From a virus, in the IMG/VR virus record IMGVR_UViG_3300032242_001271, positions 1 to 60,918 of that record: 60,918 bases of DNA. One strand, given 5' to 3'. A program made the translations under genes and the position numbers. The notes under the pieces were generated by a model. It ran no database searches. It worked only from the letters and a program-made list of their open reading frames with translations, and was not told the DNA's origin. Shown here one piece after another: positions 1 to 60,918 of this stretch (its first letter is position 1; each line of letters begins with the position of its first letter).

Positions 1-9
1 ATAGACATG

Positions 10-36
10 AAAAAAGCCAGCATTTCTGCTGGCTTT
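10..36 (-). terminator. Rho-independent terminator closing the small-gene block
   Basis: Perfect 10-bp inverted repeat (AAAGCCAGCA / TGCTGGCTTT) with a 4-nt loop. Read on the minus strand it ends in a run of T (TTTTTT). It lies just after the stop of the last gene, so it probably ends the leftmost operon. Confidence 0.85.
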
Positions 37-58
37 CTCCAATATAAAGTTTATTTAT

Positions 59-364
59 TTACTGGTAAGTTCTAACAAAACCGGGGGGAAAACGGTTATC
101 AACACTTGATTTATCTAACTCTACAGTAGAAATAACAAGATTATCTGGAAGATAGGTAAAGGAATAGTTAACTACTTCCCATTTTCCAAAATACTTTCGA
201 TGATGAACCTGAAACATTGGCCATTCTTCTGGAAGATCAAGTTCACCATTAGGCCAAATCAAAATGTGGGGGCTAATAGATTGTTCAGGATCATCCTGAG
301 ATACAATTAACTCATCCCATTCATTAACTGTAAGTCTAGTCTTAACATAATAATATTTTTTCAT
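59..364 (-). CDS. Hypothetical protein, last gene of the small-gene operon
   Basis: 101 residues, no family recognised. It starts ATGAAAAAATATTA and overlaps the stop of the HicA-like gene by 4 nt, so translation is probably coupled. The protein is rich in aromatic residues and prolines (for example PEEWPMF, YFGKWEVV) and looks like a compact beta-rich soluble protein. Its position after a HicA-like gene is where a HicB antitoxin would sit, but I see neither the HicB partial RNase H fold signature nor a C-terminal DNA-binding helix, so an antitoxin role is only a possibility. Confidence 0.7.
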   Translation of the reverse strand: MKKYYYVKTRLTVNEWDELIVSQDDPEQSISPHILIWPNGELDLPEEWPMFQVHHRKYFGKWEVVNYSFTYLPDNLVISTVELDKSSVDNRFPPGFVRTYQ

Positions 365-576
365 ACATCCAATCCTTTGGCTCTAAGTTTCATAAGAATG
401 TTTTTAAAATTTCTGGTAGAAGCAGGAGTAGAAGACATTACAATAATATCTTCATAATTATCGGGGGGATAAAACTGTAGGTGATTACTTTTAGCTTTAG
501 TTACCACCCATCCTTCCTTCCTAGCTTTCTTTACAATCTTTCTAATATCCTTGTTAGATGATAACTGGTTACCCAT
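361..576 (-). CDS. HicA-like small RNA-binding protein
   Basis: 71 residues with the alpha-beta-beta-beta-alpha pattern of the HicA/dsRBD-like fold: an N-terminal basic helix (IRKIVKKARKEGW), then SNHLQF with the histidine at residue 32 where HicA toxins have their catalytic His, a strand (DIIVMSS) and a C-terminal helix ending KLRAKGLDV. HicA proteins are mRNA interferases; phage versions may act on host mRNA. No convincing HicB partner follows. The start ATG has the upstream sequence GGAGCAGATGTGAACCTAT, with a rather distant Shine-Dalgarno. Family assignment is by pattern only. Confidence 0.6.
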   Translation of the reverse strand: MGNQLSSNKDIRKIVKKARKEGWVVTKAKSNHLQFYPPDNYEDIIVMSSTPASTRNFKNILMKLRAKGLDV

Positions 577-856
577 ATAGGTTCACATCTGCTCCAATCC
601 CTCGCCGTAAATAAATAAATAATATTTAGATAAAGGTTAATCTAAACATTGAACTTGAACATATAGCAAAACAATGCTAACTACGTACCTTCCAACGGGT
701 ACCTCTACGTACCTTCTGATAGATATCCTTTTGGTGTCATGGATACATTTTCAGCTTATTTTGGAACGCACGTCAGCCTGTTATTTTCACTTTAACATCA
801 ATATTCCTATTGTGAATAATGTTATTGCTATTAGGTTAATAATTATATCCATCATC
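577..856. other. Intergenic region with short repeats
   Basis: About 280 bases between two small genes. It holds one possible mini-ORF (787-855), a 12-bp direct repeat CTACGTACCTTC at 681-692 and 705-716, and a perfect 7-bp inverted repeat TTTAGAT/ATCTAAA at 625-646. I see no tRNA. The repeats may be protein-binding sites controlling the last two genes, but no clear -35/-10 pair was found. Confidence 0.5.
787..855 (-). CDS. Possible 22-residue membrane peptide
   Basis: A 22-codon frame starting ATGATGGAT directly after the stop of the 857-1039 gene, with GAGGGATAAG just upstream as a possible ribosome binding site. The product (MMDIIINLIAITL...) is almost entirely hydrophobic and long enough to cross a membrane once. 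Such tiny ORFs arise by chance in AT-rich DNA, so this is tentative. Confidence 0.3.
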   Translation of the reverse strand: MMDIIINLIAITLFTIGILMLK

Positions 857-1039
857 TTATCCCTCGATTAATACTGGTTTGAAGTCATAGTTATAATCCA
901 TATCCCAAACCACACTATCAGGATCTTCTGGGAAGGTTACATATTCATCTGCTAGAAAGATAGCAAACATTTCATCATCAGCTTCTACCTTTACTGTTAT
1001 TGTTTCTATTCTAGAGATAGTAACATTATAATGATTCAT
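857..1039 (-). CDS. Small repeated-family protein (YxVxV...VxA type)
   Basis: 60 residues starting MNHYNVTIS; this ATG is chosen over one 27 nt upstream because it follows GGGGCAAGACT. It matches a pattern shared by several neighbours: a first strand (Y-x-V-x-I), a second strand ending in V-x-A (ITVKVEA), an acidic turn and a helix carrying alanines, then a C-terminal acidic/aromatic part. The function of this family is unknown. Members occur at 1687-1878, 2062-2235, 2232-2465, 3681-3869, 4476-4655 and 10661-10948. Confidence 0.7.
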   Translation of the reverse strand: MNHYNVTISRIETITVKVEADDEMFAIFLADEYVTFPEDPDSVVWDMDYNYDFKPVLIEG

Positions 1040-1122
1040 AGTCTTGCCCCATTTTTTTGAAATCATGCTAATATCTTACTCTTGTTCTTAGGATAATAAT
1101 ACCTAAAAGCGTGATAATTAAA

Positions 1123-1332
1123 TCAGCTAAGAACTAGATTATCTTTCTTCAACAAATCACGATAAGCTTGCTTCAAAGCATTCATCATATCAGAATGATC
1201 TTCAAAATCTTCCTCATCATAACCCCAAAACTGAATACTATGAAGGAACTCTAAATCATTCTCATCCACAACAAAAGCAGAAATAACATAATGTCCAGTC
1301 CCGCTTTTTCTCTCAACAGTAAGCCTATTCAT
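1123..1332 (-). CDS. Hypothetical small protein
   Basis: 69 residues, start ATG overlapping the stop of the upstream gene by 4 nt. The N-terminal half is beta-rich (LTVERKSGTGHYVISAFVVDE) and the C-terminal half is an acidic then helical segment (MMNALKQAYRDLLKKDN). No family recognised. It sits in a run of overlapping genes transcribed together. Confidence 0.65.
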   Translation of the reverse strand: MNRLTVERKSGTGHYVISAFVVDENDLEFLHSIQFWGYDEEDFEDHSDMMNALKQAYRDLLKKDNLVLS

Positions 1333-1511
1333 ACCACAATCCCCATTCTCTCGAAACGAATAAAACTACCATCATTAAACTCAACCATAAAATGATTAAC
1401 AATATCAAAATCACCGCCATCAGCAAACTGCTTCAAAACAGTCTTCACATAATCTGAATCATGCACAAAAGTATCATCATTAATATTCTCAGTATAAGAA
1501 ACCCAACTCAT
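1329..1511 (-). CDS. Hypothetical small protein
   Basis: 60 residues starting MSWVSYTENI. I chose this ATG because AAAGGTGA lies 5-6 nt upstream; an upstream in-frame start would overlap the preceding gene by 22 nt without its own ribosome binding site. The C-terminus (VEFNDGSFIRFERMGIVV) is beta-rich. Unknown function. Confidence 0.6.
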   Translation of the reverse strand: MSWVSYTENINDDTFVHDSDYVKTVLKQFADGGDFDIVNHFMVEFNDGSFIRFERMGIVV

Positions 1512-1522
1512 ATCATTCACCT

Positions 1523-1681
1523 TTACTTTGGACCCGGAAACCAATGACGTTCTGTACTTTCATCCCAACCCGAATCTTCAACATAATCAGACTCAGAATA
1601 TTCATCATCAAGTTCAACCTCATCATCATCAGAAATATCAGCAGGATCATACCCACCATCAGGAATATTAGGCAGAGACAT
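1523..1681 (-). CDS. Very acidic 52-residue protein
   Basis: 52 codons, ATG TCT CTG to TAA. The composition is strongly acidic (DISDDDEVELDDEY, SESDYVEDSG) with a short basic/aromatic end (ERHWFPGPK). GAGTAACTTTT lies upstream as a plausible ribosome binding region. Highly acidic small phage proteins are sometimes DNA mimics that block host nucleases or regulators; here that is speculation from charge only. Confidence 0.6.
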   Translation of the reverse strand: MSLPNIPDGGYDPADISDDDEVELDDEYSESDYVEDSGWDESTERHWFPGPK

Positions 1682-1686
1682 AAAAG

Positions 1687-1878
1687 TTACTCCTCACTCG
1701 AAATCGAGACCACATCATCAAAAACAGTAATATCATGATTAGAGAATCTCCACTCAATAAGATCATCACCAAACAAAAGCTTATTACTAGCAATAGTTTT
1801 GGCTTTAAACTTATCTTCAGCCTCAATCACAAAATCAACAACATTAACCTCTCGACAAGCAACATGAAACTTAGGCAT
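1687..1878 (-). CDS. Small repeated-family protein
   Basis: 63 residues starting MPKFHVACRE; the ATG overlaps the upstream TGA by one base (TGATG). It shows the pattern of the 857-1039 product: first strand, V-V-D-F-V-I-E-A second strand, EDKFKAKTIA helix, then a long acidic C-terminal part. Function unknown; the similarity suggests duplication within this operon. Confidence 0.65.
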   Translation of the reverse strand: MPKFHVACREVNVVDFVIEAEDKFKAKTIASNKLLFGDDLIEWRFSNHDITVFDDVVSISSEE

Positions 1879-2069
1879 CAATCTTCCTTCTGATAGCACT
1901 TATAGATACGAACCTGATCATTACTATAATTAACAACCATACTAGAAATCTCACCAAAACGAGCAGACTCAAGAATATATTTCATAGCATCATCAATATG
2001 CATAGTCATATCAAACTCCATAGCATTAATATCAATGCCATCAGTCATAGTCCAACGATAATCACTCAT
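1878..2069 (-). CDS. Hypothetical small protein
   Basis: 63 residues starting MSDYRWTMTD, chosen because its ATG overlaps the end of the preceding gene, the common arrangement here. It has a central helix (IDDAMKYILESARFGE) and a C-terminal strand (VRIYKCYQKED). No family recognised. Confidence 0.6.
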   Translation of the reverse strand: MSDYRWTMTDGIDINAMEFDMTMHIDDAMKYILESARFGEISSMVVNYSNDQVRIYKCYQKED

Positions 2070-2235
2070 TCTCATCAACCTCAATCAAATCCCACTCCGA
2101 ATAAAAACCAATAACATTCCACTTAAGATCAAAATGACCAACTTCCATTAAGTCAGCAAGATCACTCTCATCCCTAGCCTCTAGGATAATCTTAGCCTCA
2201 CTCAATTCCTGATATGTTACTTCATACTTATTCAT
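2062..2235 (-). CDS. Small repeated-family protein
   Basis: 57 residues starting MNKYEVTYQE and ending at TGA, overlapping both neighbours (4 nt with the upstream stop, 8 nt with the downstream start). The Y-x-V first strand, the AKIILEA second strand and the ESDLADLME helix match the family seen at 2232-2465 directly upstream, so these two look like a tandem duplicate. Function unknown. Confidence 0.65.
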   Translation of the reverse strand: MNKYEVTYQELSEAKIILEARDESDLADLMEVGHFDLKWNVIGFYSEWDLIEVDENE

Positions 2236-2465
2236 ACCGTTAAATACTCCATTCCATCTTCATATTCAACTTTATAGCCCAATCGAATCAATTCATTCAA
2301 CTCATCATAAATATCAATCTCATAATCGTCATGACATCCCCATTTATGTCTGGGAATATTATTAGCAATCTCTCCAGCCTTAACAATAGCTTCATCTTCA
2401 TTCTCCGCCTCAACCACAATAGTTGTAGAATCAGAGCGAACAACATCTACAGCATACTTTTTCAT
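2232..2465 (-). CDS. Small repeated-family protein
   Basis: 77 residues starting MKKYAVDVVR (the second of two adjacent ATGs, 4 nt after GGGAGA). The clearest family member: YAVDVV strand, TTIVVEAENEDEAIVKAGEIA strand-turn-helix, then a distinct C-terminal extension (ELIRLGYKVEYEDGMEYL). The V-x-A-x-x-x-x-E-A pattern is common in small phage proteins of unknown role. Confidence 0.7.
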   Translation of the reverse strand: MKKYAVDVVRSDSTTIVVEAENEDEAIVKAGEIANNIPRHKWGCHDDYEIDIYDELNELIRLGYKVEYEDGMEYLTV

Positions 2466-2872
2466 CATTCTCCCGTCTGAAGTTTACGTTGAGCAATTTC
2501 TTCTTTCCTAGTCTCACGAAAGAAGTTAATCATATCTCGCTTAGCCCAAGACCAAGCAATAGGATCATCAATATGAGTAAGCCTATCAGCAGTCATCTGA
2601 CCAACAATAAGCATTTCAATAGCATCATCATCAAACTTATGATCATAACGATTCTTAATCAATTGATCCACCGGAATGGTATTATCATAATCATCAGGAT
2701 CAGGAAGTTCAAAGCCAAACTTAGAGATAATATCTCCAGCAATACAATGAGCATATTCTACGTGTTCATCTGTATAAACACACTCACCATTATCAGAAAT
2801 AGGATTCTTACAATCATCAGCAACAAAATCCAGCATCTTATAGATATCATCCATAGTAATAACCTTATCCAT
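2465..2872 (-). CDS. Hypothetical protein
   Basis: 135 residues starting MDKVITMDDI, with GGAGAAGAG 3 nt upstream; the longer frame upstream is hydrophobic/basic out-of-character sequence inside the previous gene. The product is acidic and mostly helical, with HIAGD/HCIAGD-like and DDPIAWSWAKRD segments. I do not recognise the family. Confidence 0.65.
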   Translation of the reverse strand: MDKVITMDDIYKMLDFVADDCKNPISDNGECVYTDEHVEYAHCIAGDIISKFGFELPDPDDYDNTIPVDQLIKNRYDHKFDDDAIEMLIVGQMTADRLTHIDDPIAWSWAKRDMINFFRETRKEEIAQRKLQTGE

Positions 2873-3218
2873 TACTCTTCTCCATTTCAATAGTAATTTC
2901 TTTAATCGACATAACAATATCAAAAGAATCCGTAGGACTATCTCCCCACGAAAATCCACCAGTAAAAATTACAGCAGAATCTTTGACTTTCAGAAACGCA
3001 ATATCATTTGCATAATTACACACTTCCTCGAAAGCTTCAACAAGATTAAATAAGATTACTCTAGGATTATCAGCTTCGTAATCATCATCATAAAGATTAC
3101 TCATAAGTTTATCGATAACTTCATCTGAAGTATTATTAATAAAATGATTTAAGTCGTGGAGAAATGTAGGGAGATCACTACCAGTATCCACATATGAATA
3201 AATATAATCAGCACCCAT
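2865..3218 (-). CDS. Hypothetical protein
   Basis: 117 residues starting MGADYIYSYV after GGGAAGAAG. Contains an N-terminal helical acidic part (LPTFLHDLNHFINNTSDE) and a beta-rich centre (AVIFTGGFSWGDSPTDSFD), suggesting a mixed alpha/beta fold. Unknown function. It overlaps the next gene by 8 nt. Confidence 0.65.
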   Translation of the reverse strand: MGADYIYSYVDTGSDLPTFLHDLNHFINNTSDEVIDKLMSNLYDDDYEADNPRVILFNLVEAFEEVCNYANDIAFLKVKDSAVIFTGGFSWGDSPTDSFDIVMSIKEITIEMEKSNG

Positions 3219-3220
3219 TA

Positions 3221-3667
3221 TTACTTCTTCCCAAGTTTCTTCCAAAACTTCTTTGTTTGCATAGCATTCATACTTTTAGTCAACTGACTAATAGCAATAG
3301 CCTGACTATTAATAGTAGTATTCATTTCCTCAAGTCGATTCTTCAAATCTTCGCCAATAGCCTTCTCAATCTTCATCTCAACAAGATCAGCAAACTGCGA
3401 ACCTTCCATCAATGTATCTGAAATATCACCGGCAAGGTAAGTTGCAATATCATCAAGATTGTTATCACGGATCTTATCGTGAAGGGCATCTGAAATATCA
3501 TCCCAATCAATATTGTCAGCAACAACCTGAGCAATATCATCTTTGTCAATCTCTTCAGCGATATCTGAAGCAAAAGAAGAATTGTCAAAGATTGCTTCTT
3601 TTACAATTCGGGAAATAGTCTCATTCATATCATCATCATCAAAACGAATAGTAGCTTCAAAAGTCAT
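3221..3667 (-). CDS. Acidic helical/coiled-coil protein
   Basis: 148 residues. The first two thirds repeat an acidic theme (EEIDKDDIAQVVADNIDWDD, DALHDKIRDNNLDDIA) and the last third is a coiled-coil-like helix (IEKAIGEDLKNRLEEMNTTI) with a basic end (KKFWKKLGKK). This resembles a short adaptor or oligomerising protein. No catalytic motif is visible and no family is recognised. Confidence 0.65.
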   Translation of the reverse strand: MTFEATIRFDDDDMNETISRIVKEAIFDNSSFASDIAEEIDKDDIAQVVADNIDWDDISDALHDKIRDNNLDDIATYLAGDISDTLMEGSQFADLVEMKIEKAIGEDLKNRLEEMNTTINSQAIAISQLTKSMNAMQTKKFWKKLGKK

Positions 3668-3680
3668 TTTATTATTCTTT

Positions 3681-3869
3681 CTAGTTAGTTGTTTCGTTAT
3701 TAAGGAATGTATCTACATTAAAGATTTCATAAAATCCAGCATCAGGACTAAATACTAGATCTTCCATATTAAAGCTTTCAGCAATATCCTTAGCTTCATC
3801 AATACTAGAAGCCTCAATATTAACTTCAGCAGAAGTTGTATCATAAAAAACAATCTTATACTTATTCAT
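3681..3869 (-). CDS. Small repeated-family protein
   Basis: 62 residues starting MNKYKIVFYD, 5 nt after GGAG. It follows the family pattern: KIVFYD strand, AEVNIEASSIDEAKDIAES strand plus helix, then a variable C-terminus. Strongest resemblance is to the 2232-2465 and 857-1039 products. Function unknown. Confidence 0.7.
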   Translation of the reverse strand: MNKYKIVFYDTTSAEVNIEASSIDEAKDIAESFNMEDLVFSPDAGFYEIFNVDTFLNNETTN

Positions 3870-3880
3870 ATTATCTCCAA

Positions 3881-4240
3881 TCATGATGGTGCAATACCAC
3901 AAAAATACCAACTATTGTCATCTACCTGCATAGCAATAGCATCATTCCACTTATCATTAAAAAGATTAGCAAACTCAGATGCCTTACTCTCATTGCCAAT
4001 AAGTTCAATTAATCTTGGAGTCGGAATCTGCCAAGAAAGATTAAGCTCATTCGCAATCTCTTCTGCTTCATCAACAGATAATTTCTTACCTAAATCCAAA
4101 AGAACATATCCAGATTTTTCACAAATAGTTCCAGTATATCCAGCATGACCATGCCAATAAAAAGCATCTTGAACACCATTACGAAAAGCCTCACCAACAG
4201 TCAAGCCATCATAAATACAATGAAATTCTTCAGCACCCAT
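3881..4240 (-). CDS. Hypothetical protein
   Basis: 119 residues starting MGAEEFHCIY, one base overlap with the upstream gene. Visible parts are a WHGHAGYTG segment, a beta hairpin (SGYVLLDLGKKL) and a VDEAEEIANEL helix. No known family recognised. Confidence 0.65.
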   Translation of the reverse strand: MGAEEFHCIYDGLTVGEAFRNGVQDAFYWHGHAGYTGTICEKSGYVLLDLGKKLSVDEAEEIANELNLSWQIPTPRLIELIGNESKASEFANLFNDKWNDAIAMQVDDNSWYFCGIAPS

Positions 4241-4479
4241 TACTTATTATCCTTTCTAAAGTCAAAATCAGAAAAACAAACTGCACAAATACGATTGCCT
4301 TCATACTTATAGACAGGAGAATCGCAATCACAAGGCTCGCAAAAATCCCAATCCCAATTTGGATAATGCTCATTCACATAATCATAAACATAAGATTGAC
4401 CACCAACTTCATAAAGATTAGTCAGTGTTTGAGCTAATTCATCAGTATAATTTGGAATGATAAAACTATATTCAGTCAT
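4240..4479 (-). CDS. Small cysteine-rich (zinc-binding) protein
   Basis: 79 residues starting MTEYSFIIPN. The C-terminal half has CEPCDCDSP and, later, ICAVCFSDF, giving two CxxC knuckles that could bind one zinc ion. The N-terminus is helical (YTDELAQTLTNLYE). Likely a protein- or nucleic-acid-binding adaptor; exact role unknown. Confidence 0.65.
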   Translation of the reverse strand: MTEYSFIIPNYTDELAQTLTNLYEVGGQSYVYDYVNEHYPNWDWDFCEPCDCDSPVYKYEGNRICAVCFSDFDFRKDNK

Positions 4480-4655
4480 GATTCCTCATTTATCATAACA
4501 CTAAGGACAATAGAATCATTGGGATCTACATCAACTTCATCACCATACTCTTCCCAATTTTTTAAAGCATCTTCAAAAGAATATGCGTATACTTGATAAC
4601 AAATATTCACACTCTTCTTAACAGTTACATAATAAGACTGCTCTTTGCTTTCCAT
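4476..4655 (-). CDS. Small repeated-family protein
   Basis: 59 residues starting MESKEQSYYVTVKKSVNICY and ending TCATGA, where the stop overlaps the next ATG. Pattern: YYVTVKKS strand, NICYQVYA strand, SFEDALKNWEEYG helix, then an acidic C-terminus. It is a divergent member of the Y-x-V...V-x-A family in this block. Confidence 0.65.
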   Translation of the reverse strand: MESKEQSYYVTVKKSVNICYQVYAYSFEDALKNWEEYGDEVDVDPNDSIVLSVMINEES

Positions 4656-4657
4656 AA

Positions 4658-5104
4658 CTAAAACTTCCTAGTCTTATTGATAATCTTCTCGCTCTTATGA
4701 ACAAGAGCATGAATAGGTTTACCCCAGCAATCGAGGTTAAGACAATCTTGCATATCATTATTTACATCAAACATCATATAGCCATGCTCAATCTTTCGAT
4801 CAAGAATAAACCAAGCAAAAGATTTCTGTACAATATAATAAGGAAAATGACACTTTGCTAAAGCATCATTAATACGTCGCTTAGTAGTAGCAGTAAAGTA
4901 GCCACCATTATTGAAGAAATAACTACCATCTTCTCTAATACCGAAGATAACAGTCTTATGATACTGAAGACCATAAATATCATTACCAAACATATCTTCA
5001 GTCTTAACTACATAAGTAGCATGACATAAATGACGACTCTCATCATTACGTCCATCCTCAATAAACTTTCTTAGCTCTTCACGATAATCTTTTGAATTAC
5101 TCAT
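4658..5104 (-). CDS. Hypothetical protein
   Basis: 148 residues starting MSNSKDYREE, 4-nt overlap with the upstream stop. Central segment FFNNGGYFTATTKRRINDAL and a C-terminal CLNLDCWGKPIHALVH. This combination looks like a conserved phage protein of unknown function; no catalytic site recognised. Confidence 0.65.
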   Translation of the reverse strand: MSNSKDYREELRKFIEDGRNDESRHLCHATYVVKTEDMFGNDIYGLQYHKTVIFGIREDGSYFFNNGGYFTATTKRRINDALAKCHFPYYIVQKSFAWFILDRKIEHGYMMFDVNNDMQDCLNLDCWGKPIHALVHKSEKIINKTRKF

Positions 5105-5331
5105 TTGTTCAACTCCTGAATTCTATTTTTGCAAGCTTGACACAACGGAAACTTATGAGGATCTCTAGTAGGAATAAACCTAACACCACAAAGAGCCAAT
5201 ACCGGAACCCCATTAATATAGCCATTCATAATGTCATCCTTAGGAACAAGATGAGCAACAGAAGGCTCTTCAAAATCTAAATCCTCAACTATATCTTTGA
5301 TAATTTCGGGAATAACTTCAGTAACTATCAT
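5101..5331 (-). CDS. DUF3039-like actinobacterial zinc-binding protein
   Basis: 76 residues. The segment SVAHLVPKDDIMNGYINGVP followed by LALCGVRFIPTRDPHKFPLC and QACKNR matches the layout of DUF3039 (S-H...G-x-P-V-x-A-L-C-G...P-x-R-D-P-x-x-F-P-x-C-x-x-C). As I know it, that family occurs mainly in Actinobacteria and their phages. The three cysteines plus a histidine probably bind zinc. The biochemical role is unknown. This gene supports an actinobacterial host. Confidence 0.75.
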   Translation of the reverse strand: MIVTEVIPEIIKDIVEDLDFEEPSVAHLVPKDDIMNGYINGVPVLALCGVRFIPTRDPHKFPLCQACKNRIQELNK

Positions 5332-6065
5332 GAAAACTCCAATGTAAGTTGTCCATTTTCTTCATTACGTCGATTAATACGTCGAGACTTAGCACTAATG
5401 TTTGCTTCTTCCCATTCAGACCAAAAGATATTTGACTCTTCATCTTCACGGTTATCAAACCACAAATCATAAATAGCTTCTGTCATATCTTTCTCATCAT
5501 AATAAGGTGTACCATCATCATGATGACCAATAATGGAATAATCATTATAGAATAACCAATCCTGAACTGCTTCACCAAAACCATCTTCAACAATGCACTT
5601 CTGACCAAATGATACCCAAGAACAATTAGCCGTATCTTCGATATCAACAATAGTTGCAGCCCAAATGCGTCTTGAATAATCATCATCATCAAGAACCGGA
5701 TACACTTCTCTAATATAACTAGCAATATCTACAGCATACTTAAACCACTCAGTAATATCATCATCAGTAATACTATCGTGAGCGATAGATTCTTTTAGGA
5801 TCTTTGCACATAACTGATCACTATGACCTACAAGCCAATGACTAAGACCAACCTCATAAAAGTTCTCATCATAAACTTCATCGCCAAACTTATGTTTGAT
5901 ATCAGCAATTGCACAATCCCAATTGGAAAGGTCAACAATAGGAGAATCACGATGCTTATTGATACCAGCAAATCCCCAAGTATCGAACATCTCTTCAAAA
6001 CCAAACCAACCAAAATCAGAAGGTTTAGTCAAAGCCTGTTTCGCAAGTTTAACATAATCTGACAT
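5328..6065 (-). CDS. Hypothetical protein with C-terminal clamp-binding-like motif
   Basis: 245 residues, the second largest gene of the block. Acidic, rich in W/F/Y/D, largely helical; no domain recognised. The last 25 residues change character: a basic stretch (AKSRRINRRNEENG) then QLTLEF one residue before the C-terminal serine. QxxLxF at a flexible end is the form of bacterial beta-sliding-clamp binding motifs, so it could recruit or block the host clamp. That is inference from six residues. Confidence 0.65.
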   Translation of the reverse strand: MSDYVKLAKQALTKPSDFGWFGFEEMFDTWGFAGINKHRDSPIVDLSNWDCAIADIKHKFGDEVYDENFYEVGLSHWLVGHSDQLCAKILKESIAHDSITDDDITEWFKYAVDIASYIREVYPVLDDDDYSRRIWAATIVDIEDTANCSWVSFGQKCIVEDGFGEAVQDWLFYNDYSIIGHHDDGTPYYDEKDMTEAIYDLWFDNREDEESNIFWSEWEEANISAKSRRINRRNEENGQLTLEFS

Positions 6066-6073
6066 TTCAATTC

Positions 6074-6292
6074 CTATTCAGTAGGTTCATCATTGTTAAT
6101 AACATTACCATAACTCTCGAGTTGCACAATAAGCTGAGAGTAAATATCACTCATATCATAACCCTCACCCATATCAATGTCATTAGCAAACTGACAAAGA
6201 CGAGCAAGAATAACTACTCCATCAATATCAGTATCAATATTAACTGATACAGGAGTACCTGCATAATTACTATCAATCTCTAAAAAATCCAT
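6074..6292 (-). CDS. Hypothetical small acidic protein
   Basis: 72 residues starting MDFLEIDSNY; the ATG lies 5 nt after AGGAG. Alternative upstream ATG (6310) has no ribosome binding site. N-terminal beta strands (GTPVSVNIDTDIDG) followed by a long helix (VILARLCQFANDI). Unknown function. Confidence 0.6.
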   Translation of the reverse strand: MDFLEIDSNYAGTPVSVNIDTDIDGVVILARLCQFANDIDMGEGYDMSDIYSQLIVQLESYGNVINNDEPTE

Positions 6293-6300
6293 ATCATCTC

Positions 6301-6414
6301 CTATAACCAAACTTTCAGTCTAATCATCTCATCCATCTTCTTATTCAACTCTTCAAGTTCAGACTGAATAAGTGCGACAAGATTCATCAACGCGACAATA
6401 TCAACATCAAGCAT
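6301..6414 (-). CDS. 37-residue helical protein
   Basis: Starts MLDVDIVALM at the ATG that is 6 nt after GGAGA; nearly all of it is one amphipathic helix (LVALIQSELEELNKKMDEMI) likely to form a coiled coil. Too short to assign. It overlaps the end of the preceding gene by 8 nt and lies immediately before the next. Confidence 0.55.
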   Translation of the reverse strand: MLDVDIVALMNLVALIQSELEELNKKMDEMIRLKVWL

Positions 6415-6811
6415 CAACATTCTCCAACTCTGAAATCTCAAAACTGAAGTTATGCTTCTGTTCACGATTGAAGTTGTCGATAATACGCTTACGGAAACTT
6501 GCATCTGTTTCTTTACTGACATTGGTAGTCAAACCAATATGCTTATGAACATCAACAGGGGTAATGGGAACACCAATCTTTTTCCCATCTTTCCAATAAC
6601 TAAGAATGTTACCAAAAAGCTTTTCATATACTGCAATACGAGAATAGAAGATAAACTCATTCTCTTCAGTAATACTTCCCATACCAATACCCATTGTAAG
6701 CCAAATCAAAGATTCAGTTACAGGATTAAGTTTATCTGTACCATCATCATTCTTCTCCCAACAAAGAGTTTCTTTGTCAGTAATCTTTGTAAGATCCCAG
6801 TTTAATGACAT
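6407..6811 (-). CDS. Hypothetical protein
   Basis: 134 residues starting MSLNWDLTKI. Contains LIWLTMGIGMGSITEEN, IAVYEKLFGN, and a polar basic helix (DASFRKRIIDNFNREQKH). It resembles phage proteins with a predicted alpha/beta fold near replication genes, but I cannot name a family. Confidence 0.65.
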   Translation of the reverse strand: MSLNWDLTKITDKETLCWEKNDDGTDKLNPVTESLIWLTMGIGMGSITEENEFIFYSRIAVYEKLFGNILSYWKDGKKIGVPITPVDVHKHIGLTTNVSKETDASFRKRIIDNFNREQKHNFSFEISELENVDA

Positions 6812-6824
6812 ATCATTCTACCTT

Positions 6825-7073
6825 TCAGTTAGCCTCATACATGAATACTTCAATCCAACGATTATCAATATACTTCTCAATAGTCACAGCATTATCATAC
6901 GGCATACCATCATAAGTATCACAACGGGAAAGCCAAACCTTAAAAGTATCTTCACTGATTTTCAAATCATCAGCGAAACCTTGTTCAATAGTTTCGATAC
7001 TTTCAAGATACTCTAACTTAAGATTCAAATACTTATCAGGAATCTCAATATCAATAATCAGTTCTTGTTCCAT
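6825..7073 (-). CDS. Hypothetical small protein
   Basis: 82 residues starting MEQELIIDIE, one-base overlap with the upstream stop. Central helix-turn-helix-like run (QGFADDLKISEDTFKVWLSR) is suggestive of a HTH but lacks a clear basic recognition helix. C-terminus NAVTIEKYIDNRWIEVFMYE is beta-rich. Function unknown. Confidence 0.6.
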   Translation of the reverse strand: MEQELIIDIEIPDKYLNLKLEYLESIETIEQGFADDLKISEDTFKVWLSRCDTYDGMPYDNAVTIEKYIDNRWIEVFMYEAN

Positions 7074-7312
7074 CAGTTATCAATCCTTTCAGCTTTAAAC
7101 ATATCACTATTAATCACCAAATTAATAGCCTTACCAACACTCTCATTACAAACAACACCACCAAACGTAGCAGCAGGAACTGAATGATAATGATACTCAG
7201 CACCTGTCTTAAAACGAACAAGCATAATCTTGCTCTTAACAGAATAAGCAACAGTTTCTACATTGCTTGAATCGTAAACATCACACACACGATCATACTT
7301 AACATCATTCAT
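7073..7312 (-). CDS. KTSC-domain protein
   Basis: 79 residues starting MNDVKYDRVC. Residues about 19-70 follow the KTSC domain pattern: S-x-V-x-x-V-A-Y (SNVETVAYS), a strand with the G-x-x-Y-x-Y motif (TGAEYHYHSVP), a following helix and an S-x-G near the end (ESVGKAIN). KTSC domains are found alone or fused to lysyl-tRNA synthetase and in phage proteins, probably as an RNA- or protein-binding module; the biochemical role is not established. Confidence 0.7.
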   Translation of the reverse strand: MNDVKYDRVCDVYDSSNVETVAYSVKSKIMLVRFKTGAEYHYHSVPAATFGGVVCNESVGKAINLVINSDMFKAERIDN

Positions 7313-7524
7313 CACTTAACTCTCTTTCCCTTAGTCAAAGCTGGAAGATCACCGAAAGGAATACCTAGATACTTAGCAAAGCAACGCTTATTACAGAAAG
7401 GACCATAATCATTATAAAAGTAATGATTACGAACTCCCGGTTTCTCAAAACATTCAAAACAATAAGCACTGCCAATTACATCTTCTTCTTGAAGAATAAC
7501 TTCTGGAATATCGACAATAGTCAT
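7312..7524 (-). CDS. Small treble-clef-like zinc protein
   Basis: 70 residues starting MTIVDIPEVI. YCFECFEKPG and then GPFCNKRCFAKYL give a CxxC...CxxxC pair with an aromatic spacer of the FCS/treble-clef kind, followed by a basic end (LTKGKRVK). Such proteins often bind nucleic acid or partner proteins. No exact family recognised. Confidence 0.65.
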   Translation of the reverse strand: MTIVDIPEVILQEEDVIGSAYCFECFEKPGVRNHYFYNDYGPFCNKRCFAKYLGIPFGDLPALTKGKRVK

Positions 7525-7922
7525 CAAAATACCTGATTGAAACTTTCTTTGTGAAGTAGGAACTTAAGAGGATCGATTACTTCATACTCAAAACCACACC
7601 AATCATATTCACCACTAACTTCATCCTGAATCCAATTCTCTTCATCATTCTCAGGATTAACATCTGTAAGAAACTCAGCATCTGCACTCCAATAAAGAGT
7701 TCGAGGCATATCAGAAAGCAATTCCTGAATATCACTCACAGCTTTATCGAAACCCTGCCAAGTATAATTATCTAAAGGCTCTACATATGACCAATAATCA
7801 GAAGGTAAAGGACCATGCCAAAGTTCCCAATTAATAGCACGATCAATATCAAACATCTGCTTATAATTAAAATTAGGATATGCAGCAATAACTGCATTGA
7901 TAACTGCTTGCTCATTACTCAT
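7524..7922 (-). CDS. Hypothetical acidic protein
   Basis: 132 residues starting MSNEQAVINA; the ATG overlaps the upstream TGA by one base. Rich in W, D, E and Y (ELWHGPLPSDYWSYVEP, DEENWIQDEVSGEYDWC). No motif recognised. Such acidic, aromatic-rich proteins recur through this block. Confidence 0.6.
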   Translation of the reverse strand: MSNEQAVINAVIAAYPNFNYKQMFDIDRAINWELWHGPLPSDYWSYVEPLDNYTWQGFDKAVSDIQELLSDMPRTLYWSADAEFLTDVNPENDEENWIQDEVSGEYDWCGFEYEVIDPLKFLLHKESFNQVF

Positions 7923-8158
7923 CACTTAACCAACTTTCGGCAATTAATCTTTTGACCATTATCAAGAACAGCAACAGCATTATCATGACCATAACCGTCA
8001 CGGAAATACTCAACATCAACAATCGTACCAATACGAATAAGATTAGGCTTACGCAGAATCTTACCGATAAGGTAATCGAAATCACGAAGTTCATGATTAT
8101 ACGACAGACTAAGATAATCTACATTCTTAATCACATTTTTACAATCAACATTGCGCAT
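7922..8158 (-). CDS. Hypothetical small protein, first gene after promoter module B
   Basis: 78 residues starting MRNVDCKNVI after AGGGGTTGAAGTA. The centre (LIRIGTIVDVEYFRDG) and end (AVAVLDNGQKINCRKLVK) look like an SH3/KOW-like small beta barrel, which often binds RNA or protein. It is the first gene downstream of the strong promoter at 8207-8235. Confidence 0.65.
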   Translation of the reverse strand: MRNVDCKNVIKNVDYLSLSYNHELRDFDYLIGKILRKPNLIRIGTIVDVEYFRDGYGHDNAVAVLDNGQKINCRKLVK

Positions 8159-8206
8159 TACTTCAACCCCTTTTTGTAGGTTATTGATTAGGTGCTTCTG
8201 TCAATA

Positions 8207-8235
8207 ACTATAGTCGGTTGAAGAAGTTGGGTCAA
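8207..8235 (-). promoter_or_regulatory. Sigma70-type promoter, module B
   Basis: On the minus strand TTGACC (8230-8235), a 17-base spacer, and TATAGT (8207-8212). It lies about 50 bases upstream of the start at 8158 in a 205-base gene-free stretch. Conserved upstream blocks (see repeat 8207-8331) are shared with the promoter at 12588-12616. Confidence 0.8.
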
Positions 8236-8331
8236 ATGCAATTTAATTCCTCGATAAAAGGTGTCGTCAATATTGCTCGGCCACAAATCTTTTGCTCGAT
8301 ATAAAGCTTAAGGTTGCGACCGCGCAACATT
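8207..8331 (-). repeat. Promoter-module copy B
   Basis: Shares ordered sequence blocks with copy A (12588-12722): GCATTTGAC around the -35 box, AATTAAA and TTTTATCGAG (8250-8259) upstream, AAGCTT (8304-8309) and AATGTTGCG (8323-8331). The distance from TTTTATCGAG to AAGCTT is 45 bases in both copies. Confidence 0.75.
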
Positions 8332-8363
8332 AATCATTATCTTGTGAAAGTTTAATATATGAA

Positions 8364-8591
8364 TTATTCACCATCATGCCATGAGTAAAGTTTCTCATCA
8401 CCTAATTCAAAATTGTCAAATGAGTCATCAATAATATCCGAACGATGAACAATAACTACTTGCCCATGCATTTCACCATGCTCGATTCTAATCTCAATAT
8501 TATCTTCTATAATATCTAAAATAAATCCTGTCTTTGGGATAGGATCATTTTCGAGATAAAACTCGACAGTGGTATGCAACTTAATATTCAT
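8364..8591 (-). CDS. Small SH3-like protein with a leaderless start
   Basis: 75 residues starting MNIKLHTTVE. The start is chosen because an extended -10 box (TGATATAAT) ends exactly 6 nt upstream, predicting an mRNA that begins at the ATG. The chain is beta-rich (TVEFYL, GFILDIIEDNIEIRIEHGE, GQVVIVHRSDI), like a small barrel. Function unknown. It precedes promoter module B, so it ends the upper half of the small-gene block. Confidence 0.65.
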   Translation of the reverse strand: MNIKLHTTVEFYLENDPIPKTGFILDIIEDNIEIRIEHGEMHGQVVIVHRSDIIDDSFDNFELGDEKLYSWHDGE

Positions 8592-8597
8592 AGACAT

Positions 8598-8606
8598 ATT
8601 ATATCA
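8598..8606 (-). promoter_or_regulatory. Extended -10 promoter giving a leaderless mRNA
   Basis: TGATATAAT on the minus strand, ending 6 nt before the ATG at 8591. Same geometry as at 17314, 20310 and 49812. It overlaps the 3' end of the preceding gene. Confidence 0.65.
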
Positions 8607-8978
8607 GAATTCGCACTCACAATAATCAATCGAAGCATTGCATTTATCGCAATCATCATCAATCTCTTCTTCATCAGACATAAAGACAATGCGCATTTCA
8701 CTAATACGATCACCTTCATAAGTAACATAAACAGGATAAGAACCATCACCCCAACCTGTAGAACAAACAGCGCCAACACCATTTTTCAGAATACCTGAAG
8801 CTTTATCTGAAAGAGTGGATTGACAAGCACCAAGATAATTAAACTCACCCTCAAAAGCAGAGAGATCATTGAAATCTTTAGTGCCTTTCTTTTCCCAAAT
8901 ACTATCAATATAGCAAGGATCACATAACATCATCTGACCCGAATCTACACCAATATGGCCAATCAATTTTTCAGTCAT
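8604..8978 (-). CDS. DUF4241-like phage protein
   Basis: 124 residues. N-terminal GHIGVDSGQMMLCDPCYID is the hallmark of a widespread phage family (V-D-S-G-x-x-x-x-x-D-P-C-Y, DUF4241-like). The centre (GVGAVCSTGWGDGSYPVYV) also fits. The C-terminus adds acidic residues and CDKCNASIDYCECEF, a possible zinc knuckle not typical of the family. The role is unknown. Confidence 0.65.
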   Translation of the reverse strand: MTEKLIGHIGVDSGQMMLCDPCYIDSIWEKKGTKDFNDLSAFEGEFNYLGACQSTLSDKASGILKNGVGAVCSTGWGDGSYPVYVTYEGDRISEMRIVFMSDEEEIDDDCDKCNASIDYCECEF

Positions 8979-8981
8979 TAC

Positions 8982-9206
8982 TCAACCTTCGTAGAAAGCA
9001 TCTTGGTAAGGAATATCATCAATAAAAACACTTAACTCCACCATGTTTTCTGTAGTCTTACAATAAGAAAGAAGTTCTTCTCTAATAAAACTTGTGATAG
9101 TTTTATCAAAAGCTACATTATCTCTAACAATATCCAGTGGAATATCACTAATTTTTGCATCATCAATATCTACATGAACATACATAGGAATTATAAATCT
9201 AGTCAT
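8982..9206 (-). CDS. Hypothetical small protein
   Basis: 74 residues starting MTRFIIPMYV. Strand-rich N-terminus (IPMYVHVDIDDAKIS), a helix (ITSFIREELLSYC) and a terminal strand (MVELSVFID). The following gene upstream (9208-9423) has a similar MYYVEI/PVDF pattern and may be a distant relative. Function unknown. Confidence 0.6.
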   Translation of the reverse strand: MTRFIIPMYVHVDIDDAKISDIPLDIVRDNVAFDKTITSFIREELLSYCKTTENMVELSVFIDDIPYQDAFYEG

Positions 9207-9207
9207 A

Positions 9208-9423
9208 TCAATAACCATCTACAACAGAAGCATTAGAGAAATCAAGAAAATCTACAGGAATATGAACATGATCATTAAACAAAGGAATCTGTTCACGAAG
9301 TCGTTTCTCAATAGTACTCTCGAAATTAAACATTGTCAGGTGATTAAACTCTTTAGGAGTCATCTGAATCGTAACAGTAGTAGGAATCTCAACATAATAC
9401 ATAGTAGTTTTAGAATTAATCAT
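9208..9423 (-). CDS. Hypothetical small protein
   Basis: 71 residues starting MINSKTTMYY; the ATG overlaps the end of the 9416-9574 gene. Pattern: YVEIPTTVTIQMTPKEF then a helix (STIEKRLREQIPLF) and PVDFLDFSNAS. No family recognised. Confidence 0.6.
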   Translation of the reverse strand: MINSKTTMYYVEIPTTVTIQMTPKEFNHLTMFNFESTIEKRLREQIPLFNDHVHIPVDFLDFSNASVVDGY

Positions 9424-9574
9424 TTTCAATCTCCTCGGGATCGAATACATCACCAGCATAAATAACCATTACATTTTCTTCCAACAAAGTATCCCAATCC
9501 CACTTAGAAGGTTTAGATGAATACTCTGGATCAAACTCTAATCTCAAAGTTACATACTGAGCTTTAATACTCAT
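9416..9574 (-). CDS. 52-residue protein, tandem paralogue 2
   Basis: ATG AGT ATT to TAA. The product (MSIKAQYVTLRLEFDPEYSS, then WDWDTLLEENVMVIYAGDVF) aligns end to end with the product of 9577-9723: AQYV/SQYV, a second strand ending FDPE/YDPE, W-D-W, L-L-x-E, and V-x-Y-A before a final FD. A recent-looking tandem duplication; function unknown. Confidence 0.65.
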   Translation of the reverse strand: MSIKAQYVTLRLEFDPEYSSKPSKWDWDTLLEENVMVIYAGDVFDPEEIEND

Positions 9575-9576
9575 AA

Positions 9577-9723
9577 TCACTCATCCTTATCTGAATCAAA
9601 AAACTCACTGGCATAAAGAACTTCGATATCTTCACCAAAAAGCAAACTCCAATCCCAAACATTGGGAGCGTCGATAACTTCTGGATCATATGTAACTTCA
9701 ATAACAACATACTGGCTTTTCAT
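9577..9723 (-). CDS. 48-residue protein, tandem paralogue 1
   Basis: ATG AAA AGC to TGA. MKSQYVVIEVTYDPEVIDAP then VWDWSLLFGEDIEVLYASEF; similar along its full length to the next gene (9416-9574), 2 nt away. The conserved W-D-W and Y-A positions suggest a constrained fold. AAGAGTATTATT upstream gives a weak ribosome binding site. Confidence 0.65.
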   Translation of the reverse strand: MKSQYVVIEVTYDPEVIDAPNVWDWSLLFGEDIEVLYASEFFDSDKDE

Positions 9724-9737
9724 AATAATACTCTTTC

Positions 9738-9920
9738 TTAGTTAAATGGACTAGTCCATGTTTCATATTGACGCAAAGTAATCTGACCACTCTTACACAA
9801 AGAGTCAGTCCAATCATTCCACGCAGTTCTAATAGCAACCTTATCATCTTTTCCGAACCATTTAATTACTCCCGGAAGAATAAACTCCCGAAAATCAGCA
9901 ACTGCTGTATTCTTTTTCAT
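9738..9920 (-). CDS. Hypothetical small basic protein
   Basis: 60 residues starting MKKNTAVADF. Helical with WFGKDDKVAIRTAWNDWTD. It is one of few basic proteins in this block and could bind nucleic acid, but no motif proves it. Its start lies inside the 3' end of the 9895-10044 gene. Confidence 0.6.
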   Translation of the reverse strand: MKKNTAVADFREFILPGVIKWFGKDDKVAIRTAWNDWTDSLCKSGQITLRQYETWTSPFN

Positions 9921-10044
9921 TTTTCACTTTCTCATTGTGAGTATCAAACTCTTTATTAACAGCATCCAAGGCAAACTTCAAAGCATCTTTGAAGCCTTGT
10001 TCATATCCAGTACGATAATCTTTATCTCTCAACTTCTTACCCAT
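9895..10044 (-). CDS. 49-residue helical protein
   Basis: ATG GGT AAG to TGA. One long charged helix (DYRTGYEQGFKDALKFAL, then DAVNKEFDTH). The Y-x-x-G-Y-x-x-G-F-x-x-A pattern is often seen in short phage proteins with an amphipathic helix. It overlaps the downstream gene by 26 nt. Confidence 0.55.
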   Translation of the reverse strand: MGKKLRDKDYRTGYEQGFKDALKFALDAVNKEFDTHNEKVKNEKEYSSC

Positions 10045-10456
10045 ATACTAACTTTCCAAATAAAGCATATTGCACCATACAATCTGCATCTGCAGCATCA
10101 TAATCTTCACAAACAATATTGTAACTCTTTCCGTGAATATCACAAAACATTTGAATACCACGAATCATAGCAGCAACTGTAAGAATATATTCTACCGGAA
10201 TACCATTCTCATCATTTTCTTCTGCATCAACAAGTGTAATATCATAACCTCTACTCAAACATTGACTTGTCCACTCAACACCTTCAGGCCACTTTTTACT
10301 GTCCTTATAGCCATAAGGATAAGCATCACAACACCAATAAGTAATACCACCTTCAAGAGCAGTAGAGATAATGTCATCCATTTCTTGAACAGTAATGCCC
10401 ATTTTTGATTCAATGTATCCAATAATTATTGACTTATCTAGATAATCGATTGTCAT
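10037..10456 (-). CDS. Hypothetical protein
   Basis: 139 residues starting MTIDYLDKSI. Contains a YWCCDAYPYGYKDSKKWPEG segment and a MIRGIQMFCDI helix. The GGITYWCC...WPEGVEW pattern resembles a conserved phage protein of unknown function that I cannot name. Overlaps the upstream gene by 4 nt. Confidence 0.65.
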   Translation of the reverse strand: MTIDYLDKSIIIGYIESKMGITVQEMDDIISTALEGGITYWCCDAYPYGYKDSKKWPEGVEWTSQCLSRGYDITLVDAEENDENGIPVEYILTVAAMIRGIQMFCDIHGKSYNIVCEDYDAADADCMVQYALFGKLVYG

Positions 10457-10683
10457 GCTTTCCACCAACCTTCACTTTCAACATCACAAATATAAAACTC
10501 TTCAGAACAACCACAAGGACATTGAAAACCAGTAACCCAAAAACCTTGCCACATAGGTTCAAAATAACTAGCACCGTGACAATAAGGTGTACCACAATAT
10601 CTAGCGGAAGGTATTTCTTCAAACTCTCCAAGAAAATCTGGAGGATAAAAATCAGGTTCGTTAATCTTTACTTGACTGCTCAT
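10453..10683 (-). CDS. Small zinc-binding protein
   Basis: 76 residues starting MSSQVKINEP, 7-8 nt after GAGGAGA. Cysteines: RYCGTPYCHG and QCPCGCSEEFYICD, giving CxxxxCH and CPCGC groups suited to bind zinc. Probably an adaptor protein; function unknown. Confidence 0.65.
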   Translation of the reverse strand: MSSQVKINEPDFYPPDFLGEFEEIPSARYCGTPYCHGASYFEPMWQGFWVTGFQCPCGCSEEFYICDVESEGWWKA

Positions 10684-10948
10684 TCTTAATAATCTCCTCA
10701 TGTTTCTGAACATTACTATCAATTAAACGAAACTTAGAACCGGCAGGATTAGAAAAATATTCAGCAATAGGGCCACTATTTTCCCCACCACCATACTCGA
10801 ATACTCTCATATACCAGTTACTAATATTTACACCATACTGATTTTCAATAATCCTTGCTGCCTTTCTTGCTGCTTCCTCAACAGAAATAGCTTCAGATAT
10901 TTGAACAGGAAGCCTGACTTCTACAACATAATATTTATCGTTACTCAT
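10661..10948 (-). CDS. Repeated-family protein with long tail
   Basis: 95 residues. The N-terminus shows the small-family pattern (YYVVEVRLP strand, VQISEAISVEEAARKAARII strand plus helix), here followed by an extra domain-like extension with GGGENSGPIAEYF. It is the most upstream member of the family in this block and perhaps the least reduced one. Function unknown. Confidence 0.65.
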   Translation of the reverse strand: MSNDKYYVVEVRLPVQISEAISVEEAARKAARIIENQYGVNISNWYMRVFEYGGGENSGPIAEYFSNPAGSKFRLIDSNVQKHEEIIKNEQSSKD

Positions 10949-10957
10949 AGATATAGT

Positions 10958-11101
10958 CTACAGCAAAGCGATGATAAATAAAATCGGACAAGCAATTAAA
11001 ATACCAATAAATAGAGCAAAGAATCCTCCAACTCCGACTATTACGAATAGAGCGAATATACAAAAAATTAACACACGAATAATTCCGATAAAATCCTTCA
11101 A
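10958..11101 (-). CDS. Small two-helix membrane protein, TTG start
   Basis: 47 codons from TTG to TAG. The product is almost wholly hydrophobic (IIRVLIFCIFALFVIVGVGG, then FFALFIGILIACPILFIIAL), predicting two membrane helices with a glycine turn. A stop two codons upstream means only TTG can start it; GAGAAAG lies about 10 nt before. The overlapping ATG frame in another phase is polar/aromatic and unlikely. Could be a holin-like or membrane-targeted early protein. Confidence 0.5.
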   Translation of the reverse strand: MKDFIGIIRVLIFCIFALFVIVGVGGFFALFIGILIACPILFIIALL

Positions 11102-11140
11102 TATTCATATCTTTCTCTTTTCTACTTTATAGTAGGGACA

Positions 11141-12535
11141 TCAAGCCTCAACTTTCTTTTTAAGATAATTCAACTCAATAAGAAGTCTGCCAATATGATT
11201 ATCAGCTTCATTTCTAAAAGCAGGATCATCATCAGTGTAACCTGAACACAAATGATCATACTCATGAATAAGAGTACCAATCAAAGTTTCCTGATTCCTA
11301 AAAGCATTAATCGAAATATAAATATTCTGCTCTTTCATATTAGCAATACCAAGAATAGAATCTTGCTCACCTTGAGGAATAAAGAACTTTGTATTATTTA
11401 CATAATGATCGTAATCAGCAACAAACTCTTTAACAATTTTCATTGACTCTTCAAACATATTGCGATTTCTGCCAGTCAAAGTCATAAACTCATACTCAAT
11501 TTCATCACCCAAAACATCTTGAGCAGAATGAACACCACAACGGATAAGAATCTGATAAAGAAACTCACTTTTAATTTCTACAACAGATTCATTACGCATT
11601 GCAAACTGTGCTTTAAAACGCATAAGCTCAGGAGTAACAGCAATAGCATCTCCATGAATATCTTTCCAAGCTTTCAAGAAAGCACTATTAGATTGAATAC
11701 CAAAGCCGAATTGACTCTCAATCTGATACTTAGGAATATTCCACTCCCAACGCTTCTTATTAGCAGCAAAGATTAAAGTCTTGGCAATTTCAACATCATC
11801 ATCATTATCATCTCTAAGTTTACGAAACATAGCAGTAACTTGAGAACCAAGTTCATAAGTATTACGAACTCTACGCTCTTCATTCAAAGTAATACTATTA
11901 AACTCATAATCAAAGATTGAAATATCACCTTGACTATCTGAATGAACAAGCACACCTTTATAGTAAAAATTAGCTTCATGATCAAAAGACTTAAAAATCT
12001 TACTACCACCATAAGAAGTCAAAAGTGGAGTACGTTTAATTGAGAAATACTTATCAAAATCTTGAATGATATCAAGGAGTCTTTTATCAGCAGTAACATA
12101 AACTGCAAACTCACCCGGCACAAACTCAACATCATCAACAACAGTTACTGAATACTCATTACCATATTCAGTAAACTCATCTAGAGCATTAGAAAATGCT
12201 TCACGAAAGATTTGAAACTCATTATCCCAAGAAAGAATACCAGCTTCAGCAACAAAAGAAGATGGTTTCAATTCTTCATCATTATAAAGATAATAAATAC
12301 TGTTAATACCATTCTCTTCTTTGATCACATATTCCATCTTATATTGACCAAGATTATCTTCACCAACATTAATCCATTGCCAACCATTACGCAATGCTGC
12401 AATTGGAGCAAACTTTGAACCTGAACCAAATTGTCCAATTGTAGATTCATTATCACGCTTAGTAGAAAGTCCCAACTTTTCCAAATACAAACGATTTACA
12501 TCTTTAGCTTTATTCGCAATACGGATAAAAGACAT
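11141..12535 (-). CDS. GHKL-ATPase-like protein with C-terminal HExxH motif
   Basis: 464 residues, first gene after promoter module A. Residues 33-43 (IGQFGSGSKFA) resemble the GxxGxG ATP-lid box of GHKL ATPases, and residues 111-120 (REAFSNALDE) resemble the N-box (E-x-x-x-N-x-x-D) that binds Mg-ATP. In canonical GHKL proteins the N-box comes first, so the order looks permuted. The last 50 residues contain LIHEYDHLCSGYTDD with H424, E425 and H428 of an HExxH zinc protease motif, and a candidate third ligand E443. The function is unknown. Position and size suggest an early host-directed protein. Domain calls are motif-based. Confidence 0.75.
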   Translation of the reverse strand: MSFIRIANKAKDVNRLYLEKLGLSTKRDNESTIGQFGSGSKFAPIAALRNGWQWINVGEDNLGQYKMEYVIKEENGINSIYYLYNDEELKPSSFVAEAGILSWDNEFQIFREAFSNALDEFTEYGNEYSVTVVDDVEFVPGEFAVYVTADKRLLDIIQDFDKYFSIKRTPLLTSYGGSKIFKSFDHEANFYYKGVLVHSDSQGDISIFDYEFNSITLNEERRVRNTYELGSQVTAMFRKLRDDNDDDVEIAKTLIFAANKKRWEWNIPKYQIESQFGFGIQSNSAFLKAWKDIHGDAIAVTPELMRFKAQFAMRNESVVEIKSEFLYQILIRCGVHSAQDVLGDEIEYEFMTLTGRNRNMFEESMKIVKEFVADYDHYVNNTKFFIPQGEQDSILGIANMKEQNIYISINAFRNQETLIGTLIHEYDHLCSGYTDDDPAFRNEADNHIGRLLIELNYLKKKVEA

Positions 12536-12587
12536 TTATTTTCACTTTCTAATGATTAATGTGCGAGTCGGAGTTGCGATAAAGAGG

Positions 12588-12616
12588 AGCGTACTATGTT
12601 CAACTGGTTGCGTCAA
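12588..12616 (-). promoter_or_regulatory. Sigma70-type promoter, module A
   Basis: TTGACG (12611-12616), 17-base spacer, TACGCT (12588-12593) on the minus strand. It is preceded by the same blocks as promoter B at 8207-8235, and drives the small-gene operon starting at 12535. Confidence 0.7.
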
Positions 12617-12722
12617 ATGCACAATCTATATTGTTTTAATTCTCGATAAAATAAATCGTGCTATGTTTCGCCCCCAAAACTTGCCTGCCAATGTTAAGCT
12701 TTATATGCCCGACCGCAACATT
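12588..12722 (-). repeat. Promoter-module copy A
   Basis: Contains GCATTTGAC, AATTAAAA, TTTTATCGAG (12642-12651), AAGCTT (12696-12701) and AATGTTGCG (12714-12722) in the same order and nearly the same spacing as copy B. About 120-135 bases of a shared regulatory architecture. Confidence 0.75.
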
Positions 12723-12753
12723 TAGCTTAATGTTTGACTAAAATTTAACATAA

Positions 12754-12786
12754 AAAAATGTGGGCCTTTTTGGGGCCCACATTTTT
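12754..12786 (-). terminator. Strong (bidirectional) terminator
   Basis: Perfect 13-bp stem AAAAATGTGGGCC / GGCCCACATTTTT with a 7-base loop, flanked by A and T runs on both sides. It separates the Rpf-containing operon from the early-type operon below. Confidence 0.9.
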
Positions 12787-12881
12787 CGTAAAAATGTATT
12801 CAATTATACTTTTATAAAACCCTAAAGATGCGACACTTTAGGAACACTTTGCCCCTTGGAGGCAAAATTTTAGAAACACTT

Positions 12882-13409
12882 TCAACGTAAACCAAGTTTC
12901 AACGAACACCCCGGCCATTGCCCCCAACCACCAGAAGCAAGAGTTTTTTCAGCAATAACTATCTGCTGTTCTCTTGAAGCCATATAAGGAAATGGAGCGA
13001 AATCTCCACCACCCTGAGCAATCCAAGTGGAAGTAGCAAACATTATTCCACCTGAAAATGTTCCATTAACTAAGCCATAACCCCAATCACCACCGCTTTC
13101 ACATTGAGCTAAACTATCCCATACAGAATCTCCAGTCGCATAATTAACAGCGACAGTAGTTTGTATAGGGGCAGGATCGACAACAACTCTCGGAACAGTT
13201 GTCGTTGTCGTGTTAAGCCAACTCAAATCAATTGTAGTCGTTGTAGCTTCCACTACAGGATCTACAGGAGCAGTCACAGCAACTATATCTTCAGATATAG
13301 AAAATTCCTTAGGACTTTTATCTTGCTCAAGAGCAAATGCAGCCGTAAGGAATCCAAAAAATAATACAACAAAAATACTACCAAATAAAGCAATCTTTCC
13401 TTTATTCAC
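12882..13409 (-). CDS. Secreted Rpf-like transglycosylase (probable lysin)
   Basis: 175 residues. Residues 1-27 are a signal peptide or signal anchor (KIALFGSIFVVLFFGFLTAAFA). A Thr/Pro/Val-rich linker (about 45-90) leads to a resuscitation-promoting-factor/transglycosylase domain from residue 96: WDSLAQCESGGDW with catalytic Glu104, then GTFSGGIMF and GGWGQWPGC; C103 and C168 can form the usual disulfide. Rpf domains cut peptidoglycan glycan strands and are typical of Actinobacteria. It is the only wall-cutting enzyme in the window, so it probably acts in lysis or spread. A ribosome binding site GAGG lies upstream. Confidence 0.85.
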   Translation of the reverse strand: MNKGKIALFGSIFVVLFFGFLTAAFALEQDKSPKEFSISEDIVAVTAPVDPVVEATTTTIDLSWLNTTTTTVPRVVVDPAPIQTTVAVNYATGDSVWDSLAQCESGGDWGYGLVNGTFSGGIMFATSTWIAQGGGDFAPFPYMASREQQIVIAEKTLASGGWGQWPGCSLKLGLR

Positions 13410-13421
13410 AATACCTCTATT

Positions 13422-13646
13422 CTACGGTCCTTGCTCTACTAAGGAAATGGCTGCAAAAGGAATATAAGTTAGATCCATTTTGCTGACCCTCTGATCATCG
13501 CCCATCTCAGTAGACATAAACACGCCATCTTCATTGACGACTCGGATATACCCGGTGCATAACCTGTTTATGTGAAGGAAACTTATTTTTACTAGAACTT
13601 TCTCTTCAGAAAGATCTGCGAAATATTCAATCTGATTTTTCCACAT
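13422..13646 (-). CDS. Small beta-barrel-like protein
   Basis: 74 residues starting MWKNQIEYFA after GAGGTATTCAT. The chain (KVLVKISFLHINRLCTGYIR, then VNEDGVFMSTEMG...YIPFAAISLVEQ) has the strand pattern of an Sm/Hfq-like or SH3-like barrel, the kind that often carries a final 'P-F-x-A-I' strand. Function unknown. It is the first gene after an extended -10 promoter, directly upstream of the Rpf gene. Confidence 0.6.
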   Translation of the reverse strand: MWKNQIEYFADLSEEKVLVKISFLHINRLCTGYIRVVNEDGVFMSTEMGDDQRVSKMDLTYIPFAAISLVEQGP

Positions 13647-13665
13647 ATGAATACCTCGGATATCT

Positions 13666-13674
13666 AGTATATCA
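13666..13674 (-). promoter_or_regulatory. Extended -10 promoter
   Basis: TGATATACT on the minus strand, followed by AGATATCC, 19 nt upstream of the ATG at 13646. The longer word TGATATACTAGAT also occurs at the 34697 promoter. Confidence 0.55.
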
Positions 13675-13688
13675 AATTATCAATTTTA

Positions 13689-13709
13689 AATCTATTTTTA
13701 AAATAGATT
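13689..13709. promoter_or_regulatory. Palindrome, possible operator
   Basis: AATCTATTTT-T-AAAATAGATT, a perfect 10+1+10 inverted repeat about 15 bases upstream of the extended -10 box at 13666. The placement suits a repressor or activator site. Confidence 0.5.
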
Positions 13710-13817
13710 ATATTTTTTTATTTACAATATTTCGAAGATCAAGACAAAAATCTTGAACTTTCAAACTATCAACCAATTTTTGGTTAACAATCTCTAACAT
13801 AAAACTATCAATTGTTT

Positions 13818-13855
13818 CGAAAAGCTCCCGGCAAAAGTCTGCCGGGAGCTTTTCG
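13818..13855 (-). terminator. Very strong bidirectional terminator
   Basis: Perfect 16-bp stem (CGAAAAGCTCCCGGCA paired with its complement) with a 6-base loop AAAGTC. A/T runs in the stem ends make it work in either direction. It ends the terminase/WhiB operon. Confidence 0.9.
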
Positions 13856-13874
13856 ATATCTTTTTCCAAAGTGA

Positions 13875-14213
13875 TCAAGCCGTAGCCTTTGTCGTGGTAT
13901 TGCGACGAACAGTGCTCTTCTTTGCATCAAGAGTGGGATCTTCAATTTCATTCATACCAACGAAATAGAGATCACCAAGAACTTCATTATCTTCATGCTT
14001 ACGATAAACAATCTTAACCTTAAGGCCCATAGCGGAAGCAGTCTGACGAATACGCTGTTGAAGTGCATTGTACTTATTACCAGCCTCAACATCACGAACA
14101 ACCTGAGTCTCAAGAGTATTCAAAGCTTCTTGAATTTGCTTACGCTCTGCTGACGGACGGCCACCACCACGGCGAACCGCAGGAAGTTCTTCAGTCTTTT
14201 CAATGTTAAGCAT
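13875..14213 (-). CDS. Hypothetical protein with basic AT-hook-like segment
   Basis: 112 residues starting MLNIEKTEEL, 6 nt after AAGGAG; an upstream in-frame ATG (14264) has no ribosome binding site. VRRGGGRPSAERKQ near the N-terminus is a glycine/arginine/proline AT-hook-like run, then a long helix (IQEALNTLETQVVRDVEAG), a beta segment (GLKVKIVYRKHED) and a Thr/Lys/Arg-rich tail. Probably DNA-binding; the family is not recognised. Confidence 0.65.
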   Translation of the reverse strand: MLNIEKTEELPAVRRGGGRPSAERKQIQEALNTLETQVVRDVEAGNKYNALQQRIRQTASAMGLKVKIVYRKHEDNEVLGDLYFVGMNEIEDPTLDAKKSTVRRNTTTKATA

Positions 14214-14345
14214 TATATGCTCCTTATTGTAGATAATTAGTCTGTGATCAGACAGCCTGACCACTGAGAGATAGTGTAGCAGAGTCTGAGCGGAAACCTA
14301 CATCATCCTAAGATTTTTTTCTGTGGACGACAATAATTACCAACA

Positions 14346-14615
14346 CTATGCCGAAGCTTTTTCAGCCTTGCTTTTCCCAACAATATTGATACGGATTGGA
14401 CGACCCTTCTTGAAGAACTGTCCACCCCAAACTCCATAAGTGTCTCGATTAGCTAAAGCATCATCAAGACATTTTTGTTTGACACTGCAACTATTGCATA
14501 ATGCAAGTACCTGCTTCTTTTCCTTGAGTGAAAGTTCTTCAAATTCCTCAAAGAACATAGACGTGGGCATATCATTAATCCTGCACATGGCAAGCTTCAA
14601 GTCTTCGTTTTTCAT
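14346..14615 (-). CDS. WhiB-like iron-sulfur transcription factor
   Basis: 89 residues with the WhiB signature: one cysteine near the N-terminus (C11), CNSCSVKQKC (CxxCx5C) in the middle, and YGVWGGQ followed by a basic region (KKGRPIRI, KSKAEKA). The four cysteines hold a [4Fe-4S] cluster and the protein binds the primary sigma factor. WhiB proteins occur only in Actinobacteria and their phages, so this is a strong host clue. It lies 8 nt after the terminase gene and probably regulates late or host genes. Confidence 0.9.
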   Translation of the reverse strand: MKNEDLKLAMCRINDMPTSMFFEEFEELSLKEKKQVLALCNSCSVKQKCLDDALANRDTYGVWGGQFFKKGRPIRINIVGKSKAEKASA

Positions 14616-14623
14616 TTATTCCT

Positions 14624-16408
14624 TTAAATAATCTCAAGCCAATCAGAAATTTCTTCTGGAATTGACTTTGGTTTTCCATTTTCTTTAAAGTTTCTAGAAA
14701 TCATGTCTACAGCAAAAGTATCTTCCTCAATCTCTGCCATAGCATAATTTACTTCATCTAAGATCTCGATATCAAATTCCAACTCAGAACCGAGATTTGT
14801 GATACACATAAAAGTAGAGCCAGCAACAGCATCAGCAAGATCCTTAGATCCTGAACTTGGATGGTCTACCTTTGTATTATTAATTAACTTCAACTTAAGA
14901 AGTTCATCTTCAACAACAATATCATTCCAATAACCACGGAATCTTCCATCATAAATAGTAGTGGAAAGAGTATCGTAGTCTTTCTTTGCAACTGTATGAA
15001 GATCAGCATTAACACCAATAGCTCTCAGTGACTGGATCATATCAGCAGAGTTCCACTGATCGAAAGTTACAGAGACAACAGTAAAACGCTTAGTTAATTC
15101 TGTAATCGTTGCTCTAATATCAGCGAAAGGAATTTCAGAGTTATCTTCAGCCTTCCAGCTTTGTAGATAATCCATCTCAATAATCGGTAGATTCTCTATC
15201 CCACCCATAGTCTTAATCTTCTTAAGACCCGGAGAATGCACCATGCAAAGAGCAGCACGATCTCGCTTCAAACCTAAATCGATATGAATATATCGAGGAT
15301 GAGGATCTTTTCCAAGGAACCATTCCTTATAATGTCCATCATCATCAAGAGGATTCTCTTTAAACCTAAACGCCGCCCTAACTGATTCTGGATCACGGAA
15401 ATAAGCATCAACCATCTCCGGTGGCTCGCAAGCAAAACGTGCGCGCGCCATAATAGGATCTCTTCTAAACTCATTCTCAAATTCTTCACGATGACGAGTA
15501 GGATTAACTTCCCATGTAGCAGCCTTCAAACACCACGATGTAGCCTCCCTGTAGCCCCCACGGTTGCCTACTTTCTCATCAAGCATGACACCGCCATGTT
15601 CTAAAAGATCGTCAATAACTGACTTATATCTTTGTTGAATAAAGTCGCCTTTGAATCTAGGAAAAGAAAGAAGAACCACTTTTCCAACACTGGGAAATCG
15701 AGAAGTAATAGAAGCTCTAGCCATCTCATAAATCTCAGAAGCTGAACCCTTATTTCTAAGCTGCCCCTTCAATTCACCATCAGTCTTGAAAGCTGAAATC
15801 TCATCTAGAACAACAATAAGAACTTCATAACCTTCCCAGCCTTCTGCTTCAGAGTGACCGGAGAACATTCGAACAGGACGACTAAACCAAAAAATTTCTT
15901 GCACTCTAGGTTCAAAACCAACTTCACTAGCCCAAGGGGAAGAAAGAAGAAGGTTCTTCAAAGGATCAAAGAAAACCTGCTGAGCCTGCTTAGCATTAAC
16001 AGCAAGGTTAACAAGATCAACATAAACACCGGCAGCCTTGCCAAAGTAATCTAAAGGATCTCTCAAGCAATGAAGTAAATATGCGATATAAGCTAAAGAA
16101 ACGCGTGAAACATGATCCTTGCCAGAACCTTTGCCAAGCTGGCAAATTACCTCATTGACAGTATAATTCTGATAATACTCAAGTCCCTTTTCCTCACCAT
16201 AAAGTTCCATAAGAGTTTCTGGTTTGAAGATCTGAGTAATCCTTCTACCAATCTCAAGTTGGATTTCACTCAAAGGAGGAAGACCAAGATAATGTTTATC
16301 AGTAACAAACTTCTGCAAAGGAACAGGTTCTTCGATAAGATCCTCATTCTGCAAAAGTTTATCAAAATCATCGAAATCTAAATTAGTCCCGAAAAAATCA
16401 TCACCCAT
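14624..16408 (-). CDS. terL: Terminase large subunit
   Basis: 594 residues. The ATPase part has Walker A at 91-99 (LGKGSGKDH) and Walker B at about 196-203 (VLIVVLDE) followed by ISAF; this motor pushes DNA into the prohead. The RNase H-like nuclease part begins at about 372 (YIHIDLG with Asp377) and continues to VTFDQWN and a distal Asp-rich region (KDLADAVAGS). Length and order match siphovirus large terminases. A ribosome binding site AAAGG precedes the start, and the gene overlaps the membrane protein upstream by 8 nt. Confidence 0.95.
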   Translation of the reverse strand: MGDDFFGTNLDFDDFDKLLQNEDLIEEPVPLQKFVTDKHYLGLPPLSEIQLEIGRRITQIFKPETLMELYGEEKGLEYYQNYTVNEVICQLGKGSGKDHVSRVSLAYIAYLLHCLRDPLDYFGKAAGVYVDLVNLAVNAKQAQQVFFDPLKNLLLSSPWASEVGFEPRVQEIFWFSRPVRMFSGHSEAEGWEGYEVLIVVLDEISAFKTDGELKGQLRNKGSASEIYEMARASITSRFPSVGKVVLLSFPRFKGDFIQQRYKSVIDDLLEHGGVMLDEKVGNRGGYREATSWCLKAATWEVNPTRHREEFENEFRRDPIMARARFACEPPEMVDAYFRDPESVRAAFRFKENPLDDDGHYKEWFLGKDPHPRYIHIDLGLKRDRAALCMVHSPGLKKIKTMGGIENLPIIEMDYLQSWKAEDNSEIPFADIRATITELTKRFTVVSVTFDQWNSADMIQSLRAIGVNADLHTVAKKDYDTLSTTIYDGRFRGYWNDIVVEDELLKLKLINNTKVDHPSSGSKDLADAVAGSTFMCITNLGSELEFDIEILDEVNYAMAEIEEDTFAVDMISRNFKENGKPKSIPEEISDWLEII

Positions 16409-16724
16409 TAATTGAAACCTTTCTTATCCACCGGACAGTAATTCCAACTAAACCAATGGGATCATATCTTCTTAAAAAATTAGGAACAGCTAAATGCTTT
16501 ACCAATACAAGGATAGTAAGCCAGATAGGCCAACGAACAATAGGATGATCAACACCGCGCCAACATCCGTCAGAGAGAGTTTCATACTTATTCTCCATAT
16601 TTTTATTCTTGTTATAATCATTGAGAGCCATAGCAACAACGTCATAACCTAAAACAAAAAGTCCCAAGATAGCCCATCCTGAAGTGGACTTCTTTGGGAA
16701 AACACTAGTCAATAATCTCTGCAT
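16401..16724 (-). CDS. Two-helix membrane protein of the terminase-linked actinophage type
   Basis: 107 residues starting MQRLLTSVFP, 6 nt after GAGG, overlapping the small terminase by 20 nt. The pattern WAILGLFVLGYDVVAMAL - ETLSDG - IVRWPIWLTILVLVKHLAVP - RRYDP closely resembles a membrane protein family common in actinophages (first helix with Y-D, E-T-L-S, second helix with H-L, then R-x-D-P). Two membrane helices. Function unproven, possibly holin- or membrane-associated. It sits oddly between the two terminase subunits. Confidence 0.7.
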   Translation of the reverse strand: MQRLLTSVFPKKSTSGWAILGLFVLGYDVVAMALNDYNKNKNMENKYETLSDGCWRGVDHPIVRWPIWLTILVLVKHLAVPNFLRRYDPIGLVGITVRWIRKVSING

Positions 16725-17307
16725 CTTCAACCTCAGAATCCTCAACAATATCATCTGGAACACCTGTCTCAGAATCCATCATCGAGAAAGCCTCACGAAG
16801 CATTGGCCCAGCTTTCTGCTTGCACTCTTCACAATCAGCAATAACATCTCTAATAACTTTGGAAATCATTTGATTGACAGTTTCTGCCTTTTGCATTCTT
16901 GCAATATATTCGCCGTCAGTCTTAGTTCCACCCATAAGCTGATGAAGCTGGGCCTTCTTAGTTGCAATCTCAAGACAAAGCTTCAAAGCCTGATTTCTAC
17001 CAGAAACCATACCTTCTCTAGTTGCAATCTCAACAGTCTCCCAAGCTTCTTTCGAAATCTCATCGAACTCAGCCAAAGCTTTAACTGTATTGTACTGAAC
17101 CTTTTCAAGAAAGTATGGATCTCCTTCAGCAGTATCCTCAAGGAAACTCTTATATTGGTTAATATAATCTCGAACAGTCTGAGGAGAAATGCTCTCTAAC
17201 TCAGCAATATCAGCATTAGAGTAGCCTTTGAGATTAAGCAGACCAACCTGCTCAACCTTCTTAGCCTTATCAAATATGCTATTCGATTTCTCTATCTCAT
17301 TAGCCAT
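16705..17307 (-). CDS. terS: Terminase small subunit-like protein
   Basis: 200 residues. The N-terminus has a helix-turn-helix (GLLNLKGYSNADIAELESIS, then PQTVRDYINQ) as expected for DNA recognition, the middle is a long helical oligomerisation region (KALAEFDEISKEAWETVEIA), and the end is acidic. Immediately upstream of the large subunit. It has no 5' leader: TATAAT ends 6 nt before the ATG. Small terminases bind the packaging start site and load the large subunit. Confidence 0.75.
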   Translation of the reverse strand: MANEIEKSNSIFDKAKKVEQVGLLNLKGYSNADIAELESISPQTVRDYINQYKSFLEDTAEGDPYFLEKVQYNTVKALAEFDEISKEAWETVEIATREGMVSGRNQALKLCLEIATKKAQLHQLMGGTKTDGEYIARMQKAETVNQMISKVIRDVIADCEECKQKAGPMLREAFSMMDSETGVPDDIVEDSEVEDAEIID

Positions 17308-17313
17308 ATAACA

Positions 17314-17322
17314 ATTATACCA
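17314..17322 (-). promoter_or_regulatory. Extended -10 promoter, leaderless (terminase)
   Basis: TGGTATAAT on the minus strand followed by TGTTAT and the ATG of the small terminase at 17307. The 6-base gap predicts transcription starting at or next to the start codon, with no Shine-Dalgarno. Confidence 0.7.
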
Positions 17323-17329
17323 TATCTAC

Positions 17330-17644
17330 TTATTCATCTTCAGAGTCATCAAACTCAAAGTCATCGACAACTTCAATATTAAGGGACTTCTTTCCTCTAG
17401 TAGACGTTGCCCTCTTATTTACAAGAGCAGCAGCCTCTGTATCATCATCAGGAAGATTGGTGCTCATCTTCTCAATATTATGACGAAACTCAGTAGAAAG
17501 AATGACGAGCAACTTCTCGACAAGTTCCTTATCATAAGCACCGATCATATACTTTGACAGAATTGACTTTACATTATCATAAGATGAGAACTTGAGTAGT
17601 TCCTTCTCAACGATCTTAAATGCGTTCTTTGTTGTATTAGACAT
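17330..17644 (-). CDS. Hypothetical helical protein
   Basis: 104 residues, one-base overlap with the gene upstream. Helical N-terminus (AFKIVEKELLKFSSYDNVKS), a middle helix (KELVEKLLVILSTEFRHN) and an acidic tail (EVVDDFEFDDSEDE). No family recognised. Precedes the terminase operon. Confidence 0.65.
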   Translation of the reverse strand: MSNTTKNAFKIVEKELLKFSSYDNVKSILSKYMIGAYDKELVEKLLVILSTEFRHNIEKMSTNLPDDDTEAAALVNKRATSTRGKKSLNIEVVDDFEFDDSEDE

Positions 17645-18054
17645 TAATTAGACTCCAAGTCTTCTCTAGCTAAAAAGTGGAAAAACCAGTATAACTCATA
17701 TATTGACATCTCATTCAAATCACAATACTTGTGCTCCAAAGGGCTCCACATCTTGAAGAATATAGCTTCTTCTTCATTCATTCCCTGAGAATAGATCGGA
17801 ATGAACAAACCCGTTCGTATTGCATAAAGCATATCTTCAGTTGGGAAGTGCATACCACCAAGATTATAGCCATTATCATAGATATCATCTACAACATCAT
17901 TCCATAAATCTGCAAATAAATATGAGATTATAAAAATAACTCTCTGGACTTCCTGTTCCGGGGGAGACGAAATATCGTCATCCCCCGGCGAGAAATATTC
18001 TTCTTCTGGATCAGAAAAATTCTCAATCACACCGTTGAACCGCAACTTCCACAA
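17644..18054 (-). CDS. Hypothetical protein
   Basis: 136 residues, starting 28 nt inside the end of the DUF932-like gene. Acidic and aromatic (EEEYFSPGDDDISSP, IIFISYLFADLWNDVVDDIY) with a hydrophobic helix and FFHFLAREDLESN near the end. I do not recognise it. Conserved layout with the two neighbours suggests a shared late role. Confidence 0.65.
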   Translation of the reverse strand: MWKLRFNGVIENFSDPEEEYFSPGDDDISSPPEQEVQRVIFIISYLFADLWNDVVDDIYDNGYNLGGMHFPTEDMLYAIRTGLFIPIYSQGMNEEEAIFFKMWSPLEHKYCDLNEMSIYELYWFFHFLAREDLESN

Positions 18055-19028
18055 CGCTCATGATGAGTAAGAGTAAGATTACCACCAATCTCAAGAAGAC
18101 GTTGGCGAATCTCTGGAGTCAACTCTGTATCGTGAGAGCCAGTCCAAGTAACAAGATTAACAACATCATTCATATTCTTGATCTTCTCGCCAGTCACAGT
18201 TGCAAGAAAGTCTGGATGAACTGCCCAAAAAGAGAGGCGAGTCAGAACCTTGTTGGGAAGTTTATATTCCAGAACAATCTGGCGAATAATCTTCATATAG
18301 TCATCGACTTTCTCATCAATAAGATGAGTAAAACTCTCAAAGAGTTCAGGAATCTTCTCAATAGCAATAGCAGAAAAATCACGAATCTGTCGCATAACAT
18401 CATCATGCGATGATCCAGTAACACGGAACTTACGATTCTCAAGTTCATTGACCATTCCATTGGCACACAACTCACGCCAAATATATGAATCAATAGAAGG
18501 ATGAGTATCCCAAGCATCAGAATAAATAATCTTCACTCCACCAAATAGATTTGATCCATCAATCGACTCTTGATAGTTACTAGGAAGAATAGAAAATGAC
18601 ACCTTAGAGTCAGTCATCTTGCCATACTTAATTGTATAGTCATCACCGACTGCTTCACGAACAGAACTAAGCATCTCGGCATTCGAGACATATGGAGTAT
18701 TAACCTTCATAAAAGAACGAAGACGATCACCCTCAACAAGAGCAGCAAGATGATTGCTACGATTTCCCTTAACAAAATAGTTCATCGTATATGCAAGAAG
18801 ATCATCCGGGATACGACGAGCGTAAGGAACAGGAATATTCATCTCTCCAGCAAGATGACGGAATGAACTATCTGTAAGAGTATAAGAACTTCCTGCGATA
18901 GTTACAGAAGGATTCTTGCCAGCATTAAAACTAAGATCACCTAGTTGGAAGTCAAGATGCTGAGTAACTTCGGAACGGCGAAGGAGCTTCTCTTCGAAAG
19001 AAGTATCATCCTTAATAAGTGTAGTCAC
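18027..19028 (-). CDS. DUF932-like phage protein
   Basis: 333 residues. The N-terminal part has the shape of DUF932/TIGR03299 phage-plasmid proteins: SYTLTDSSFRHLAGEMNIPV followed by YARRIPDDLLAY, and later LRSFMKVNTPYVSNAEMLSS. Such proteins are common near replication and recombination genes, with unknown function. The C-terminus ends in HHERCGSCG. The gene follows a promoter-like region with inverted repeats (19047-19087). Confidence 0.65.
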   Translation of the reverse strand: MTTLIKDDTSFEEKLLRRSEVTQHLDFQLGDLSFNAGKNPSVTIAGSSYTLTDSSFRHLAGEMNIPVPYARRIPDDLLAYTMNYFVKGNRSNHLAALVEGDRLRSFMKVNTPYVSNAEMLSSVREAVGDDYTIKYGKMTDSKVSFSILPSNYQESIDGSNLFGGVKIIYSDAWDTHPSIDSYIWRELCANGMVNELENRKFRVTGSSHDDVMRQIRDFSAIAIEKIPELFESFTHLIDEKVDDYMKIIRQIVLEYKLPNKVLTRLSFWAVHPDFLATVTGEKIKNMNDVVNLVTWTGSHDTELTPEIRQRLLEIGGNLTLTHHERCGSCGSTV

Positions 19029-19060
19029 TTTTATTTCCTTTCATATCCCCCATTTTGGGG

Positions 19061-19087
19061 CTGTCACACAGGATACCATGCTGACAG
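19061..19087. promoter_or_regulatory. Inverted repeat, possible operator
   Basis: CTGTCA (19061-19066) and TGACAG (19082-19087), spaced 15 bases, just upstream of the 18027-19028 gene and overlapping a weak minus-strand promoter (TTGCAA, 16-base spacer, TATCCT). The spacing would suit a dimeric repressor. Confidence 0.45.
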
Positions 19088-19103
19088 GGAATTGCAACCT
19101 ATT

Positions 19104-19400
19104 TTATATTTTTTTCTTTCTAGACTTCGCCATAGCTCTCATGCGCTCTTCTCTTGCCCTATCTGGACGCTTTCCCATAGAGCTAGCCTTCTTCTTTCCT
19201 TGAAGATTAGCACCAATTTTGCGTCCCTTTCCACGATACTTGAGAAGATCATACTTAACTAGCCAATTGTAAATAGATTGATGGCTAATCTTAATATTAT
19301 AGTTTTTTTCAAGAAGCTGAACCATATCTTTCAAGTTCATTCTTTTTTGAACATAATGAAAGTATAGCCAGTCTCTTTGTTTATAAGGTTCAAGAGACAT
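19104..19400 (-). CDS. Helix-turn-helix DNA-binding protein
   Basis: 98 residues. KRMNLKDMVQLLEKNYNIKI - SHQSIYNWLVKY is a classic HTH with a recognition helix, followed by a strongly basic tail (GRKIGANLQGKKKASSMGKR, then DRAREERMRAMAKSRKKK). The basic tail is typical of nucleic-acid-binding regulators or homing-type proteins. It overlaps the RuvC gene by 11 nt. Probable transcription factor. Confidence 0.7.
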   Translation of the reverse strand: MSLEPYKQRDWLYFHYVQKRMNLKDMVQLLEKNYNIKISHQSIYNWLVKYDLLKYRGKGRKIGANLQGKKKASSMGKRPDRAREERMRAMAKSRKKKI

Positions 19401-19989
19401 CTGAATCTTCCTTGTTAATTTTATCTAAACCATAAAGAGCAATTCCAATAGAATCACAAATATCGTTGTCAGTTATATGTTTAATATTTGGAATTTTATT
19501 ATGAATAATTCTTATAGTTCTTTGTTTTCTCTCAGAAGCAGCCATCTTCTTTGATTCTTTTTCACCAAACTGTTTAGTCCAAGATTCTTTCTCAGCTTTA
19601 CTGACATTCTTATACCCAATATGACTCTTCCAATTGGCAATAGTAACCTCTGAAACATTATTACATTGCTTCAGACATTCCCCAATAAGATGTCCGGAAA
19701 CTTGAGATAAAATACGACTAGTAGCTGGATTCTGGATATAAATTGGTTGTTCAACAAAAGTATAGTCTATGTGATTATCTTTGAAAACTTCGGGAATTAT
19801 AGTTGATACTATTTTAAATTTAGCATTCATAGAAAAATTGCTAAGATTTACCTTAGCAACTTTCAATAGTTTAGTGCTATCTGCATCACTTCTGATGATA
19901 GCAAAAGCTATGACGGTAGATGAAGCATCAATTCCCATGACAGTGGCAGGCTTAGATCGCATAACTTTTAAAGTTCTAGCCAATCCCAT
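19390..19989 (-). CDS. RuvC-like Holliday junction resolvase
   Basis: 199 residues with the RNase H-fold catalytic residues of RuvC: MGIDAS (Asp21), TFVEQP (Glu80), and TDNDICDSIGIA (Asp174/176/179). It cuts four-way junctions made during recombination and clears branched DNA before packaging. The start ATG overlaps the upstream TAA by one base (TAATG). It sits with RecA, DNA polymerase and other recombination genes. Confidence 0.85.
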   Translation of the reverse strand: MGLARTLKVMRSKPATVMGIDASSTVIAFAIIRSDADSTKLLKVAKVNLSNFSMNAKFKIVSTIIPEVFKDNHIDYTFVEQPIYIQNPATSRILSQVSGHLIGECLKQCNNVSEVTIANWKSHIGYKNVSKAEKESWTKQFGEKESKKMAASERKQRTIRIIHNKIPNIKHITDNDICDSIGIALYGLDKINKEDSDVS

Positions 19990-20303
19990 TAGAAAGACCA
20001 GTCATCTCTGAGCTCATCTTCATCCCAGCCCCAAGAGGCAAGTCTTTGAATAAGACGTTCAGTCTTGCAAATCTCACAAATGTTTTCGCTATTATAAGTA
20101 GATAGAATAGTTCCACAATCTTTAGTCTTACATACTCTTTTTTTATTGTTTTTTCTAGCTTTATTTTCATAATAGCGATCTAAGACATTTTTGTTAGTTA
20201 TAATCTTTCGACAATCAATACTGCAATAGACGGCATTGTGGACCATAGGGTCAAAGATCTTCTCGCAATTTGGATTAGCACATATCTTTGGCTCTAAATG
20301 CAT
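19989..20303 (-). CDS. Zinc-ribbon protein with leaderless start
   Basis: 104 residues. Cysteine groups ICANPNCEKIFD, YCSIDCRK, VCKTKDCG and ICEICKTER suit two zinc sites, followed by ASWGWDEDELRDDW. TATAAT ends 6 nt upstream of the ATG, so no ribosome binding site is needed. Probably a small regulator or adaptor in the recombination region; family not identified. Confidence 0.7.
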   Translation of the reverse strand: MHLEPKICANPNCEKIFDPMVHNAVYCSIDCRKIITNKNVLDRYYENKARKNNKKRVCKTKDCGTILSTYNSENICEICKTERLIQRLASWGWDEDELRDDWSF

Positions 20304-20309
20304 AAAATA

Positions 20310-20318
20310 ATTATATCA
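20310..20318 (-). promoter_or_regulatory. Extended -10 promoter, leaderless (zinc-ribbon gene)
   Basis: TGATATAAT on the minus strand followed by TATTTT and the ATG at 20303, the same geometry as at 8598, 17314 and 49812. Confidence 0.7.
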
Positions 20319-20327
20319 TATATATAA

Positions 20328-21110
20328 TTATTTTTTAAAATTAATAGCTACGCCTTCTTCTGAGTCAGCCCAGCAGTGAGCATATGCGTCGCATCTGCTA
20401 CAATTCTGAGAGGTCTGCTTATATGGTCTGACAGCAAGATCACCATTCTTAAATACTTGATAGATCTTCTTATATCTATTAAAAGTAGTCTCAATAAACT
20501 TCTCATCCCGCTTAACTAAAAGCGGAAGCAAAGCAGAATTATTCTTAGAATAGTAGAGAAGGAAACCTTCCTCATAATCCATACCATGAAGATAGAACTG
20601 AATCTGTCTAAAATGTTCATCCTTAGGTTTATGATAAGCACTTCTAAAGGCAAAACCGGCCTCATTAATTGACTTGCACTCAACAATCTTAGGGCCATTC
20701 CAGTCAATAATAAAGTCGATATAACCCTTAATCGGAACAGGATCAGTAATCTCCATAGGGACCTGAGAATCAACCAAGATACCAAGATCATAGAACATTT
20801 GCTGAACAGCATCCTCAATACGATTTCCCATATCAAAAATACGTCTAGTCTGCCCTAAAATCTCAGTAGTCTGCTGATAACCCCTCATACGATAAATAGC
20901 AAACCTAGCGCAAGTATTCGTATTAGAAGGAGCGAAGCTTTCGCTCTGCTTCCAGAAGGTTCCATTAGAAGCCTCAAGTTTAGCATCAATAGCCTTAACC
21001 AAAGAACTCTCAAGATCAAGAACATCAACAGGAGTAGCAACTCCCTCAGTCTTCTTAACAGGCTTCTTCTCAGGCTGCTGAACCTTTAACTTAGAAACAA
21101 TAGACTTCAT
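20328..21110 (-). CDS. Cas4/RecB-family nuclease with iron-sulfur cysteines
   Basis: 260 residues. The PD-(D/E)XK core shows GYIDFIID (Asp132) and KIVECKS (Glu144-Cys-Lys146). Cysteines at 67, 237, 240 and 246 (NTCARF; CSRCDAYAHC) match the split Fe-S cluster of Cas4 and AddB-type exonucleases. In phages this family serves as a 5' to 3' exonuclease preparing recombination or degrading host DNA; no cas genes are nearby. It overlaps the next upstream gene by 4 nt. Confidence 0.8.
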   Translation of the reverse strand: MKSIVSKLKVQQPEKKPVKKTEGVATPVDVLDLESSLVKAIDAKLEASNGTFWKQSESFAPSNTNTCARFAIYRMRGYQQTTEILGQTRRIFDMGNRIEDAVQQMFYDLGILVDSQVPMEITDPVPIKGYIDFIIDWNGPKIVECKSINEAGFAFRSAYHKPKDEHFRQIQFYLHGMDYEEGFLLYYSKNNSALLPLLVKRDEKFIETTFNRYKKIYQVFKNGDLAVRPYKQTSQNCSRCDAYAHCWADSEEGVAINFKK

Positions 21111-21472
21111 CGAACACCAGACATTCCAGCCTCAACACGGCCAAGCAACTTGAGGGTATTGATATTTTCTTCAAGTGCAGTAAACATCAACATAAGAAGA
21201 TCCTTACGACGACGCTGCAAAATAGACTTATCACTAGTCTTATAATACTGAGCCCTAGCACCAAGTTTAGTTCTAAGCGCAGCAAGCTTCGCTGCAGCAA
21301 CAAGAGCCTCAGAGCCCATCATCGCATTAGGACGATCCAAAATACGCTGAACAATCTCCATACAAGCAGCAAACTCAATATATTCATCGCCACTCAAAGC
21401 ACCGGCAACCTCATCAAGATCAACTTCAACATTACCTTCAGACATCTCTCTAGCTTGCATCATCATCTCCAA
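21107..21472 (-). CDS. Hypothetical helical protein
   Basis: 121 residues, strongly helical (GSEALVAAAKLAALRTKLGA and RRKDLLMLMFTALEENINTL). Lies between the Cas4-like nuclease and the gene upstream with short overlaps on both sides. Similar helical proteins accompany recombination exonucleases in other actinophages. No function assigned. Confidence 0.6.
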   Translation of the reverse strand: MEMMMQAREMSEGNVEVDLDEVAGALSGDEYIEFAACMEIVQRILDRPNAMMGSEALVAAAKLAALRTKLGARAQYYKTSDKSILQRRRKDLLMLMFTALEENINTLKLLGRVEAGMSGVR

Positions 21473-21734
21473 AATTCTCTAGAAAATTACTAAACATCTC
21501 TTCCTCAGTCATTGCACCAACAAACTCTCTAATTGTATCGTCAAATGTCCAATCTCGAAACTCATAAGCGTGCTTCATACACAAAGGCATAGGAGGCATA
21601 ACAAATGGCATATTTAAGCCACGAACAGTCTCGACACCACACTCAGGTTCCTGCTCACTAGACTGATACACACAAGTTGTACTCTCTATCTCAACAAATC
21701 TGCTTTCACTTCTGTTTAAGCTCAACAAAATCAT
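21450..21734 (-). CDS. Hypothetical protein
   Basis: 94 residues. N-terminal VEIESTTCVYQSSEQEPECG, then MPPMPLCMKHAYEFRDW with two Cys and a His suitable for one zinc ion, and an acidic helical tail. Overlaps its neighbours by 23-29 nt. Unknown. Confidence 0.6.
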   Translation of the reverse strand: MILLSLNRSESRFVEIESTTCVYQSSEQEPECGVETVRGLNMPFVMPPMPLCMKHAYEFRDWTFDDTIREFVGAMTEEEMFSNFLENFGDDDAS

Positions 21735-21999
21735 CCCAATCTAAAATAGCAACCATACGGCCATCACCATAAATTACTTTAATCAAAGGTTTATAATGAC
21801 CATCATTCCAAGCATCCTTGCTATGCTTAGCCCAAGCAGTAGATTTCAACGTAAAAGTAAGTTCATTATGTTTATAATCAACAAGCCATTCACCATCTTG
21901 GATTGAATCGCCCTTCTTGAAGCCTCTACCGCTATTAGGAACAACAACTGCACCATCTTTTCGAGCAGATCTCTTCTCCCTATGATTCCAATTAGTCAT
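21706..21999 (-). CDS. PD-(D/E)XK-like, resolvase-type nuclease (tentative)
   Basis: 97 residues starting MTNWNHREKRSARKDGA (the first plausible ATG after the RecA end, 8-nt overlap). The ordered motifs ARKDGA, PNSGRG-F-K-K-G-D, LVDYKHNE and a final AILDWDDFVEL follow the pattern of small archaeal-type/phage Holliday junction resolvase-like nucleases (P-x-S-G-x-G...D-x-x-x-x-E/D-x-K). Lys and acidic residues in LVDYK would form the active site. Assignment from pattern only. Confidence 0.5.
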   Translation of the reverse strand: MTNWNHREKRSARKDGAVVVPNSGRGFKKGDSIQDGEWLVDYKHNELTFTLKSTAWAKHSKDAWNDGHYKPLIKVIYGDGRMVAILDWDDFVELKQK

Positions 22000-22948
22000 T
22001 AGAGACATCTTCGCTATCAAAGACAAGGGTAATATTCTCAAGATCAGAAAGAATCTGTTCCATATCCTTATCTGAAAGAGCATTCACAAGCTTCTCAGCT
22101 CCATGATAACGCTCACCATCCCACTCAAACCATGCACCCTTCTTCACAATAAGGCCATGACGAACAGCGATATGGAAAGCCTCACGCTTTAAATCAATAT
22201 GAGCAGACTCAGGAGAAAACCAATAATCACCCTTCGTGCCCTGAATAGACTTCTGCTTAGACTTATCAATACGCCAAGTCACCTTACGACTCGTAATACG
22301 CTCATCAGTATCACGATCAACATCAGCAGAAGCATCACCGGCATTAAGGCGAATAATATTCGTAGCCCAATGAAAAGCAGCATTACCATACTTACCCTGC
22401 GTAACAAAATACTGACCCTTGGCAGCAATAGTCTGCTGAGCAATGAAGACAACACAATGATTTACACCAGAAATAAGTTCATCAGCAACCTTCTGAATCA
22501 AAACACCCTGAGAACGAGCATAAATGCCAATGCCACCCATACCATCATCATTCTTATAAAACTGCTCCATAACAATGGTATTGATCGAATCAAAAATAAA
22601 GAAATACTTAGAATCCTTCTCACGAAACATCGGCATGATCACATTCAAAATATCTTCAAGAATCGTAGAACGAATCACAATACGGTCCTCGATATCAATA
22701 CCACAATGCTCCATCCACTCATCAGTAGAAGAACCCTCAGCATCAATAATAACCGGCGTATAACCCATCTTCTGAGCCTCAGCAGCAGCATGAAAACACA
22801 TCGTAGACTTACCAGCCTGAGGATTACCCCAAACAATATGATAACGGCCAGACCACAAGCCACCACCAAGAATATAATTCAAACCAAAAGAAGGAGTTGG
22901 AATGATCTCCGGCTTCGGAATCTTTTCGCCACCTTTAACTACAAGCAT
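21992..22948 (-). CDS. recA: RecA-like recombinase
   Basis: 318 residues starting MLVVKGGEKI, since AGGAAAGGAAAG lies right before this ATG. Walker A at 41-48 (GNPQAGKS), later FIFDSINTIV as Walker B region and a conserved FIAQQT segment. RecA catalyses strand exchange and binds ssDNA with ATP. It sits next to DNA polymerase, Cas4-like nuclease and resolvase genes, a phage recombination-dependent replication set. Slight overlap with the polymerase stop. Confidence 0.85.
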   Translation of the reverse strand: MLVVKGGEKIPKPEIIPTPSFGLNYILGGGLWSGRYHIVWGNPQAGKSTMCFHAAAEAQKMGYTPVIIDAEGSSTDEWMEHCGIDIEDRIVIRSTILEDILNVIMPMFREKDSKYFFIFDSINTIVMEQFYKNDDGMGGIGIYARSQGVLIQKVADELISGVNHCVVFIAQQTIAAKGQYFVTQGKYGNAAFHWATNIIRLNAGDASADVDRDTDERITSRKVTWRIDKSKQKSIQGTKGDYWFSPESAHIDLKREAFHIAVRHGLIVKKGAWFEWDGERYHGAEKLVNALSDKDMEQILSDLENITLVFDSEDVSND

Positions 22949-25900
22949 AAACTTTCCTTTCCTCATCAATATCTATCAAGTTCATCTTACACCATTTATC
23001 AGCAGAAATTACATTCGCAAGAGAATACTGCCCATTTCTGCCAGTAGAAACCTTCAACATCTTCCACTCAAAAACCTTATTCAGCTCAGCACGATGCGAC
23101 ATAACCGATGAACCAAAAATGGTCGTCTTAAGCCACCCATGATCAGGAACATAAAAATAAGACGAACACATATCCTTATCAGTACGAGTCTTAAAATGAA
23201 CCGTATTAACCAAATACGCCAACAAAGGACTCTTACCATTCGGAATAATCTCGCGCCTAATGCCCTTACCATACAGAAAATCAAACTCATCCATCGGCTC
23301 ACCAGAAATCTGATGCTGCAAAAACTTTGCAAACTTAGAATTAGACTTACCAGTCTCAATCTCATTAAAATCCTCAATATGATGAATCGTCTGATCACCA
23401 ACAATCGCAATCACATAATCACGCTTATTGATCACCGCATCAGAATCAGCAAACGAAGAAACCACACCAGTAGCATCCTCAATCTCAGCCCGGAAATACC
23501 GAGGAGTACGCTTCGTAGACTTCACAACACCACGAACAATATAAAGATTAATATCCTCCTTATTATCCTGAGCATCCGAACACGGCATAATAATACCATC
23601 AAACGGAGACTTATCATTCATCGTCACAGGATAATTCAACAACGGACCATAATAACGACGAGACTCATAAGGAGAATCAAACCCAATACTATCCAACGCC
23701 CCAACCTTCTGCAAAGCCTCCAAATTATTAACCTTCACCTTCGACTTCTGCACCGAATTAATGAAATGATCATAATCATGGAACGGACGCTTCAAAACAA
23801 TCTCATTAACAGTATTCGCACCACACCCAGCAATATTAGAAAGACCAAAACGCAACGCATCACCATCCAAAGAAAAACTATACTCAGACTTATTTACATC
23901 GGGACCGAGAATTTCGATACCAATACGTTGAGCCTCAAAGAGATAAGTCGTGATTTTCTCACCTTCTGTCTCATTCGACAAAGTAGCCCAAATGAACTCA
24001 GTAGGATAATTAACCTTCAACCACATAGTCTGATACGAAACAAGAGAATAAGCAGTCGCATGAGACTTATTGAACATATACAGAGACGCCTTTTCAATAT
24101 CAGACCAAAGGGCCTTTGCCTTATACTCTGAAATATATTGAGTTGCACCATCAACAAAGTCCTGTTGATACTTATCGAACTCAGCAGCATCCTTCTTCTT
24201 AGAAATAATCTTACGAAGACGATCAGCCTTAGCCCAAGAAAAACCAGCGAGCTCTACAGCAATCTTCATAACCTGCTCTTCAAAGATAAACGTACCATAA
24301 GTCTCCCCGAGAATATTCTCGAGAATCCTATGATCATAAGTTGTACGCTCAGTGCCATCACGACGAGCAAGATATTTCTTACCCTGAGTTACATATGATC
24401 CCGGACGTACCAAAGCGTTCGAAACGGCGAGATCATTGAAACTAGAAACACCCATCTCAGTAATGAGAGCAGCATACCCAGCCCCTTCCGCTTGGAAGAT
24501 GCCGACAACATTACCTGCTGTAAACTCGGCAAAGACTCTTGGATCTGGGTTGTCAATATCAAGGCTGTCTTTTGAAACATCAAGTCCCGTTCGTTCCTCA
24601 ATGGCATTGAGGCAGTCTTTGATAACTGTGATTGCACGAACCCCAAGAGCATCAAATTTAATAAGTCCAAATTCACCAGTCTCATCCTTATCGTAAGCTA
24701 TAACATTGATCTTCCGCTTAGTCCCAGCCTCTTCACGAACCTCAATAGGAACGATAGTGTTGAGCGGAACATTGGATACGACAACGCCAGCAGCGTGCGC
24801 TGAAGCGTTCTTGTATCGCCCTACAAGCCTCTCAGCGACCTTAATGATGTCAGGGTTCTTGTTTCTAAACTTAGCCAATTTATCTTTAGTTTTATACTCC
24901 TCGAAAGTCTCAAACAAAGGAGAAATAGCATTAGCCTCAGTATAAGGAACAGCAAAAGCGCTAGCAATAGCTTTGATAGACCCCTTAGGCTGAAAAGTGC
25001 CATAGGCAGAGATACCAGCAACATTCTCGCTACCCCAACGATTTCTCAGATATTCCTTCGCTTCATCACGCCTACGATCTTCGAAATCAAGATCGATATC
25101 CGGGAAGTCATTTCTCTCAGGATTGATAAACCGAAAAAAGAGAAGTCCATGCTTGACCGGATCGATATTCGTAATACCAAGAACATAAGACAATAAAGAT
25201 CCACCAGCGCTACCACGGGCAGGCCCACGGGCAATGCCGTCACTATCAGCCCAACTGATAAGATCCCAAAGGACCAAAAAGTAGTCAGAGAAATTCTTAC
25301 CAGCAATAACTGTAAGTTCTTCTTCAAGACGCTCAACGTAAACTGGATCATCAGAAAGTCCTTTCTGCTCCATAAGGAAGAAAGAAACATCACGAAGATA
25401 TTCATTAGAAGTCATATTGATCTTAATGTCCTTCGTGTATGAAGGAAGGAACATATTGTTCATTTTAATTTCAGTATTACACTTATCAGCGATTTCCATC
25501 GTATTCTCTAGAATATCAAGTCTAGTGATACCTGCATCACTGAAATGTTGTAATGCTTCATTCGCATCCATCATGTAAAGAGGAAGATCCTTGAATGAAA
25601 GTCTACGATCAGGATAAAGCATATCCATCTTATCAATAAGGTTATGCACGTTGCAAGCCTTATCATAATGATCTTTTGCATGACGCTTCTGGGCAGCATT
25701 CATAGAAGAACTCTGTCCAACAGCAAGAAGAACTTCCTCTACACCCCAATCTGCCGCTGTGGGGAAATGACAGTCAAGTGTGCCGACAATCGGAATGTTA
25801 TATGAATCACCATAGTCAATTAACTTGGCATTCAACTCAGGTGGATTATGAGGCTGAACCTCAAGGTAGTAGTCATCTTTAAAGATACCACGAAACTTAT

Positions 25901-26375
25901 TAAGTAATAATTCAGAACGCTTCTCGTCACCCTCAAGAATAGCCTTAGACAAGGCACTGCCCATACAACCGGAAAGGCAGATGAGGCCCTCGCCAAACTG
26001 TTCAAGATTAGAGAAGTCAATGCGAGGTTTATAGTAGAACTGCTCTGTCCAAGCGACATTATTCAATCTGAAAAGATTTTCAAGTCCCTTATCATTTTTT
26101 GCAAGGAGGATGAGATGAAAGCGTTCAGCCTTATTAGTTTCATCGTCAGTGCTTACATCATCGACAAAGTAAGCTTCAACTCCAAAGATAGGCTTAACAT
26201 TCTGATCACGACAAGCTTTTTGAAATCTGATGAAGCCTCCCATAGTCCCATGATCAGTAATAGCAGAGGCTATCTGACCATTGGTACTAGCAATATGAGC
26301 CATCTCCTCAGGCGTAGTTAAGCCATCAAGAAGTGAGTATTCACTATGATTGTGAAGATGCACCATCTCGGCCAT
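22935..26375 (-). CDS. dnaE: DNA polymerase III alpha subunit (C family)
   Basis: 1146 residues, near the usual length for bacterial DnaE1. The N-terminus is a PHP domain (HLHNHSEYSLLDGLT, ITDHGTM); the palm contains GPARGSAGGSL and NDFPDIDLDFEDRR with the catalytic aspartates; later come KLVGRYKN...HAAGVVV and a C-terminal OB/tau-region part. It lacks a clear QxxLxF clamp motif in the C-terminal region I scanned. A C-family polymerase rather than PolA is less usual in phages. A composition shift near 23,885 lies inside the gene. The ATG overlaps the preceding TAA. Confidence 0.93.
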   Translation of the reverse strand: MAEMVHLHNHSEYSLLDGLTTPEEMAHIASTNGQIASAITDHGTMGGFIRFQKACRDQNVKPIFGVEAYFVDDVSTDDETNKAERFHLILLAKNDKGLENLFRLNNVAWTEQFYYKPRIDFSNLEQFGEGLICLSGCMGSALSKAILEGDEKRSELLLNKFRGIFKDDYYLEVQPHNPPELNAKLIDYGDSYNIPIVGTLDCHFPTAADWGVEEVLLAVGQSSSMNAAQKRHAKDHYDKACNVHNLIDKMDMLYPDRRLSFKDLPLYMMDANEALQHFSDAGITRLDILENTMEIADKCNTEIKMNNMFLPSYTKDIKINMTSNEYLRDVSFFLMEQKGLSDDPVYVERLEEELTVIAGKNFSDYFLVLWDLISWADSDGIARGPARGSAGGSLLSYVLGITNIDPVKHGLLFFRFINPERNDFPDIDLDFEDRRRDEAKEYLRNRWGSENVAGISAYGTFQPKGSIKAIASAFAVPYTEANAISPLFETFEEYKTKDKLAKFRNKNPDIIKVAERLVGRYKNASAHAAGVVVSNVPLNTIVPIEVREEAGTKRKINVIAYDKDETGEFGLIKFDALGVRAITVIKDCLNAIEERTGLDVSKDSLDIDNPDPRVFAEFTAGNVVGIFQAEGAGYAALITEMGVSSFNDLAVSNALVRPGSYVTQGKKYLARRDGTERTTYDHRILENILGETYGTFIFEEQVMKIAVELAGFSWAKADRLRKIISKKKDAAEFDKYQQDFVDGATQYISEYKAKALWSDIEKASLYMFNKSHATAYSLVSYQTMWLKVNYPTEFIWATLSNETEGEKITTYLFEAQRIGIEILGPDVNKSEYSFSLDGDALRFGLSNIAGCGANTVNEIVLKRPFHDYDHFINSVQKSKVKVNNLEALQKVGALDSIGFDSPYESRRYYGPLLNYPVTMNDKSPFDGIIMPCSDAQDNKEDINLYIVRGVVKSTKRTPRYFRAEIEDATGVVSSFADSDAVINKRDYVIAIVGDQTIHHIEDFNEIETGKSNSKFAKFLQHQISGEPMDEFDFLYGKGIRREIIPNGKSPLLAYLVNTVHFKTRTDKDMCSSYFYVPDHGWLKTTIFGSSVMSHRAELNKVFEWKMLKVSTGRNGQYSLANVISADKWCKMNLIDIDEERKVYACS

Positions 26376-26875
26376 TAAATATTACTCCATTTTTTGCGAT
26401 TAATAATGTCACTAATATGACCGGCTGATTTTCCATATTTATTAGCAATCTCTTGCATCGTTTTCCCTTGTTGATACATACCTCTTATGCTTTGCACTTC
26501 TTCCTTAGTTAATCTATCGCTATATGTTCTTGTATTTTCAAGTTTTATTAGCATCTCATCCATCTCTTTTAATTTAATACTAGATAGATATGGTCTTAGC
26601 TTATTACATACTAATCTAATCTTTTCAGCCCCGCCACAACCGTAGTACCACATATCTTTATGAGGAGGTCTACTATAGGGGCCATTTATATATCCAGATC
26701 CTACGGCATTCATAAACCTTTTCAAAACTTCTGGATGTGCTTGACTAATCCCAATATTTGGATAAAATTTACTGCTAGACCCATTTGTCTTTCCTGTCCT
26801 AAAACATCCTTCTCCATCAAAAAATCCAGCAGCCCATGCTAACTCTATTTCTTTTTGGTGTGTAAATTCAGGCAA
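26375..26875 (-). CDS. LAGLIDADG homing endonuclease with C-terminal HTH
   Basis: 166 residues from a TTG codon (TTGCCTGAATTT) that follows AGGGAAATAATC; no ATG lies nearby in frame. Residues 12-23 are LAWAAGFFDGEG, the LAGLIDADG active-site helix, with FGSVQ/YINGPYS-type strands after it. From about residue 120 a DNA-binding tail of Hin/NUMOD type appears (LTKEEVQSIRGMYQQGKTMQ, then EIANKYGKSAGHISDI). It abuts the polymerase gene, its likely insertion target region. Confidence 0.85.
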   Translation of the reverse strand: MPEFTHQKEIELAWAAGFFDGEGCFRTGKTNGSSSKFYPNIGISQAHPEVLKRFMNAVGSGYINGPYSRPPHKDMWYYGCGGAEKIRLVCNKLRPYLSSIKLKEMDEMLIKLENTRTYSDRLTKEEVQSIRGMYQQGKTMQEIANKYGKSAGHISDIINRKKWSNI

Positions 26876-26877
26876 GA

Positions 26878-27081
26878 TTATTTCCCTGTAGATTCGATAC
26901 GGCCAACGATAAGAACTTCATTTGCAGACCAAGCATTATCTTCATCACGAACAAGATCACGAATATGCTCGATATAGCTTTCTTCATTACTATCTGGATT
27001 TTCTTCCATCCACTTAGTAATATCTACCTCTGAGTAAACGAACTCACAGATCTGAATTCTTTCAAATATAACGGTTTTCAT
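26878..27081 (-). CDS. Hypothetical small protein
   Basis: 67 residues, overlapping the dCMP deaminase end by 20 nt. Helical acidic centre (ITKWMEENPDSNEESYIEHI) and a beta end (NEVLIVGRIESTGK). Unknown. Confidence 0.6.
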   Translation of the reverse strand: MKTVIFERIQICEFVYSEVDITKWMEENPDSNEESYIEHIRDLVRDEDNAWSANEVLIVGRIESTGK

Positions 27082-27547
27082 TTTGGCTCCTCAAGTTTTC
27101 AGTAAAGATATCAACCTTAATCCCCGACTTAGCAAGAAGATTTAAAGAATCTCCTACAAGATAAAGGCTTGATGCAACAACCCTCTTGATTCCGGCGTTG
27201 ACTAAATGTCTAGCACAAAAAACACAAGGAGTGGTGGTTAAATATATTGTAGCGCCATTAGTGCTCACACCATTCATGGCTGCAGCGATAATAGCATTTA
27301 GTTCTGCATGGATAGCATTACACTTATCCCAATCTTTGCCTTTTTCTCTAGTTAGACAAAGTTCAGTGCAATGCTCTGCACCTCTAGCAGCACCATTATA
27401 GCCTAACGAAACAACCTGCTTTGTCTCAGGATTAACAATGACTGCCCCGACCTTTCGGCTAGGGCAGCTAGATCGCAAGGATGCAGTATCCGCTAGTTTT
27501 AGAAAATATTCATCCCATGTAGGACGATCAAGAATAAGATTACTCAT
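27062..27547 (-). CDS. dCMP deaminase
   Basis: 161 residues with the zinc-dependent cytidine/deoxycytidylate deaminase motifs: AIHAELNAI (His80-Ala-Glu82) and TTPCVFCARHL (Cys108 and Cys111). It converts dCMP to dUMP, feeding dTTP synthesis for phage DNA. It clusters with a HAD nucleotidase-like gene and DNA polymerase. Full length for the family. Confidence 0.9.
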   Translation of the reverse strand: MSNLILDRPTWDEYFLKLADTASLRSSCPSRKVGAVIVNPETKQVVSLGYNGAARGAEHCTELCLTREKGKDWDKCNAIHAELNAIIAAAMNGVSTNGATIYLTTTPCVFCARHLVNAGIKRVVASSLYLVGDSLNLLAKSGIKVDIFTENLRSQNENRYI

Positions 27548-27909
27548 AATTTCTCCACAACAAAAGTAGGGACTTCTTTATACTTAAGTGCTCTATGGAC
27601 CTCATACTTATCATAACCAAATAAAAATGCTAAATCAGGTTTTGATTCTTTGACAATAGAATTACCTATGCCCTCTACATCATCACCAGACCAATGTTTT
27701 ATTACCCATCCAAGATCAAAGCAATTTTTGATAGAATGTCCGGGCCATACTTTGCTAATCCATTCTTCAACAATAGTTGATATATAACCTTCACCATAAA
27801 AAATAATACTCAAAGAATCTTTATGGCTGCTATATAATCCATCAAGAAATGTAGTGACAGCAATAGCATTAATTTTAGCTGAATCAGATCCTGCGATTAA
27901 GACCCTCAT
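27544..27909 (-). CDS. DUF2493/SLOG-like Rossmann protein
   Basis: 121 residues starting MRVLIAGSDSAKINAIAVTT; the ATG overlaps the upstream TGA by 4 nt. The opening strand plus G-S-D loop, a second strand with FYGEG, and the ending KPDLAFLFGYDK...KEVPTFVVEK resemble DUF2493/SLOG nucleotide-binding proteins. Possible role in sensing or binding nucleotides. Family assignment is by pattern. Confidence 0.55.
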   Translation of the reverse strand: MRVLIAGSDSAKINAIAVTTFLDGLYSSHKDSLSIIFYGEGYISTIVEEWISKVWPGHSIKNCFDLGWVIKHWSGDDVEGIGNSIVKESKPDLAFLFGYDKYEVHRALKYKEVPTFVVEKL

Positions 27910-28433
27910 GCAAGTTTGATATCCCAAAGAGATTTAATTCGAATTTTAGGATCAATATCTGCTGACTGATTATATGGGCGATCCATTAAGTATGCATTTA
28001 TACCAGCATCATATGCTGCCTGAGCAATCTCAGCATCATCATCTACAAATACATCAAGATGAAGTTGTACTAGAAATTCTACTTTATTTTTCTGAAATAC
28101 TATAAAATCAGCTGGAATATCCCAATCCATAAACCATCCCCAAGTTACTGGAGACATAATCTCAGGACGAGCAGTAAGATACATTATGTCATAGAAAGAA
28201 CTATGATAGTTAGCCCAATACCATGCATCCTCAAAAGGGATGGCATTTTTATATAGAATCTCATTATTTAAGCAATCTTCAATAATGCTTGGATCGATGT
28301 CATTGTATACATCAAACCAAGAGCTACTCTTCCAACTACTTACGTCTTTTGATTCATTATTACTTTTCTCAATTAAAAAATTTAGTTCATTAAATGGATT
28401 AGCAACAACACCATCAATATCAAGTACAATCAC
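27906..28433 (-). CDS. HAD-family 5'(3')-deoxyribonucleotidase-like protein
   Basis: 175 residues from GTG (VIVLDIDGVVANP), after AAGGATTAATACTAAAC; the upstream frame (FCPPPLLYKGL) is just the hairpin region. DIDGVV holds the HAD nucleophile and acid/base aspartates; MYLTARP and VFVDDDAE are the second and later HAD motifs. The pattern fits NT5C deoxynucleotidases, which dephosphorylate dNMPs and tune pools. Located between the ssDNA-binding gene and dCMP deaminase, a nucleotide-metabolism unit. Confidence 0.75.
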   Translation of the reverse strand: MIVLDIDGVVANPFNELNFLIEKSNNESKDVSSWKSSSWFDVYNDIDPSIIEDCLNNEILYKNAIPFEDAWYWANYHSSFYDIMYLTARPEIMSPVTWGWFMDWDIPADFIVFQKNKVEFLVQLHLDVFVDDDAEIAQAAYDAGINAYLMDRPYNQSADIDPKIRIKSLWDIKLA

Positions 28434-28461
28434 GTTTAGTATTAATCCTTTATAGAGAAGT

Positions 28462-28485
28462 GGTGGGGGACAAAAGCCCCCCACC
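28462..28485 (-). terminator. GC-rich hairpin after the ssDNA-binding gene
   Basis: Perfect 8-bp stem GGTGGGGG / CCCCCACC with an 8-base loop, 9 nt after the stop of the 28494-29159 gene. It lacks a clear U-tract after it on the minus strand (ACTTCTCT), so it may be a weak terminator or mRNA-stabilising hairpin limiting expression of genes downstream. Confidence 0.55.
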
Positions 28486-28493
28486 AAAATAAC

Positions 28494-29159
28494 TCAGGCC
28501 CAAGCGCTCGAACCGGAATTATCATCTTCAGCAATGTAAAAGCCAGCCTGCTCTGCAGGACTCATAAGCTTGTAGGTCTTGGTAAGATCATGCATAGGAA
28601 GATCTGCAATATTTGCGTTAGCTTCCTTAGGTGCAAGAGGAATCAAGTTATACTTAGTCTGCTGCTTCTGACCAGTACGAGAAATCTTGAAGTCACGATC
28701 CATGATCGTTCCATATTCTCCCGCATAAGTCACAACAGTCTCAGCGACGTGAGCGCCAGTAAACTTCTGATCAAGAATGCGAGGCTCCCAAACCTCAGTA
28801 TCAGCATTGAATACTGCAACATTAATGAGAAGATGTTGCTTAGCCTTCCAGCCACGATCATGAACAACCTGTTCACAACCGAAGCAGCGGTATCCATAAG
28901 TCTCATTGTCTCCAGTACAAACGCCACTCTTCTTGAAGTCGTTGGGATTTGTATGAACAGAAACAACGTGGGCAACGCCCTCTGACTCTACGAAGTTTGC
29001 AGAATCTTCCGTAAGTTCCTGACGGAAACGAATGAGATATGATTCTCCTGACTTGATGGTGAAGAACCTAGAGATTCTCTCGCCATCTCCAGCAATGGAG
29101 CCACCCTTGTTATCAATAGTGTTCTTCTTGAGATCACTAAGTGTCTTAAACATACTCAT
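28494..29159 (-). CDS. gp32-like single-stranded DNA-binding protein
   Basis: 221 residues. Zinc ligands fit C81, C92, C95 and H100 (GVCTGDNET...YRCFGCEQVVH). A basic/aromatic core with strands and a short acidic/serine C-terminus (AEDDNSGSSAWA) match T4 gp32-type SSBs, which bind ssDNA cooperatively at the fork and recruit partners by their tail. It has its own promoter (29231) and a hairpin after it, so it is expressed strongly and separately. Confidence 0.8.
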   Translation of the reverse strand: MSMFKTLSDLKKNTIDNKGGSIAGDGERISRFFTIKSGESYLIRFRQELTEDSANFVESEGVAHVVSVHTNPNDFKKSGVCTGDNETYGYRCFGCEQVVHDRGWKAKQHLLINVAVFNADTEVWEPRILDQKFTGAHVAETVVTYAGEYGTIMDRDFKISRTGQKQQTKYNLIPLAPKEANANIADLPMHDLTKTYKLMSPAEQAGFYIAEDDNSGSSAWA

Positions 29160-29224
29160 TTTATTACCTTTATCTTTCTACGTTATAAACGTCTATTTTG
29201 ATGTAATCAAACGCACTCAGGCGT

Positions 29225-29401
29225 TCAACCATTATACCACCGATCCACCATCTCGGAAACCTCCAATTTGGCGAACCCTTCCAGAACTTCCTCAAGCAAA
29301 GAAATCTCCTTGGCATTGAGGAGCACTGAGTTTGACATAGAACCATCCATAAAGTCAAGCTGGAAAACGTCCTCAGTCAGATGTGTCAGTCGAAAATACA
29401 T
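29225..29401 (-). CDS. Hypothetical small protein
   Basis: 58 residues starting MYFRLTHLTE, overlapping the primase end by 29 nt. Strand-rich N-terminus (VFQLDFMDGSM) and a helix (ISLLEEVLEGFAKL). The promoter for the ssDNA-binding gene lies inside its 3' end. Function unknown. Confidence 0.55.
   Translation of the reverse strand: MYFRLTHLTEDVFQLDFMDGSMSNSVLLNAKEISLLEEVLEGFAKLEVSEMVDRWYNG
29231..29239 (-). promoter_or_regulatory. Extended -10 promoter for the ssDNA-binding gene
   Basis: TGGTATAAT on the minus strand, about 70 bases upstream of the ATG at 29159, inside the end of the preceding gene. An inverted pair AACGC/GCGTT follows in the leader. Confidence 0.6.
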
Positions 29402-30299
29402 TATCAAAACTCCAAGTGAAATAGTCTATAGATTGAAGGATATGTTCAGATATTTCTTCTTCAGTCATATCCCCCGGATCTTTTACATTAGGGTTATTAA
29501 ATTTTACTATTCTAAGATTCTTGTCATACAAATTCTTTATGATCTCAGATCTCATCGCATCTCCGGCAGAGTCATTATCTGAAAAGATAATAAGACTATC
29601 GAAATACAAAGATAATTTCTCAATATGCTCTTTTGTAATAGTTGCTCCAAGAGAAGAAACAACATTTGGGAATCCAGATTGATGAACCTTCATCGCATCT
29701 AGACTGCCCTCTACAACTACACAAGAATCATATCTCTTAGCATTATTAAGATTAAAAAGAATGTTCTTCCTAGGAAATCCTTTTGAGTAAAGATACTTAG
29801 GCTGAACATCGGGAGATATAGCTCTACCAATAAATCCAATTACTCTATGCTTTTCATTTCTCGCCGGAATAACTATACGACCCTTAGTATCTGAGAAACA
29901 GACACCAAAATATTCAAGTGTATCTATGCTAAACCCACGATCAATAAGATATTGAAGTTTATGAGATTCATTTTCATAGTCAACTTGGATAAGACTCAAA
30001 GTCTCATCCCATGAATTATCGACAGCCTCTTTATATTCTTTAAGATTCTCTTCAATTTGATCGATAGAGTAATCCTTAACTATATTGCCTTTATCACCAA
30101 AGAAAGTCATAAGATCACGAAGTGATCCAGTCTTTCCGCATGATGGATTAAAACAAATCCAAAGGCCAGTCCTCTTATTAATATAAAAGGCTGGAGTATC
30201 CATATTATTATGGAATGGGCAATAGCAGGCTAACTCTGCGCCGTCATCACGCATAACCTGCATTCCCTTAGACTCAATATAGTTAAGAATATCAACCAT
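29373..30299 (-). CDS. DnaG-type primase
   Basis: 308 residues. N-terminal CHC2-type zinc finger with C27, H30, C49 and C54, then a Toprim core with VVVEGSLDAM (Glu197) and FSDNDSAGD (Asp241/243). It makes RNA primers for the phage replisome. The C-terminal helicase-interaction region is short. It overlaps the 30292-30492 gene slightly and lies in the helicase-primase operon. Confidence 0.88.
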   Translation of the reverse strand: MVDILNYIESKGMQVMRDDGAELACYCPFHNNMDTPAFYINKRTGLWICFNPSCGKTGSLRDLMTFFGDKGNIVKDYSIDQIEENLKEYKEAVDNSWDETLSLIQVDYENESHKLQYLIDRGFSIDTLEYFGVCFSDTKGRIVIPARNEKHRVIGFIGRAISPDVQPKYLYSKGFPRKNILFNLNNAKRYDSCVVVEGSLDAMKVHQSGFPNVVSSLGATITKEHIEKLSLYFDSLIIFSDNDSAGDAMRSEIIKNLYDKNLRIVKFNNPNVKDPGDMTEEEISEHILQSIDYFTWSFDNVFSTDTSD

Positions 30300-30492
30300 A
30301 AAATTCGATCTTAAAGTTAAAATTGCCCTTATCGTTCATATCCCAAGTGACATTAGTCTTCTTGAAATGCTTACGAAGATCATCTCGAACATACTGTTCA
30401 ATCTGAGGGCGAATACGAATGATAGCCTCTTGATCTAAAGCTTCCCCTTCAATAATATAAAAGGGCTTCTTATTCCATCGCTTCGTGCTCAT
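30292..30492 (-). CDS. Hypothetical small protein between helicase and primase
   Basis: 66 residues starting MSTKRWNKKPF, 23 nt inside the helicase end. Basic N-terminus and helix (EAIIRIRPQIEQYVRDDLRK), then TWDMNDKGNFNFKIEF. Its place between DnaB-like helicase and primase suggests a replisome partner; no family recognised. Confidence 0.6.
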   Translation of the reverse strand: MSTKRWNKKPFYIIEGEALDQEAIIRIRPQIEQYVRDDLRKHFKKTNVTWDMNDKGNFNFKIEFYG

Positions 30493-31696
30493 AAATTTCC
30501 TTCCATTCACCTGAGTCAAGATTCCAACGAAGATAGAACGCAAAAGGCGCACACCTTCTAGTTTTACGAGTTACAACCTGAAAAATATCACTGCCCATAG
30601 ACCTATGAACAGCAAGAACCATATCTGCATCATATGAAAGCTGCTTACTCCAAGCAATTTCGCTAAGTTCTGGTGGACGTTCATCGTGTCCATCATCCAT
30701 AGTGACGCCGGAAACATCAATGACAGGAACCCTGTTCCTGACAGCAATTCTCTTGAAAGCCTTAGAAAGATTCTTTGCACGTTCAGTTTCTGATCCACCC
30801 TTATTGGCATCATCAAAAAGAGTATGATAATCAAGAATCACAAGATCAGGCTTATATTGCTCAATCTTAGATTGAACAAAGTGTTGATCAGCAGTCTCAA
30901 TTCCATCTGAAGTAACAAGATGAATCGGAGGCTTACCGTCGAACATTTCCTTGGCCCAACCTTCATAATCATTCATATCAATACCCTTGCCATTAGTAAG
31001 CTGAGTATTAGTAAATACCTGTCCAGCATTAAGGATAGTATCCATGCGAAATTCTTCTTGAAGTCTATCCATCTCAAGCGAGATGATCAGAGGAACATAA
31101 CCAGCACGCCAAGCATTAGCAGCCATAAGGCGTGTCAATGCAGACTTACCGACACCAGTCCATCCAATAACGACAACAAAGTCGCCGGGTTGAAAGCCAC
31201 CGAAATGGGCATCAATAACCTTGATACCACTAGTGACACCAACAATACGATGATCAGGATTTTCGATACGATCCTTGAGGATAGATGCTCTCTCAGTATA
31301 ATCAGCAATATTCGAGTCCTTAAGCCTGCCGGATTCACGAATAAGTTGTGCTGATTCATTCTGCATAAGAGTAAGAATCTTCGCAGGATCTTCGCCAGAC
31401 TTAAGCGCCTCAGAAGCCTTAAATAAAGCAGTGCGAACACCACGATTAAGACTCTGCTTCTTAGCATCATCAATATAGAATTGAACTGGAGACTCGGCAG
31501 TATAGAAATGAAAGTCCTTAAAGTTAGTCTTAATGACATCCTTAGAAGGTGACTGTCCATATTCCGTATTAAACTGAACAATAAAGTTCCATACATCAGA
31601 GTACTCTGAGAATACATAATCAACATTCTGATCAATACAGGGAGTCAAATCCCCGGTATTGAGAATGCTATTCAATAGATTAAGCTCATAGTTCAT
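30470..31696 (-). CDS. DnaB-like replicative helicase
   Basis: 408 residues. An N-terminal helical part, then the RecA-like motor with Walker A at 178-185 (GWTGVGKS), Walker B at about 285-290 (LVILDY) and a conserved WSKQLSYDADMVLAVHRS arginine-finger region. It unwinds DNA ahead of the fork as a hexamer. Located upstream of the primase, giving a phage helicase-primase pair. Overlaps the 31686 gene by 11 nt. Confidence 0.88.
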   Translation of the reverse strand: MNYELNLLNSILNTGDLTPCIDQNVDYVFSEYSDVWNFIVQFNTEYGQSPSKDVIKTNFKDFHFYTAESPVQFYIDDAKKQSLNRGVRTALFKASEALKSGEDPAKILTLMQNESAQLIRESGRLKDSNIADYTERASILKDRIENPDHRIVGVTSGIKVIDAHFGGFQPGDFVVVIGWTGVGKSALTRLMAANAWRAGYVPLIISLEMDRLQEEFRMDTILNAGQVFTNTQLTNGKGIDMNDYEGWAKEMFDGKPPIHLVTSDGIETADQHFVQSKIEQYKPDLVILDYHTLFDDANKGGSETERAKNLSKAFKRIAVRNRVPVIDVSGVTMDDGHDERPPELSEIAWSKQLSYDADMVLAVHRSMGSDIFQVVTRKTRRCAPFAFYLRWNLDSGEWKEIYEHEAME

Positions 31697-32009
31697 CGAA
31701 AATACGCATCCTTTCCTCAGTCTCTTTCACAAGTTTATTAAATTCTTGCTTAGACTTTTGACGATCAACAATCTTCTCCCGAATCTTACTTGACTCCATA
31801 GCAAAGTCATATACAAGAATTGGGTCAGGACTGCTTTTCACAAAATCGACAATACAATCTTCGAGAATTTGAAAAGTAAAGTATTTATTATAGTAGTTGA
31901 GCAGACTCTCAAGAATCTTATCTTGACGAGGCTCAGGGATGAATAGTTTTGCGTGTTCTTCGCACGACTTCTGAAATATAAGTAGAACTGTCTCTGAAGT
32001 TTCCTTCAT
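31686..32009 (-). CDS. Hypothetical helical protein, possible helicase loader
   Basis: 107 residues starting MKETSETVLL, after GAGGGTGG. Helical (LLIFQKSCEEHAKLFI, VDFVKSSPDPILVYDFAM, REKIVDRQKSKQEFNKLVKE). Directly upstream of the helicase; phage helicase loaders are often small helical proteins in this place, so it is a loader candidate by position only. It overlaps the WhiB-like gene by 77 nt. Confidence 0.6.
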   Translation of the reverse strand: MKETSETVLLIFQKSCEEHAKLFIPEPRQDKILESLLNYYNKYFTFQILEDCIVDFVKSSPDPILVYDFAMESSKIREKIVDRQKSKQEFNKLVKETEERMRIFDEL

Positions 32010-32244
32010 GACTATTGTCCACCCTCTTCCATTGCAATAAGAGCCTGTCATACTTTGACAGACCAGCGGATATAAATGTACCGTCAGATTCGGCGTTTGA
32101 AATAATGCACTCTACCTGAACTTCGCATTGATCGCAAATCGACTTTGACTCACTTACATCATCAATATGAAAAGATGTAAATTTCTTATCAAACTTGCAA
32201 AGAGCTTTTCTAGTCCAATGTATATTAGCAAGATTTCTGGCCAT
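31933..32244 (-). CDS. WhiB-like iron-sulfur protein (divergent)
   Basis: 103 residues. One cysteine at 16 and CDQCEVQVEC (CxxCx5C) at 37-46 reproduce the WhiB cluster ligands; DGTFISAGLS stands where WhiB proteins carry GVWGG, so the turn is altered. A basic C-terminal arm (RRTRKTIHP) may bind DNA. It is a second WhiB-type protein in this genome, here placed between the helicase operon and a MerR-like regulator, suggesting control of the replication or late switch. Confidence 0.75.
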   Translation of the reverse strand: MARNLANIHWTRKALCKFDKKFTSFHIDDVSESKSICDQCEVQVECIISNAESDGTFISAGLSKYDRLLLQWKRVDNSHEGNFRDSSTYISEVVRRTRKTIHP

Positions 32245-32252
32245 AAATAATA

Positions 32253-32480
32253 TTAGCCTTCAGCCAAGCCACGATCAGCTTCAAGAAGTTGCTCTTCAAT
32301 CTGAGCTTGAATCTCAGTCCAAAGATCCTTCCAAACCTCCTGCTTATCAGCAAAAGGCTCAACATCAATTCTGGCACCAGCATCAATACGAAGACTCTCA
32401 TAATTTCCAAGATTCTTTGTGATGCCCACTGAACACCAGATCGAGTTATTATTATCCTTTGTAGGATTTAAATTAGCCAT
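32253..32480 (-). CDS. Hypothetical small protein
   Basis: 75 residues starting MANLNPTKDNNNSIWCSV. The block WCSVGITKNLGNYESLRIDA looks like a conserved phage protein motif with a beta strand followed by a basic/aromatic turn, and the end is an acidic helix. No function known to me. Lies next to the MerR-like regulator with an 8-nt overlap. Confidence 0.6.
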   Translation of the reverse strand: MANLNPTKDNNNSIWCSVGITKNLGNYESLRIDAGARIDVEPFADKQEVWKDLWTEIQAQIEEQLLEADRGLAEG

Positions 32481-32934
32481 TACTTTCCTTTATATATCTA
32501 GAATCAAGAATTTTCTTGATTTCTTTTTTATTTATACCAGCTAAATTAGTTACTGCAGGTCTACCCACAGGCTTCCTTCTATCAAAGAACTCAATTAATT
32601 CTTCAACATTACTAGAAGTATACACCCTCGTAAGCCGACTATTGCCAAAACCAAGAGATATTCTCCTAATTTCCGAAATAAGTCCTGACTGCTCATACTT
32701 GCGGAGTGTAGCAGGCTTCTTCCCCAACATCCTCGCGACCTCCCCAATCCGGTATGCTGGAGCCAGAATTGCTGGGGCGGTAGCATAGTCGATCGCTTGG
32801 TTGCTATGAGAGTGGTAATTATGAACTATGACACTATTACGCATCCAGTTTATCTTTACCACCCTCACAACATCACCACTAGGAAGAAAGTATAGCTTTC
32901 CAGTTTTTATCTTAGAAAACTTAGATTCACTCAT
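32473..32934 (-). CDS. MerR-like winged-helix DNA-binding protein
   Basis: 153 residues. An N-terminal beta domain (LYFLPSGDVVRVVKINW) is followed by AYRIGEVARMLGKKPATLRK and YEQSGLI, the first HTH-wing unit of MerR regulators (I-G-E-V-A-x-x-L-G...L-R-x-Y-E-x-x-G-L). The rest has RLTRVYTSSNVEEL and a basic C-terminus (KPVGRPAVTNLAGINKKEI). Likely a transcription factor; the N-terminal domain is unusual for the family. ATGA overlap with the zinc-ribbon gene upstream. Confidence 0.75.
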   Translation of the reverse strand: MSESKFSKIKTGKLYFLPSGDVVRVVKINWMRNSVIVHNYHSHSNQAIDYATAPAILAPAYRIGEVARMLGKKPATLRKYEQSGLISEIRRISLGFGNSRLTRVYTSSNVEELIEFFDRRKPVGRPAVTNLAGINKKEIKKILDSRYIKESNG

Positions 32935-33107
32935 TTTTTCTTAACTGCTGAATCAAGTTTCTTTTTAAAAACTGCCCATTCTTTAGCCTTTATATAGGCT
33001 TTATGAGAACACTGATAGCACCCTATTTGGACTATCTTATTGTTATCCTCATCATAGTAGACTTCTTCTTCATGAAGAAATCCCCCACATTTTTTGCATT
33101 TAAGCAT
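32931..33107 (-). CDS. Small zinc-ribbon protein
   Basis: 58 codons, ATG CTT AAA to TGA. MLKCKKCGGFLHEEE and IGCYQCSHKAYI give CxxC...CxxC, a rubredoxin-like zinc ribbon, with a basic helical tail (KAKEWAVFKKKLDSAVKKK). The start overlaps the holin stop by 8 nt and the stop overlaps the next ATG (ATGA). Probably an RNA- or DNA-binding or regulator-partner protein. Confidence 0.75.
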   Translation of the reverse strand: MLKCKKCGGFLHEEEVYYDEDNNKIVQIGCYQCSHKAYIKAKEWAVFKKKLDSAVKKK

Positions 33108-33423
33108 TCGGCGTCACCGCCTTGCCTGCACCTACACCTACATTCTCAAGCTTAGCATTCAATGCTGTGCCACCAAAGTACTGGCCATAAAAAACTTGAG
33201 CTACAGTGAAGATAACTGCAAGATTTGCTACAAGAACCTTCCAATCCGAAAGATTCACACCCTTGTCAACAACTGTAATTCCTACAGCAACAAGGATAGA
33301 AGTTCCAAGAGCGACTGCCTGCTTAACCTTCATTGACCAAGTTACATTCTTGAGAAATGAGACAAGGACAGGAACGAAAAGACCAGCGAGTGCTGCTACT
33401 CCAATATTACCCATATTATTCAC
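33100..33423 (-). CDS. Holin-like membrane protein
   Basis: 107 residues with three hydrophobic helices at about 7-25 (GVAALAGLFVPVLVSFLK), 37-56 (AVALGTSILVAVGITVV) and 63-83 (VLVANLAVIFTVAQVFYG), and a short polar C-terminus. This matches a class I-like holin, which would open the membrane at lysis. The Rpf-like enzyme at 12882-13409 is far away; holins and lysins are not always adjacent. GGAGGTG lies upstream. Confidence 0.65.
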   Translation of the reverse strand: MNNMGNIGVAALAGLFVPVLVSFLKNVTWSMKVKQAVALGTSILVAVGITVVDKGVNLSDWKVLVANLAVIFTVAQVFYGQYFGGTALNAKLENVGVGAGKAVTPNA

Positions 33424-33427
33424 CTCC

Positions 33428-34666
33428 TTAGATTATTTCTAAATCACGATAAGGTCTATCAGTATCGTCAATGACGAACGTGAGAGTACCCGGACGAGAA
33501 TCTACGCCCGTCAAATCCTTAAACCATTCACTACCACCATCCATAGCAGGACACTGCATATGAATGCGGTCATTGTCATGTTCAATGATAGAAAAATGAT
33601 GATAGTGGCCTGTAATCAAAATATCAACATAACCAATAGGATTATTCGAGAAATTCTGAGACTTCCACCACTCCTTGATCTTCTTCTGAGGATCAGAACC
33701 GTTGCTGGTAACGTGCCCATGAGTAAAGCCAAGATACTTACCATTAGACTCAACAATCATTGATATTTCATCCTCAGGTAAAGAAAACCTTACATGACCA
33801 TAAGCTTCAGGGTTAGATGAAAGAATCTCCGCAACCATTTCGAATGCAGCAACATCGTCGTTATCTCCGCGAGTTGTGAAAGCCTTACCAGAAGCATTAC
33901 GATTTTCACCGTGATTACCGGGGACAGCAACAACAATTACCTCATTGAACATCTTAGCCCAAGTAGTAATAGCCTTAGTCAAAAGACGACGAAGTACTCT
34001 AATCTGCTGTCTGCGGTTAAGTTCAACAGTAAACGTCTGAGAAGCATAATGTCCTTCGCAGTTCTCAACCATATCACCAATACCAGCAATAACAAGTGTC
34101 TTCATCTTTCTACCCGACTTTTGAAGTTCACGAATACGCTCAGAAACTCCATCAATCATAGTCAGAATACGCTTAATAGTGCCATCAGTGCCATCACCAT
34201 CAGCCTTACCCAACTGCCAGTCAGAAAGACAGACAACAAATGTAGAGTTACCGCCCGTAGTCTTTTCAGACATTGGGCGATGCTTCTTGATAAGGTTGAC
34301 AAGTTCACGATAATCTTCATCACGATACTGAGTATTGCGCTTAGCTCTGACACCGACTTTATATGAGTAAAGTCTCTTAGTCTCGCCTTCGCCAGCATTA
34401 GCATCCCATGAAGAAATCTTTACAGGCTCAATAACCTCATAAAGTTCAGGGTCATAACCAAGTTCAGTGAGAAGTTCATCCCAATCACGAACAGGCTCTG
34501 AGTAAACTTCAGAAGTAACCTGAACCTCTTCGCCATCCCAATCAACGCTAGGCTTAAGAGCCGCGGGAACCTTGACGGAAAGATCCTTCTTCGGAGGAAC
34601 ATATTGCCCCTCATCCATATTAGGAAGATTAAGATTTCCATCTTCCTCAGACTTAAAATGTTTCAT
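33428..34666 (-). CDS. Calcineurin-like metallophosphoesterase
   Basis: 412 residues. The core motifs are LSDWQLG (Asp149), GIGDMVEN (Asp198), VPGNHGENRN (Asn251-His252) and ITGHYHHFS near the end: the metal-binding set of calcineurin-like phosphoesterases. N-terminal 130 residues form a separate acidic region. It resembles phage SbcD/Mre11-type DNA phosphoesterases, but a partner SbcC-like protein is not present, so the substrate is unknown. It has its own extended -10 promoter (34697). Confidence 0.8.
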   Translation of the reverse strand: MKHFKSEEDGNLNLPNMDEGQYVPPKKDLSVKVPAALKPSVDWDGEEVQVTSEVYSEPVRDWDELLTELGYDPELYEVIEPVKISSWDANAGEGETKRLYSYKVGVRAKRNTQYRDEDYRELVNLIKKHRPMSEKTTGGNSTFVVCLSDWQLGKADGDGTDGTIKRILTMIDGVSERIRELQKSGRKMKTLVIAGIGDMVENCEGHYASQTFTVELNRRQQIRVLRRLLTKAITTWAKMFNEVIVVAVPGNHGENRNASGKAFTTRGDNDDVAAFEMVAEILSSNPEAYGHVRFSLPEDEISMIVESNGKYLGFTHGHVTSNGSDPQKKIKEWWKSQNFSNNPIGYVDILITGHYHHFSIIEHDNDRIHMQCPAMDGGSEWFKDLTGVDSRPGTLTFVIDDTDRPYRDLEII

Positions 34667-35121
34667 TTATTTTCGCCTTCCAAGTGCGTAGCATCTAGTA
34701 TATCAGAAGAGTCCGGATTTTTTACAAACTTTCCGTTATTTCCTCTTTTTCTTGTTTTTGCTGCTTTTCTAGATCTCTCGCCGGTTTTTTGTCTACGCTC
34801 CTTGTCATACTTTTTTCCTTCACGATGGATAGAACTATGTTCTGGAACAGTAGTGAGATAGAAATTCTCCCAACGATTATCGATCTTTATTTCATTAATA
34901 TGATGAACAGTCTCCCAAGGTTGCAAAAATCTTCCCAAGATAGACTCCGCAACAAGACGATGTTCATATACATACCCAGCATTGCTATAAGGGTGCTTGG
35001 GCATCAATACTCTAATATATCCCTTATCATCAATATAACGTCCACCATTAAAATTTGGATTTCTACTTCCAATATTTTCTTTAGTCCAAGTTACATTATT
35101 GCGTCTAGAAGCAAGGCTCAT
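34663..35121 (-). CDS. HNH homing endonuclease
   Basis: 152 residues. GSRNPNFNGG is the NUMOD3-like N-terminal motif; YVYEHRLVAE, TVHHINEIKIDN and TVPEHSSIHR give the H-x-H...N...H catalytic set of HNH (HNH_3-type) enzymes. C-terminal basic DNA-binding region (KYDKERRQKTGERSRKAAKT). A free-standing mobile gene inserted between a tail gene and the phosphoesterase gene. Overlaps both by 4 nt. Confidence 0.85.
   Translation of the reverse strand: MSLASRRNNVTWTKENIGSRNPNFNGGRYIDDKGYIRVLMPKHPYSNAGYVYEHRLVAESILGRFLQPWETVHHINEIKIDNRWENFYLTTVPEHSSIHREGKKYDKERRQKTGERSRKAAKTRKRGNNGKFVKNPDSSDILDATHLEGENK
34697..34705 (-). promoter_or_regulatory. Extended -10 promoter inside the HNH gene
   Basis: TGATATACT followed by AGATG on the minus strand, about 30 bases before the phosphoesterase ATG at 34666. 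Same longer word as the promoter at 13666. Confidence 0.55.
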
Positions 35122-35648
35122 ACTGCTCCAGTAAATATACCTTCATCTCTAACAATAAGTTCACATCTACTTGATCGACCAATTTGGATAGAACTAGCAG
35201 CATTATTTGATACAAATTGAGCAGAAACTGTATGAGATCCGGCAGTCAATGCTGTAGTAGGAAACCAAGTATATACGATAGAAGGCTCATAGGAGCCTAC
35301 AGGAAGAACTGTAGAAGAAATGTCTGAGATAGGGACTGCATCAATAAGCAGTCCAAATCTAAGTTCAACTTGAGTAGAAGGTGAGTACAGACCTCCAGAC
35401 TGGAACTCAAAGCTAATAGCCCTTCCTGATTCTACAGTAAAAGAAATATTATTAAGACCAGAAACATCTTGCATAATACCTGTTGGATTTGAGTAAGTAG
35501 ATCCTGACACAGATCTCCAAGCAATAATACCTCTCGGCGCAGGCTCTGCTAGCTGTCTAACATAATCTTCATTAAGCATCATAGCATTAAGACGCTGGTA
35601 ATCTACAGGGACACCAAGACCCCACTGAACAAATTTAAATTCTGACAT
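35118..35648 (-). CDS. Minor tail protein
   Basis: 176 residues. N-terminal FVQWGLGVPVDYQRLNAMML then ARGIIAWRSVSG, followed by a beta-sandwich-like body (ISFTVESGRAISFEFQ, AGSHTVSAQFVSN). This organisation is common in small actinophage tail or adhesin proteins. It follows the large distal tail protein and has a candidate promoter (TGGTACAAT at 35680). A structural role in the tail tip is probable. Confidence 0.65.
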   Translation of the reverse strand: MSEFKFVQWGLGVPVDYQRLNAMMLNEDYVRQLAEPAPRGIIAWRSVSGSTYSNPTGIMQDVSGLNNISFTVESGRAISFEFQSGGLYSPSTQVELRFGLLIDAVPISDISSTVLPVGSYEPSIVYTWFPTTALTAGSHTVSAQFVSNNAASSIQIGRSSRCELIVRDEGIFTGAV

Positions 35649-35657
35649 AAAGACTCC

Positions 35658-38600
35658 TTAGAAACCCGAAGGGAAATATATTGTACCACTATTAGTTGTA
35701 GACGGAACATAAGATCCGGAACCGAAAACAAATTTTGGAGGACTTATTGTATCAGTATAAGCCTTCAGTGATAAAGACTGCTTGATTGATCCATCATAAT
35801 CAATATCATTTTGAGTAATCCAATATTTTTCATTAGATATACCTAAATCTGAAAAATTATCTATAGTAATAAGATCTCCAAGTTGAAGGTGAGGAACGCC
35901 GAGTACTTCAATATTCAATATCCTAACAGGTTCAGTGTAGTAGCCAATTACAAAATCTGCAACTAACTGAGCATAGTTTTTATTTTGAATATAACTACTA
36001 TCTATTTTCAATTCTTTAATACCATATCTTCTAACATTTGAATTAATAGATCTAGAAATATTAGTAATAAGTTCTGAGCTTTGATTTGAACCAATAATAT
36101 CTCCGGCAATTTCGAATAATTGATTAATTTTTTCTAAATCTGTACCTTGTAATATTACATAAGTTCCAGCAGTAGAAGAAGCATTTGCAGATACAACTAT
36201 ATCTGTATAGTAACTATTACTATAAAAAAGATCTATATCTACATTTGTATTAGTAATAAATGGATATTTGACACTAACAGCTGGAGAGCTAGAATAAATC
36301 ATATTATAATATCTAGCTTCTCTAGCCAAAGTTCCGTTTTTATGCCAGACAATATCTGTTCCAAATTGTCCTCGTTCAATATCATTTAAATTATTACCAT
36401 CAAAAGATTTATATTTAATAATTTCATTATCAATTTTTACATAACCAGATCCAAGCCAAAAAATATCATCACTACCACTCAAAGAATTTTTTAAATTTAA
36501 AGATATAGAAGATGAATATGGCGAAACATCTTGAGTGATAGTTGAAACAACTAAAGAAGCTCCGCTTGGAGCAGACCAAAGAGCAGTAGTATTATTCACC
36601 TTAACTTCAGTTTTATTTACAGGCACTGTTACTTTATTACTTTGAATTTCAACATTAAATTTTCCATTTAAAATATCTGTTGAATCAGAAAAATTATATT
36701 GACTATTTTGATATCTATTAAACTTACTATCATGTAATAAATTTCTATATTCATAATTAAAAATACCATATTCATCAAAATAAAACATACCAAGATCAGC
36801 TGTTGCAATCGCAAGCATGGCATCCCAATAAGTTTGCTTAGCAGCATAAATATATTTAAATGTTGGTAATGTAACTAAAGAAGATGATATATAATGAGCA
36901 GCAATTCGATCATCAGTTAAAGCATAATTATAAAAAGATATATTGCTTATATATCCATTATAATCAAATAAAGAAAAACTATTTATAAGACCAGTTGTAG
37001 TTGTAAAAGGTATAATAGATACAGAGGGAGACATTGTAGAAACTAAAATTCCATCAATATATAAATTATAAATATTAGAAGAACCACCAATTTTTTTAAT
37101 ATCAATAAGATGAGGAATAGCTCTATCAAGCCAATTTGAGTTTATAGTATGAATAGTATTAGTAGTATCATAAAAACTCCAATAATATTTTACTTGAGTA
37201 CTTGTACATTCATACTGCAAAATATAATTTGAATTTCTAGATGATGAATTAGTTGATCTTGCTATATCATTCTTTACGCCGGATGAAGTATCATAACTTG
37301 GATCAACAAAATGAAATAATTCTGTGGACCAACTATTAGATCCAGTATCAATTGGACGAAATTCATTTCCCGATGAATTAATACTAAATACAGCATAAGG
37401 ATCTACTGTACCCGGATTTGTATTACCAACTTTATATGAACCTTCTTTATATGACGGCTCAAAAGTTGACAATATATTTTGATAATTAGGTCTATTAGCA
37501 TCATCTTGAACATCAATAATTTCAGAATAAATCAAACTTTTGTTAGTAACACCAACAATACTAGATGAACTAAATTTAGTAGAAGAATATATATCCTGCA
37601 TATATACATATCCACATTGATCTTGAAATTTACCTGAATTAGAAGATAAATAACTAGAAGTTTCATTTAATTGCATATAAACATACGGATCATCGCTTAA
37701 AATAGAATTTTCATATTTATCATTAAAAACAATTTTTCTTCTAGGAAAACCCGCAAGAAGAAGCATATCCATAATGCCACGTCCCGCAGTAATTTCTTGA
37801 CCTATATAACCGTTTAAAGTTTTTTCTTGAAGATATTTAGAATAATCTCGAAAATTAACATCAACTGTCATATTTGAATTGTTAAAAGACCATGTATCAG
37901 CATACATTTCTTGAGCAAGAACTATTTCTTCATTAGTTCCATATTCCGGGAGTTCATAATCTAACGATATAAAAAATGGGACATCTGGAGTAGCATAATT
38001 ACCATATAGAGTATCGCCAAAAATATTGAAATCTTTATTGGAATTATCTAATACAAGAGATCCATTATTAGCTGATGTAGATCCAATCGGTAATGATGCA
38101 TCAAAATTCTCTCTTACCTTAGAGACTTTATAAGAAACTACATAGTCACTTAAATCGACTTCCCAAATAGGATTGATAGTATAAATTCTTGCATAATCAT
38201 TAGGATATACTGTAGTCATTGGAATTATTCTTACACTTTTAATAATATATGTATCATCTAAATTAATATAAATATAAGAAGATCCAGCGAAACTAATTCC
38301 TACTCCCTCTATAGTAGTATTATCTGATTTAGTAATAATATAATCAATTGTATTTATTGCACTATTAAGATATCCTGTTGTAATTAAAATTTTATTACAT
38401 TTTTGATTATCAAAATCAATTTCTACATAGTCATGATAATTAAATGTCTTATCATTTTGTGATTGAACTCTAGACATCCATCCATAATTATCTTCAAAGT
38501 TTTTATCTAACTCAGTAGTAACATTTGCTTTCATACGAAAAATATCACTATTAGCACTCATGCAGTAAATATCATTATTAGCTTTGATAATATTACCATG

Positions 38601-40817
38601 AGAGTTTAGCATATTAGTAATAGCAAATTGTAATGTCTCTTCCAAAATACCATCAATAATACACTCAGCATTATAATATTTATCAATAGTTTGAACAGGA
38701 AGAGTTCCTTGATTATAAACACAGCGAAACAAAACATCTATATCAACTATAGAAAGAGCATAATCAAACATTGCAAATTCTGAAATATAACCATTCAATA
38801 ATCTTACGCCAGCAGAATCCCCTAATGATGCACCAGCACCATCTCCACCAAAAGTAAAGCAAGGATCGCTGCTACTTATATTTTTAATAACAAATCCAGC
38901 ATCAAGATCAATTGTGCTATCAAATACACTATTGATATATAAAGATAATGATGATCCATTTTTAATTATTGCTATATGATTAACTGATGTATAATCTATA
39001 CTATTTACTGATTGTAAAGTTTTAATAGTTCCAGAATTATTTACTATTTTAATATTTAAATATAAAGAGCTTGATATATTAACAATCGAAGTTCTAATCG
39101 CTGTATCTCCCGAAACACGATCACCAAGCCAAAAAATAGTTTCGTTAGTATTATCTGTATAATTTTTTTTCAACCAAAAAGTATAAGTAAAATTAGAACT
39201 ATTATTAATAGTAGAAAGTTGATCTAAAGAAGAATTTGTCAGAGTTGAAGCTACAGCATATTTATCATTATTGAAAAAATGGGCTGCAGATAAATAATCA
39301 AATCCATAAGATGCGAAATAATCAAACTGATAATACGATGTCCCACCATATGTATTTGCCCCAGAAAAACCAAGAGCAACATTCCTAGCATCATCAGTTT
39401 TAAAGATTTCATTATAATCATGATAACCAGAATATAATAATGTACCAGTGCTACTATTAGTGGGCTCAGAAGTACCCATATCATAAAAATAGTATAAATT
39501 ATATTTTGCTTGCAATCTGTAATAATGATCAGTTTGCAAGCCAAAAGACATTTGATGTGTACCAGATCCAGCAGTTGAAGTATTAACTCTACCAGTAGAA
39601 TTTGTAGGAGATAAAGAGTTTGCTCTAATAGTATTTAAATTAAATGTGTTAGTTGCTGGATTTTGAACATAGTAAGAAGTTCCAGCAGTAATGCCCGTGG
39701 GAAGTGATCCAGAAGTATAAAATTTAACAAGCGTTCCAGCAGGAAGACCATGATTATTTAAAGTAATAACACAAGGTGTACCGTTACTTATAAGTACAGT
39801 AGGATTAACAGAAATCCTAGTACTTACATTGCCATTATTCACCCAAATTCCAGTGTTAGCGCTGGTAGTTGTGTTCAAGCTGACATAATGTGTGTCATCT
39901 ACAAATCGAACATACGCTCTAGTTCCGGGGGTAGCGTTTGATTTAAAATCAACAAAATGATCTAAAGATTTAACACTACACTTCATGTAATTGATAATAT
40001 CGTCAGTATATTGATTAGTAATATATTTGGCTTGATTACTGGAAATAATCCAATTATTGTCATTAGTTTGCCAAGAATAATATCCCATAGAAGCATCGGT
40101 AGTATCTGAGCTTGTAAAAAATCCTAAACTATTAGGGCTAGTTCTATTGAAAGTATCAATTAATCTTTTAGGTTCAAAAATTTGTTTATATCTAGAATCA
40201 ATAGCATCAGATAGAATACTATAATAGCCATCTTGTGCAGCTGGAAATTTAGAAGTACTTTCGCCATAAGCAAAACTTAATTTTTGTTTTCCTTGATCCT
40301 GAAGCCTTGTATTGTACCAAGTAATATTACTTGTACCTGAATAAGTTCCGCTCAGTAAAATTTTATAAATTGAACTATTATTAAGAGCAGTTTCTCTAAA
40401 ATAGTTCAAACAAAAATAATCAGTTGCAACTTCTTGAATATAATAAACTCTTCCAGCAGTAATACCTGTTGGCAATACTGAAGTCGTAGCAACTCCTGAT
40501 GAATACGTTGTAACAGTCGAAAAACTTACTGCAGTTCCAACCTTTAATCCATGAGCAGTAACATAAACTCTTTCATTAGCTATATCAAAAGAAGTAATAG
40601 AAGTTGAACTAGAAGAAGAATCAAAATTACTTTTATCAAACTTAATATACATTTGAGGATTACGATCAACAATTTGTTTTTCATAAGAATGAGTAGTTGT
40701 ATTAACTTTAATATTATTTAAAGAACGAAGATCTGACATCCAAGCAGTTACCTTAGGACGAACAATCTGAACATCATTCGATAGACTATCTTGAAAATGC
40801 TGTGAGACAGGAATCAT
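35658..40817 (-). CDS. Large distal tail / baseplate protein with two LamG-like domains
   Basis: 1719 residues. The N-terminal 50 residues (MIPVSQHFQDSLSNDVQIVR) and the C-terminal ending (DLITIDNFSDLGISNEKYWI) look like tail-tip assembly segments. Two LamG/concanavalin-like lectin domains are visible: about 555-715 (FTYTFWLKKN..., FAMFDYALSIVDID) and about 1165-1310 (STELFHFVDPSY..., FYNYALTDDR). These usually bind glycans. Tail-hub proteins next to the tape measure carry receptor-binding domains, so host recognition is likely. Confidence 0.8.
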   Translation of the reverse strand: MIPVSQHFQDSLSNDVQIVRPKVTAWMSDLRSLNNIKVNTTTHSYEKQIVDRNPQMYIKFDKSNFDSSSSSTSITSFDIANERVYVTAHGLKVGTAVSFSTVTTYSSGVATTSVLPTGITAGRVYYIQEVATDYFCLNYFRETALNNSSIYKILLSGTYSGTSNITWYNTRLQDQGKQKLSFAYGESTSKFPAAQDGYYSILSDAIDSRYKQIFEPKRLIDTFNRTSPNSLGFFTSSDTTDASMGYYSWQTNDNNWIISSNQAKYITNQYTDDIINYMKCSVKSLDHFVDFKSNATPGTRAYVRFVDDTHYVSLNTTTSANTGIWVNNGNVSTRISVNPTVLISNGTPCVITLNNHGLPAGTLVKFYTSGSLPTGITAGTSYYVQNPATNTFNLNTIRANSLSPTNSTGRVNTSTAGSGTHQMSFGLQTDHYYRLQAKYNLYYFYDMGTSEPTNSSTGTLLYSGYHDYNEIFKTDDARNVALGFSGANTYGGTSYYQFDYFASYGFDYLSAAHFFNNDKYAVASTLTNSSLDQLSTINNSSNFTYTFWLKKNYTDNTNETIFWLGDRVSGDTAIRTSIVNISSSLYLNIKIVNNSGTIKTLQSVNSIDYTSVNHIAIIKNGSSLSLYINSVFDSTIDLDAGFVIKNISSSDPCFTFGGDGAGASLGDSAGVRLLNGYISEFAMFDYALSIVDIDVLFRCVYNQGTLPVQTIDKYYNAECIIDGILEETLQFAITNMLNSHGNIIKANNDIYCMSANSDIFRMKANVTTELDKNFEDNYGWMSRVQSQNDKTFNYHDYVEIDFDNQKCNKILITTGYLNSAINTIDYIITKSDNTTIEGVGISFAGSSYIYINLDDTYIIKSVRIIPMTTVYPNDYARIYTINPIWEVDLSDYVVSYKVSKVRENFDASLPIGSTSANNGSLVLDNSNKDFNIFGDTLYGNYATPDVPFFISLDYELPEYGTNEEIVLAQEMYADTWSFNNSNMTVDVNFRDYSKYLQEKTLNGYIGQEITAGRGIMDMLLLAGFPRRKIVFNDKYENSILSDDPYVYMQLNETSSYLSSNSGKFQDQCGYVYMQDIYSSTKFSSSSIVGVTNKSLIYSEIIDVQDDANRPNYQNILSTFEPSYKEGSYKVGNTNPGTVDPYAVFSINSSGNEFRPIDTGSNSWSTELFHFVDPSYDTSSGVKNDIARSTNSSSRNSNYILQYECTSTQVKYYWSFYDTTNTIHTINSNWLDRAIPHLIDIKKIGGSSNIYNLYIDGILVSTMSPSVSIIPFTTTTGLINSFSLFDYNGYISNISFYNYALTDDRIAAHYISSSLVTLPTFKYIYAAKQTYWDAMLAIATADLGMFYFDEYGIFNYEYRNLLHDSKFNRYQNSQYNFSDSTDILNGKFNVEIQSNKVTVPVNKTEVKVNNTTALWSAPSGASLVVSTITQDVSPYSSSISLNLKNSLSGSDDIFWLGSGYVKIDNEIIKYKSFDGNNLNDIERGQFGTDIVWHKNGTLAREARYYNMIYSSSPAVSVKYPFITNTNVDIDLFYSNSYYTDIVVSANASSTAGTYVILQGTDLEKINQLFEIAGDIIGSNQSSELITNISRSINSNVRRYGIKELKIDSSYIQNKNYAQLVADFVIGYYTEPVRILNIEVLGVPHLQLGDLITIDNFSDLGISNEKYWITQNDIDYDGSIKQSLSLKAYTDTISPPKFVFGSGSYVPSTTNSGTIYFPSGF
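35680..35688 (-). promoter_or_regulatory. Extended -10 promoter-like site
   Basis: TGGTACAAT on the minus strand, 31 bases before the ATG at 35648, inside the end of the large tail gene. Confidence 0.4.
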
Positions 40818-41230
40818 GATTCCTCAAAACTCAGACTTAACTCCCAAATAAATATACCAGTATTAGGATCTCGTCTAGTTAAAGTCTCTGAATAAGCATC
40901 AACGAATACAGTGTATTCATTATATTCCCCGTTTCTGTGAAAAAAACGGAGAGTATGAGAGTCTTTAGACTCACCGAGGAGATTGTACATCTCAACTCTG
41001 GCGGCATAACCATCAATAGTGCAGGTGCTATCATCAGGAAGATACTTCCAAGAGGTAGCAAATTTATGTTTAATAGAGCGAATATACTTTTTCTTTGTAC
41101 CATTAGCAAGATCTACAGTAGTGGATCTTTCCTCACGATTAACGACAATAGGCGATCTACCTTGATCAGTAAGCTGCATATTATCAACCCAAATAGCTGC
41201 CGGGTAAAATAAAGTATTACCTGAACTCAT
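40814..41230 (-). CDS. Distal tail protein (small baseplate protein)
   Basis: 138 residues, beta-rich (NTLFYPAAIWVDNMQLT, KYIRSIKHKFATSWKYLP, LRFFHRNGEYNEYTVFVDAY). Lies directly after the tape measure and before the large hub protein, the usual place of the Dit-like protein. It overlaps both neighbours by 4 nt. Confidence 0.65.
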   Translation of the reverse strand: MSSGNTLFYPAAIWVDNMQLTDQGRSPIVVNREERSTTVDLANGTKKKYIRSIKHKFATSWKYLPDDSTCTIDGYAARVEMYNLLGESKDSHTLRFFHRNGEYNEYTVFVDAYSETLTRRDPNTGIFIWELSLSFEES

Positions 41231-44200
41231 TTAAGACTCCATCTATCATTATAAGATGATACCACTCTTTTCTGTTGCCCCGCAATTTTGCGTTCTTGAG
41301 GGACAACAGTCATATTATATTTAGTAGCCATCTCCTCAAACCATTTCTCTTCACCAATAAAGGTTTCAACACAGATATTAATATTAGAAGATGATCCACT
41401 ACCACCGGAAGATCCAGCGGGCATAGATGGGATAGACATATTTCCAGCATATCCAGCATTTACTGCATTATTAGCTTTGCTATTCATACCAAGTTGCGCT
41501 GCAGCAGCAGTAACATAAGCCATACTTGCTGCGCGATATTTTGGATCAGTAGATATAACAAATTCATTATATCCAGCCTCACCAATTTGAGCCAAAATCC
41601 CGCCCTTTTGATGTTCAACTAAACCACCGCCAGCAAATTTTTGCATGGTCCCAGACGTAGCATCATACATACCACCTGAGGCTTGACCGATATTATTTTC
41701 TTTCCAAGTTTTACCATTCGCCTCTACAGTATTCATCCACGCAAGAGGATCAAGATAATTGGCAGCATTTTCTACTGAACCCGTCTGGGCAATCAGATCA
41801 ACAATATCAAGACCTACATAGCCATTTTGCGAATTTCTCTTGAAAAAGGCGTTAATCTTATCAATCTGCACTTTAAGTTTTGAAGTATCAGCATCAATAA
41901 CAATAGTTTTTCCATTAGGCAAAGTATAAACAGCATAGCCAAGTTCATTAATTTTAGTGACATAATCTTGGGCAGCTACAGTTCCGGGCTTAATATTATG
42001 ACTCAACATATCATCTAAAAGATCTTGAGCAGTCTTGAAAGTTTTTCTATTTCCCTCAATAATTTTGCCATTATTATCAATCAAAGTATTAGTCATATTG
42101 CCGTTTTTATCTTTAATAAATTCAGCAGTCATGCCATACTGGCTGACCATTTTACCATTATGCTCTGTCCATCTAGTCCCTTCTTTATCAACAAAAATTT
42201 CTGCTGTATCGCTGGTTTTTCTGATATCAGAAAGCTTTGCTTGATTGAAAAGATATGTAGCGCCTTCCATTTGTACTAATTCATTTTTATATGAAGCAGC
42301 TTCTTTTTGATCTGTATCATTAAAATATGCAAATGTTTGAAGTCGATCAACTTGTCTTTGAGTCATAGCTTTTTTATACAATTCTGTGCCCTGATTTACA
42401 TAATTTCCAGTGGCAATTTGATTTTTGATTATATTAATTTTATCTTGTTCAGCCTCATTTTTTGCTCCAGCTCCAGCATTTTTATATTTTTTATTCAACT
42501 CATCTTTTTTATCTTTGGCATCTTTAGCAGCTTTATCCGCATCTGCAGCAGAAGAGTCGGTAGGAATGTTACTATCTGAAGCAGCATTATCACCGCCATT
42601 TCCACCGCCGCCACCACCACCTCCGCCTCCGCCAGTAGCAGCTTGAAGCATTGCTATTGTTTCAGGAGTAGCAAATCCTTGCATCCAAGCAGTAGCAGCA
42701 TCTTCACCACTCTTACGATACTTTTCTAAAGCATCATCATTAGCTTTTTGGAAAACCTCTGCCATTCTAGCAACAGCATCCTTGGAATACTCAGGCCATT
42801 TTCCACCGTTAGTCTGAACTAGGGCATTAATCTGGTCAAGCATCGTTTGGAATTCTCCAACTGTTGCCGGGCTATATGAAGTAATCAACGATAATGCATC
42901 ATCAAATGATGCCTTTCTAATATCATATGCTTCACTAGCAGCTTGCTTTTCATCAGAAATTTTTTCTTTTAGATCATCTCTATTAATACCAACTAACTCT
43001 TTACCTCTTTGAATTTCAAGATCAGTTAAACTTTTATTGAAGTCAATAGTTCCCTGCTGCTGTTGAATATCCAGCATACGAGCATCATCATATCTTCCCT
43101 CATAAATTGCCTTGAGTCTTTCATTTTTATAATTGGTTTTATCGACTTCACGTTGAGCAAGTAACTCTTTCTTTTTAGCAATATACTGCTCAGTTTGATA
43201 GGCTCTTTCTTCATTTTTAATTTGCTTATCAATAGCTTTACTTTTATCATCAAAAGCTTTTTGCTCAGCCTTATTGGCATCTTCAACTGCTTTAGATGCC
43301 TGTTTAACAATAGTAGCTTTCTCTTTATCAAGTTCACTATAAACAGAAGTAACCCACTCTTTAACCCAACTTTTACCAGATCCACCAGCACCACTAGCAA
43401 TATTGTCGCCAAGTACTTCTCCTAATTGCTGGCCAGCTTTTTCTGCAGCAGGCTTGGATTTATCTACAGGACCTCCAGAGCCAAATGCTCCACCAAGACC
43501 AGATCTAAATGTTTTATCTAAACTATCAACTATTCCCGGATCTTTTGCAAAATCTTTGATAGCATTAGCTGTATTATTTAAAGTTTTAGAAGTACCTTTG
43601 AAAAATCCTCCAAGAAGGGGGATATCAGAAAGCGCCGAAGCACCATTGGCAAGTATTTGAAAAGCCTGAGAAACCATCCAAGCTATATTAGATACAACAG
43701 CTTGTGCTCCAATAACAACTGGTCTTACAGCTTCATAAAAATATGCAGCGAATGCTAATATAGCACCTGCGAAATCACGGTTAATTAAGTTTTTAAAAAT
43801 TAAAATACCATCTCTTATGGCGTAAATAAATCTTTCAAAAACTGGTTTCATAAAATTAATAAATTTAGCAAATTCTTGTGCAAACATTCCAATAATACTT
43901 GCAACTCCACCAATCATTCTTCCAACTACAGAGAAAGCCGAACCTGTTCCACTGGCAGCACCTTTCACTCCCCCAAGTCCCGTCATAATTTTACCGAACA
44001 TAGAGAAAACACTTGCGAAAGCATTCTTTACTTCATTAAACCCATTCTTCAATGCATCAATTCCGGGTTGCATAGAAGGTCTAATTTCTTTCCAATGATC
44101 CTTCAAAACTTTCACTGCAAGAGCAACGACAGCGATAGTAGCACCAATAGCCAACATAACTGGAATACCAATACCAGTAGACGCTATAGCTCCATCAGTA

Positions 44201-46278
44201 GCTGCTGCTGCAGTAGTAGCAGATTCTGCTTCAATATCCATAGCAGCAGCAACTTCAAGTTCTCCAGCAGCCTCTCCTTGAGAAACTCCAGCAGATCTTA
44301 ATTTAGACTGATATAAAACATTATATGCTTTATTTTCCGCTTTAAGAGAGGCAATCTTTGCATCTTCAGCAGCAGTCGATTCAGCCGAAACAATCGAGCC
44401 CTTAGTTGGTATATCTTCACCTTCAGCATGATATGTTCTTTTAAAATGAGCCCCTTTTACTGGATTATATGTTAAGTTATTTTTTACACTATAGCCAGCC
44501 ATTTCAGCAGATTGTTTACTTATAGCAGCAGTTTGTTCAGAAAATAATATTATATTTTCTTTTATTAATGTATTTTCTTCTTCTAAAGCAATGATTTGCT
44601 CTTGCTTAGATTTAACATCAGAGCTTGCAGCAACATTTGCCTCTTCAATTATTTTTATACTTTGCGTTTGAGATAGATTTGCTTGCTCCTGAGCAGTTGC
44701 TAATCTTTCAGTAGCGACAGTTTGTTTTTGAGTAGCTTCTAATTTTATTTTATCAACAGGACTTAACTTTTCTGCATCTTTCATTCCTAAATTTTTAGGT
44801 AAAATAAAAGATGCACCTTTGGCAAGAAAACCAAAGGCCATTTTCACCTGACCAAGTGCGTAGGTTATTGGACCAATAGCAGCAAGAAGAGCGCCAAAAG
44901 AAACAACAGCAATCTTTACACCTCTTGGAAGAGTATTAAAAATTTTCAAGAATGAAGCTATTTTTTCTGCTACTATAGTCATAGCGGGAGCTATCATATC
45001 TCCTAAATCTCTAGAGATTTGAGAAAATTGAGCACGCATAATTTTAAGACCCGTACCCGGATCTTTTCTAATTTCCGCAGCAGCTTTATTGAAACGATCA
45101 ACACTATTAACTGAATAACCACTAACCTGTCCAGAAGCAAGCATTGCTTTGGCCCAACCAGACTGAACTGATTCCGCTTCTTTAGTAGTAACAACACCAT
45201 CAGCAGTAATCTGATTTAGCTCTTTAACACCCTGAGACATATCTTTCAACATGGCCAAAATTCTTGGTCCCTGTCTAGGAGCAAGTTCAGACATAAGCTT
45301 AGTTTGAGATTCAGCATTTAAATTAGTAAATTGTAAAGCAGAAGCTGCAAGTCGTTTGTTACCATCTTCAGCTTTACCGCTCATATCAAAAAAATTAATA
45401 CCAAGATCTTTAATAACAGAATTAATTTTTTTAGTAGGATCATCAAGCTTCATCAAAACAAGCTTAAGTGAGTTAGCTCCTTCAGATGCATCAATACCTT
45501 GAGTACTCATAGCAGAAAGAGCTGCGGCAGTACCTGCTGCATCAAAGCCCATTGTCTTCATCAAAGCGGAGATTTGAGGAAGTGATTGAGCTAGATCTTT
45601 CATACTCAAAGTAGTATCATCAACAATAGCACTCAATTGGGCCATAATTCTACTAGTAGCATCAATGCTTCCGCCACCAAAAGTTGCCATAATTTGTCTA
45701 TATAGAGTCAAAGAAGATTGAGCATCCATTTGAGTGACCATAGAAAACTTAGCAACTTCTGTAGCTAATTTATTAATATCACTTCCATGCATACCCAAGG
45801 CAGCAGTTTCAGCCATCAAACCAGCGGCGGCATTCGTAGAAAGACCAAAAGAGTTACTTAATTGATCAATTTGATCTTTAAACTTAGCATAATCACCAGT
45901 ATATTGTGTAACTCTCTTAAGCTGAATCATTTGACTATTGAAAGACTCAAAAGCACTTACGCTTGCTTTGCCAATTCCACTCAGAGTAGCCGTCAAGGCA
46001 AGAGATAGTGACCTACCAGCATTTGACATAGTACGGCCGTCTTGCATCCATTTATCTGATGCCTTAGACATAGTATCTTTAAGATTATTTACAGCATTTC
46101 CCAGAGATGCCATACTGCTAGTAGCACTAGAGTCAATATTAGCTTTAATAGGAGGAGAATTATTGAGAGCTTTAGCAGAATCACCTATTTTTTGATATGT
46201 TGCAGCAACATTATCGCCACCACTCTGGGTAAATTCTGTATGTACACCAATTCTTACATTGTCATCAGATGCACTCAT
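41227..46278 (-). CDS. Tape measure protein
   Basis: About 1683 residues starting MSASDDNVRI (in-frame ATG; a GTG three codons upstream is the alternative). Largest gene after the hub protein. N-terminal coiled-coil and GDSAKALNNS region, then ITADGVVTTKEAESVQ and PAMTIVAEKIASFLK typical of the phage tail tape measure family, followed by hydrophobic helices around the middle (IGIPVMLAIGATIAVVALAV), an 11-glycine tract at about 42,595-42,630, and a C-terminal GGIxxKxA-type region. It sets tail length and may enter the host membrane. It follows the chaperone pair. Confidence 0.9.
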   Translation of the reverse strand: MSASDDNVRIGVHTEFTQSGGDNVAATYQKIGDSAKALNNSPPIKANIDSSATSSMASLGNAVNNLKDTMSKASDKWMQDGRTMSNAGRSLSLALTATLSGIGKASVSAFESFNSQMIQLKRVTQYTGDYAKFKDQIDQLSNSFGLSTNAAAGLMAETAALGMHGSDINKLATEVAKFSMVTQMDAQSSLTLYRQIMATFGGGSIDATSRIMAQLSAIVDDTTLSMKDLAQSLPQISALMKTMGFDAAGTAAALSAMSTQGIDASEGANSLKLVLMKLDDPTKKINSVIKDLGINFFDMSGKAEDGNKRLAASALQFTNLNAESQTKLMSELAPRQGPRILAMLKDMSQGVKELNQITADGVVTTKEAESVQSGWAKAMLASGQVSGYSVNSVDRFNKAAAEIRKDPGTGLKIMRAQFSQISRDLGDMIAPAMTIVAEKIASFLKIFNTLPRGVKIAVVSFGALLAAIGPITYALGQVKMAFGFLAKGASFILPKNLGMKDAEKLSPVDKIKLEATQKQTVATERLATAQEQANLSQTQSIKIIEEANVAASSDVKSKQEQIIALEEENTLIKENIILFSEQTAAISKQSAEMAGYSVKNNLTYNPVKGAHFKRTYHAEGEDIPTKGSIVSAESTAAEDAKIASLKAENKAYNVLYQSKLRSAGVSQGEAAGELEVAAAMDIEAESATTAAAATDGAIASTGIGIPVMLAIGATIAVVALAVKVLKDHWKEIRPSMQPGIDALKNGFNEVKNAFASVFSMFGKIMTGLGGVKGAASGTGSAFSVVGRMIGGVASIIGMFAQEFAKFINFMKPVFERFIYAIRDGILIFKNLINRDFAGAILAFAAYFYEAVRPVVIGAQAVVSNIAWMVSQAFQILANGASALSDIPLLGGFFKGTSKTLNNTANAIKDFAKDPGIVDSLDKTFRSGLGGAFGSGGPVDKSKPAAEKAGQQLGEVLGDNIASGAGGSGKSWVKEWVTSVYSELDKEKATIVKQASKAVEDANKAEQKAFDDKSKAIDKQIKNEERAYQTEQYIAKKKELLAQREVDKTNYKNERLKAIYEGRYDDARMLDIQQQQGTIDFNKSLTDLEIQRGKELVGINRDDLKEKISDEKQAASEAYDIRKASFDDALSLITSYSPATVGEFQTMLDQINALVQTNGGKWPEYSKDAVARMAEVFQKANDDALEKYRKSGEDAATAWMQGFATPETIAMLQAATGGGGGGGGGGGNGGDNAASDSNIPTDSSAADADKAAKDAKDKKDELNKKYKNAGAGAKNEAEQDKINIIKNQIATGNYVNQGTELYKKAMTQRQVDRLQTFAYFNDTDQKEAASYKNELVQMEGATYLFNQAKLSDIRKTSDTAEIFVDKEGTRWTEHNGKMVSQYGMTAEFIKDKNGNMTNTLIDNNGKIIEGNRKTFKTAQDLLDDMLSHNIKPGTVAAQDYVTKINELGYAVYTLPNGKTIVIDADTSKLKVQIDKINAFFKRNSQNGYVGLDIVDLIAQTGSVENAANYLDPLAWMNTVEANGKTWKENNIGQASGGMYDATSGTMQKFAGGGLVEHQKGGILAQIGEAGYNEFVISTDPKYRAASMAYVTAAAAQLGMNSKANNAVNAGYAGNMSIPSMPAGSSGGSGSSSNINICVETFIGEEKWFEEMATKYNMTVVPQERKIAGQQKRVVSSYNDRWSLK

Positions 46279-46310
46279 ATAACTCACTCACTAGTAAAGA
46301 TCTAAAGTTC

Positions 46311-46966
46311 CTATTCAATTATAGAATAACCAAGATTTATAGGCAAGGAAGCGGCCTGTTCTTCGCCAAAAATAGGCTCTACTTCACCACCGACTTGTGG
46401 ATCAACTTGCCAAGCCTTTAGATGATGCTTATCACCAGATGAACTATCTCCATCATCACTAACATCAGCACCCATAGCGGCAGCCATTGTTTTCAATAAT
46501 CTATTATTTTTTTCAATAGTAGTTTCGTAAAGTTGAACTAATTCATCCAAAGATATACTTTCTTCCATATGAAGAAAACTAACCCATGCTCCACACTCGC
46601 AAAAAACTTCTGATTCCAAGTCAATCAGGGGGATATCATCAAAAGTCAGATCAGAATCTGACTCCCCTCCTATACGTTTGGGTCAGTACCCATTCCAGCT
46701 GCAACAAGTTGATTAAATGACTTAATATCAATCAGATCCTCAAGTGTTTCATGATCAGCAGCAAGTTCGGGCTCAATCTTTTCAAGAATAATAGCGGCAG
46801 CCTGAACCATAAGATCGACTGATTTCTCATCATCTGTTGACTCATTCATATCTTTCATGACAATATTGAGGCTCCTAAGTTGACGAAGAGATACAGGATA
46901 AATAGTTCTTGTCTTATCTGCAAAAGCAATCTCCACTCCGGGGCGGATATTGTTAAGTTTAGCCAT
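46311..46966 (-). CDS. Tail assembly chaperone GT fusion via -1 frameshift
   Basis: Product of a -1 ribosomal frameshift at 46676-46682. The heptamer C-CCA-AAC (CCCAAAC) is in the correct zero-frame phase (GAC CCA AAC GTA TAG), three codons before the first stop. The shifted frame continues through PKRIGGESDSDLTFDDIPLI to a 102-codon T-like domain ending SLPINLGYSIIE at 46311. This is the classical lambda G/GT arrangement, which chaperones the tape measure. Confidence 0.85.
46670..46966 (-). CDS. Tail assembly chaperone G-like protein
   Basis: 98 residues (MAKLNNIRPGVEIAFADKTR...). Small, acidic, helical (KSVDLMVQAAAIILEKIE), upstream of the tape measure. It terminates just after the slippery heptamer at 46676-46682, so most ribosomes make this form. 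Confidence 0.85.
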   Translation of the reverse strand: MAKLNNIRPGVEIAFADKTRTIYPVSLRQLRSLNIVMKDMNESTDDEKSVDLMVQAAAIILEKIEPELAADHETLEDLIDIKSFNQLVAAGMGTDPNV

Positions 46967-46993
46967 ATTAAAGTGCTCCTATAGTAGAATCAT

Positions 46994-47002
46994 ATTATAA
47001 CA
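46994..47002 (-). promoter_or_regulatory. Extended -10 promoter after the major tail terminator
   Basis: TGTTATAAT on the minus strand, directly after the terminator at 47006-47029 and 28 bases before the chaperone ATG. This would restart moderate transcription of chaperone and tape measure after the strongly terminated tail protein gene. Confidence 0.55.
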
Positions 47003-47005
47003 CAA

Positions 47006-47029
47006 AAGGGCGAGCTTTCGCTCGCCCTT
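47006..47029 (-). terminator. Terminator after major tail protein
   Basis: Perfect 10-bp stem AAGGGCGAGC / GCTCGCCCTT with a 4-base loop, followed on the minus strand by TTTTGTGTT. It separates the major tail protein from the tail chaperones. Confidence 0.85.
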
Positions 47030-47056
47030 CAGTATTATTAAGTTTTATTAAGTTAA

Positions 47057-47620
47057 TCAGACAAGTGAGTCAGTGATCGTACCATATTCCTTGCCAGTTT
47101 GTGACTGGTTTGGAAGGATACGGAAATCTACAGGGAACGAAACAGCCTCAGAGCGCTTCAACTTATGAGCACTTGATGAGAATTGAACTGCACGCCAGCA
47201 CTCATAAGTACGTGAGTACGTCTTAGTTGCAGTTGAATTAGGTGCAGTACCAACTACACGAATGTAGTTTTCAGCGGGGTAAACTGACTGAATACCGATA
47301 GCAAGAGTCTTGCTGACACCAGCAGTAGTGCTAATAGCGTTGGAAGAAATATAGTTCCATGATCGTGAAAGATTCTCAAGAGTAGCCTCTGCAAGACTCG
47401 TCTTAAGAGTAACCTTGATCTTTTCAGTAATAATGCGAGCAGCATCACCGAACTGATCAATTTCAATCTCAACCATCGTGGGTTCCCAAGCGATTTCGAC
47501 ACCATTCATCGTACCGCCAAGATCAACGGCGGTGCTGAAATCAGAAGAAGTTCCATAGGTATTAGGACCTAAAGAGATCTTTCCTTCGCCAGTAATAATA
47601 TTAGAAAACGTAACTGCCAT
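47057..47620 (-). CDS. Major tail protein
   Basis: 187 residues starting MAVTFSNIIT; GGAGG lies 11 nt upstream and the alternative GTG is too close to it. The body is beta-rich (VEIDQFGDAARIITEKIKVT, AISTTAGVSKTLAIGIQSVY, VSFPVDFRILPNQ) and matches tail tube proteins of siphoviruses in size and place between the tail terminator and the chaperones. It forms the tail tube. Strong ribosome site plus a terminator predict high expression. Confidence 0.8.
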   Translation of the reverse strand: MAVTFSNIITGEGKISLGPNTYGTSSDFSTAVDLGGTMNGVEIAWEPTMVEIEIDQFGDAARIITEKIKVTLKTSLAEATLENLSRSWNYISSNAISTTAGVSKTLAIGIQSVYPAENYIRVVGTAPNSTATKTYSRTYECWRAVQFSSSAHKLKRSEAVSFPVDFRILPNQSQTGKEYGTITDSLV

Positions 47621-47727
47621 TTTAAATGACACCTCCTTATTTAGATATAAATAAAAAACAAATTTTTAGAGCTTATATTCAAGCTTTGCTCTAGGTAAAT
47701 ATTATCCTTTACCCTCTTATAAAGCAA

Positions 47728-48141
47728 CTATAGGGGAATATATCCAACATCAAAAACACGGCTAATACAGGTCAATCCCTCACGCTCTAAAGCCGGGGAC
47801 ATCGAGCCACTATTAAGCTTAGACCAACAAAGGCGATAATTAGAAATAGGGTTAGTAATCAATGTTTTGATATATAACACATTATCTCCAATATTTAAAA
47901 ATTCTTCTATTTTATAGGCAATATTTTTCGCTCTTGAAAGATCATTATCATAAATATAATAAGTTAAAATAGAATCTTTTAGCCAATATTCCTCCGCACT
48001 TCGTGTAGAAGGAGAGTCAATCCAAGTGATAAATGGTGCCTGATAATCCCTATAAGCATTCATAGGATATAAATCAACATCAGCAAATCCTTGAAGAGCT
48101 AGATAAGTTTTCAATGCAGGGTTAATATCTAAAGAAATCAT
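47728..48141 (-). CDS. Tail terminator protein
   Basis: 137 residues starting MISLDINPALKTYLALQGF. Alpha/beta layout (WIDSPSTRSAEEYWLKDSIL, YIYDNDLSRAKNIAYKIEEF) in the position between the HK97 gp10-like protein and the major tail protein, where tail terminator or completion proteins lie. The family call is by position and general shape. Confidence 0.65.
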   Translation of the reverse strand: MISLDINPALKTYLALQGFADVDLYPMNAYRDYQAPFITWIDSPSTRSAEEYWLKDSILTYYIYDNDLSRAKNIAYKIEEFLNIGDNVLYIKTLITNPISNYRLCWSKLNSGSMSPALEREGLTCISRVFDVGYIPL

Positions 48142-48569
48142 GTAAATTTAACTACCCTTCGTGCTTCTGCTATAGCTTGTTTAATAGCTCCATCAATTTG
48201 AGGCTTCATGGCAATCTGACCGGGATGATGAACAGTATATCTAAATACTCCTTCTGCTATCGGCATTGGAGAACCACCATCAATCCAATGGGCATGAGTT
48301 CCATAATAAGTCCAGACAGCAATATAATCATTTGAATAAATATTAATTACAGCACCATTAATTGATCTTTCGACTATAATTGAAAAATGTTTAGCTTTTT
48401 TACCTAAAACTTGAGATAAATTAGTTTTAATTAAACCTTCTAGAATATATGAAAATTGAGTGGATTTATTTCTTACTTTTTCTTTATATAGCTTGACATA
48501 TTTTTCTACTTCGCCAAGTTTATCTAAGCCTTCTACATTAAATTTTGCAGAATATGCTAAGTCACCCAT
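48138..48569 (-). CDS. HK97 gp10-like neck/tail completion protein
   Basis: 143 residues. GLDKLGEVEKYVKLYKEKVR then FSYILEGLIKTN; the later YYGTHAHWIDGGSPMPIAEG followed by HPGQIAMKPQID matches the HK97 gp10 family (H-P-G motif). It helps join head and tail. Overlaps both neighbours by 1-4 nt. Confidence 0.75.
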   Translation of the reverse strand: MGDLAYSAKFNVEGLDKLGEVEKYVKLYKEKVRNKSTQFSYILEGLIKTNLSQVLGKKAKHFSIIVERSINGAVINIYSNDYIAVWTYYGTHAHWIDGGSPMPIAEGVFRYTVHHPGQIAMKPQIDGAIKQAIAEARRVVKFT

Positions 48570-48943
48570 TATTCGATCACACTCTTCGCTCTAACACCTA
48601 AATACTGAACTTTTCCAGTATAAGACATTTCTTTATCAATTTGAATAACCTGAAACCAATCAGATTCAATAACTTCATCCCCGAAAATAGTTGTGATATT
48701 TTTAATTCGAAGTCCATAATCAATAGGAGCATCATAATTGAAGTAAAGTTGGATGAAGTTAGCCTCTGTCTGAGCTGGGGAAATACGAATATTGGTAGAA
48801 GATCTACCCGGACTATAATAACATTTAATGCCCTGATGCGCTAAATTCCAATAAGCAACTTTCTGACCCATATCATTTGTAAGATATAGTTCAGAATAAA
48901 TATCGGCTTTGTTATTAAATCTTACAAGACCTCTATTAAGCAT
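48569..48943 (-). CDS. Head-tail stopper-like protein
   Basis: 124 residues, mostly beta strands (LVRFNNKADIYSELYLTNDM, FIQLYFNYDAPIDYGLRIKN, WFQVIQIDKEMSYTGKVQYL). Its place between the adaptor and the gp10-like protein, with its size, fits the stopper that closes the portal after packaging. No cysteine or catalytic motif. Confidence 0.65.
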   Translation of the reverse strand: MLNRGLVRFNNKADIYSELYLTNDMGQKVAYWNLAHQGIKCYYSPGRSSTNIRISPAQTEANFIQLYFNYDAPIDYGLRIKNITTIFGDEVIESDWFQVIQIDKEMSYTGKVQYLGVRAKSVIE

Positions 48944-49805
48944 AGTCCATTATCCAGTAAACATAATCCATCAAGAGAGTATCTACGTCAATGTTTCCAG
49001 TAGTATTAAAGAAACTTTTATCAATCATAAATTTATTATTGCCCTGATCTGAGCGGGTAATACCATATCGATAATGCTCTCTTCTTGTATCATCGAGGAA
49101 ATCAATCATCAAAAGCTCTGCTGCCTGCTCAACCTCCCAAGGGACACTCATCCATCCCCAGTCACCAGTTACAGTTACCAAAGTATACTTAGGAAATCTA
49201 TCCCTGTAGACATCATCACGACGACTATCAAAATATGGATAAGAAGTATTTAACTTAATAAAATATTTTGTTTTTAAATCAATCGTGCAACGATCAGTGA
49301 AATCAGATTGATCAATAAAAACGCTAGAAAATGAATTCAAACGACTTCCAAGACTAAGCATCTCTCTGCCATTTCCATCATACGTTCGAGTTTTATTTTT
49401 AATGAACTGAAAGTTCTGTCCACAATAAGTATCAACAATTCTTCGAGCCATTTTTTCAACATTTGCGAAACGAGAATTATATTCAGGGATATCTAATTCA
49501 GGATAATTGGAAAAGAAAGTATCATATTTTACATATGTATCTTCAATCTGAAACTCTGAATACGCATAGAAAGCTGTACCAGAAAAAGTGCAAGACCACT
49601 TAATACGATACTTACCAAAAGCCCCCATTGTCTCATCATTAAGAGAGACAGAGTAAGTATTGTCGGAAACTAAAGTAGGGGTTAAAGGACCCGCTACAGT
49701 ATCTCCAAAATCGTAGTAGACAGTAGCCGAAGCAGTCCCAGAATCAGGGGGGCTAGGAAAGGTGAATTTCTCTACTACAGAAGAATAAGGAGTATAAGTG
49801 TTCAT
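48936..49805 (-). CDS. Head-tail adaptor with N-terminal Ig-like domain, leaderless
   Basis: 289 residues. About 1-90 is an Ig-like/beta-sandwich (TASATVYYDFGDTVAG..., YSVSLNDETMGAFGKYRIKW), then the adaptor part has PELDIPEYNSRFANVEKMA followed by RRIVDTYCGQNF, and DRFPKYTLVTVTGDWGWMSV typical of connector proteins (head completion protein, gp15/gp6-like). An Ig-like addition to a connector is unusual. The -10 box TATACT ends 6 nt before the ATG. Confidence 0.7.
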   Translation of the reverse strand: MNTYTPYSSVVEKFTFPSPPDSGTASATVYYDFGDTVAGPLTPTLVSDNTYSVSLNDETMGAFGKYRIKWSCTFSGTAFYAYSEFQIEDTYVKYDTFFSNYPELDIPEYNSRFANVEKMARRIVDTYCGQNFQFIKNKTRTYDGNGREMLSLGSRLNSFSSVFIDQSDFTDRCTIDLKTKYFIKLNTSYPYFDSRRDDVYRDRFPKYTLVTVTGDWGWMSVPWEVEQAAELLMIDFLDDTRREHYRYGITRSDQGNNKFMIDKSFFNTTGNIDVDTLLMDYVYWIMDYA

Positions 49806-49811
49806 ATAAAA

Positions 49812-49820
49812 AGTATATCA
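49812..49820 (-). promoter_or_regulatory. Extended -10 promoter, leaderless (adaptor)
   Basis: TGATATACT followed by TTTTAT and ATG (49805) on the minus strand. A TTGGTT box lies 18 bases before the TATACT hexamer. Same 6-base geometry as at 8598, 17314 and 20310. Confidence 0.7.
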
Positions 49821-49833
49821 TTACATACTTTTT

Positions 49834-50154
49834 TTAACCAAGTTGATAAAAGTCTTCAACCATCTTTTTTGTAGCAGAAACAAACTTGCTGCTATATTCA
49901 GTTAAAAGATAATTTGCTTCATGAGGATCAACTAATTGAAATGGCTCTTCTTTAGTGAATTCAACCGTAGGAGAGTAGTAGGCTTCACCAAGAACCATTT
50001 TAATCATAACTTTCTCTTGATTAATGTTGGCGATAGGGTCATCTGAGGTGTCATGAGTGGCCTCTAGAATCGTTTCTCCGGCCTTCGTTTTACGTTCAGT
50101 AGTCCTTTTGACTGCCTGCTTTTTTACACTCGTAGATTTAGTTTCTTCACTCAT
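49834..50154 (-). CDS. Hypothetical head-region protein
   Basis: 106 residues. Basic disordered N-terminus (SVKKQAVKRTTERKTKAGET), then a helical and acidic remainder (QEKVMIKMVLGEAYYSPTVE). Lies just after the major capsid gene with its own promoter (50201). Possible head-tail joining or capsid-linked protein; no family recognised. Confidence 0.6.
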   Translation of the reverse strand: MSEETKSTSVKKQAVKRTTERKTKAGETILEATHDTSDDPIANINQEKVMIKMVLGEAYYSPTVEFTKEEPFQLVDPHEANYLLTEYSSKFVSATKKMVEDFYQLG

Positions 50155-50177
50155 TATTTCTCCTATAAAATACTAAA

Positions 50178-50197
50178 GCCGGGGATTGCTCCCCGGC
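50178..50197 (-). terminator. Terminator after the major capsid gene
   Basis: 7-bp stem GCCGGGG / CCCCGGC with a 6-base loop, then TTTAGTATTTTAT on the minus strand. The extended -10 box TGATATACT (50201-50209) immediately precedes it, so a transcript started there would begin inside the stem. Confidence 0.75.
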
Positions 50198-50200
50198 CAA

Positions 50201-50209
50201 AGTATATCA
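50201..50209 (-). promoter_or_regulatory. Extended -10 promoter overlapping a terminator
   Basis: TGATATACT on the minus strand between the capsid gene and its terminator. Predicted start near 50194 would remove part of the 5' arm of the hairpin, letting transcripts pass. Confidence 0.5.
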
Positions 50210-50229
50210 CAAAATGAGAATCAAAATGC

Positions 50230-51270
50230 TCATGAACGAACTTTTACGTTCCTTACATGTACATAGGCAGCGGCATTTTCGATCTGATTGGCAACTCGGA
50301 TAAACTGAGTGTATTCAATCGTGTCCTTCTTAGGCTTGAACTCACGGTAAACCGTGATGTCACGCTGGATACCGATAATACGGTTCTGCGGGAACGTAAG
50401 TTCAACGATACCATGATTGCCTGAAGCAGCAGTATAAGTGCCAGTCTCAGTCTCAGGGTAAAGAGGAACCTCAAGAAGCGGAATACCGAACGGACGAATG
50501 CCACCAACATAGTTAGCATCACCACCGCCACCAGCGCCACCCATACCCTGATTGACGATAGCATCGCCCATCGAAGTACCGGCTGAAGCGCCATTACCAG
50601 AGCCAACGAGGTTACCGTTATTAGCGGTAGCATCGAGCGAAAGGCTCCAGATGTAATCCTGCAACAGCGAGCTAGACGTTGAGAACGCAAGCTGTGAACG
50701 ACGCTGAAGGTACTTGTTCGGCAGGGCACGAAGGGCCTTGTCGAACACTGAACGGGTAAGGTTGCCACCGGCTGCGTCAACAACAACGCCACTGGTACGA
50801 GCAAGAACCTTGAAACCATTCAGAGCCTTGAGAAGAAGATCTGCCGATGAAGTATCACCGTTAATGTACAGATCCTCAAGATCGTTAGCGGTCTGGCGAG
50901 CCATAAGCGAAGCTACATGGTCCTCCAGCGAATCACCTTCGATGTTGTCCTCAAGACCTTCAGTCGTAAGTTCCCAGTCAAGACGAAGCTTAACAGTCGT
51001 CATGGAAACCTTCGAGAAGGTAGGATCGGCATTAGATGTCGTGTCCGTACCTTCAGTAGCCTTACGCATGATGCGCTGGCCGATATCAACCTTGTCGATT
51101 TCGATGGTCGGGGCGTTCATACGAACGATACGAGCCGTCTTCATCAGGACTGATTGATCAAACAGGTAATCAATAAATCGATTGGCCTGTCGGGGCTTCA
51201 GAATACCGCCTGCACCGGCGCCAATCTGAGTTGTGTTAATAACCTTTTCTAAAAGATCTCTACTGCTCAT
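50230..51270 (-). CDS. Major capsid protein (HK97 fold)
   Basis: 346 residues starting MSSRDLLEKV, the second of two ATGs, 6 nt after GGAGG. TTQIGAGAGGILKPRQANRF then SVLMKTARIVRM, RLDWELTTEGLEDNIEGDSL and VHVRNVKVRS fit the HK97-like A- and P-domains. A Gly-rich insert (GMGGAGGGG at about residue 235) marks an exposed loop. The gene is visibly more GC-rich than its neighbours (one sampled 60-base stretch is 32/60 GC), consistent with codon use tuned for heavy expression. It assembles the icosahedral shell. Confidence 0.88.
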   Translation of the reverse strand: MSSRDLLEKVINTTQIGAGAGGILKPRQANRFIDYLFDQSVLMKTARIVRMNAPTIEIDKVDIGQRIMRKATEGTDTTSNADPTFSKVSMTTVKLRLDWELTTEGLEDNIEGDSLEDHVASLMARQTANDLEDLYINGDTSSADLLLKALNGFKVLARTSGVVVDAAGGNLTRSVFDKALRALPNKYLQRRSQLAFSTSSSLLQDYIWSLSLDATANNGNLVGSGNGASAGTSMGDAIVNQGMGGAGGGGDANYVGGIRPFGIPLLEVPLYPETETGTYTAASGNHGIVELTFPQNRIIGIQRDITVYREFKPKKDTIEYTQFIRVANQIENAAAYVHVRNVKVRS

Positions 51271-51284
51271 CATTCACCTCCAAA

Positions 51285-54200
51285 TTATGAATTATAACCT
51301 AAGACCTTAGCGATCTCAGCGGGGACAAAAATTCCGCCCCAAAAGCTTTCCGAATCAGCACTCTTTTCAAGAGCCTCTTCTTCTGCAACACCATCGACCT
51401 CTATGTCAGCCGACTTCTTTTCTGCGCCTGAGTTGGCGACCTTCTCGAGATCGCTTGAAAGCTCTTCAGCGGAATCCTTAACCTCAGAAACGGACTTTTC
51501 GATGGCATCGATCTTCCCGTCAACTTCAGCAGTGATATCAGCCTTGACCTTCTCAAGCTTCTCATCAAGAAGAGCGCTCAGACCTTCGAGTACCTTCTCA
51601 AAATCCATTTCATTTTCTCCTTCATTAATGGACTTGCCCATCATTGTGGGCTGCCCCTGATTTACTACCATGTCACTTCCATTGCCGGAGGCAACTTCTT
51701 CGAGGGCATCCTCACCCTGACCTGCGCCATTATGAGGACCACCATCTCCCTCTTCAACTGTAGAGGGAGTAGCGTTGATCATAGGCTGACTGGAAACATT
51801 TGCAATTGAATTATCAGCAGGGCTTGCATTAACTGCTGCAGCAACCTGCGGATCTCTAATTACATCACCAAAATCAGCGCCACCAACATTTACAACAACA
51901 TGAGGTGCTTGCGACATATTTCCATCGGAAACAATTCGAAGCATATGATTCATATTGTTAACATCAACAACCTGTCCCTTTTCAACAGTTTCCTTACCAA
52001 AAAGGAAATTGCCGAACTTTGACAGGATAGTTTGCTTTTGAGTATCAGTTAAATCTTCATGAGACATATCATTGATATTATCATAATTATTATTTGTTTG
52101 CAAATTCTTTGCAAAATTTGCATTTGAGTTTTTCGAAACCATATCCATCCCTTCATTTGAATCGGGCATTTCGTAAATATCATCAGATACTTTTAATTGC
52201 CATGCCCACTTTTGATGCTGATCAATTCGCTCAGCAATAAAATTGCAGACACCTTGCTGATTGGCAGCATTAGCAATTTGAAAAACATTATTCAAGCTAT
52301 CGATAACAGCATCATTATCTTCAGCAAGATCAGCAGCAAGAATTTCGGGATCAACATCCATTACCGGATCATCGTCAATAGTAGCCATAGCTAAAAATTC
52401 ACTAATTCCCCTTGGAGCAGTTCCACCCATCTTAAGAATATTTTCAGCAAGAGGATCAATGCTTTCGTAAACATCAGTATAAATAGCTTCAAAAAGAGCA
52501 TGATACTGAGCAAAATCGCTACCACGGACATTCCAATGATAGCCATGAGCGTGAGTGTACATGACAGCAACATCACCAACAGCCTTACGAAGTGCATCAA
52601 TCACCTGAGCCTGAGCGTAATCAGGAGAAGGCATAATCTTAATAAGATCGCCAGCATCAAATGCAGTCTTCAAGACAGCAGGAAGAGGGCGATCAGGACC
52701 ATTAACACGCTTCCAAGCAGAACGAATCTTTGCCTTTACACTAGCAAGATCAGCAGAAGGAATCTGAACCTTATTGCCTCTAAAACCGGCAGAAGTAAGA
52801 GCAGTTGTTGCTCTAGAAACCTGAGCAACAGTTTCCTTCGTAGTAGGAGAATCCCAAAGACGAAGCTTCCAAGTAGAAGGAGTATTAGGATCTGGAACAT
52901 AAGCAAAAGCTGCAGCAGGATACTGCTCCCCACCTTCCATCTTCATAGGAGCATCCTTCTTCATCTTCTTCCTTTGCGGAGGAAGACCCTGTTGAGGCTG
53001 AAGTAGACCACCACCAGCAAGAGCGGCAGTATCAACTGCTTTGCAGTAAGAGCAATCCATTCCTTCCATCAAAGTACCAGTAGAATCGCAATGACCACAA
53101 TCTTGATTATCGGAAATAGCTCCAGCACCTTCGCAATATGGGCAAGTCATATCTTTCATGACACTGCCAGAATCACCGCAAATTTTGCACATATAATCTG
53201 ACTTATTCATATTAATATCTTTCTTATTCAAATCACCAATCTTAGAAACAGTGGACATCTTGTGTCCAACATATGTTTCAGTTGCAGCCCAACCTTTAGC
53301 ATTTTTATGCCAAACTTGAATAAGTAATGCAGGATCTTCTTTAGTTCCAGTAATATTGAAACTAGAATTAGGAACCTCAATACTCCCATTTGCTGCAATT
53401 CTAACAACCTTGCCTCTGGCTTCTCCACCAGAAGAATTCCAAGAAACAAAATCACCGCGCTGAACTGCCGACTTATAAGTTTCCGATATCATTTCATCAG
53501 GACCATCGATATTCATACCGTGAACATCTGTCCCGACACCTTTTTCCATATTTTTCATACGATTAACAATAGCATCAGCCCAAGACTTACCGGGATCTCC
53601 ACCCCACAAAGCCCAAGCAATTCTTCCAGCAGAAGGATAACCTTCACCCTGAGAAAAACCTTTACCCTGCTTATCAACCTCATGACGAGCAAAAAAACTG
53701 TGCATTCTGCGAACAGTTGAGAGACTCAACTGTCTTTTGCCCATGATATCCCTAGCTCTAGCAACACCAACTGAGGTGCCACCGCGATTAAATTCTTTTC
53801 TCCAATCAAGGCCGCGCTTTGCTTCTGCAGCCATAGCGTCAGTAGGAGTAGTGTTAATATCAGAAAGAGCCTTCTGAAAAGAATCATTCAGAGTTTCAAT
53901 AAATTTATTTATTAAAATATCATCATAATCTTCAGATTTTCCGATAATAACCATTTCATCAAAACAAGTTGGGCAGACACTATCTGCGCCAACTGAAACA
54001 TAGCCATCATCTTCACAGTAAAAAACATCTTGCATTTGATCAGCAACATACTCAAGCTGACCATTAACACTCTTGATCATAGCGAACATCCCTGCAGGAT
54101 TGCAGGGATTGTCAACAACACTAAGTTCGCCAAGTGTATATTCTTGGATTTCACGAACCTTACGTCCATGACGCTCCATAAATACATTATCAGCCTTAGA

Positions 54201-54545
54201 GACGCTTCCACCAATAGAAAAACCACGGAGCGTACCATCTAAGATCTTCTGCCAAGTAGACTCAGCACCCTTAGAAATATAAACAGAAACTTCAATACCT
54301 TGATACATCTGACCATCGTAAGAAACTGGGACAGTTTTCCAATCAACCAGTTTTCCTACAGCAATAGGGGAATGCATCTCACGAATATTTCCCACCCAAC
54401 TAGAAAAAGCCTCAACTGAGGCATCAAAATTTACAACATCATCTACAAGATCCGGGTTATCAGCAGTAGCAATACCAGTGACAACTCTTTGTTCTTTATT
54501 GATCTTTTGAAATGGGAATGTAAAATTCAGGTCTGATGAGTGCAT
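51285..54545 (-). CDS. Capsid protease-scaffold polyprotein with embedded Dps-like domain
   Basis: 1086 residues. (1) About 1-165: XkdF-like prohead protease with His58 and Ser110 in REMHSPI and RGFSIGG. (2) A small Cys cluster (CPTC). (3) About 240-335: KRGLDWRKEF...STVRRMHSFFARHE, a known phage head domain. (4) About 355-440: HVA1 TUDOR-like (GDFVSWNSSGGEARG). (5) 453-501: four CxxC pairs of DnaJ-like zinc type. (6) About 545-635: a further phage head domain (YVPDPNTPSTWKL). (7) About 645-786: a Dps/ferritin-like domain with H670, H682, E686, D697 and E701, the exact spacing of the Dps ferroxidase set. (8) C-terminal coiled-coil scaffold (MDFEKVLEGLSALLDEKLEK). Precedes the capsid gene. Confidence 0.85.
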   Translation of the reverse strand: MHSSDLNFTFPFQKINKEQRVVTGIATADNPDLVDDVVNFDASVEAFSSWVGNIREMHSPIAVGKLVDWKTVPVSYDGQMYQGIEVSVYISKGAESTWQKILDGTLRGFSIGGSVSKADNVFMERHGRKVREIQEYTLGELSVVDNPCNPAGMFAMIKSVNGQLEYVADQMQDVFYCEDDGYVSVGADSVCPTCFDEMVIIGKSEDYDDILINKFIETLNDSFQKALSDINTTPTDAMAAEAKRGLDWRKEFNRGGTSVGVARARDIMGKRQLSLSTVRRMHSFFARHEVDKQGKGFSQGEGYPSAGRIAWALWGGDPGKSWADAIVNRMKNMEKGVGTDVHGMNIDGPDEMISETYKSAVQRGDFVSWNSSGGEARGKVVRIAANGSIEVPNSSFNITGTKEDPALLIQVWHKNAKGWAATETYVGHKMSTVSKIGDLNKKDINMNKSDYMCKICGDSGSVMKDMTCPYCEGAGAISDNQDCGHCDSTGTLMEGMDCSYCKAVDTAALAGGGLLQPQQGLPPQRKKMKKDAPMKMEGGEQYPAAAFAYVPDPNTPSTWKLRLWDSPTTKETVAQVSRATTALTSAGFRGNKVQIPSADLASVKAKIRSAWKRVNGPDRPLPAVLKTAFDAGDLIKIMPSPDYAQAQVIDALRKAVGDVAVMYTHAHGYHWNVRGSDFAQYHALFEAIYTDVYESIDPLAENILKMGGTAPRGISEFLAMATIDDDPVMDVDPEILAADLAEDNDAVIDSLNNVFQIANAANQQGVCNFIAERIDQHQKWAWQLKVSDDIYEMPDSNEGMDMVSKNSNANFAKNLQTNNNYDNINDMSHEDLTDTQKQTILSKFGNFLFGKETVEKGQVVDVNNMNHMLRIVSDGNMSQAPHVVVNVGGADFGDVIRDPQVAAAVNASPADNSIANVSSQPMINATPSTVEEGDGGPHNGAGQGEDALEEVASGNGSDMVVNQGQPTMMGKSINEGENEMDFEKVLEGLSALLDEKLEKVKADITAEVDGKIDAIEKSVSEVKDSAEELSSDLEKVANSGAEKKSADIEVDGVAEEEALEKSADSESFWGGIFVPAEIAKVLGYNS

Positions 54546-54564
54546 CTAAGCCTCCAATCATATA

Positions 54565-54593
54565 ATCGTACACCAACTATTTCATAAAGTCAA
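54565..54593 (-). promoter_or_regulatory. Promoter of the capsid operon
   Basis: TTGACT (54588-54593), 17-base spacer, TACGAT (54565-54570) on the minus strand, upstream of the ATG at 54545 and GGAGG. Confidence 0.7.
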
Positions 54594-54605
54594 TTTATGC
54601 AAAAA

Positions 54606-55463
54606 TTAGATACCTACATCTTCAAGAGTAAATGTAGCTAAACGTCCATCTCCAGAAACTGGCTGACCAAAGTGGTACACATTACCAGTTCCACCGTTAC
54701 GTTTTATAGATATTTTACGAGTTACAGTAGAGGCATTAATGGTTTCATAATATACAAAACTATATGCAGTTGCTACCGTTGTTCCAGAGTTTAAAATATC
54801 AATAGCCTGTAAAACAGTGCCTCCAGAATCTCTTAAAGCTACTTGAATTACCGCGGAAGCTGTATCACCGTATACATGGCCAACTACTGTCCATTTATAT
54901 TTACGTCCACTAGTCACTGCTTGACTGTTAAATAATAAAGCTGTATCTACGAAAGTTGTTGTAGCAGCAGAAGATCCTGCATTTGAAGTAGTTTGGGCAA
55001 CAAAGCCGCGTGCATAAGTAGCCCATATCGGAGTACCTGTTCCAGCAGATTGTAAAACTTGTCCACTAGTACCCGCAGCTGTATAGGCATGTGCAGTACC
55101 AGTTCCGTAACCTACACCGCCTGAGGTTGCAGTGGCTGTAGAGTTAGTTCCACCATTGGCGATAGGTAAAGGAGTAGTAAGCCAAGTGGTGTCGTAGTTA
55201 GTTCCGCTATTTTTTACAAGAAACTGTCCTGTTGTTCCACCAGTCACAACTCCAGCACCCTGCGGACCAGTTGGGCCTTGAGGACCTTGAGAGCCCTGCG
55301 AGCCAGTTGATCCCTGAGTTCCTTGTGGACCAGTTAGGCCTTGAGGGCCTTGTGGTCCTTGAGATCCTTGAGCGCCAGTCGCTCCCTGAGGACCGGAGTT
55401 CCCCTGAGCACCAATCGCAACCTCTGTCCAAACTCCACCAACATATTGCTTTACAACTGTCAT
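54606..55463 (-). CDS. Collagen-like fibre protein (short)
   Basis: 285 residues. N-terminal [19 protein letters not shown], a Gly-X-Y repeat from about 20 to 70 ([10 protein letters not shown] type), a [20 protein letters not shown] link common in phage fibre proteins, and a beta C-terminus (TFTLEDVGI). Trimeric fibre with a collagen stalk. It follows the long collagen-like gene. Confidence 0.8.
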
Positions 55464-55485
55464 ATCAAAACCTCAATTACGTAGA

Positions 55486-57531
55486 TCATGCGCTCAAATC
55501 TCCAACTGCAACCCAAGTATCAGTGCCACGCTTAATAAGCGTAACTGCAGACCACTGCGCCCTAGTTTTTAACCCCGGAGTTCCATTTATAGTTACGCCT
55601 GATATCGGGGTGATAGTTACTTGACCAGCACCAGATTGCAATATATTAATCTGTGTTCCTATGACATAAGCAACGCTACTATTCAATGGGACATTTAAAG
55701 TGAATGATGTTGCATAATTACATTCAATTAATTTTTGTTCATCACTAAGGATAAGTGTGTAGCTTGATCCCGTTTGAGCATTAGTAGATAATCTTCCCGG
55801 AGCGAAAAGAGTTCCTGTAGAACTAGTATCTGCCCATAGAACTGTTGTATCTACGGGAGCTGTCGCTGAGGTGATAATACCTTGAGCACCAGTTGGACCT
55901 TGAGGCCCTTGAGGACCCTGTGGTCCTTGAGGTCCTTGATAACCTTGAGGGCCTTGGGGACCTTGAGGTCCTTGATTACCTTGTGGACCCTGAGGGCCTT
56001 GCGGACCTTGACTGCCTTGAACGCCTTGAGGGCCTTGAGGGCCAAGGTCACCTGATCTAGCAGCACCAATAAGAACTGTCTCTCCGCTACTTGGATAAGA
56101 ACCGGAAAGAGCGACTACATCAAAAGCAGTCCAAGTAGAACTTGTAGAAGATCCAGTGACTTGAAAGGTACAATAAGTAGATGAAGATGAATCTTGACCT
56201 ATCATTGTTATAATATTTTTTATAAAATTAGTAGAGTCATCCCAAGTAGCCATATAATCTGTAATATCATTTGAATTATTGGCAGTATGACTAATATAAA
56301 ATTTAGTTATAGATGAAAATAAATTAACGCCACTGGATTTATTGAATCTTAAATATCCAGCTCCGGGATCAGCATTGGAAGTAGAAGTACTGAAATAAAA
56401 AGGAAATCCTGTACTCTTTGCTGCACCCTGAGCACCCTGAGCGCCTTGAGGACCTTGTGGGCCTTGATATCCCTGAGCACCTTGCAGACCTTGAGGTCCT
56501 TGATAGCCTTGCGGACCTTGTGGGCCTTGAATTGTAGACTGCGCACCTTGTGGACCTTGAGCACCCTGTGGGCCTTGAGGTCCTTGCGTACCTTGAGTAC
56601 CAGTGTCTCCAATAACAGCAAAATCCCAGCCAGAATAAGAACCAGATCCAGAAGTTTGATCTACAGTTATCTGAGCACTATAATTTGGATATCCAGAAGA
56701 AGAGAAGTTAGTCAATAACCCCTTCATCCAAATAGATGAAGTATTGGATAGTATCACACGCTGTCCCGCAACATAATTAAGAGGGCCAGTAGAAGATGTC
56801 ACTGTAACAGTTTTAGCTCCAGTAGAAATAGTTAAAGAACCAGAGACTGATCCACCATAACCAGACCCAGTAGATCCTTGAGGACCTTGTACTCCTTGAG
56901 GACCTTGACTGCCTTGGACACCTTGAGGGCCTTGACTTCCTTGAACGCCTTGAGGACCTTGCGGGCCTTGACTGCCTTGTGGGCCAGTCGGTCCTTGAGT
57001 TCCTTGAGGTCCTTGAATAGTAGACTGAGCACCTTGCGGACCTTGTGGTCCTTGATAGCCTTGCGGACCTTGAGGGCCTTGATTGCCCTGTGAGCCTTGA
57101 GCACCCTGCGGACCTTGTGGGCCTTGAGAACCTTGCGGGCCTTGAACAGAGGATTGAGCGCCCTGAGGACCTTGAGGGCCTTGAGGGCCTTGAGGGCCCT
57201 GAGAACCTTGAACACCGCTGGGAACAGTAAAGTTGAAAATAGCAGCAGTCGAAGTTCCGCTATTTGTCAAAACAGCAGAAGAGCCGGGAGATCCGGTAGT
57301 AGTAGTTCCAATAGTAACAGTCGCAGAGCCCAATCCAATAGGACCCTGAGGACCTTGAGGACCAATAATACCAGTAGAAGCCTCTGCAGCAATAGCTGAA
57401 GGACTAACAGTAATTCCCTGTAAGCCACGATTAACAGTAACATTAGGGCCAGCAGCAGTAGGAGTAACACTAACTGTAGTATCAATACCACTTACAGTGA
57501 TTTCGTTAGTGGTTTGATTAATTTCAGTCAT
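55486..57531 (-). CDS. Collagen-like fibre protein (long)
   Basis: 681 residues. Several long Gly-Pro-Gln runs (about 60-220, 310-380, 500-555) alternate with beta segments ([33 protein letters not shown]-like). The last about 70 residues ([20 protein letters not shown] ... [13 protein letters not shown] ... VAVGDLSA) match the C-terminal domain of the truncated collagen-like protein at 60152-60918. Collagen stalks form trimers; the cap probably starts folding or binds a receptor. The start overlaps the upstream stop by one base (TAATG). Confidence 0.82.
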
Positions 57532-57971
57532 TAGTAGGTGATCTCCTGCCTAACCTCAAATAATCCACGAATAATTTTAATTACATCACCTGAAGCACCC
57601 ACGCCGGGAGAAGTGCCAAGAGTTACTTCTAAATCATAATCATAAATACCGGCAGGGGTTGCTGCCATATTAGTTGCAGGAATTTTGATATCAATAATTC
57701 CTGAAGCTGGAGTAAGTACAAGAGCAGTAGTAATAGACCCAGTGATTCCGGATGTTCCTAGCCATAAGACAGCAGCATCTCTGTACGCTGCTTTCATAGA
57801 AGTTGCGGGATAAGACTTGCGAATCTTCATCTGAGCAGTGGCACCAGTGCCAAGATTAATTGCCGTCCCCGCGGAATTCTTATAGACAATTTGGCGGATA
57901 AAAGTAGTCCCCTGATCTGCCACAATATTATAAATACCTACATCAGAAACATCATTAACAATAGTAGTCAT
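57531..57971 (-). CDS. Virion structural protein, tail-fibre-associated
   Basis: 146 residues ([20 protein letters not shown] ... [20 protein letters not shown]). The A-D-Q-G-x-T-F-x-R start and Q-M-K-I-R-K strand resemble a conserved virion protein seen in marine phages near tail fibres (BppU N-domain-like). It is preceded by a promoter with TTGAGT-17-TAAAAT. Confidence 0.7.
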
Positions 57972-57989
57972 TTTTCCTCCAACTTAACC

Positions 57990-58018
57990 ATTTTAGATCA
58001 AATAGACTTAAAACTCAA
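57990..58018 (-). promoter_or_regulatory. Promoter of the collagen/virion unit
   Basis: TTGAGT (58013-58018), 17-base spacer, TAAAAT (57990-57995) on the minus strand, with GGAGG before the ATG at 57971. Confidence 0.7.
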
Positions 58019-58033
58019 GAAATAATGATATTC

Positions 58034-58585
58034 CTAAAATCTCTTCAAGTTTGGATCAATCGTAGATGCAGCAATGATTGGATCAATCGGCCACCCCGAC
58101 GACGCGAGATCAGCAAAGACCGTCTCAGGGGTGAAAACCAGATTATCAAAAGAGACTGTTGTTATCTCAATATTTGGGTCACTAGCAGCAAGGGCCAAGC
58201 CGACTTCATATTCGGAGATTTGTTTCTCTGGGAATGGAGTTCCAAATGACTTTTCCCACGAAAGAATCATTTCTTGAGTGTTTCTTCTGGTGACAATCAT
58301 TTTGCATGGTGGCATTGATTCTGTTGTTAGGAGATTTGCAACAGTCGCTTTTGTTACCCCATTTTCAGGGACAAGAGGTAACCATTCAGAGAATGGACGG
58401 AGGGGAAAGTTTGGAGGGTAATAGCCATTGGGGTTGGGATCATGTGTTTCGTCAACCTCTTTGCTTCTGATTATTTGCTCTGCCTCAAGGCTGTAATAGC
58501 CCACAAGGGTGTCTGATGCAGTTAAGCAGGCGTGCATGAGGCTGCTTGTTCCTGTTCGATACATTCCAGCTATTATGTAAATCAT
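58034..58585 (-). CDS. Sulfotransferase-like protein
   Basis: 183 residues. YIIAGMYRTGTSSLMHA at the start is a P-loop resembling the 5'-phosphosulfate loop of PAPS sulfotransferases (G-x-x-R-x-G-T-S), and KMIVTRRNTQEMILSWEKSF resembles the 3'-phosphate loop. It is shorter than typical sulfotransferases, so it may be minimal or reduced. It overlaps the adhesin stop by 4 nt. In tail loci it could sulfate phage fibre or host surface sugars. Base composition is richer in GC than surrounding genes. Confidence 0.6.
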   Translation of the reverse strand: MIYIIAGMYRTGTSSLMHACLTASDTLVGYYSLEAEQIIRSKEVDETHDPNPNGYYPPNFPLRPFSEWLPLVPENGVTKATVANLLTTESMPPCKMIVTRRNTQEMILSWEKSFGTPFPEKQISEYEVGLALAASDPNIEITTVSFDNLVFTPETVFADLASSGWPIDPIIAASTIDPNLKRF

Positions 58586-60159
58586 TTAATAATCACCGAA
58601 GTAGCCCATCCTGTTCCAAAGTTAGATCCAGTCGTTGTTCTGGTTCCCGTAGCATTTTGGTTTGCTAGAGATATGTAGCCGGAGCGATGACGCTCATTGC
58701 TAAATGATGTAGCAAAGTTTGGATCAAAGAAATCGGCGTGCAACTCTGGATAGGGCGTACCAGAAGCAGCGGTGTAGAAACCACCGATCCACAAACTTCC
58801 ATTGCCCGTTGGGGTTATTGTTGGCACGTTTATGGTACTTGCAGCAGTTGCTGTTGCTGTTTGAATACTGTCGTAAGCCGTGGCATTTGCGACAGAGTAA
58901 ATGATTGCACTTGTATAAGTCGTGGTTGTAAATGAGAAGGTATAAGTTGACCCTTCTGATGCGGCGGTTCTTGTGTAGACATGATATTTCCTATTGCCAT
59001 TACTTAGTGAAGCCCTATTAGTCCATCCGCTTGGCGGAGTAATAGTGCCGGTTCCGTTGGTTGCAAAGAACATGACCATGATGTCACCATCTACAGTTCC
59101 TGAAGGTTTATTGATTGTTATACTGGTTCCACCAGTAACGCGAGAATCTGCATATGATCTGACATAAGCGCCGGGAGAAACATCAACCGCAGTTGAAGCA
59201 GTTCCATTACCAGCGCCATTGACTCCTCGTAACTGCAAAGAGTAAACCTGTCGATTAGTTAGTCCAGTAATCCCAAAGCGAGCGTCAAGCCAACTGTAGC
59301 CATAACTTGAATACATAGCAGGCGTAATAGATGTCCATGCTCCACTGTCAAGTTTGTATTGATACTCCACCAAATCACCGCCATTAGTTGATCCGGCTGT
59401 AAATGATGGCAAAACAATACCTGATGTGAAATGAGCGTGCTTGACGGATGTGGGCGCATCAGGAACGGTAGCGACAGTGTTGTTAATTGCCATTGCAGCA
59501 ACCAATCCCGATTCAGCAGAACTCAAGGTTCCTGTTTTCGTGTAACTGGCTGCACCGCTAGCCACTTGGAAACCTGCATAGACATTTCGAGCGCCCGTTT
59601 CTCGGTGCATTTCTGTCATCCCGCTTGGAGCCGTAAGCGTGGTTGTGGCGCTATTTCCATCCGACATGAAATAAAGGATCGCATCAGCATTACCTGCGGC
59701 GGCAACAGCAGTTGATGTTGCAGATGTTGTTAAAACGAAAACCGCTGTAGAGGAAGCGTCGTGTTTGTAGGCACTTCTCAATACAAAAACACCAGCGGTC
59801 CAAGAATCAGCGTAAGAAAGACCCGATGGGGAGGTATAAGTGGATTCCGATGCCGAGGCCACTCTGGTACACAGGCGCATGATGGTAGTGGTTGATCCTT
59901 CGCCTATGGCACTGCCGTTAACTTGCTGCCGAACCCATCCATCAGGTACAGCCGTGGGATAGTTGCCCGACTTGTAATCAATCGTGTAACGCTCAAATAG
60001 AACTAAATAATCTCCCGCCAAAATGGGATTAGAAAAAGATGCCTGAGTAATACTCCAAGGTGAATCCGAAGTACCCGTAGTAACTGACTTACTTGCAAAA
60101 GTAATACCAGAAGCAACTTCAAGGAAACCCGAAGCCACGATGCCTAAAATGCTAGGCAC
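58582..60159 (-). CDS. Tail adhesin with FN3 domain
   Basis: 525 residues. Beta-rich throughout. About 233-335 is a fibronectin type III domain ([20 protein letters not shown] ... [14 protein letters not shown]). The N- and C-terminal thirds share a repeated layout ([20 protein letters not shown] and [18 protein letters not shown]), possibly related beta-sandwich domains. It overlaps the collagen-like gene upstream by 8 nt, so fibre and adhesin are co-expressed. The gene is GC-richer than the tail genes. Probable receptor-binding or carbohydrate-binding role. Confidence 0.75.
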
Positions 60160-60918
60160 TTAAATCACCTACAAGGATATAATTATTTGTGGAAGTGCAA
60201 ATAAGTGTTGCAGCAGAATACTGTGCTCTAAACTTCTTTCCCGGCGTTGCGTTTGTTGTTGCCGTTCCGGCCACAGTTACTTGACCTGATCCTGTTTGGA
60301 CCATATCGATTCTCTGACCAGCAGAAAGACCGATGCCGGTGTTTACATTGAGAGTCATTGCAGTAGAGCTATTATTGAGAAGAAGAATCTTTCCGTTATC
60401 CCCGGAAACTACAGCGTAAGCATTAGCCGTGATTGTAGGAGTAGAAACTGTTTGAGCAGTTGTCCAATCTCCAGCAGCACCCTGTGGTCCCTGCGGACCT
60501 TGAGAGCCTTGAGAGCCAGTCGTGCCTTGCGGGCCTTGAGAGCCTTGCGAGCCAGCAGCACCTTGCGAACCAGTTGGGCCTTGAGGACCTTGCGTGCCTT
60601 GAGAGCCAGTTGGGCCTTGTGGGCCTTGAGAACCTTGCGAACCAGTTGGGCCTTGAGGACCTTGCGTGCCTTGAGAGCCAGTTGGGCCTTGTGGGCCTTG
60701 AGAACCTTGCGAACCAGTCGGGCCTTGAGGACCTTGCGTGCCTTGAGAGCCAGTTGGGCCTTGAGAACCTTGAGGGCCAATCGGGCCTTGAGGACCTTGC
60801 GTGCCTTGAGAACCAGTTGGGCCTTGTGGGCCTTGAGAACCTTGCGAACCAGTCGGGCCTTGAGAGCCTTGCGAGCCAGCAGCACCTTGCGAACCAGTTG
60901 GGCCTTGAGGACCTTGCG
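60152..60918 (-). CDS. Collagen-like fibre protein, 5' end cut by window
   Basis: Partial: the reading frame is open through the right edge. It has a Gly-X-Y region ([10 protein letters not shown] type) of about 145 residues in view, ending in [18 protein letters not shown], and a C-terminal domain ([20 protein letters not shown] ... [10 protein letters not shown] ... ILVGDLSA) homologous to that of the 55486-57531 product. The Gly-X-Y part is encoded by 72-bp tandem units (60576-60783). Collagen-like stalks are length-variable by repeat slippage. Confidence 0.85.
60576..60783 (-). repeat. 72-bp tandem repeats in collagen-like gene
   Basis: Copies begin at 60576, 60648 and 60720 with near-identical sequence; the third is followed at 60783 by the next copy, 63 bp later (one Gly-X-Y triplet shorter). 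Each unit encodes eight Gly-X-Y triplets. Confidence 0.85.

Follow-up and report, generated by a model that had tools for sequence, protein, structure and literature searches.

A Dps-type ferritin domain with conserved ferroxidase ligands is inserted between the head protease and the scaffold tail of a single viral polyprotein, as seen in sequence comparison and in the predicted fold, and comparison of its relatives shows that members of the same viral Dps clade have become fused, on separate occasions, to head proteases of several kinds, portal/protease polyproteins and minor head proteins. Targeting of this Dps to the phage head is well supported, and we regard the chances as evenly balanced that the domain is cargo taken into the prohead by the protease and the scaffold, where it would oxidize or store iron beside the DNA.

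The polyprotein is encoded in the 60,918-nucleotide stretch analyzed here (the window), positions 1 to 60,918 of the IMG/VR record IMGVR_UViG_3300032242_001271. The domains of the polyprotein and the adjacent capsid gene are as follows:

51285-54545, minus strand: head polyprotein, an open reading frame of 1086 amino acids in the order protease, accessory domains, Dps, linker and scaffold tail; the same frame is present in contigs L002, L003 and L006
53910-54536, minus strand: head maturation protease, residues 4-212 (PHROG 9427, E=1.2e-63)
within 53910-54536, minus strand: putative catalytic His58 (EMHSPIAVGK), Ser110 (GFSIGG) and Glu140 (GELSVVD), proposed from conservation
53541-53867, minus strand: PHROG 2859 accessory domain, residues 227-335 (E=1.4e-29), which is also present in Dps-S78 fusions
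53316-53456, minus strand: Hva1_TUDOR domain, residues 364-410 (PF11160, E=7.7e-7), found in Dps-S78 fusions as well
53034-53189, minus strand: zinc-ribbon-like segment with four CxxC motifs, about residues 453-504 (sequence and alignment)
52659-52961, minus strand: PHROG 19463 accessory domain, residues 529-629 (E=8.4e-27)
52188-52613, minus strand: Dps domain, residues 645-786 (PF00210, AlphaFold and Foldseek)
51285-51620, minus strand: scaffold-like coiled-coil tail, residues 976-1086, ending in the region of a conserved WGG motif (alignment with the Coruscant C-terminus)
50230-51273, minus strand: major capsid protein, the next gene, directly downstream of the polyprotein (PHROG 1623, E=9e-85; PF05065, E=4e-5)

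Both ends of the polyprotein have counterparts in the 408-residue capsid maturation protease of Coruscant, a Streptomyces phage of the Stanwilliamsviridae, which is likewise encoded directly before the capsid gene and combines a homologous N-terminal protease with a C-terminal coiled coil. Residues 6-241 of the window protein are 40% identical to the Coruscant protease, whereas the tail (residues 922-1074) aligns weakly with its C-terminus, including the closing WGG motif (E of 0.015 in a single comparison). Because both ends match, Dps falls within an insert of about 700 residues between protease and scaffold that the Coruscant protein lacks, and, from sequence alone, the best reading of the window protein is that of a protease-scaffold with a large insert containing Dps. 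The putative catalytic His58, Ser110 and Glu140 are kept in the alignment of the window group, Coruscant and the divergent contig L286, which is consistent with a catalytic role; against the Pfam S78 family, the protease region scores under the cut-off. The linker between Dps and the tail is variable. A helix appears at residues 982-1040 in the low-confidence AlphaFold model of the full-length chain, which is unusable as a whole (pLDDT 31). An assembly chimera was ruled out by the presence of the same fused frame in the independent contigs L002, L003/L004/L005 and L006.

The inserted domain is a true Dps domain. It matches the Pfam Ferritin family (PF00210) over residues 649-785 (E=3.8e-17, 63 bits against a cut-off of 24.5) and PHROG 3636, a phage Dps-type DNA-binding protein, over residues 647-785 (E=3.6e-26), and the sequence matches in the PDB are headed by Dps proteins (8ff9 at E=2.8e-17, followed by 3iq1 and 2fjc). 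The AlphaFold model of the domain monomer, built from an alignment of 52 viral domains, has a pLDDT of 95.1 and the Dps order of helices A-D with a short BC helix, and the best solved structures in Foldseek are Dps proteins of Vibrio, Pseudomonas, Treponema and others (TM 0.86-0.90). The HMM matches, the fold and the family of relatives together rule out a chance motif. An earlier note, made from the sequence alone, had placed a Dps domain at about residues 645-786, flanked by a capsid protease and a scaffold tail upstream of the capsid gene, and had proposed structure prediction as the check; the domain, its four-helix bundle and both flanks were borne out, with the tail resting on the weak Coruscant alignment, although the nucleotide span given there, 52300-52620, covers most of the domain rather than its full extent.

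The five ferroxidase positions, compared between the viral domains and a cellular set of 77 bacterial and archaeal Dps, are:

52536-52538, minus strand: H670, ligand, invariant in 139/139 viral and 77/77 cellular sequences
52500-52502, minus strand: H682, ligand, invariant in 139/139 viral and 77/77 cellular sequences
52488-52490, minus strand: E686, fifth position, acidic in 41/139 viral sequences; Glu in 72/77 cellular ones
52455-52457, minus strand: D697, ligand, invariant in 139/139 viral and 77/77 cellular sequences
52443-52445, minus strand: E701, ligand, invariant in 139/139 viral and 77/77 cellular sequences

All five residues are present with the relative spacing of 0, 12, 16, 27 and 31 noted earlier. 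The invariance of H682 and D697 is no product of the search because neither residue was part of any search pattern. The description of the ferroxidase set as intact holds for four ligands across the viral clade but not for the position of E686; the Glu found there in the window, which had been set against the Asp of Listeria Dps, is no oddity, being the usual residue in cells. With the fifth position relaxed in the majority of relatives, some members of the viral clade may have altered or lost catalysis. Furthermore, K705 and several residues of helix D (Q764, R773, D775 and W780) are near-invariant in the viral clade and not in cells, which suggests a clade-specific interface or partner.

Thus, the viral domain shares the BC-helix fold and the canonical H/H/D/E spacing with cellular Dps, such as Listeria Dps, Bacillus Dlp, Vibrio 3iq1 and Pseudomonas 8ff9, but differs from them in its location within a head polyprotein, its separate clade, its own near-invariant residues, the relaxed E686 position in relatives, and the lack of a DNA-binding tail. 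A basic tail or surface that binds DNA is found only in some members of the Dps family and is not required for membership. With a net charge of -14 and no Lys-rich tail, the Dps domain of the window is unlikely to coat DNA directly, and most of the stand-alone relatives are bare cores of about 145 amino acids, so that DNA protection through DNA binding is not supported. A Lys-rich basic segment just before Dps is present in L286, L305 and L007/L064.

The virus-specific Dps clade extends over hundreds of IMG/VR contigs, with at least 550-594 confirmed relatives in each of three family-alignment scans. We retained 138 distinct viral-type domains, including three from MAG contigs. Among the best 80 matches in bacterial and archaeal genomes, only these three MAG contigs (L104-L106) belong to the viral clade; the bit scores are about 181 or more for the viral contigs scored, 159 or more for the three MAG contigs and 114 or less for the rest of the genome set. 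In the phylogenetic tree, viral and cellular Dps are split with 100/100 support, and recent capture of a host gene is not supported. Fusions account for 65 of the 138 domains, a count of best matches to a few queries rather than a population frequency, with the partners classified by blast markers:

Dps-S78 protease: 35, with Dps on the N-terminal side and the protease at the C-terminus
Window-type protease-scaffold: 5 and the window, in the order protease, Dps, scaffold tail
XkdF-like S78_2 protease, then Dps: 1 (L007/L064)
Portal/protease polyprotein (PHROG 859/18402), then Dps: 3 (L089, L222 and L244)
Further protease-Dps-coiled coil: 1 (L241)
Dps-Zeta-toxin minor head protein: 1 (L082)
Dps-DUF5824: 8, most directly downstream of the portal gene

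The remaining fusions fall into none of these partner classes. Two of the 35 Dps-S78 proteins are truncated at contig ends and were classified from the N-terminal part. The Dps-S78 fusions, which have no scaffold tail, typically lie between the portal gene (directly upstream in 33/35) and the capsid gene (directly downstream in 32/35); the similarity of ordinary HK97-type S78 prohead proteases to these proteins is confined to the protease part. The L286 protein has the layout protease-DUF6321-Dps-scaffold followed by the capsid gene, with an accessory domain different from those of the window, so that two divergent groups share one layout, and in both, 14-19 bp separate the polyprotein from the capsid gene. 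The L305 reading frame excludes the protease match, which lies upstream of it, yet still joins Dps to a scaffold tail and stops 20 bp short of the capsid gene. The Dps-DUF5824 proteins of L013, L085, L218, L226, L233, L248 and L253 adjoin portal genes on the downstream side. The domains PHROG 2859, Hva1_TUDOR, PHROG 19463 and DUF6321 recur in varied order around Dps and head proteases (the window, L055, L033, L222, L305 and L286), as if, judging from these arrangements, head polyproteins were exchanging accessory cargo domains from a shared pool.

A single clade for all protease and portal fusions was rejected (p-AU 0.005), which rules out one fusion event behind all of them, whereas a single clade for the four window-type rows was not (AU test, p=0.54). 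Separate joining events are also required by the order of the parts because Dps precedes S78 but follows PHROG 9427, S78_2 and the portal/protease. We give no exact number of events since the deep forks of this short alignment are poorly resolved.

The stand-alone members of the clade are split in their genomic context. In 37 of 73, a recognized head gene lies within 5 kb; many of these adjoin portal or protease genes, several at a distance of 0-175 bp. The other 36, chiefly L091-L102, have no recognized head gene within this distance, and in L091-L102, Dps lies among genes of the opposite strand. Together with a short DUF6321-type gene of about 99 amino acids, it resembles a small inserted cassette oriented against the surrounding strand. 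Because about half of the stand-alone members lack a nearby head gene, the viral Dps clade may have a function inside the infected cell as well.

Proteases and scaffolds assemble inside the prohead, so the fusion would deliver Dps to that compartment. Once the polyprotein had carried it in, the head protease might trim the linkers, although no cleavage sites were identified, and neighboring Dps copies could assemble into dimers or 12-subunit cages that would be retained in the head. There, the ferroxidase site would oxidize and sequester Fe(II) with peroxide and thereby lower Fenton damage to the packaged DNA; direct coating of DNA is no part of this proposal. Embedding in a chain of 1086 residues could, on the other hand, block the formation of cages. 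Given the many uncultured viruses in which relatives of this Dps are fused to head proteins, heads loaded with iron-handling cages may occur in some phages. We put forward only tentatively, as the less probable outcome, the broader idea that widespread uncultured phages build iron-mineralizing Dps cages into DNA-filled HK97-fold heads by means of the maturation protease and the scaffold, yielding iron-containing or oxidant-proof virions, the particle-borne equivalent of encapsulin-ferritin compartments. If this is true, an iron enzyme would accompany the DNA in some phage particles, head proteases and scaffolds would be cargo loaders, and the views of virion stability in oxidizing waters and of virus-borne iron would change.

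This arrangement would be a natural parallel to the encapsulins, in which an HK97-fold shell surrounds an iron enzyme of the ferritin superfamily that is sometimes fused to the shell gene. Encapsulins with ferritin-like cargo are the nearest analogy. There are differences: the present case involves a tailed phage with a DNA-filled head, the cargo would be Dps and not an encapsulated ferritin, and the carrier would be a protease/scaffold instead of a targeting peptide. An encapsulin shell is encoded without phage tail and replication genes, whereas the window genome encodes a tape measure, tail proteins, DNA polymerase, helicase and a candidate terminase. No portal gene was found in the window, where the region 58582-60159 has no match to PHROGs or to the Coruscant portal.

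Other roles have to be weighed against that of head-targeted cargo. The Dps dimer or 12-subunit assembly might be a hub that brings scaffold-protease chains together and nucleates the prohead or sets its size, with the metal only stabilizing the interface. In favor of a hub, the metal site of Dps is situated at the interface of the dimer, the viral clade has a relaxed fifth ligand, and the window family, L286 and L241 have Dps flanked by protease and scaffold tail, with Dps next to the tail in L305. Nevertheless, four invariant ligands are more than a structural role requires, the Dps-S78 fusions have no scaffold tail, and stand-alone Dps genes adjoin portal or protease genes, so we consider such an assembly core rather unlikely. 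Ejection of a packaged Dps together with the DNA, to act at the start of infection, appears highly improbable, although some phages do eject head-targeted proteins and proteolysis could release a 16-kDa subunit: an assembled Dps cage of about 9 nm is too large for the portal, and no neighborhood of ejection proteins was identified. The least credible alternative is a passenger domain without function. The accessory domains around Dps do come and go, and L006 keeps Dps but has lost the zinc-ribbon-like segment from the alignment; however, Dps itself is under purifying selection (dN/dS of 0.07 against both L002 and L003, the lowest among the scorable domains of the polyprotein, and 0.19 against L006), and its four ligands are invariant in all 139 sequences.

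Guarding of the infected cell from reactive oxygen, with fusion to an abundant late protein being only a route of expression, is about as doubtful as the assembly core. Published work assigns such an infection-time role to ferritin and Dps genes of phages (PMC6802176, PMC8008677), and it fits the many stand-alone members, in particular, the 36 without a recognized head gene nearby. It accounts poorly for repeated fusion specifically to proteins of the prohead interior, for the late expression expected of these, and for the rejection of one common origin for protease and portal fusions.

Stand-alone Dps/ferritin genes have been described in Gratiaviridae and other gut phages (PMC8008677) and in Lactobacillus myophages (PMC6669764), and those of freshwater phages were proposed to provide defense against reactive oxygen species (PMC6802176). 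The SU10 protein CDS67 was found by mass spectrometry in a preparation that was PEG-precipitated, not gradient-purified (PMC4281155). These genes are likewise phage-encoded; their descriptions explain them as host stress or infection-time genes and mention no fusion to head proteins. In the open-access literature, we found stand-alone phage Dps only and no paper on a fusion of Dps with a head protein. The earlier note, made without searches, knew of no described phage system of this type; this is valid for the fusion in that literature, whereas stand-alone phage Dps and ferritins are published in the four papers cited above, and UniProt already holds fusions. Matches to three Dps queries in deposited phage genomes are only about 23-35% identical, and no Dps-protease fusion is among those listed. 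In UniProt and a library of viral protein structures, entries from uncultured phages named only "Prohead protease" contain this Dps fold; the annotations "Prohead protease" and "Dps" each conceal half of these fusion proteins. A large, apparently unremarked Dps clade is now open to study.

Downstream of the capsid gene, the relatives L002 (8435-9742) and L003 (9235-10527) carry an apparent DNA cytosine methyltransferase gene (FIDLFAGIGGFHAAL start), unlike the window, which has none there. Directly upstream of the polyprotein, the window encodes two proteins rich in collagen-like GPQGPQ repeats (54606-55463 and 55486-57531), and repeats of this type are likewise found upstream of the polyprotein in L002 and L006. 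The window gene at 58034-58585 has a weak sulfotransferase-like match (PF17784, E=0.003, under the cut-off), and L003 and L006 have a gene of similar size, starting with GGLNRTGTTAL, on the upstream side of the polyprotein.
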